This document shows positions 1 to 21,350 of a stretch of DNA of 21,350 bases, piece after piece. The DNA is taken from positions 1-21,350 of IMG/VR virus record IMGVR_UViG_3300022200_008294; one strand, given 5' to 3'. The position numbers were made by a program, and so were the translations under genes. The notes below the pieces were generated by a model. It saw only the letters and a program-made list of their open reading frames with translations, was not told where the DNA came from and ran no database searches. Within the stretch, counting starts at the first letter, position 1. Each line of letters starts with the position of its first letter. The DNA is from a virus.

Positions 1-72
1 CAAAAAGAAATACTCATTCATTTAATAGAAAATGGAACAACATTAAAACCGCCTTATAATGTTAATAAGTGA
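1..72 (+). CDS. C-terminal end of an unidentified protein (partial)
   Basis: The first frame is open from the left edge and stops with TGA at 70-72, giving 23 residues that end in PPYNVNK. The following 61 bases contain no other start on this strand before the next SD site, so this is probably the tail of a gene that begins outside the window. The piece is too short to assign a family. It could also be a chance open frame, so confidence is modest. Confidence 0.4.
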   Translation, partial: QKEILIHLIENGTTLKPPYNVNK

Positions 73-106
73 CATTTAGAGTAGATTTTAGATGATTAAT
101 TAAGCA

Positions 107-112
107 TATAAT
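107..112 (+). promoter_or_regulatory. possible -10 box upstream of the first complete gene
   Basis: A perfect TATAAT lies 21 bases upstream of the start at 134, in the short gap after the partial gene. The region 15-19 bases further upstream has no good TTGACA match, so the call rests on the -10 alone in AT-rich DNA and could be chance. Confidence 0.25.
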
Positions 113-133
113 AATGAATCGTAAGGGGGAAAT

Positions 134-313
134 ATGAGTAAAATTAAAACATTATTAAAATTTATAGATGAAATGGAAAATAACACTCAAGAAGCTATAG
201 AAAATAGAGAAGAGTTTGATGAATATGATCCTATAATATCAGAAGAAAAGGCTTGTTTAGATACTTTATGGATAATAAAAAGAGAAATAGAAAAATTATA
301 TAAAAATGTATAG
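134..313 (+). CDS. small acidic hypothetical protein (59 aa)
   Basis: This gene encodes a 59-residue protein that I do not recognise. The ATG at 134 is preceded by a strong SD site (AAGGGGGA, 123-130) and the frame ends in TAG at 311-313. The product is helical in character and rich in Glu, Lys and Ile, with no Cys motif or membrane segment. The stop sits within the SD region of the next short frame, the tight packing typical of a phage early operon. The length and SD site support a real gene, but nothing points to a function. Confidence 0.6.
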   Translation: MSKIKTLLKFIDEMENNTQEAIENREEFDEYDPIISEEKACLDTLWIIKREIEKLYKNV

Positions 314-324
314 GAGAAATTAAA

Positions 325-369
325 ATGAAAAGAACAATAAACAATACAGTATATTGTATGCACAAATAG
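325..369 (+). CDS. possible 14-residue peptide
   Basis: An ATG at 325 follows AGGAGA (312-317) at proper spacing and runs 14 codons to TAG at 367-369. That stop forms part of the AGGAG of the next gene. The peptide may be a translated leader that couples ribosomes to the downstream gene, or may not be a gene at all. The sequence gives no functional hint. Confidence 0.25.
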   Translation: MKRTINNTVYCMHK

Positions 370-377
370 GAGCAAAA

Positions 378-551
378 ATGGATTTATATCAAGAGGTAAC
401 TGATAGATTAAATGACACCTCGAGAAACGAAGTTAAGTTTTCTCTATTTCTTTTTTTCTATTCCCCCTCCCCACCAAAGGGGACACACCCTGAAATAATT
501 AATCAGTGTGTTAATATTATGGTTAACGTTCATGATAAGGTTAAAAAGTAA
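378..551 (+). CDS. hypothetical protein with a low-complexity middle (57 aa)
   Basis: This is an unrecognised 57-residue protein. The start at 378 is chosen because AGGAG (368-372) precedes it by five bases; an in-frame ATG at 354 has no SD and lies inside the preceding short frame. Residues 1-20 and 37-57 look like ordinary soluble sequence. The middle (about 22-36) is unusual, Phe/Leu-rich then Ser/Pro-rich, and is encoded by an almost pure pyrimidine tract (436-472). That tract could be a late insertion into an older small gene. Confidence 0.5.
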   Translation: MDLYQEVTDRLNDTSRNEVKFSLFLFFYSPSPPKGTHPEIINQCVNIMVNVHDKVKK

Positions 552-585
552 TAGGTGCTTAATGAAACCGACATAGGGAGAAAAT

Positions 586-768
586 ATGATAGAAGTAAGT
601 GATTTAGTTGAGAAATTTCAAGATGCAGTAAGAGAGAAAAACGGCTTTAAAATATCTGTGATAAAGAAGAGATTGGAACTATTAGGTTATACTATTATGG
701 TTGATACAAAGGAACCGACGTTATTACCACTAAACAATGGTACAACCCGTCAGTTGAAGGAGCTTTAA
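586..768 (+). CDS. hypothetical protein (60 aa)
   Basis: This is an unrecognised 60-residue protein with a good SD (AGGGAG, 575-580) and ATG at 586. Its N-terminal half is predicted helical (VSDLVEKFQDAVREKN) and is followed by a basic stretch. Its last 74 bases overlap, on the opposite strand, the 3' end of the RusA-like gene, so the two genes converge and share coding DNA. If only one is real, the RusA-like gene has the stronger evidence because its catalytic motif is recognisable. Confidence 0.55.
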   Translation: MIEVSDLVEKFQDAVREKNGFKISVIKKRLELLGYTIMVDTKEPTLLPLNNGTTRQLKEL

Positions 769-1198
769 TGCTTCTAGTATCGAAAATAAACTTATCATTG
801 ATATCAAGATTCTTTATGGTAGAAAAGCCTTTATATAGGGACTTCTCTCTACCTTTTCTTAAAGAAAGCCAAGTATTATTGTATTTTCTATCAAAGATGC
901 AATCGGTAGGAATTTTTAAACAGTTATCGACATCCATAGACCTAAGCGACAATGTACCGGACTTAGTTAAAATGATGTCTATGGGTTGATACCATGTAAA
1001 AGATACCCTCAGCATGTGAGTATGAGGGTTAAAATGTGATTTTAGTTTTTTTATTTCATTTTGATTATATTCATTTTGAAGTTCAAAGAGGAAATTAGAT
1101 CTCCATTGTCTAGAGCCTTCATTAAAAGAATTGTTTCTCTTATAATAGGCTGAGTTGGTTGAAATAGGTTTAGAGTGTAGTTTCAGTTTAATTTCCAT
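695..1198 (-). CDS. RusA-like Holliday-junction resolvase, antisense to its neighbours
   Basis: RusA-family endonucleases bind four-way DNA junctions as dimers and cut them in a metal-dependent reaction that resolves recombination or replication intermediates. The family signature D-x-DN-x-x-K-x-x-x-D is visible as D89, D91, N92, K95 and D99. A later acidic pair, D132/D135 in LDINDKF, can take the place of the third catalytic Asp, followed by a beta strand ending in CLVVIT. The N-terminus (LHSKPISTNSAYYK) matches the usual RusA opening. At 167 aa it is longer than the roughly 120 aa E. coli protein, mainly because of about 25 extra residues between the two catalytic parts. It is the only leftward gene in the early region. 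An in-frame TGA lies just upstream of the ATG at 1198, fixing the start, yet no SD is present on this strand. It overlaps the 586-768 gene by 74 bases. Confidence 0.8.
   Translation of the reverse strand: MEIKLKLHSKPISTNSAYYKRNNSFNEGSRQWRSNFLFELQNEYNQNEIKKLKSHFNPHTHMLRVSFTWYQPIDIILTKSGTLSLRSMDVDNCLKIPTDCIFDRKYNNTWLSLRKGREKSLYKGFSTIKNLDINDKFIFDTRSIKAPSTDGLYHCLVVITSVPLYQP
1005..1029. repeat. inverted repeat inside the RusA-like gene
   Basis: ACCCTCA (1005-1011) and TGAGGGT (1023-1029) form a perfect 7-bp stem with an 11-base loop. On the plus strand a T-rich tract (1041-1056) follows about 11 bases later, so it might weakly terminate rightward transcripts leaving the small genes at 134-768. 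It lies in coding DNA of the leftward gene, and the gap before the T tract is longer than in a classical terminator. Confidence 0.35.
1118..1146 (+). promoter_or_regulatory. candidate rightward promoter for the primase operon
   Basis: A perfect TATAAT at 1141-1146 has TTCATT (1118-1123) 17 bases upstream, a poor -35 with correct spacing. Transcription would start near 1153 and run into the gene at 1213. The site lies inside the N-terminal coding part of the leftward RusA-like gene. It is supported mainly by the exact -10. Confidence 0.35.
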
Positions 1199-1212
1199 TA
1201 AAGGAGTATATC

Positions 1213-1482
1213 ATGGTTCATTATTATTGTACATGTAGTTTAAACCCTAACAAAGAAAGGGATACTAGGAACGGAAAGACACCATATAGAAAAGTATTGA
1301 CCTGTGCTGAAGGAATATGTAATAATTGTGGTCACTATACGGTTGCCACTAGAGATGAGGTCAACCCGGCTAGTGGTCAATTATACAACTATATTACCGG
1401 ATACAAGCAAGATATAGACAACCAAAAAATATTAAGAAATACACAAAGGAGAGATTCATATGCAAACTGTAGAAACCAGTAA
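1213..1482 (+). CDS. small Cys-rich, probably zinc-binding protein (89 aa)
   Basis: This 89-residue protein is of unknown function. It carries a CxC pair near the N-terminus (YYCTC, residues 5-9), another Cys at 31 and then C36-x-x-C39-G-H41, the spacing expected of a structural zinc site. The start is fixed by AAGGAG (1201-1206) six bases before the ATG. Its end overlaps the start of the primase gene by 23 bases, so the two are probably translationally linked. The same arrangement, CxC followed by CxxCGH and a basic stretch, recurs in the product of 3822-4061, so the two may be diverged paralogues. The polar C-terminal tail (about 60-89) has no recognised motif. Confidence 0.7.
   Translation: MVHYYCTCSLNPNKERDTRNGKTPYRKVLTCAEGICNNCGHYTVATRDEVNPASGQLYNYITGYKQDIDNQKILRNTQRRDSYANCRNQ
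1226..1253 (-). promoter_or_regulatory. candidate leftward promoter for the RusA-like gene
   Basis: On the minus strand TTGTTA (1253-1248) and TACAAT (1231-1226) are separated by 16 bases, a plausible sigma-70 pair. The start would be near 1219, leaving about 20 bases of leader before the ATG at 1198. It lies within the coding sequence of the rightward gene 1213-1482. It is needed if the leftward gene is expressed independently, but it is read by eye only. Confidence 0.3.
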
Positions 1483-3625
1483 AAATCATTATGTGGACAA
1501 TCAAAAAATTTACCAACAAAGCGGATACTCTGTAATTCCCGGAAAATATGCTAGCAAGATGCCGGCTATAAAGAATTGGTCTGAATACTGTTATAGGATG
1601 CCAACAGTTGATGAGGTTGTTTCATGGACGAAAAACTTTAGCCAGACTAATTTAGATCTAGCCTTGGGGGAGTCGTCAGGCGTGGTAGCATTGGACATTG
1701 ATTGCGTAGACCAAAGAATTTTGGACGTTATCATGCCAATGTTACCAACTAGCCCTGTGGTAAAGAAAGGTAGTAAAGGGGAAACGAGATTTTTTAGGTT
1801 TTCAGGTGAAAGCACTGACTCTCTAAAGTTTAATGGTGACATGGTGGTTGAAATTTTGTCTACGAATAAAAAGACAACGATACCGCCAAGTCGCCACCCT
1901 AACGGCTTAGATTATGTATGGACCTCTGAGAAGACTCTTTTAACTATTGATAAAAATGATCTTCCAATATTACCACCGGCTTTATTTGCTCACATAGGCT
2001 CAGTACTCCGTAGCAAATTTCCGGACCTTGTACAGGCTTCTTTAGGTAAGGTCTTTTCGGGTAGAAATGATGAATTATCCTCTCTTTGTGGCACTTTGAT
2101 AAAAGAGGGGATACCTATAGGAAACGCTGTAAACGATCTTATACAATTTGATTTAGAGACAAATGAGCCACCTTTATTTACAGATGCAAATGAATTTAGA
2201 CATACGGAGCCAGTAACAAATGCGTTGGTTTTTTACAGTAATCACTTATCTACTATTAATAACAGACATTATAGAGATTCAAACGCCTACGAACTCCCGA
2301 TTATGCCGAAAGTGTCAAAAAATGACACAAATGGAGGGGAAGAGGGAAAAGCGCCGGTGGCACCGAAAAAACCAAAGCAAAGAAATGTAAACGATATAAT
2401 GTCACTTGCCCCTATTGTGCTAAAGACTCTACATACAACCCTGTTAAATAACAGTTGGATAAAGCAGCCCGATCTTGCCCTAGGTGCAGTTCTTACTTTA
2501 GTAAGTACTCTGACTTCTAGAAAGATTGTTTTTCAGGGCTTGTCACCTAACTTGTATGTGCTTAATATTTCACCTTCTGGCTCTGGAAAAGACAAGCCTC
2601 AAAGCTTTGTTAAGGAAATCTTAATAGACATGAGAGCCGATTCAATGCTAGGTGCAGGAGATTATGTTAGCGATGCCTCCCTTATGGATGGCTTGGCAAA
2701 CAAGCCAGTAAGGTTAGACATTTTAGACGAAGCAGGTGGAATTTTAAGAACGGTTAACTCATCTAAAAGTGATTATGGTGGGAAAATGGCAGACATATTA
2801 GCAGAATTATACACAAGTAGTAACACAAAGTACCTAGGTAGACAGACAGCCGAGGGAAACAAAGGAACATGCTATCGACCTAATGTAAACATATTAGCTT
2901 CTACAACACCTGCCGGTTTTAGTGAGGGAGTAAGTCGTCAAGCCATAGAAAAAGGTCTTATGGGGCGTTTTTTGATCTTCCTAGGGGACAATAATGCAGA
3001 AGCAGTTAGACTTCGCTCTTTTCCAAAGCTGCCTACATATGTAAAGGAACAACTTAATTACTGGTATAGTTTTAGGGTTGAGGATCATGTAGAGGAGGCT
3101 TCTCAGCTAGAACTAGGTGGAATTACACAAAGTTTTATAGAAATTAACGCATCTAGGGGCGCTGAAGAGGAATTAGATGTAATATTTGCAAAATTAGACG
3201 ATTTAAGACGAGAAACTAAACAAGATGATCCTAAATTACCCATTATTGCCCGTTTGTATCAACAAATGGTCAAGTTAGTCATAGTAAGTGCGTGTTGCCG
3301 AACAGTACAGGATGTACCAGTCATTCAGAAAAAGGATGTAGATTTTGCATACGCTCTTATTATGTACTACTATGAAACTATTGGAGAAGTCGTGGATAAG
3401 TATATTTTTGAAAATAAGACGCAAATGAATAGCCAAAAAGTTATCAATACAATTGCAGATAATGGTGGTTTTATGATAAAAGAAGAATTGTATAAGAAAA
3501 CTAGAACGCTTACGAAACGAGAAAGAGATAACATTTTAGAAGACCTTTTAGCTTCTGGCTTGATAACTAGGGATCTAGAGACTATGGATGGTGTTCAGAA
3601 TATAATTTTTAGGAGTGTAAAATGA
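1460..3625 (+). CDS. primase-polymerase fused to DUF3987-type ATPase (replicative primase/helicase)
   Basis: This 721-residue protein is likely the phage's primase and helicase, laying RNA/DNA primers and moving along DNA at the fork. Residues about 15-160 match the bifunctional primase-polymerase (Prim-Pol) domain: an opening like QQSGYSVIPG, the catalytic ALDID (D79, D81), a later acidic residue in VEIL (E131) and the typical PPSRHPNG (142-149). A helical linker with a GRNDELSSLCGTL segment (201-213) follows. The ATPase core has Walker A SPSGSGK (371-377) and Walker B LDILDE (419-424), the DUF3987 pattern. The last 60 residues resemble a winged helix. The start is set by AAAGGAGAG (1445-1453) seven bases before the ATG. 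In the Prim-Pol motif the usual GxHxYF is replaced by GETRFF (107-112), which could alter primase activity. Confidence 0.85.
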   Translation: MQTVETSKNHYVDNQKIYQQSGYSVIPGKYASKMPAIKNWSEYCYRMPTVDEVVSWTKNFSQTNLDLALGESSGVVALDIDCVDQRILDVIMPMLPTSPVVKKGSKGETRFFRFSGESTDSLKFNGDMVVEILSTNKKTTIPPSRHPNGLDYVWTSEKTLLTIDKNDLPILPPALFAHIGSVLRSKFPDLVQASLGKVFSGRNDELSSLCGTLIKEGIPIGNAVNDLIQFDLETNEPPLFTDANEFRHTEPVTNALVFYSNHLSTINNRHYRDSNAYELPIMPKVSKNDTNGGEEGKAPVAPKKPKQRNVNDIMSLAPIVLKTLHTTLLNNSWIKQPDLALGAVLTLVSTLTSRKIVFQGLSPNLYVLNISPSGSGKDKPQSFVKEILIDMRADSMLGAGDYVSDASLMDGLANKPVRLDILDEAGGILRTVNSSKSDYGGKMADILAELYTSSNTKYLGRQTAEGNKGTCYRPNVNILASTTPAGFSEGVSRQAIEKGLMGRFLIFLGDNNAEAVRLRSFPKLPTYVKEQLNYWYSFRVEDHVEEASQLELGGITQSFIEINASRGAEEELDVIFAKLDDLRRETKQDDPKLPIIARLYQQMVKLVIVSACCRTVQDVPVIQKKDVDFAYALIMYYYETIGEVVDKYIFENKTQMNSQKVINTIADNGGFMIKEELYKKTRTLTKRERDNILEDLLASGLITRDLETMDGVQNIIFRSVK

Positions 3626-3825
3626 GTAAAGTATTAATACTTAATGAAGTATACGATCAAATGAAAAACCAAGACCTGTTAATATGTACACTAGAAGAAA
3701 AGTTGCGTATTGCAACCGAGGCTTTTAATAAAATAATTGAAGATGTATGGTTAGAACAGGCTGTAGATATTGCATCAGAGGCTTTAAGCTCGATAGAGCG
3801 TTGTGAGACCGGAGGTCGAACGTGA
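3622..3825 (+). CDS. helical hypothetical protein (67 aa)
   Basis: This is an unrecognised 67-residue protein that looks almost wholly alpha-helical, with a possible short coiled coil around residues 20-55. It begins in an ATGA overlap with the stop of the primase gene, with AGGAG (3611-3615) upstream. It ends in a GTGA overlap with the next gene, so all three are probably co-translated. Its position directly behind the primase suggests a replication accessory role, which is inference from position only. Confidence 0.65.
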   Translation: MSKVLILNEVYDQMKNQDLLICTLEEKLRIATEAFNKIIEDVWLEQAVDIASEALSSIERCETGGRT

Positions 3826-4061
3826 AATTAGGAGCATTAGAATATTTTTGTAACTGTATAACGAAGAACTACAAAGAACACGTTACAGCACCTGACTCTG
3901 AGGGTAACTGTGTTTACTGTGGTCACCATGCAATAAAGCGCCAGATAACAATGGTTGACATTAGATACCATGAGAAAAACGGTGATAGAATAAACCTTCT
4001 TAAAAGGGAATATTTAGAAGTAATAATTAAAGATCGTCGTTATGCTGAAAAAGTAAACTAA
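3822..4061 (+). CDS. small Cys-rich, probably zinc-binding protein (79 aa), GTG start
   Basis: This 79-residue protein is of unknown function. It has CNC near residues 9-11 and C30-x-x-C33-G-H-H, a likely zinc site that mirrors the one in the product of 1213-1482 (CTC followed by CNNCGHY). The remainder is basic and partly helical. The GTG at 3822 is chosen because GGAGGT (3811-3816) precedes it at the right distance and the codon overlaps the upstream stop as GTGA. The two Cys-rich proteins flank the primase gene, which hints at related roles near DNA or RNA, but no activity can be named. Confidence 0.65.
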   Translation: MKLGALEYFCNCITKNYKEHVTAPDSEGNCVYCGHHAIKRQITMVDIRYHEKNGDRINLLKREYLEVIIKDRRYAEKVN

Positions 4062-4106
4062 TACTTAGATTATCAATACCGTTAACATAAGTAAATAGGA
4101 GATATC

Positions 4107-4934
4107 ATGAAAAAGTTAACTAATGGATTTAATGAGAAATGTTCAAACGAGGAGTACCACGACGACCGTGAATACAAATCCAGTTCTGCATTAAAATTAA
4201 TTCTAAAAGATCCAAGACAGTACTACAAGAATTATGTATTAAATGAGCCTCAAAACTTTAATTCTGACGCGCTTTCTATCGGCTCTTATGCTCACACTAG
4301 AGTATTAGAACCTCACTTAGAAGAAGTCGAATATGCGATTTTTACAGGGACTCGTAGATCGGGCGACGTTTGGAAAGAGTTTAAAGAAGCTAATGAAGGT
4401 AAAACCATTATTACGGCTTCTCAAAAAAGTCTTGTTGATGGCATGATGAGAAGTTATGAGGAAGCTAGTGTTAAGTTAGGGAGTGCTGAAAATGAAACGG
4501 AAGTAATGATTTCATCATTTTTCTCTGGTGGTGAGGCTGAAGAAACACTTTGTGGTGAGATTAATGGTTATAAAGTAAAGACTAGATTCGATTATAGAAA
4601 AGAGTTTGAAGACTTTGGCTCTATAAACGATCTAAAGACTACAGCAGCAGCCATAGGCTCGGCTTCTCTTGAAGAGATCGAAGATATTTGTAAGCACTGG
4701 GGATATGATGTAAGCGCTGCTTTATATGTAGATCTTGCCGAACAGGTTACAGGTAAACCACATGATTTTTACTTTGTGTTTGTTAGTAAAAAAGACCTAG
4801 GGACAAAGATCTTTAAAGCCAGTGAGGCAATGTTGCAACGAGGTAGAGACAGTTATTTAAAAGCGATTGAAATTTTGAAGGTAGCCGAGTCTACTGGAGT
4901 TTATTTTGAGAATAAAATTGAGGAGTTAAGGTAA
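4107..4934 (+). CDS. RecE/exonuclease VIII-like PD-(D/E)XK exonuclease
   Basis: This 275-residue protein resembles the phage RecE-like exonuclease family (Pfam PF12684/DUF3799 type). Such enzymes digest one strand of double-stranded DNA ends and hand the single strand to an annealing protein. Visible motifs are SIGSYAHTRVLEP (57-69, with the conserved GxxxH), RFDYR (160-164, the metal-binding Asp D162), NDLKTT (174-179, the D-x-K core with D175 and K177), and the helix with Y200 and Y207 that follows in this family. The length suits a free-standing exonuclease domain. AGGAG (4097-4101) fixes the ATG. The DUF669 gene about 1 kb downstream is a typical companion in phage recombination modules, so the pair may act together with the RusA-like resolvase. 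Confidence 0.82.
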   Translation: MKKLTNGFNEKCSNEEYHDDREYKSSSALKLILKDPRQYYKNYVLNEPQNFNSDALSIGSYAHTRVLEPHLEEVEYAIFTGTRRSGDVWKEFKEANEGKTIITASQKSLVDGMMRSYEEASVKLGSAENETEVMISSFFSGGEAEETLCGEINGYKVKTRFDYRKEFEDFGSINDLKTTAAAIGSASLEEIEDICKHWGYDVSAALYVDLAEQVTGKPHDFYFVFVSKKDLGTKIFKASEAMLQRGRDSYLKAIEILKVAESTGVYFENKIEELR

Positions 4935-5086
4935 TGTTTGAACTAAGCAGTATAGAAATAGTTTATTATGATGTATCATTAAATCAATTATTAATAGTGG
5001 AGTCCGATGCTGCCTCTATAACCATGGTAGTAATAGGTATGTTTGGTAGTGATACGCATCATTATGTAGGAACACTAGATGCCTGA
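4934..5086 (+). CDS. hypothetical protein (50 aa)
   Basis: This is an unrecognised 50-residue protein, mostly short hydrophobic beta-like segments. The ATG overlaps the stop of the exonuclease gene (TAATG), and AGGAG at 4921-4925 is correctly placed. Its own stop overlaps the following start at 5079. The double overlap makes a real, translationally coupled gene likely despite the small size. Confidence 0.55.
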   Translation: MFELSSIEIVYYDVSLNQLLIVESDAASITMVVIGMFGSDTHHYVGTLDA

Positions 5087-5276
5087 TAAATTTATCATTA
5101 GATTAACTATAGATAGATTGCAATCATTAGTTGAAAATAAACCCAACCATTGTGATTTTGAATATTTTAAAGCATTAATAATAAAGTTAGAGAAACTACT
5201 AGAGCCGACTTGTGGAACATGCGAAGAGCATTGTGGAAACGATTGGTGCGTAACTAAAGGAGATAAAGATGAGTAA
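5079..5276 (+). CDS. hypothetical protein with Cys-rich C-terminus (65 aa)
   Basis: This 65-residue protein is of unknown function. Its N-terminal 45 residues look helical. A compact cluster of four cysteines with a His follows (CGTCEEHCGNDWC, residues about 45-57), which could bind zinc or form disulphides. The SD is weak (AGGA, 5068-5071), so expression probably depends on coupling to the overlapping upstream gene. Its end overlaps the next ATG by eight bases. Confidence 0.55.
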   Translation: MPDKFIIRLTIDRLQSLVENKPNHCDFEYFKALIIKLEKLLEPTCGTCEEHCGNDWCVTKGDKDE

Positions 5277-5451
5277 AGCAGATGATTTTGATAAGAACAT
5301 GGCAGAGATTTATTTAAGTATTGATGAGCAAAGCGAATTTAGGGATGGCTTTATTGATGATCTTCTTGAGGAAAATTACCAACTTAAATGTAAAATTGAC
5401 AGACTTGAAGATCACTTAAAGTTTTTACTTAGAAATGGTAAGAAATTATGA
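5269..5451 (+). CDS. acidic coiled-coil hypothetical protein (60 aa)
   Basis: This 60-residue protein is unrecognised, with an acidic first half and a likely short coiled coil at about 30-55 (DDLLEENYQLKCKIDRLEDH). A strong SD (AAGGAG, 5257-5262) precedes the ATG, and the gene overlaps the preceding one. The stop overlaps an ATG at 5448 that opens a 21-codon frame. Confidence 0.6.
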   Translation: MSKADDFDKNMAEIYLSIDEQSEFRDGFIDDLLEENYQLKCKIDRLEDHLKFLLRNGKKL

Positions 5452-5513
5452 TACGATTTATAACGAACGTGGCGTTGTTAGCAGCGTTAGCTTATGTAGC
5501 GAGGAATATTTAA
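5448..5513 (+). CDS. possible 21-residue single-span membrane peptide
   Basis: A 21-codon frame opens in an ATGA overlap with the preceding stop and closes in a TAATG overlap with the next ATG, exactly filling the gap between two genes. The encoded peptide has a basic residue at position 3 and a hydrophobic run (VALLAALAYVA) long enough to cross or enter a membrane. The SD is weak (GGTAAG). The precise fit at both ends supports translation; the function is unknown. Confidence 0.4.
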   Translation: MIRFITNVALLAALAYVARNI

Positions 5514-5653
5514 TGGCAACAGCAAAAGAAAGACAGATTGCAAGAGATAAAAAGGTTGATGAGAACGGAAATAAACTTTCTGTTATTTTAGAGAAACTAG
5601 AGAAACTTGGGGATTTAATTGAGTCTCTTAAAGATAAAAAGGGTAAGAAATGA
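5513..5653 (+). CDS. basic helical hypothetical protein (46 aa)
   Basis: This 46-residue Lys/Glu-rich helical protein is unrecognised. A start at 5513 is preferred over an in-frame ATG at 5435, because GAGGAA (5501-5506) precedes it and the ATG overlaps the stop of the small frame before it. The 5435 start would lie inside another gene and add a stretch unlike the rest of the protein. The stop overlaps the next start (ATGA at 5650). Confidence 0.5.
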   Translation: MATAKERQIARDKKVDENGNKLSVILEKLEKLGDLIESLKDKKGKK

Positions 5654-5943
5654 ACGGTAAACAGGCAAGGAAGCTAAGGCGCATGTTACAATGTGACCTA
5701 TCCCCTAAATCGGACGATAGAGAGCATGGAGCAATTGCTGTAGGTGGTAAAATTATTGCCCAAATACAGCCCGATGGAAACCACACAGAAAGAGAAGCGC
5801 CTATTGTAGAGGCAAAAACTACTGAATCAAGATATCTGTATAGAGAGTGTAAGAAAATATTACAGAGTAACAAAAATCCAGAGGTTAAACTTCAATTGAG
5901 AAGAGATCTCACAATCAAGTCGGAAGAAGCCGACAAGGAGTAA
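5650..5943 (+). CDS. hypothetical protein with basic N-terminus (97 aa)
   Basis: This 97-residue protein starts with a strongly basic helix (GKQARKLRRML) of a kind seen in small phage proteins that probably touch nucleic acid. A short beta-like middle and a charged helical C-terminal half follow. It is tightly linked to both neighbours: the start overlaps the previous stop, and its 3' end carries the AAGGAG that serves the DUF669 gene. No enzyme motif is visible. The location just before a ssDNA-binding-type gene suggests a DNA-related role, by position only. Confidence 0.65.
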   Translation: MNGKQARKLRRMLQCDLSPKSDDREHGAIAVGGKIIAQIQPDGNHTEREAPIVEAKTTESRYLYRECKKILQSNKNPEVKLQLRRDLTIKSEEADKE

Positions 5944-5945
5944 TT

Positions 5946-6365
5946 ATGAGTGAAACAACAGAGAAACCAACATTTCAACCTTTAGATGCCGGTGATTACA
6001 TGGTAAGGCTAAGTAGGTTTGAGGAAAAGAAGACTAAAAATGGTGCCGGTGTATTAATTTCATCGGGATTTGAAGTAGTCAATGGTGAGCAAAAAGGTAG
6101 ATTGATCTTCCACAACTTTCTGGTTGAACACACTAACCCAAAGGCACAAGAAATAGGTAATAATCAGTTAGACGATTATTTAAAAGCCGTTGGTGCAGGT
6201 GGTTTAGAAGGTATCAACAACGACAGAACGCTTTTAGAACAGTGGACCGAGATCCCTTTTATTGCCGTAGTAAATATTGAAGAGCCTTCTTCATACAAAG
6301 CCGCTGACGGTACGATGAAAAAGAGTAAGCCTAGAAATAACATTAAAAAGTTTATGGCGCGATAA
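5946..6365 (+). CDS. DUF669 family protein, probable ssDNA-binding/recombination partner
   Basis: This 139-residue protein matches the DUF669 (PF05037) pattern: an N-terminal FQPLDAGDYMVRL strand, EKKTKNGAG followed by a beta strand, FEVVNGEQKGRLIFHNF, HTNPKAQEIG with a helix, a middle helix ending in GAGGL, and a final RNNIKKFMAR. Proteins of this family are found beside phage recombinases and exonucleases and are thought to bind single-stranded DNA with an OB-like fold. That role is family knowledge, not shown here. The start is certain (AAGGAG, 5935-5940). It is the last gene before the long non-coding stretch. Confidence 0.82.
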   Translation: MSETTEKPTFQPLDAGDYMVRLSRFEEKKTKNGAGVLISSGFEVVNGEQKGRLIFHNFLVEHTNPKAQEIGNNQLDDYLKAVGAGGLEGINNDRTLLEQWTEIPFIAVVNIEEPSSYKAADGTMKKSKPRNNIKKFMAR

Positions 6366-6659
6366 AAAGCCCATGTAACACCGAAACTGATAATTCGGAG
6401 TTAGTTGCAAAAGGGCTGATGCTCCTTACTAGGGAAAAGCTATCCTGCTAATGTTAAACGGTCAACCCTGAGTAAGGTTTAAAACTGCTCGTTTAAGGCG
6501 TAACCTGCCTCTCGACCGCTTTTCCATGCTTGCTTGGTAATGATAAGTGACGAGTTTAAAAACAGTAAGCTGAAAGTGGTTAGGTTGACGAGCTATCGTT
6601 ATTATTTAGAGACAGAGTGCCGAAGGTACGACTGGCTCAACCGACCTACGGAGGGAGCT
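6366..6659 (+). ncRNA. candidate structured RNA or cis-regulatory leader with pseudoknot potential
   Basis: This 294-base stretch has no convincing gene. My hand count over 6420-6660 gives about 45% GC, against about 25-33% in the next gene. By eye it holds H1 6368-6372/6413-6417 around a 9-bp hairpin (6376-6385/6394-6403, one A-A mismatch); A 6424-6430/6471-6477 (7 bp); B 6433-6440/6518-6525 (8 bp); C 6454-6460/6490-6496 (7 bp); D 6496-6499/6507-6510; E 6528-6534/6564-6570 (7 bp, one G-U); F 6583-6588/6637-6642 (6 bp); and a hairpin with a GAA loop (6613-6634). Helix A crosses B and C, a pseudoknot. No match to group I intron, RNase P, tmRNA, tRNA or hammerhead consensus was found. Single helices of this length can arise by chance; the clustering and base composition are the argument. 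It may act as a leader of the following genes, a separate RNA, or part of an origin. Confidence 0.4.
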
Positions 6660-6881
6660 ATGAACATAGCGTTATTAGAACAAGAACTAACAGATCTATT
6701 AAATAAAAATCCAGAATTATTTGAACTACAAGCCACTCTTTCTATAGCTTTATCACACATAATAGATCCAGAAGAAAGAATGAACCATGTATTTTCTGAA
6801 ATGGTAAAAAGCTTAGCTACCATGAACTTAATTTTACAACTAACAAATATGGAGTTATCATGTACATCTTTAAAAGTATAA
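6660..6881 (+). CDS. helical hypothetical protein (73 aa)
   Basis: This 73-residue protein is unrecognised, mostly amphipathic helix (ALLEQELTDLLNKN and following). The start at 6660 is chosen because GGAGGG (6650-6655) precedes it. The frame is open upstream to a TTG at 6534 and an ATG at 6539, but that extension lacks an SD and uses rare GC-rich codons unlike this genome, consistent with non-coding RNA sequence there. The 3' end overlaps the next gene by 22 bases. Confidence 0.6.
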   Translation: MNIALLEQELTDLLNKNPELFELQATLSIALSHIIDPEERMNHVFSEMVKSLATMNLILQLTNMELSCTSLKV

Positions 6882-7030
6882 AAGATCCTAATAACAGATT
6901 CGATATATCCGATATAACTTTTGAAATAGATAGTGTAGACCGAGATGACATTGTAGAGCAGTTTTTAATATTTCTAAGTGCATGTGGCTATCTTACAACA
7001 GATTTAAAAGAAGGGATGGACGTAGAATGA
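6860..7030 (+). CDS. acidic hypothetical protein (56 aa)
   Basis: This 56-residue acidic protein is unrecognised, with alternating beta-like and helical segments and no Cys motif. GGAG (6851-6854) lies six bases from the ATG. It overlaps the preceding gene by 22 bases and ends in an ATGA overlap with the polymerase start, so it is probably translated together with the polymerase. Confidence 0.55.
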   Translation: MYIFKSIKDPNNRFDISDITFEIDSVDRDDIVEQFLIFLSACGYLTTDLKEGMDVE

Positions 7031-8748
7031 TATTCTTAGACCAAACATATGAAATTACAATTTGGAATATGGAAATTGGAAAATTAGGACGTTTCGTGGC
7101 AATAGACACAGAGACTACAATGATGCCTTTTTACATGACTCCCGACCTAGTAACAATGCAAGCTTTTTCAGGAGGAAATAATGTCTATTACATACCAGAA
7201 GATCAAATCGGTGCCTTTATGGACTGTCATAGCGATTCTTATTTATTGCTTCAAAACGCCCCTTTTGATATGGACGTACTTTCGAAAAAGTTATCCAGTA
7301 GTGAACGTGTGTATAGAAGTTATGATAATGATCGCGTTCGTGATATTGGTGTATTATACAGGTTATCACACCTTGCTCAACATGGCTTTGTCCCCTTTAA
7401 AAGAAATCTCAGTTTACTTAGCAAAATATATTTAGGGAAGGAATTAGTTAAGGACGAAACTAGAGAGAACTTTGGACAATTTTTAGGGAGTAAAATATCC
7501 TCAATTCCTGATAACTACTTAGAGTATGGTGCGATTGACGTAATTGCGACATATAAAATCTATTTTGCTTTGATAGGTGAAATAAGACCTCACGATAAAC
7601 ATAATAACTTACTGTCCCATGATATCCAAGTAAAGGGTGATTTAGCATTACTTCATATGCACAAAAACGGCATAGGATTTGATCTTTCTCAAAGAGATGG
7701 TTGGTTAGAAGGTGTTGATATTGAGATGCAAAAACATAGAGATATATTGGCTTCATGGGGATGGGTTAGAGGAAGAAAAGGTATAAAGGATGTATTTAAC
7801 GATATTATGGTTAGGCTTGGTATTTCCGATAAATTGCCAAAAACTAGTACTGGAGAGCTGTCTTGTGCAGGAGACGACTTGGCACCATATAGAAAGTATC
7901 AATTCGTTGCCTCCTTCTTGGAATATCAGAGCCTTGAAAAAGCCAGTGGATTTGTTAGGGACATTACGACAAACTGTGTTCATCCACGCTACAATTTACT
8001 GGTAAATACTGGAAGAACTAGTTGCTCAAAACCAAACTTTCAACAGTTACCAAAGTTAGGTGGAATTAGGGAAATGTTTGTTCCCCAAGATAAAGATAAT
8101 ACTTTTATAATAACGGATTACGCGGCAATAGAACTTGCCACTTTAGCTCAAGTTAGTTATAACACCTATGGTTATTCTATTATGATGGATAGGATTAATG
8201 AGGGACAAGATCTCCATAAATACTACGCTTCCGTAATGAATAACTGTGAGATTAAAGACGTTAATAAGCAACAACGACAAGAGGCTAAGGCAGCGAATTT
8301 CGGCTTTCCCGGTGGTCTTGGTGTAGATACCTTCATAGAATTTTCTAATGGTTATGGATTAGATTTAACTAAAGAGAAAGCCAAAGAAATGAAAGACGTT
8401 TGGTTTAACGCTTTTCCAGAAATGGAAGATTATATGAAAAATGAGATTGGACATGTATTCACATTAACAGGGAGAAAACGTGGAAATACTACATTTTGTG
8501 CTGAGAAGAATACTCCTTTTCAAGGTCTTGCAGCGGACGGTGCTAAATTGGCTTTATATAATCTTGACAAAGCCGGGTTTAAAGTGGTTGGATTCGTACA
8601 CGACGAAATCATATGTGAAGTTAAGAAGAGTGATGCTGAGAAATTACTTACAAAACAAGAGCAAATAATGATAGACTCTATGAAGACAGTTGTTCCAGAT
8701 GTGTTAGTCGGTGTTGAATCAAATATTTCAGATTATTATACCAAATAA
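7027..8748 (+). CDS. family A DNA polymerase with 3'-5' proofreading domain
   Basis: This 573-residue replicative polymerase extends primers on phage DNA. The exonuclease domain shows motif I AIDTET (D27, E29), motif II NAPFD (D81) and motif III YGAID (Y167, D171). The polymerase domain shows NTGRTSCSKPNFQQLP (327-342), motif A DYAAIEL (D364), motif B with R417, K421, F425, G426, and motif C HDE (525-527). There is no 5' nuclease domain, as in other phage enzymes. F425 occupies the site of E. coli F762, which in known enzymes favours discrimination against dideoxynucleotides. Motif B continues FPGG rather than the usual xxYG, a form I associate with other phage polymerases. The ATG at 7027 (ATGA overlap with the previous gene) is preferred over an in-frame ATG at 6982, which lies inside that gene and adds residues before the natural domain start. 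Confidence 0.92.
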   Translation: MIFLDQTYEITIWNMEIGKLGRFVAIDTETTMMPFYMTPDLVTMQAFSGGNNVYYIPEDQIGAFMDCHSDSYLLLQNAPFDMDVLSKKLSSSERVYRSYDNDRVRDIGVLYRLSHLAQHGFVPFKRNLSLLSKIYLGKELVKDETRENFGQFLGSKISSIPDNYLEYGAIDVIATYKIYFALIGEIRPHDKHNNLLSHDIQVKGDLALLHMHKNGIGFDLSQRDGWLEGVDIEMQKHRDILASWGWVRGRKGIKDVFNDIMVRLGISDKLPKTSTGELSCAGDDLAPYRKYQFVASFLEYQSLEKASGFVRDITTNCVHPRYNLLVNTGRTSCSKPNFQQLPKLGGIREMFVPQDKDNTFIITDYAAIELATLAQVSYNTYGYSIMMDRINEGQDLHKYYASVMNNCEIKDVNKQQRQEAKAANFGFPGGLGVDTFIEFSNGYGLDLTKEKAKEMKDVWFNAFPEMEDYMKNEIGHVFTLTGRKRGNTTFCAEKNTPFQGLAADGAKLALYNLDKAGFKVVGFVHDEIICEVKKSDAEKLLTKQEQIMIDSMKTVVPDVLVGVESNISDYYTK

Positions 8749-8756
8749 GGATTCTT

Positions 8757-9041
8757 ATGTCAGATAAATTTAAAATAGGTGATAAGGTTACTCATAAGCA
8801 CTACGGTAAAGAGGGAGTTATTGTAGAAATGGTTAATTCCGTATGGGTTACAGTTATTCATGAGGAGGAACACTTTTTTTGGGATAGAGATTCTATTGAA
8901 GTTAAGTCTGAAAAAGTTCCGTGGATACCTTGTATAAAGCAGCAATTAAAGATAATTTGTAGATGCCAGAGTAGAGATCTTTTTCATTATGGTTGTAGAT
9001 GTGGGGCTTTTGACAAGGAGAAAAATGAGGTACAAGGATAG
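8757..9041 (+). CDS. KOW/SH3-like protein with C-terminal Cys cluster (94 aa)
   Basis: This 94-residue protein has two parts. Residues 1-50 (KFKIGDKVTHKHYGKEGVIV and following strands) look like a small beta-barrel of the KOW/SH3 type often used to bind nucleic acid or protein. Residues 68-83 hold C-x-C and then C-x-C-G-A, a probable zinc site. A good SD (AAGGA, 8747-8751) precedes the ATG nine bases after the polymerase stop. A related first part is encoded at 9417-9644. The function is unknown; binding near the polymerase product is inference from position. Confidence 0.65.
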   Translation: MSDKFKIGDKVTHKHYGKEGVIVEMVNSVWVTVIHEEEHFFWDRDSIEVKSEKVPWIPCIKQQLKIICRCQSRDLFHYGCRCGAFDKEKNEVQG

Positions 9042-9210
9042 TATAGCTGAAGTCATACTAATAGAGCGAGAACGTGGTATGACATATAAAGAAATTGCTG
9101 AGAAGCTGGACATAAGTATATATAAAATTAAAAAGGTGGTGTATGGCGAACGAGATGTCAGAGAAAGAAAAGGAAAAGGAAAAAATAATAAGAGCGATCT
9201 GGATGCATAA
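9025..9210 (+). CDS. small helix-turn-helix protein (61 aa)
   Basis: Residues 5-40 read as a helix-turn-helix (AEVILIERERGMTYKEIAEKLDISIYKIKKVV), with the typical GMTYKEIAEKLDIS turn seen in resolvase-like and sigma region-4-like domains, followed by a highly basic tail. It probably binds DNA and may regulate phage transcription or aid replication. The ATG at 9025 is chosen over an in-frame one at 8989 because AAGGAG (9015-9020) lies just upstream. It overlaps the previous gene by 17 bases and the next by 68, in a different frame. Confidence 0.68.
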   Translation: MRYKDSIAEVILIERERGMTYKEIAEKLDISIYKIKKVVYGERDVRERKGKGKNNKSDLDA

Positions 9211-9277
9211 TAAATTAATAGACGTTTATCCAGAAATATATAAATACTTAAAAGCTGCTTATGAGGAGGAAAAATGA
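9143..9277 (+). CDS. highly charged hypothetical protein (44 aa)
   Basis: This 44-residue protein opens with alternating Glu and Lys and then carries a short helical part with several aromatic residues (Trp, His, four Tyr). AAGGTGG (9133-9139) serves its ATG. Its first 68 bases lie within the 3' part of the HTH gene in another frame, and its stop overlaps the next ATG (ATGA at 9274). The coupling at both ends suggests real translation. No family was recognised. Confidence 0.5.
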   Translation: MANEMSEKEKEKEKIIRAIWMHNKLIDVYPEIYKYLKAAYEEEK

Positions 9278-9420
9278 GCGACAAGATGTTATGTGAGGAG
9301 TGCGGAGGAGATTTCGATGAACTCCATACCACACAGAAGATGCAAGATAGAGATGGAACCCATTATTGGGTATGTATTTCATGCTTAGAGGTTCTTGAAC
9401 CAACGGAGGCATCATTATAA
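9274..9420 (+). CDS. zinc-ribbon small protein (48 aa)
   Basis: This 48-residue protein is little more than a zinc ribbon: C7-x-x-C10 (CEEC) and C34-x-x-C37 (CISC), 23 residues apart, in the standard treble-clef/ribbon spacing, with a hydrophobic strand (HYWVC) before the second knuckle. Such mini-proteins bind nucleic acid or partner proteins. GAGGAGG (9263-9269) provides a strong SD and the start overlaps the previous stop. The 3' end contains the GGAGG that seems to serve the next frame. Confidence 0.68.
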   Translation: MSDKMLCEECGGDFDELHTTQKMQDRDGTHYWVCISCLEVLEPTEASL

Positions 9421-9644
9421 CTAAATTTAATATAAATGACATTGTAGTGTATAACCACCAAGGTGTACTTAACGTAGGTATTATTGTAAAGATGACTATT
9501 TTAGGAGAGGAAAGTGATGTTCTCTACCAATTAAACAACGGTGAGACAATTTTAGAAGACGTTATTCTAGAGTATGTAGGTAATGTTAAACGTATTCAGG
9601 AGAGAGTTTATGACGACAAGCCAAGTTCAGACGATATATCTTAG
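9417..9644 (+). CDS. KOW-like small protein, probably with a non-AUG start
   Basis: The frame encodes about 75 residues beginning TKFNINDIVVYNHQGVLNVG, which matches in pattern the N-terminus of the 8757-9041 product (DKFKIGDKVTHKHYGKEG). To include that part, translation must begin at 9417 (ATA) or 9414 (ATT), downstream of GGAGG (9405-9409); ATA at 9417 overlaps the previous stop as ATAA. The first conventional start, GTG at 9447, has no SD and would cut away the first strand of the domain. The protein end overlaps the next gene by 35 bases. If a conventional start is required, the gene is 9447-9644. The function is unknown, though a small beta-barrel fold is likely. Confidence 0.6.
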   Translation: MTKFNINDIVVYNHQGVLNVGIIVKMTILGEESDVLYQLNNGETILEDVILEYVGNVKRIQERVYDDKPSSDDIS

Positions 9645-10206
9645 TAAAGTTGACCAGAAAAAAGCAAAACAGTTTGCTGCTTTAAGGGTGGCTGAAAACC
9701 AAGCACTTTATGAAAAAAGAGGTGGCTTTAAGAAAGAGGATATAATAAGTGGCGCGATGGCTGAACTGGCTGTATACAAAGTCCTTAAAGCGCATGGCTC
9801 TAACGTAGGTAAACCGGATTTAACTATCCACACTACACGACAAAAATCATACGATGCAGACCTAACTGATGGTAAATTTCACTTTCATGTTAAAGGACAA
9901 ACTCTAGAGAGTAAGTCTAAATATGGTGCCTCATGGATTATGCAGCGAAAGGACCCTATCATAAATGATACGAAATTGTGTCACTACTTGGTTCCTTGTA
10001 CGGTATGCGTAGATACTGGAAGAGTAGAGATCTATGGAATCATGTCAATTCGCTCCTTAGTAGCGCAGGGTTGTATAGGCGAGTGCAAGTTAGAGTGGTT
10101 CAGGAAAACGAAGGTAGCGCTGTATTTGGACCATATAGAGGGTATTCTGAGCAAACATGCCAGATGGGGCTTTTTAAAGAAGTTGAAAGAGGATTTAAGG
10201 GAATAG
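9610..10206 (+). CDS. PD-(D/E)XK nuclease-like protein (198 aa)
   Basis: This 198-residue protein shows the layout of a restriction-endonuclease-like fold: a helix with GAMAELAVYKVL (E52), a strand with KSYDADL (D82, D84) and a strand ending FHVKGQ (K95, Q97). Later segments are helical and basic. Such folds cut DNA or process junctions, and a phage protein of this size could be a structure-specific nuclease or a host-DNA-degrading enzyme. The usual acidic residue two before the Lys is His93, so catalysis is not assured. The start at 9610 (ATG with AGGAGAGAG at 9598-9606) is preferred over an in-frame ATG at 9583. It overlaps the previous gene by 35 bases. No closer family was recognised. Confidence 0.6.
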   Translation: MTTSQVQTIYLSKVDQKKAKQFAALRVAENQALYEKRGGFKKEDIISGAMAELAVYKVLKAHGSNVGKPDLTIHTTRQKSYDADLTDGKFHFHVKGQTLESKSKYGASWIMQRKDPIINDTKLCHYLVPCTVCVDTGRVEIYGIMSIRSLVAQGCIGECKLEWFRKTKVALYLDHIEGILSKHARWGFLKKLKEDLRE

Positions 10207-10208
10207 TC

Positions 10209-10466
10209 ATGGTAGAAGTAATTGGATATGTTGGTGGATTTTTATTTGCATTTTGTGGTCTTCCTCAAGCCTATCTTTGTTACAAAGATGGACACGCCAA
10301 AGGAGTTAGTTCTGGCTTACTTTGGATGTGGCTATCAGGGGAAGTACTTGTTCAGGCTTATGTTATTTTGAAGCATGGTTTTGATATGCCTTTACTAATT
10401 AACTATTGGGTTAATACAGTTTTTGTATCAGTTATTATTAAATATAAATATTGGGAGAGGAAATGA
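10209..10466 (+). CDS. PQ-loop / SemiSWEET-like membrane protein (85 aa)
   Basis: This 85-residue protein has three hydrophobic segments (about 4-24, 36-55 and 61-79) and the diagnostic Pro-Gln pair (P19-Q20 in FCGLPQAY) near the end of the first, followed by KDGHAKGVS, the pattern of a single triple-helix-bundle PQ-loop unit. Bacterial SemiSWEETs have the same length and dimerise to form a sugar-transport pore in the inner membrane. AAGGG (10196-10200) eight bases before the ATG fixes the start. The longer open frame from 9978 is the antecedent gene read in another frame. Its stop overlaps the next tiny membrane-protein gene. Transport of sugars or another small molecule during infection is inference; the family also contains other transporters. 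Confidence 0.72.
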   Translation: MVEVIGYVGGFLFAFCGLPQAYLCYKDGHAKGVSSGLLWMWLSGEVLVQAYVILKHGFDMPLLINYWVNTVFVSVIIKYKYWERK

Positions 10467-10600
10467 AGAGATTATTAATGGCTATGACAATACTAAACAC
10501 TGTATTTTTCGTAGCGTACGGTTCTCCGTACCATGCCCTAGGTGCAGCGGTTGGAGCAATTTATCTTATGGTAGAAGGAGACAAAAATGAAAGCGAGTGA
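10463..10600 (+). CDS. small membrane protein (45 aa)
   Basis: This 45-residue protein has two short hydrophobic stretches (about 4-19 and 25-37) separated by GSPYH, so it probably forms a membrane hairpin. GGGAGAGG (10453-10460) lies upstream, and the start overlaps the PQ-loop stop (ATGA). Its own end contains the AAGGAG of the DUF3310 gene and overlaps that gene by 14 bases. It has no PQ motif. It could be an accessory to the PQ-loop protein or an unrelated membrane peptide. Confidence 0.5.
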   Translation: MKRLLMAMTILNTVFFVAYGSPYHALGAAVGAIYLMVEGDKNESE

Positions 10601-11003
10601 TTTAAAAATTGGAATGACAATATGTATTCCGGGAAAAGACGATCGTAAAATAACCAGTATAGGGAGCCTTGTGTATAGATATACGGAAGGTTCTGAGCAG
10701 TTCTTTTATGAAGATCGGCTTGTTTGGTTAGACGGTTGGAGTCCGGTAGTTGATAATTATAGTGTAGATTTTATCGATGACGAAGAAGACGAAGTTAAAG
10801 CCAGTGACGTTCAGGTTGCAGGAAATCATTATTCTAAACTAAAGATTCAGCCAATGCAATATTGCCTTGAGAACAATCTGAACTACGGGCAGAGTAATAC
10901 GATCAAGTATATAACTCGCTATAAGGATAAAAATGGTATTGAGGACTTAAAGAAAGCGATTCACTGTATAGAACTTTTAATCGAATTTGAGGAGAAACAG
11001 TGA
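10587..11003 (+). CDS. DUF3310 domain protein (T7 gp1.7-type family)
   Basis: The C-terminal part of this 138-residue protein matches DUF3310 (PF11753): GNHYSKLKIQPMQY (78-91), then NTIKYITRYKDKNGIEDLKKA (about 103-123) and a final helix. T7 gp1.7, a protein reported to phosphorylate nucleotides, belongs to the same broad family, so a role in phage nucleotide metabolism is plausible but unproven. Residues 1-60 form a separate beta-rich part (LKIGMTICIPGKDDRKITSI) followed by an acidic linker (DDEEDEVK). AAGGAG (10575-10580) gives a firm start. Confidence 0.78.
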   Translation: MKASDLKIGMTICIPGKDDRKITSIGSLVYRYTEGSEQFFYEDRLVWLDGWSPVVDNYSVDFIDDEEDEVKASDVQVAGNHYSKLKIQPMQYCLENNLNYGQSNTIKYITRYKDKNGIEDLKKAIHCIELLIEFEEKQ

Positions 11004-11077
11004 GTCTAATAACTTTTTCAGTATTGATTTATATAATGGGATTTATAGGAGGGTTTTTATGCGCATACCTAGGTTAA
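11000..11077 (+). CDS. possible 25-residue single-span membrane peptide, GTG start
   Basis: A 25-codon frame starts with GTG at 11000, overlapping the DUF3310 stop (GTGA), six bases after AGGAG (10990-10994). Almost the whole peptide is one hydrophobic segment with a glycine-rich core (MGFIGGFLCAYLG). The SD of the next gene (GGAGGG, 11048-11053) lies inside it. SD, overlap and a clean transmembrane profile together make a real micropeptide reasonable; the role is unknown. Confidence 0.45.
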   Translation: MSLITFSVLIYIMGFIGGFLCAYLG

Positions 11078-11262
11078 TGATTTTAGATAGAGATCCTAGT
11101 TGTCAAGAAGATGTATTAAATATCCAGTTTGATGAAAACACGATTATAATACACGCCTTAGAAGACGTAACAATAGCATTACTAGACGGGGAGTTTCCCT
11201 CTGGTACGTTGAGATTTAAAGAAGGGCAAGTAATAATGCTGCCTTTAGTAGAGGATGAATAA
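11059..11262 (+). CDS. beta-rich hypothetical protein (67 aa)
   Basis: This is an unrecognised 67-residue acidic protein of short beta-like strands. The ATG at 11059 with GGAGGG (11048-11053) is preferred over an in-frame ATG at 10987 that lies in the DUF3310 gene and yields a polar extension unlike the rest. The stop overlaps the next start (TAATG). Confidence 0.55.
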   Translation: MRIPRLMILDRDPSCQEDVLNIQFDENTIIIHALEDVTIALLDGEFPSGTLRFKEGQVIMLPLVEDE

Positions 11263-11462
11263 TGAGAACTGTAGTAAATTCAGACCTTAAATGGAAGGTT
11301 TATAAAGTTCACCACATAGGTGAGAACTATGTAAAGCTAAAAGCGTTATTTTTCTATAAAGGTAATGGTAATGTTTGTTTCTGGTTAAACCCTATGGGCG
11401 AACCTAAGAACTTTAAAGTATTAAGATCGGTATATGATAACTGGGAGTCGGAGAATGAGTAG
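11262..11462 (+). CDS. basic beta-rich hypothetical protein (66 aa)
   Basis: This is an unrecognised 66-residue protein with several aromatic-rich strands (LKWKVYKVHHIGENYVKLKA) and a basic character. GAGGA (11251-11255) serves the ATG, which overlaps the preceding stop. The 3' end overlaps the next gene by eight bases. It may be a small single-domain barrel; no family is recognised. Confidence 0.55.
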   Translation: MRTVVNSDLKWKVYKVHHIGENYVKLKALFFYKGNGNVCFWLNPMGEPKNFKVLRSVYDNWESENE

Positions 11463-11718
11463 ATATAGCAGGTACTACGTTAACAGGACTATGTGTGACG
11501 TATTAAATGAGATGAGATTATGTTGTAAAACGTCTAATTATGGACCCCTAGAATCTCTTATAGAGGAGGCTCAGATAAAAGGTAACCGCATGGAAGCGGC
11601 TCTAGCAGATAAAGGGGATATTGAGGAAATGAATAAAGAGTGGCACGATCTAAAGAATAAATTGAAGGAGCTAAAGTTAGAGGATTCTAGATTAGCTAAA
11701 GACGAAGGGGTATTTTAA
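11455..11718 (+). CDS. hypothetical protein with coiled-coil C-terminus (87 aa)
   Basis: This is an 87-residue protein. The N-terminus is basic and Tyr-rich (SRYSRYYVNR), and the second half is a probable coiled coil (EEMNKEWHDLKNKLKELKLE, about 56-75). The start at 11455 follows GGAG at 11444-11447 and overlaps the previous stop; an in-frame ATG at 11434 is less well placed. It lies directly upstream of the holin-like gene with a TAATG junction, so a lysis or regulatory link is possible. Confidence 0.55.
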   Translation: MSRYSRYYVNRTMCDVLNEMRLCCKTSNYGPLESLIEEAQIKGNRMEAALADKGDIEEMNKEWHDLKNKLKELKLEDSRLAKDEGVF

Positions 11719-12068
11719 TGAATGTATTAAGTTTAATTGGAAGTATTTTTAAACCGGCTGTAGAGCTTATAGACAATCTTCACGTTTCAGATGAAGAAAG
11801 AGGTAAGTTGAAGAATGAGTTGGCAAAGATTCAAAGTGAGATGCACAAAGAATCTATCAAGCTCATGACAGCAGAGGCTAACTCAACCTATATGCTAACT
11901 TCTATATGGCGACCTATCTGTGCTTTGGTATTGTTTGCTCTAATTCTACTGGATGGGTTTGGAGTAATATCTGCTCCTGTTCAGGTATATGAATTGGCTC
12001 AAGTATTTTTAGGAGCATATGCAGGTGGTAGAAGTTTAGAGAAGATAGCCAAGGCGGTGAAGTCGTGA
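11718..12068 (+). CDS. 3TM-type holin (GTA_holin_3TM-like)
   Basis: This 116-residue protein fits the holin family PF11351, named from gene-transfer-agent release: an N-terminal hydrophobic patch, a charged helix (VSDEERGKLKNELAKIQSEM, about 23-42), the conserved SIWRP motif (62-66) leading into a transmembrane segment (67-86), a short loop, and a last hydrophobic helix (about 92-104). Holins make holes in the inner membrane at the set time of lysis so that muralytic enzyme can reach the wall. AAGGGG (11705-11710) and the TAATG junction set the start. No separate endolysin gene is visible beside it. Confidence 0.78.
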   Translation: MNVLSLIGSIFKPAVELIDNLHVSDEERGKLKNELAKIQSEMHKESIKLMTAEANSTYMLTSIWRPICALVLFALILLDGFGVISAPVQVYELAQVFLGAYAGGRSLEKIAKAVKS

Positions 12069-12211
12069 AGATACGAGCAAAGATATTTTTAGCATTAGTT
12101 TTAGCGAGTATGGGTTATAACCTGATTATAAAGGATGCTGAAGGATTTTTATTATCAGCGGCTGTTATACCGCTGTGTTTATTAGCCCTGTCAGCTCCAG
12201 ATAAATCTTAG
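12065..12211 (+). CDS. small two-segment membrane protein (48 aa), GTG start
   Basis: A GTG at 12065 overlaps the holin stop (GTGA), with AAGGCGG (12051-12057) upstream. The 48-residue product has a basic N-terminus (MKIRAK), a hydrophobic stretch (about 7-22) and a second (about 28-43), separated by KDAEG. The position right behind the holin suggests a lysis accessory, but no spanin lipobox or antiholin signature is seen. Its stop overlaps the stop of the convergent virion gene (12208-12210). Confidence 0.5.
   Translation: MKIRAKIFLALVLASMGYNLIIKDAEGFLLSAAVIPLCLLALSAPDKS
12156..12175. terminator. weak hairpin near the convergence of the two operons
   Basis: CAGCGG (12156-12161) and CCGCTG (12170-12175) form a 6-bp stem with an 8-base loop inside the last rightward gene. 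The plus-strand sequence that follows (TGTGTTTATT) is only partly T-rich, and the minus-strand side has no T run. The location where opposing transcripts meet makes terminator function plausible, but the sequence is weak. Confidence 0.25.
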
Positions 12212-14163
12212 TAGTCGTGAGACTTTTTAGTTCGTGGTATATGCGTCTTAGGTGGCGCTACCACTATATCCTCTAAGTTAGGAATTGTCCCGTTCTTTCT
12301 TAATGCATCTAACATTTGAATACGTTGCGCACCGGGTATATCACTAGTCTTTAACTGTCTTTCAAACGTAGCTTTATCTTCCTCATCATAAGCAATACCA
12401 TCAAATCCGACACCACTATGAAAGAACTTATCAGCTCCCGGATTTTTTGAAAGCTTATCCAACATATGCGCAACCAATTGTTTATTATTTTCTGAAAACG
12501 CTTTTCTTAAAGTACTAGCCACACCTGGATCATAGTTTTGAGCCAGAGCTATAATAGAATCTTTTCTCTTAAAAGCTTCATCTACTTCTCTTGGTATAGG
12601 ATCTTGAGAAAGGTCACTTTCAGCAACCGCTGATGCTAATTCTTGATTAAACTGAACCATATCTCCATCTTCCGCAGTTACTAAAAGTCTTCGTAGACTT
12701 TCTTCTGCTATGTTAGGGAGAGAATCTGCTATACGAACCGCGTTAAAAGCCATAGAACGATTTATTCTAGGTGAAACTGCCATTTGTCTAAGTAATATAC
12801 CAGTAACTTGAGCCACTTCTCCAACGCCTTTTCCCATCCATGAAGTCATCATTTTAGCTTTAGCACCTGCCATTAGATCTTTTACTAAAGCCGCGTCACC
12901 AAATTGTTCATGCTCAATACCTTTTTCTAAAGATCCTTGAAGATCATATAGATCAGACATTTTTGATCTAAGATTCTTTCCAACCGCTGCCGTAGCCTCG
13001 TCTGTATTATTAGCCACTAAGTTATCAGTAATGTCATTGAATATAGTTCTTAAGTCTTTTTTAACTGCATTACTATTTGTAACCGAATCAAATTTAATAT
13101 TAGCGTCTAAACCTTTTCTTAATTGGCTTAGGGATAATGCGTCTAAAGGACTCTCATCAATTACTTTACCAAGAATTTCTCCTTGATCTTTAGATTTAAT
13201 CATACCTTTCTTCATTACAACAACATCGTCTATTAAACCATCAAGAAAAGCAGCGTCTTTTGCTGTTGATCCTTTACTACTAACCAAAGCACTTTTAAGT
13301 TGTTTAGCAACGTCTTCCCTACTCATTTTAACACTGACAGACTTTAATATATCATCTCGTTGTTCTGCATATTTAATAATTTTATTATTAGCTTTAGAAT
13401 GAATCTCTGTGAAAGACTGTGTAATGTTATCCACTAAAGGATTACCATCAACATCTGTTTCTTTAGATATTCTTTTTAACCAAGCAACAGGCTCAACGCC
13501 TTTTCTTTTTAGATCTTTAGCAAACTTTCTACGAGCGCTTTCTGAATTAAGTCCAATGCCTTTAAAAGCCATGTTAATAAGTCTCTTTGGCTCACCAGTA
13601 GGTACTCTACTAGCTAGATTAGAAACGCCACTTATCGCACCGCTTATTGCAGCACCGCCAACAGCACCTATAGCAGCGCCTTCAGCAGCGTCTAGAGCGC
13701 CTTTTAAAGACATCTTATCCTCAGATTGACCAACACCGGCAAACGCTCCATAAGCAGCGCCTATCTTAGCAGCCGAGGCAGCCTTAGCTGTCCATGTAGC
13801 ACCTTTAGCGACAAGTCCTCCGGGAATTACCATAGATCCTACGATACCTACTCCAGTACCAACCATATCAGCAGTAGGGTGATCGAATTTATTCTTAGAA
13901 AACTCTCTTCTAGCATCTTCTAAATTTTTATTATAATCATTTGATAAGTCTTCTATAGATGTATATTCTTTTTCCCCAATATACTCTCTAGCCGTATCTA
14001 TACCTGCTTCTATTTCATCGGCAAAGTTAAATGTTGCTGCTTGAGCCGCACCTCTAACCCCTGCTTCAAGTGCAGATGTGTGTACTTCTTTTTGAGGAGC
14101 TGGTTGAGATGCTTCAAATTCTTCTAAAAGGGCTAATTCTTCAAATTCTTCTTCGTTAGTCAT
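12208..14163 (-). CDS. large virion/DNA-ejection-type protein with hydrophobic Gly-rich segments (651 aa)
   Basis: This is the last gene of the leftward virion operon, a 651-residue protein. The N-terminus is acidic. ATFNFADEIEAGID (43-56), a segment of a type I associate with phage internal virion proteins, leads to a long glycine/alanine-rich hydrophobic region (about 100-145 and 155-185) that could insert into membrane. The remaining 450 residues are mainly helical. Podoviruses usually encode two or three such ejection proteins downstream of the tail genes (P22 gp7, gp20, gp16; T7 gp14-16), and the position fits. AAGGAAG precedes the ATG, and the start overlaps the stop of the M15-domain gene. 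Assignment as an ejection protein rests on size, composition and context. Confidence 0.65.
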   Translation of the reverse strand: MTNEEEFEELALLEEFEASQPAPQKEVHTSALEAGVRGAAQAATFNFADEIEAGIDTAREYIGEKEYTSIEDLSNDYNKNLEDARREFSKNKFDHPTADMVGTGVGIVGSMVIPGGLVAKGATWTAKAASAAKIGAAYGAFAGVGQSEDKMSLKGALDAAEGAAIGAVGGAAISGAISGVSNLASRVPTGEPKRLINMAFKGIGLNSESARRKFAKDLKRKGVEPVAWLKRISKETDVDGNPLVDNITQSFTEIHSKANNKIIKYAEQRDDILKSVSVKMSREDVAKQLKSALVSSKGSTAKDAAFLDGLIDDVVVMKKGMIKSKDQGEILGKVIDESPLDALSLSQLRKGLDANIKFDSVTNSNAVKKDLRTIFNDITDNLVANNTDEATAAVGKNLRSKMSDLYDLQGSLEKGIEHEQFGDAALVKDLMAGAKAKMMTSWMGKGVGEVAQVTGILLRQMAVSPRINRSMAFNAVRIADSLPNIAEESLRRLLVTAEDGDMVQFNQELASAVAESDLSQDPIPREVDEAFKRKDSIIALAQNYDPGVASTLRKAFSENNKQLVAHMLDKLSKNPGADKFFHSGVGFDGIAYDEEDKATFERQLKTSDIPGAQRIQMLDALRKNGTIPNLEDIVVAPPKTHIPRTKKSHDY

Positions 14164-16121
14164 TATTTACTTCCTTTTCTATTTCTTTTAAATTCTTCGT
14201 AAGCTGCTCTTTTTTCTGGTGACATATTTTCAATCCTTTGAAATGCTGTTCCTGCAGGAGCCTGTGGTTGTGAAGGACCTACTTGATTTTTCATATATTT
14301 TGTAGCAATTTCTCTATTCTCTTCAATAAGCCTTTGTAATTTAGATGTAGCTGTTTTTGACCGTAATGGTTGAGTAGATGCTATAGATTCTAACTCTTTC
14401 ATTTGTTGTCTTACTACAATTTCTTTAAATGTTTTTAGTTTTGATTCAAAAGCTACCGGACTATCTGTAGTTGTAGGTATAATAGATCTTAAGAATGATC
14501 TCTCTTGTTCAGATACAGTCGCACCAGAAGTAGTTTTTAAGAATGATGCAATAGCTGCATTAGTCTCTGTTCTTAGAGCAACATATCTAGGATTATCCGC
14601 ACCTGCCATTGCTGCTAAATCATTATAACGACCTTGAAGTACACCCGTTTGAGGATCATGACTATCATATAAATCATTAATAGCTTTTAAAGAGGCTCTT
14701 GTATTATCGAAACCACTTTGAACTTCTTGCTGTTTACCAGAAAATTCAGCAGATTTAGCTACTGTATGAGCTGCTTGATCTACTCGTCTACCTTCACCAG
14801 TTGTTACATTTTGCATTTCTTCTGCAGACAACGCTTGTCCTGTTAACGGATGTACATAGGTTGCATTGTTAGGGTCCCCAAATATAGGTACTTGTTTTCC
14901 ATCTGGTAATGTATAATAAGTATCTTTAAGTTGTTGGTATGTCTTTCTTGCAGGTCCTGCTTGAGCAGCCTGTTTCTTTAAATCCAACTCTTTTTCTTTT
15001 TGTTTATAACCGATATAAGAATCTCTTAATTGACCACCTTGTTCAGCACCTGCTATGAAGCCTTCGTCACCACCTGCTAGTCCTTGTCCAATTAAGCCAC
15101 CAAGTAATTGTGGAGCAAAGAATGTAAGTGCTTCTTTAAATTGATCTGCTACGCTACTGCTTTGTGTGTCTGAATTTAATCTACGAGTTGTTCTATCTAT
15201 AGATTCATTACTATTTAAGTGTTTAGCAGCTTCTTTCTTCTGAGAGACACTTAAATTAGGATCTGCCTTTACTGCAGCAATTATGTCTGTTCTCTTTTCT
15301 TTAATTAATTCAGAATTTGCTTTATTAGTAGCAACTTCTTCTGCCTTAACATCCATCTGTGTAGCTTTTGCTTTAGCAGCGATTCTAGCTTTTTCCTGTA
15401 AATGTTTTTGTCTATCTTGATTAGCCTGTGAGTTTGCTATATCATCTTCAATCTTTGGTTGCATAGCTGCCATTTGTCTTTCATAAGACACCCCATATGT
15501 TCTTTCCATATCGGATCTAAGCCTTTCCTCATCAGTCATTTCTTTTTTTCTCATATCTACCCCTGTAGGCGCTATTGGTTTTTCTTCTTCTATTGGTGAT
15601 ATTGATGCAGGTCCTCGGTTTATTTGAGGAGGGGCTTCTGAAGGTCCCATTGATTCTTCACCTAAATCTTTACTTCTTAATTGTTCTAAATATTGTAGAA
15701 ATTCATTATTCTCTTTATTTTCTTTCTTTGTTCTATTCTTTCTATTAGCGGCTCCTGATTCGCCCCCTCTAGTAAAACTAGGTCCAGAACTTTCATCAAT
15801 GTGTGTATGAGAACCTGTCCATCCTTTAACACCTTTCTTACCTTTCTGTTCATTACCTATTCTAAGCCCCATTTCTATTGCAGTTTTATAAGCTTTATCT
15901 TGGTCTTTTTTAGATAGTTTTTCAATACCTACTAGATCAAAAGCATTTCCTTTTGAATGATTACTACTTCCCCTGTCACCAGAAGTTACTCTAACTTTAT
16001 CTCCATGAGTATTTTTAAGCCAGTTAGTATAACGTGCAGCTTGTGTAGATAAAGGTGTCTTCTGATTTTTAACCAGTGGTCTACCTTTATTATCTTCTTC
16101 CTCATACCATTTCTTAGCCAT
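14163..16121 (-). CDS. virion protein with N-terminal M15-type peptidoglycan peptidase domain (652 aa)
   Basis: Residues about 20-112 resemble the zinc DD-/L-Ala-D-Glu peptidase fold (peptidase M15/Hedgehog group): VRVTSGDRGSSNHSKGNAFDLVG (43-65) and HTHID (105-109). H55, D62 and H107 are the likely zinc ligands, in the S-x-H-x-x-G-x-A-x-D plus H-x-H pattern. The rest is long, charged and helical (about 125-460), with a short hydrophobic Gly/Leu patch near LLGGLIGQGLAGG, then a Gln/Ala-rich tail. A muralytic domain on a large protein in the tail/ejection block suggests it cuts the cell wall locally during DNA entry; soluble endolysin function is less likely. AAAGGC lies upstream of the ATG. 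Context and motifs agree well, though the exact M15 subfamily is uncertain. Confidence 0.75.
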   Translation of the reverse strand: MAKKWYEEEDNKGRPLVKNQKTPLSTQAARYTNWLKNTHGDKVRVTSGDRGSSNHSKGNAFDLVGIEKLSKKDQDKAYKTAIEMGLRIGNEQKGKKGVKGWTGSHTHIDESSGPSFTRGGESGAANRKNRTKKENKENNEFLQYLEQLRSKDLGEESMGPSEAPPQINRGPASISPIEEEKPIAPTGVDMRKKEMTDEERLRSDMERTYGVSYERQMAAMQPKIEDDIANSQANQDRQKHLQEKARIAAKAKATQMDVKAEEVATNKANSELIKEKRTDIIAAVKADPNLSVSQKKEAAKHLNSNESIDRTTRRLNSDTQSSSVADQFKEALTFFAPQLLGGLIGQGLAGGDEGFIAGAEQGGQLRDSYIGYKQKEKELDLKKQAAQAGPARKTYQQLKDTYYTLPDGKQVPIFGDPNNATYVHPLTGQALSAEEMQNVTTGEGRRVDQAAHTVAKSAEFSGKQQEVQSGFDNTRASLKAINDLYDSHDPQTGVLQGRYNDLAAMAGADNPRYVALRTETNAAIASFLKTTSGATVSEQERSFLRSIIPTTTDSPVAFESKLKTFKEIVVRQQMKELESIASTQPLRSKTATSKLQRLIEENREIATKYMKNQVGPSQPQAPAGTAFQRIENMSPEKRAAYEEFKRNRKGSK

Positions 16122-16122
16122 C

Positions 16123-17253
16123 TTATGCCTTTACTAACTTATTATATCCTATAACAATCTTCCCTATAAAGCCACATAAAGGAGCGCCTACATTTTGTAT
16201 AAGACTTCCTAGTAAACTCTTCTCTCCTGCAATTTGTTTAGCCCAAGCCAAAGCTACAGGTTTAACTAGAGTAGTTAGTAATGTAGAATTTGCCATTGCT
16301 TTTGCAAGATGTTGTGCCCATAGGAAGTAACCAATATATATTTCTGGTCTAGCTTTCATTAGTTCTTCACTAAACGCTTTATCTTTATTATATAGTTCAG
16401 TCGATAGTAATCCTTGTCTATGAAGTTCCGTACATATAACTGTGCCTCCACCACCACCGCCACCTTGTGTGTTAGCCGAAGCTATTACAGCATCTGCGTT
16501 TAATTTAGCACCACGCTCTGTAGCGCCTAATCCGGCATAACCAAATCCAGAGGCTAAAAGCATCTTTTTCTCTTTGGCTGCTTGAGATAGATCAAACTGA
16601 GAATTAGCTGTAGCGTCTTTTTCAACACCTTGCTGAAGTTGCATACCTTGCATTTGTGCATCTCTATTTGCTATAATTAAATCTCTCTCCATGTTACCTC
16701 TAGCCTGAACACCTGAAGCTGCAATGTTTCCTAACTGCGCCCCTGCTGCTTGACCTTTAACACCGCTTCTAGCCATTGCTGCTTGAGCCGCTCTAGACTG
16801 AGATTGAGTACTACCACTTATACCCTCTATACCTTTTTCTTGTCTGGCTAAGTTTTCTGCTGAAGAATACCCTTTAGCCATTTCCGCTGCTTGGTCTTGC
16901 ATACCTCTCATACGGTCATTTTGTTCTTGGCTGATTCTACCTAGACCCTCTTCACCTAAAACTGTTTCCCCAAACTGAATACCTTTAATAGTATCCTGCA
17001 TTTGTTTATCTTCAAAACCGGCTTCACCGTATTGTTGTTTTATCTTTCCCGATACGGTGCTTGTGTCTAAATTATTAAGACTTTGAGCATAATCATAACC
17101 TTTCTGAGTGGCATCCATTGCGTTCTTTCTGGCTGTCCATTGATCGTTAACACCTTTGTTAGCCCCTTTATATTTAGCCGTTGCTGTCTGATAGTCAGTG
17201 AAATTCTTTGTTGCTTTATCTAAAGCTGCCTTACTATATTTACTCTCTGCCAC
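16123..17253 (-). CDS. Ala/Gln-rich virion protein with C-terminal CTELHRQG-type module (376 aa), GTG start
   Basis: This 376-residue protein is in three parts. Residues 1-260 are helical and rich in Ala, Gln and Gly (AAQAAMARSG and similar), as in phage internal virion proteins. A run of seven glycines (264-270) then acts as a linker. The last 106 residues form a different module, beginning VICTELHRQGLLSTELY, continuing with a GYFLWAQHLAKAM helix and ending in a glycine-rich hydrophobic part. I recognise the CTELHRQG pattern as a module seen at the ends of phage virion proteins but cannot name a family. The start codon is GTG (17253), with AAGGAG six bases upstream. It probably belongs to the ejection set. 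Confidence 0.62.
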   Translation of the reverse strand: MAESKYSKAALDKATKNFTDYQTATAKYKGANKGVNDQWTARKNAMDATQKGYDYAQSLNNLDTSTVSGKIKQQYGEAGFEDKQMQDTIKGIQFGETVLGEEGLGRISQEQNDRMRGMQDQAAEMAKGYSSAENLARQEKGIEGISGSTQSQSRAAQAAMARSGVKGQAAGAQLGNIAASGVQARGNMERDLIIANRDAQMQGMQLQQGVEKDATANSQFDLSQAAKEKKMLLASGFGYAGLGATERGAKLNADAVIASANTQGGGGGGGTVICTELHRQGLLSTELYNKDKAFSEELMKARPEIYIGYFLWAQHLAKAMANSTLLTTLVKPVALAWAKQIAGEKSLLGSLIQNVGAPLCGFIGKIVIGYNKLVKA

Positions 17254-17263
17254 TCTGTACTCC

Positions 17264-17566
17264 TTATTTTAAAAATATTACTGTTATTGTAACGCTTACG
17301 CCACCATTGTTATATAAATATATGTAATCACTTGTCCATTCTGTTGTGCCTTTAGTAACCAATCCGTTACCTGTCTGGTTAACTATTATATACCTAGTTG
17401 GTATGAAATTCAAGGAGTTACGGATTCTATACTCAGAAGTAGCTGTAATTGTTACTTCATGTTCAGCGGAGTTAAAATTGTCTCCAAACGTAAGATCTCT
17501 TAAACCAACGGCTAACTGTCTCGTCAAGTTAACCACATCCTTAATTCGCTCTAAATTAATCTTCAT
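17264..17566 (-). CDS. small beta-rich probable virion protein (100 aa)
   Basis: This is a 100-residue protein. A short N-terminal helix (LERIKDVVNLTRQLAVGLRD) is followed by about eight alternating strands rich in Thr, Ile and Tyr, a beta-sandwich-like profile. AAAGGA precedes the ATG by six bases. It sits between the nozzle-like and ejection-type genes with almost no spacing, so a small tail or decoration component is likely. No family was recognised. Confidence 0.55.
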   Translation of the reverse strand: MKINLERIKDVVNLTRQLAVGLRDLTFGDNFNSAEHEVTITATSEYRIRNSLNFIPTRYIIVNQTGNGLVTKGTTEWTSDYIYLYNNGGVSVTITVIFLK

Positions 17567-17567
17567 A

Positions 17568-20036
17568 CTATTCCTTTATCTGAAGATCATAAGAAGCGGA
17601 TACTTCAAGTTCATAACCAGAAATTAATACGTTTTCATGAAGCGTATTATTAGCAAACACTGTTCGTAACGACTTAGCTTTTTTACTAGCTAGTTTACTT
17701 GTCATTTGCTCTAATCTAGATTCACCATAAGGAAAATTTCCCCAAGAAGATGCTCCCCAACCCAGTGACCCTCCAGAAAAATCTAATGAAAAGCTAGATG
17801 CGGTTGCTTGAGAATAATCATGCTCTGTTGTTATGGCAAGTGTAAATTTGTCTGTTTCAAAGTCGTTGATTGTCCCGTCTAAACTATGTACCTTTAATCT
17901 AAGAAACTTCTTAGGTATACTAGGCTCTCCCATGGCTTCCCAATGACTTTTATAAGAAAAACTTATAGCGGTTACATGGTCAGCATAATCATCACTAGTA
18001 CCTAGACTCAGTGTTTTAGATAATGTTGTAGTTACTGCACTACCTACAGGATCTCTTTCTCTAGCCGATGTATACAGTTCCCCATTATACTCTGCAATAC
18101 CTCCAACAAAATTAACCTTATTCCATTCGTACCATGCTTGTCTATATAAGTCGTATACCATAATAAAAGAGTTTGTAGTATCCATATAGTTTTCAGAACT
18201 AGTCCCTACTGTAAACAATGGGAGAGATAATACATATAAATCTTTTTCAATCCAGTGATGAGCAATCGCCCTTTTCTCTAAGAAAGATCCGTTAAACTTA
18301 GGATCAACCATTTCACTTTCTTTTTTATGTCCTGTTCTGTCTACGCTATAAACGCCCCTTTTACCAAGGAACCATAACCTAGCGTTTATCTCTTTTATAG
18401 AAGCGTTAGCTACGCACCCAATACCATCATCAGCAAGTCCATCAACCTGAAAGTTATCTAACCCTAAGTCTCCTGTACATGTAATAATACTCCGAGGTTT
18501 AAATATAAACAGACTGTTATCTAATGATTTGATTCCAGAGTTACCTCCACCTAATCTAGATTCCGTTAGGAATGATTGGTCTACTGGGAAAGACTCTCCA
18601 TCAAAATCACTATAATATACTGTATTAACATCTTCTCTATTTCCTGTCATTACCAGTTGTCCACGCCAAGTGTCAATATATCTACATGTCGGAGGTAAAG
18701 CCGGAACTTTTACTGAAGGTATAAAATCTATAAGTAAAGCAGAGTCTGCCTTAGTTGATGTATATGTTGTAGTTGCTGTTGCATTATCATTTATAAATTC
18801 TTCTTCTAGATAAAACAAAGTACCATCTTCTTTAGTACGCCATAAAGAAAGTTTAGTCTGGCTTAATATAGAGTTGTCTGCAATGGTTACTGCTGTGTCC
18901 AACGTGATTAAATTAGCCGCTACTGCAGTTACTTCTGCTACTGATACAGCAGCGGTTCCAGAATCTTTATAATATACTTGATCCCCTACTAATAAACCGT
19001 GACCTGTATCGACGGCTATTGTAGTGTCTGCCGAATGAGCACCATCAACAATGGCTTGAGCCATACCATAACCACCGGCTGCAGTAAGGTTAGTCATTGT
19101 AACATCACGACTCTCATTTAAAGCGGCTGTTGTATGAGTAGTTTCTGCACTAGGTGCCGATATCAATATATTTTGTTTAGCGTCTGTATGATCCATAGTG
19201 TATATCCACTTATATACTTTACTTCCTGCTGTTCCTAAAGAACCTGCTCCTGTAGTAGCGTTTGTAGGGAGAGTTGGTACTGGTAGACCTGCTTTATATA
19301 CTCTATTACCGTCATATTTATGAAGAGCGTCATAACCGTTTGCAATATAAAGAACGTCTAACATTTGAGCATAACTAACAACTTCAAAGTCTGCTGCATT
19401 TCTTATTGCCCAATGATTCGTAAATGGTGCTGTATAAGTTCCCGGACAAGGCACTGTAGTCCATGTAAAATATGATGTAGACGTTCCTGTAGCCGATATA
19501 TTAACTGAGCGCCCTATTGGAGCGTATGCAGCCGATTCTGTACCTGTGCTAGAGATTGTCATTGAAAAGTCCGTGACAGCATCTACAAGCGTCTTAAGCC
19601 CTGCTATGGTTGTGTCTGAAGCTCCCTGACCTGTACCTAGATCAACGGATAGTACTAATACGTTATTGTCAAATATTTCAAATTGAAACGTCGCCAATGT
19701 TGTATCTAAGTATAAATCGTAATAAGCAGTATCTGTACCTGCGTAAGTTATTGTAAATGTTTGTGTAGTGTACTGTTCTAAATTATCATCTACTGAAAGA
19801 AGTTCCTCAGTAATAATACCCGTCCCTATTTCAACATTATTAAACTTAATTAAACCTGAGCCTCCTTGTCCAGTATCTATTTTAAGCTGGCTTCCTGCTC
19901 GCTTTGACAATGCTCCTGTTTGACGAAACATCATGTTCTTAGCCTCAGTAGCCGCGCCTTGAGAACGGAGTAGGTCTGACACCCTAAGATCCAAGCCAAG
20001 TATGTTGTTATAGTATTTACTTATATTGTATGCCAT
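17568..20036 (-). CDS. tail nozzle / tail-stabilisation protein (P22 gp10- or T7 gp12-like)
   Basis: This 822-residue protein probably forms the lower tube (nozzle) of the short tail. The N-terminus EAKNMMFRQTGALSKRAG (31-48) is the typical opening of this group, where subunits stack under the adaptor. The propeller-like core includes YIDTWRGQLVMTGN (452-465), VYYSDFDGESFP (472-483), SLDNSLFIFKPRSI (503-516), DDGIGCVANASI (535-546) and ARLWFLGKRGVYSVD (551-565). Two stretches look like inserted beta modules: about 90-205, Thr/Ser-rich, and about 335-390, with DTTIAVDTGHGLLVGDQV. The ATG follows AAAGGAG by five bases. Its place directly after the adaptor-like gene matches podovirus gene order. 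P22-like and T7-like relationships cannot be separated by eye. Confidence 0.75.
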   Translation of the reverse strand: MAYNISKYYNNILGLDLRVSDLLRSQGAATEAKNMMFRQTGALSKRAGSQLKIDTGQGGSGLIKFNNVEIGTGIITEELLSVDDNLEQYTTQTFTITYAGTDTAYYDLYLDTTLATFQFEIFDNNVLVLSVDLGTGQGASDTTIAGLKTLVDAVTDFSMTISSTGTESAAYAPIGRSVNISATGTSTSYFTWTTVPCPGTYTAPFTNHWAIRNAADFEVVSYAQMLDVLYIANGYDALHKYDGNRVYKAGLPVPTLPTNATTGAGSLGTAGSKVYKWIYTMDHTDAKQNILISAPSAETTHTTAALNESRDVTMTNLTAAGGYGMAQAIVDGAHSADTTIAVDTGHGLLVGDQVYYKDSGTAAVSVAEVTAVAANLITLDTAVTIADNSILSQTKLSLWRTKEDGTLFYLEEEFINDNATATTTYTSTKADSALLIDFIPSVKVPALPPTCRYIDTWRGQLVMTGNREDVNTVYYSDFDGESFPVDQSFLTESRLGGGNSGIKSLDNSLFIFKPRSIITCTGDLGLDNFQVDGLADDGIGCVANASIKEINARLWFLGKRGVYSVDRTGHKKESEMVDPKFNGSFLEKRAIAHHWIEKDLYVLSLPLFTVGTSSENYMDTTNSFIMVYDLYRQAWYEWNKVNFVGGIAEYNGELYTSARERDPVGSAVTTTLSKTLSLGTSDDYADHVTAISFSYKSHWEAMGEPSIPKKFLRLKVHSLDGTINDFETDKFTLAITTEHDYSQATASSFSLDFSGGSLGWGASSWGNFPYGESRLEQMTSKLASKKAKSLRTVFANNTLHENVLISGYELEVSASYDLQIKE

Positions 20037-20045
20037 AAAGCTCCT

Positions 20046-20990
20046 TTAAAAATTCCAATCGTCATCATAACTTATTATATCAGGAATCTCCATAATGTCA
20101 TCTGATATTTCAGAGTATGCTGTAACGATATCATTTTCCATCTCTCTAACCAAAGCTAATTGGGCTTGAAGATCTGTGATGTTACTGTCTCTGTGTAGAA
20201 TCTTTAGTGTGCAATATGCTATAAGGTATCTTTCAACCATTTCATCTAACAAAACGTGCGTAGAAGAATAAGCCCCTGCTACGACGTAATCACCAACTGA
20301 AATAGTCTCCCCTGATTCAAAAGCAAAAGCGGCATCAACTGTTACGACTCCTGTTGCAGCGTCTACACCAGTGATTTTGATATTTCGCATTTTAACATTA
20401 CCTTCCTCGTCAACAATACTTATTCTAGTAAACTTAGCAAGTTCCGTAGAGTCTACAGAATCTGTTGATACGTTTAGAGCTAGAGCCGATATTGCAGAAG
20501 TAGTTAGCGTTACTGAAGCAACCGATCCTCTTCTAAGATCTAACTTTGGTAACTTGTGAGTATACGTTACTCTTAATTGACCAGAAGCAGATGTTGGTAT
20601 AGGCACTATTAAAAACGCCCCCGCTTTTCTAATGTACTTTAGAGGATTACCGTCAGCACCTGAGTTTCTCTCGAATAGAGATCCCGGTCTTAGAGGATAG
20701 AAGTTATCTGTACCAGAAGTGTCTGAGCTAAATTCTACTTGGCTAACTTTATTTCCCATATAGGCTTTGTTTGGTAATGTATATGATTCTTGATTAGCCA
20801 CAACTGCCGTAGTATATTCTGTTAGAAATACCGATGGATGTTTTTGTGTTATTAGGTTTTGTATTCTAAATTGAGCGTCATTAAGAAATCTAAGAAACTC
20901 CGCATCTTGGATACCTATAGTATCTGATACGTCTGTATTCTCTGAAGAGTTTCTTACATCGTCAATTAGATAACTTACATATCTAGACAT
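20046..20990 (-). CDS. head-to-tail adaptor-like protein (T7 gp11 / P22 gp4 type)
   Basis: This 314-residue protein has an N-terminal helical part typical of adaptors (IGIQDAEFLRFLNDAQFRI, 26-44), a beta-rich middle (SYTLPNKAY, 69-77; FYPLRPGSLFERN, 97-109; a strand reading LRVTYTHKLPKLDL, 139-152) and a C-terminal helical region (LLDEMVERYLIAYCTLKIL, 247-265) followed by a long acidic helix. Residues about 157-240 look like an inserted beta module ending SVGDYVVAG, before the helical part resumes. Such proteins ring the portal and join it to the tail nozzle. The start overlaps the stop of the upstream gene (TAATG). Family is inferred from architecture and from the nozzle-like gene immediately downstream. 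Confidence 0.62.
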   Translation of the reverse strand: MSRYVSYLIDDVRNSSENTDVSDTIGIQDAEFLRFLNDAQFRIQNLITQKHPSVFLTEYTTAVVANQESYTLPNKAYMGNKVSQVEFSSDTSGTDNFYPLRPGSLFERNSGADGNPLKYIRKAGAFLIVPIPTSASGQLRVTYTHKLPKLDLRRGSVASVTLTTSAISALALNVSTDSVDSTELAKFTRISIVDEEGNVKMRNIKITGVDAATGVVTVDAAFAFESGETISVGDYVVAGAYSSTHVLLDEMVERYLIAYCTLKILHRDSNITDLQAQLALVREMENDIVTAYSEISDDIMEIPDIISYDDDWNF

Positions 20991-21349
20991 TAAAATGCTC
21001 CTAATATATTTTGAGCCATGTTGTTATAACCCTCTGCAATAGCCTTACCTTTATCTTCTTCTATCTGACCCAAAGCAGCCAGTTTCTTTCCTTCAATTTC
21101 TCTTTGCTTGGATTTTTTAGCAGCTCTTGATTTAGCTGCACCCATGATACCACCGGCAACTGCACCTACAGCAGCTCCATATGGACCAAATGCTGCACCT
21201 GATAATGCTCCTGAAGTAGCTCCGTCTACGGCTCCACCTTTTTCACCACCTCCTGCCATTGTACCAAGTGACTTACCTGTAACACCTTCTAATAAAGATT
21301 TAGCAGCACCTGCTTTTCCAGCAGCATTTGAAAAACCTTCTCCGGTCAT
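20990..21349 (-). CDS. glycine-zipper virion protein (119 aa, start at window edge)
   Basis: A 119-residue frame with an ATG at 21349, one base from the right edge, so the true start may lie outside. The middle (about 40-70) is an alanine/glycine-rich hydrophobic run (GAAFGPYGAAVGAVAGGIMG) with the spacing of a glycine zipper, followed by a basic stretch (KSRAAKKSKQRE) and a helical end. Proteins of this kind near the tail genes are often internal or ejection components that contact membrane. It lies immediately upstream of the adaptor-like gene with overlapping codons. No specific family can be named. Confidence 0.55.
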   Translation of the reverse strand: MTGEGFSNAAGKAGAAKSLLEGVTGKSLGTMAGGGEKGGAVDGATSGALSGAAFGPYGAAVGAVAGGIMGAAKSRAAKKSKQREIEGKKLAALGQIEEDKGKAIAEGYNNMAQNILGAF

Positions 21350-21350
21350 A

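Follow-up and report, generated by a model that had tools for sequence, protein, structure and literature searches.

Compensatory changes among phage contigs indicate that the 294 bases between a DUF669/SSB-like gene and the following small open reading frame (ORF 6660) of a viral record encode a real folded RNA whose fold is conserved. Pieces of this gap recur separately in other contigs, and the gap is a patchwork of RNA modules built around a single conserved core. We class this core as a new RNA family, outside the named ones, whose general kind, the phage pseudoknot RNA, is known. In the reading that we favour, with confidence that is about evenly divided, the core defines a previously undescribed structured-RNA family of tailed phages that most likely acts in cis, as an mRNA leader or as an intercistronic boundary element; its job would probably be to control the messenger RNA of a neighbouring gene.

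The non-coding gap and its surroundings

The window, that is, the whole stretch of DNA that was analysed, corresponds to the complete record of a virus (21,350 bases). A primase/helicase-like, a DUF3799 nuclease-like, and the DUF669/SSB-like gene lie in its left half, together with small ORFs and the gene of a family A DNA polymerase (PolA). The gap runs from the stop codon of the DUF669/SSB-like gene to the ATG at 6660 and holds no convincing ORF, as the first-pass annotation, made from the letters of the window, had stated, and its remark that the region is richer in GC than the next gene is also borne out (45.2% over 6420-6660 vs 27.9%). The folding energy of the + strand of the gap lies modestly beyond chance (z = -2.22 relative to dinucleotide shuffles, 5 of 200 of which were equally good), while the - strand folds no better than its shuffles (z = -0.80). 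The coordinates of the features described below are compiled in Table 1.

Table 1. Genes, modules, and structural elements in and around the non-coding gap of the window.
Feature	Position	Strand	Remarks
DUF669/SSB-like gene, upstream of the gap	5946..6365	+	Matches to PF05037 and to PHROG SSB
Non-coding stretch, DUF669/SSB-like gene to ORF 6660	6366..6659	+	RNA-module mosaic around one conserved core; relatives differ or are without it
Hairpin P0, CCGAA-ACUGAUAA-UUCGG	6381..6398	+	Also in L023 and L062; the L062 copy has a single two-sided change (C-G to U-A)
Module M, between P0 and Pa	6411..6490	+	About 85% identical to L008 5394-5475; partly present in L004
Hairpin in module M, AACC-CUGAGUAA-GGUU	6464..6479	+	Covaries: AGUC/GACU in L008, CGUC/GACG in L004
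Core hairpin Pa, AGGC-GUAACCU-GCCU	6496..6510	+	Two-sided changes in all four pairs (20 copies)
UAACC of the Pa loop, 5' strand of the pseudoknot	6501..6505	+	Partner strand at 6578-6582; paired in 100% of cells
Variable insert, pseudoknot loop 3	6511..6574	+	4-113 nt between the Pa loop and AGU in other copies
Conserved strand AGU-GGUUA-GGUU	6575..6586	+	GGUUA (6578-6582) is the pseudoknot 3' strand
Core hairpin Pb, GACGA-GCUA-UCGUU	6587..6600	+	All cells paired; two-sided changes in four of five pairs
3' module: GAA-loop hairpin (6617-6629) and CAACCGACCUACGGAGG (6638-6654)	6610..6654	+	Conserved with L007
Small ORF (73 aa), likely the first gene after the RNA	6660..6881	+	Homologue at the same place in L007
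Family A DNA polymerase (PolA)	7027..8748	+	PF00476

Fold and covariation of the core

Twenty non-redundant copies of the core can be aligned without gaps once the insert is removed. In their general structure, Pa consists of four base pairs closing a seven-nucleotide loop (G-UNACN-U), the UNACN of this loop pairs with a downstream NGUNA, and Pb has five base pairs and a GCUA loop. Standard pairs occupy 97.1% of the pair cells in this alignment, and in controls in which the structure was slid the pairing falls to 28.6-58.6%. Two-sided changes are present in 10 of the 14 pairs, a figure that none of 500 shuffles reaches, and the double-change cells number 41, compared with 9.6 in the shuffles. 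All five pseudoknot pairs are formed in each of the 20 copies, two of them with two-sided changes, and five sequence pairs occur there: UAACC/GGUUA, UGACC/GGUCA (L094), UCACA/UGUGA (L095, L096, and L099, and also L003 and L017, which are outside the 20-copy alignment), UCACC/GGUGA (L097 and L103), and UAACA/UGUUA (L098). The sequence of Pb ranges from GGCGG/CCGCC in L023 to GAUAA/UUAUC in L072.

These elements fit an H-type pseudoknot followed by the short hairpin Pb, and the lengths (one nucleotide in loop 1 and one in loop 2, five base pairs in stem 2, at least seven nucleotides in loop 3) would allow a coaxial geometry. Within the insert of the window, CUCG at 6511-6514 and CGAG at 6551-6554 may form a further stem. 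The compact core measures about 49 nt, with about 10 conserved unpaired bases, and L065, L068, and L133 carry minimal natural versions of it.

The first-pass annotation had proposed a structured RNA with a pseudoknot in this gap, and was right as to the kind of element and mostly wrong as to the detail. The conserved fold is there, but the covariation lies in Pa, the pseudoknot, Pb, and the accessory hairpins, and the pseudoknot that the relatives support (6501-6505/6578-6582) was absent from its list. The three long helices on which it had built (6433-6440/6518-6525, 6424-6430/6471-6477, and 6454-6460/6490-6496) are perfectly complementary in the window and cross there, yet the relatives give them no support: the second keeps five of its seven pairs in L008, uncompensated, and clashes with the covarying hairpin of module M, while the first and third lack a partner strand in L008 and L004. 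Helix density, offered as the evidence, amounts to four Watson-Crick helices of at least 7 bp against a shuffle mean of 1.98 (P = 0.138), and the crossings are modestly unusual (P = 0.012), so that these helices were suggestive only. The likeness to the topology of nested-pseudoknot ribozymes falls with them, since it depended on helices that are not the conserved ones. The GAA-loop hairpin of the same list stands, with three two-sided changes relative to L007.

Relatives and copies of the core

Relatives with the same gene order were collected by PolA and SSB searches. The gap varies strongly among them, being nearly absent in L005, L006, and most of a larger, more distant group, and other relatives have different non-coding sequence in the same place. 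Two distant relatives (L052, about 3500-4000, and L053, about 3524-3990) carry HNH-like endonuclease genes between SSB and PolA, which, from a reading of the sequence, occupy the gap that elsewhere holds the RNA. Long non-coding stretches also lie downstream of SSB in L003 (724-938), L010 (5418-5540), L052 (3125-3320), and L055 (3625-3810); only that of L003 shows the core, and the others may hold other RNA families. In L010, about 500 nt (1577-2091) interrupt the primase/helicase homologue, as an intron, an insertion, or frame damage might do.

The pieces that recur separately are found in L023, L004, L008, and L007, and the two central ones are AAGGCGTAACCTGCCTC and TGGTTAGGNTGRCGRGCTAYCG. 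An IMG/VR scan for TGGTTAGGNTGRCGRGCTAYCG led to phage contigs outside the SSB-PolA gene order, each with a GTAACC loop upstream, and a final scan in which the pseudoknot positions were left open gave variant copies. In total the core was found 24 times, on 22 phage contigs, each of which carries one copy or two; the duplicates L062/L064, L066/L067, and L093/L101 were counted once, and L065 is related to L093. Two matches of the last pattern, L100 and L102, had no Pb hairpin and were dropped. The conservation of ASCERTAINMENT has to be read with caution: the search patterns behind most of the copies required AGT, AGG, TG, CG, and GCTA, which accounts in part for the invariance of these bases. 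They placed no constraint on any part of Pa or on the bases that pair with the variable positions.

Four copies were found without the 3' pattern (L003, L017, L119, a second copy in the contig of L071, and L133, a second copy in that of L098). They keep the pseudoknot and the Pb hairpin and show AGA/AGU and GCU/GCC/GCUG variants, which indicates that the family is wider than the search patterns. A covariance model trained without these four recovers L133 (E = 3.5e-5) and L017 (E = 0.012). The fold written as a regular expression had no match in 4.35 Mb of Markov sequence, and a fully relaxed fold search returned mostly noise. In L007, the closest relative, a weak core-like match at 5500-5544 (GUCACCU ... 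GUGGUGAGG, model E = 1.2) is perhaps a decayed copy.

Searches of Rfam 15 with the window and its relatives found tRNAs and no relevant family at the gathering threshold, and the scans by E-value gave chance-level matches or none; together with the compensatory changes, this bears out the suggestion of a new phage RNA. With blastn, the region or the core had short chance-level matches or none in INPHARED, plasmids, and E. coli; three of these matches were inspected and set aside, two lying within annotated genes on the opposite strand and the third in a record without annotation. A strict pattern of the UAACC form had no match in GTDB genomes, and the 19 matches of a relaxed pattern, none with the loop partner, were judged to be chance. 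The general form was sought, as UCACA and UCACC, in 795 bacterial genomes of two phyla and was found in none, a scan small enough that prophage copies may well exist. No description of the core turned up when open-access papers were searched by words, a test of limited reach.

Accessory modules

Accessory hairpins that covary flank the core in the window. P0 and Pa adjoin in L023 and L062, where module M is absent between them, and L008 keeps module M and is devoid of the core. Upstream of module M, L004 (560-610) and L008 (5350-5395) share a further module (AATGAC..TAACGAGGCGTTGAT...ACGCCTAC..ATCCT). The Shine-Dalgarno sequence of ORF 6660 is contained in the 3' module, within CAACCGACCUACGGAGG; beyond the window, the sequence CAACCGACCTACGGAGG of this module matched only the contig of L007.

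Gene context and expression signals

The element is intercistronic or stands at the 5' end of a transcript. By a simple rule, a Shine-Dalgarno sequence and a start codon follow Pb by 4-30 nt in 13 of the 24 copies (in the rest they are further off or were not found), and Pa begins 4-14 nt past the upstream stop codon in 9 of the 24. Near-consensus promoters end just upstream of the RNA in L063 (12/12), L062 (11/12), and L070 (10/12), so that transcripts would begin at the RNA or shortly ahead of it, and in L070 the expected start nearly coincides with Pa. The copy of the window showed no promoter.

Downstream, PolA is either the next gene or separated from the RNA by one small ORF in the window, L003, L004, L017, L023, L066, and L071, which agrees with the earlier suggestion of a leader controlling the polymerase genes; a family search with the product of ORF 6660 gave no match. 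Elsewhere the downstream gene encodes NrdB (L062), a dNMP kinase (L070), or a Gp2.5-like SSB (L072), so that replication or nucleotide genes follow the RNA in about 10 copies, and capsid, tail, integrase, or unknown genes adjoin others. The NrdB of L062 (8231-10156), 642 aa long, is interrupted by an insertion of about 320 aa. This insertion has matches among the inserts of PhoH-like and thymidylate synthase PHROGs and is thus probably an intein. In L138, a degenerate copy of the core is flanked by a tRNA and a tRNA-like gene. The tRNA-like sequence, directly 3' of this copy and near a tRNA-Val, spans 17200-17355; it has GGGGAUG...CAUCCCC ends, a T arm, and a long insert, and is not called by ARAGORN.

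Possible functions

The spacing of the core to Shine-Dalgarno sequences and stop codons, the promoters, and the replication-gene neighbours favour a cis-acting leader or boundary element. Such an RNA would form at the 5' end of a message, or set that end, just upstream of the ribosome site of the next gene, and could control the stability or the translation of the message, the target in the window being ORF 6660 and the DNA polymerase. To this core, phages attach further hairpin modules on the 5' and 3' sides, as seen in the window. Against this reading stand the capsid, tail, integrase, and unknown genes beside some copies, the degenerate copy of L138, the several copies with no close downstream start codon, and the lack of a visible promoter at the copy of the window.

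The main rival, which we consider unlikely, is a new class of small self-cleaving ribozyme that would cut polycistronic phage RNA between genes. It is the chief rival because of the compact size of the core, its conserved unpaired bases, its idiosyncratic gene contexts, and the degenerate copy beside tRNA genes in L138; a pseudoknot, a tolerated inserted stem, and the low number of copies per contig would suit it as well, and both pistol and hammerhead ribozymes are found near phage genes (PMC4604425; PMC3088659). Against it stand the lack of a match to the ribozymes of Rfam and of a consistent pistol-like P2 helix around the junction, the rarity of new classes, and the part of the apparent base conservation that the search patterns imposed.

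Were the position between genes incidental, the RNA might instead be processed or transcribed from the gaps to act in trans, for example against a host function. We regard this as quite unlikely: the varied positions, the low copy number, the promoters of its own at three loci, a short run of U after Pb in several copies, and an inverted repeat that follows in L103 agree with it, but Pb and its tail score as a terminator in only one of four scanned loci (L070), and most copies have a Shine-Dalgarno sequence close downstream.

As a special case of action in cis, the element could be a riboswitch or a protein-binding operator: by sensing a nucleotide or a replication protein, it would gate the replication gene downstream. 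The capsid and tail contexts of L065, L093, and L097 fit no shared ligand and a consistent expression platform is lacking, which makes this special case improbable in spite of the PolA, NrdB, dNMP kinase, or SSB genes that follow about 10 copies and of a design, the H-type pseudoknot with an inserted stem, that is known from riboswitches.

That there is no RNA, and that the conserved sequence is a replication-origin element or a coding remnant, is scarcely tenable: the location in the replication region would suit either, and one frame of the conserved strand (that of ORF 6660 in the window) translates as VVR[LV].., but this coding reading is refuted by an in-frame stop in L093 (TGC TAA) and by a frame other than that of the next gene in L023, L063, L065, L068, L070, and L071, the changes are paired across tens of bases, and the occurrence of the element in many gene contexts, in sense orientation with respect to the adjoining genes, makes the origin structure once suggested for this gap unlikely.

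We also put forward, as a tentative and rather unlikely possibility, that the core represents a new class either of self-cleaving ribozyme or of RNA that senses a ligand or a protein, which would be restricted to uncultured tailed phages and would lie between genes, often between replication genes. The structured RNAs of phages are little charted, and this one is compact, covaries strongly, and so far comes only from metagenomic phages, which differ in base composition. Its minimal natural cores of about 49 nt (those of L065, L068, and L133) are ready for bench work. A new ribozyme or riboswitch class would, if true, be notable in itself, and an mRNA boundary element would show phages setting the levels of adjacent genes without extra proteins.

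Comparison with known systems

The leader of the T4 gene 32 mRNA contains an H-type pseudoknot, and preQ1-II type riboswitches are built on an H-type pseudoknot with an inserted stem. By structural analogy, the core resembles the former in its one-nucleotide loop 1, its stem 2 of about 5 bp, its place near the start of a phage message, and its replication context, and differs from it in an unrelated core sequence, the extra conserved Pb hairpin, the variable insert, and contexts that extend beyond SSB. Autoregulation of the gene 32 type was rejected, the RNA following and not preceding the SSB-like gene in the window, L003, L004, L017, L023, and L066. With the preQ1-type riboswitches the structural analogy comprises a short hairpin whose loop pairs downstream, a possible stem in loop 3, and the leader position; the core differs from them in having no Rfam sequence match, varied downstream genes, and no clear expression platform.

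In the pistol ribozyme, the P1 loop pairs with the junction left of P2 and P3 (PMC4604425). The core is likewise small and linked to phage genes, and the loop of its short 5' hairpin is base-paired to a junction strand that comes just before a second hairpin; unlike pistol, it has no P2 flanking the junction, other bases are conserved, a variable insert precedes the junction strand, and it obtains no Rfam score. Membership in the pistol class, which would call for a P2 helix flanking the pseudoknot junction and a right-hand junction of fixed length, is not supported, as the flanks of AGU and Pb, including the A-rich and U-rich ones, do not pair consistently when read by eye. Hammerhead ribozymes also occur in phages, and their sporadic intergenic occurrence with varied neighbours (PMC3088659) is similar to that of the core, whose fold and conserved bases are others and which has no Rfam match to them. 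GOLLD, ROOL, and other large phage or bacterial non-coding RNAs are hundreds of nucleotides long (PMC12286853); the core, at only about 49 nt plus the insert and with no match to them in Rfam, differs in scale and has in common with GOLLD and ROOL that it is a non-coding structured RNA of phages and metagenomes.
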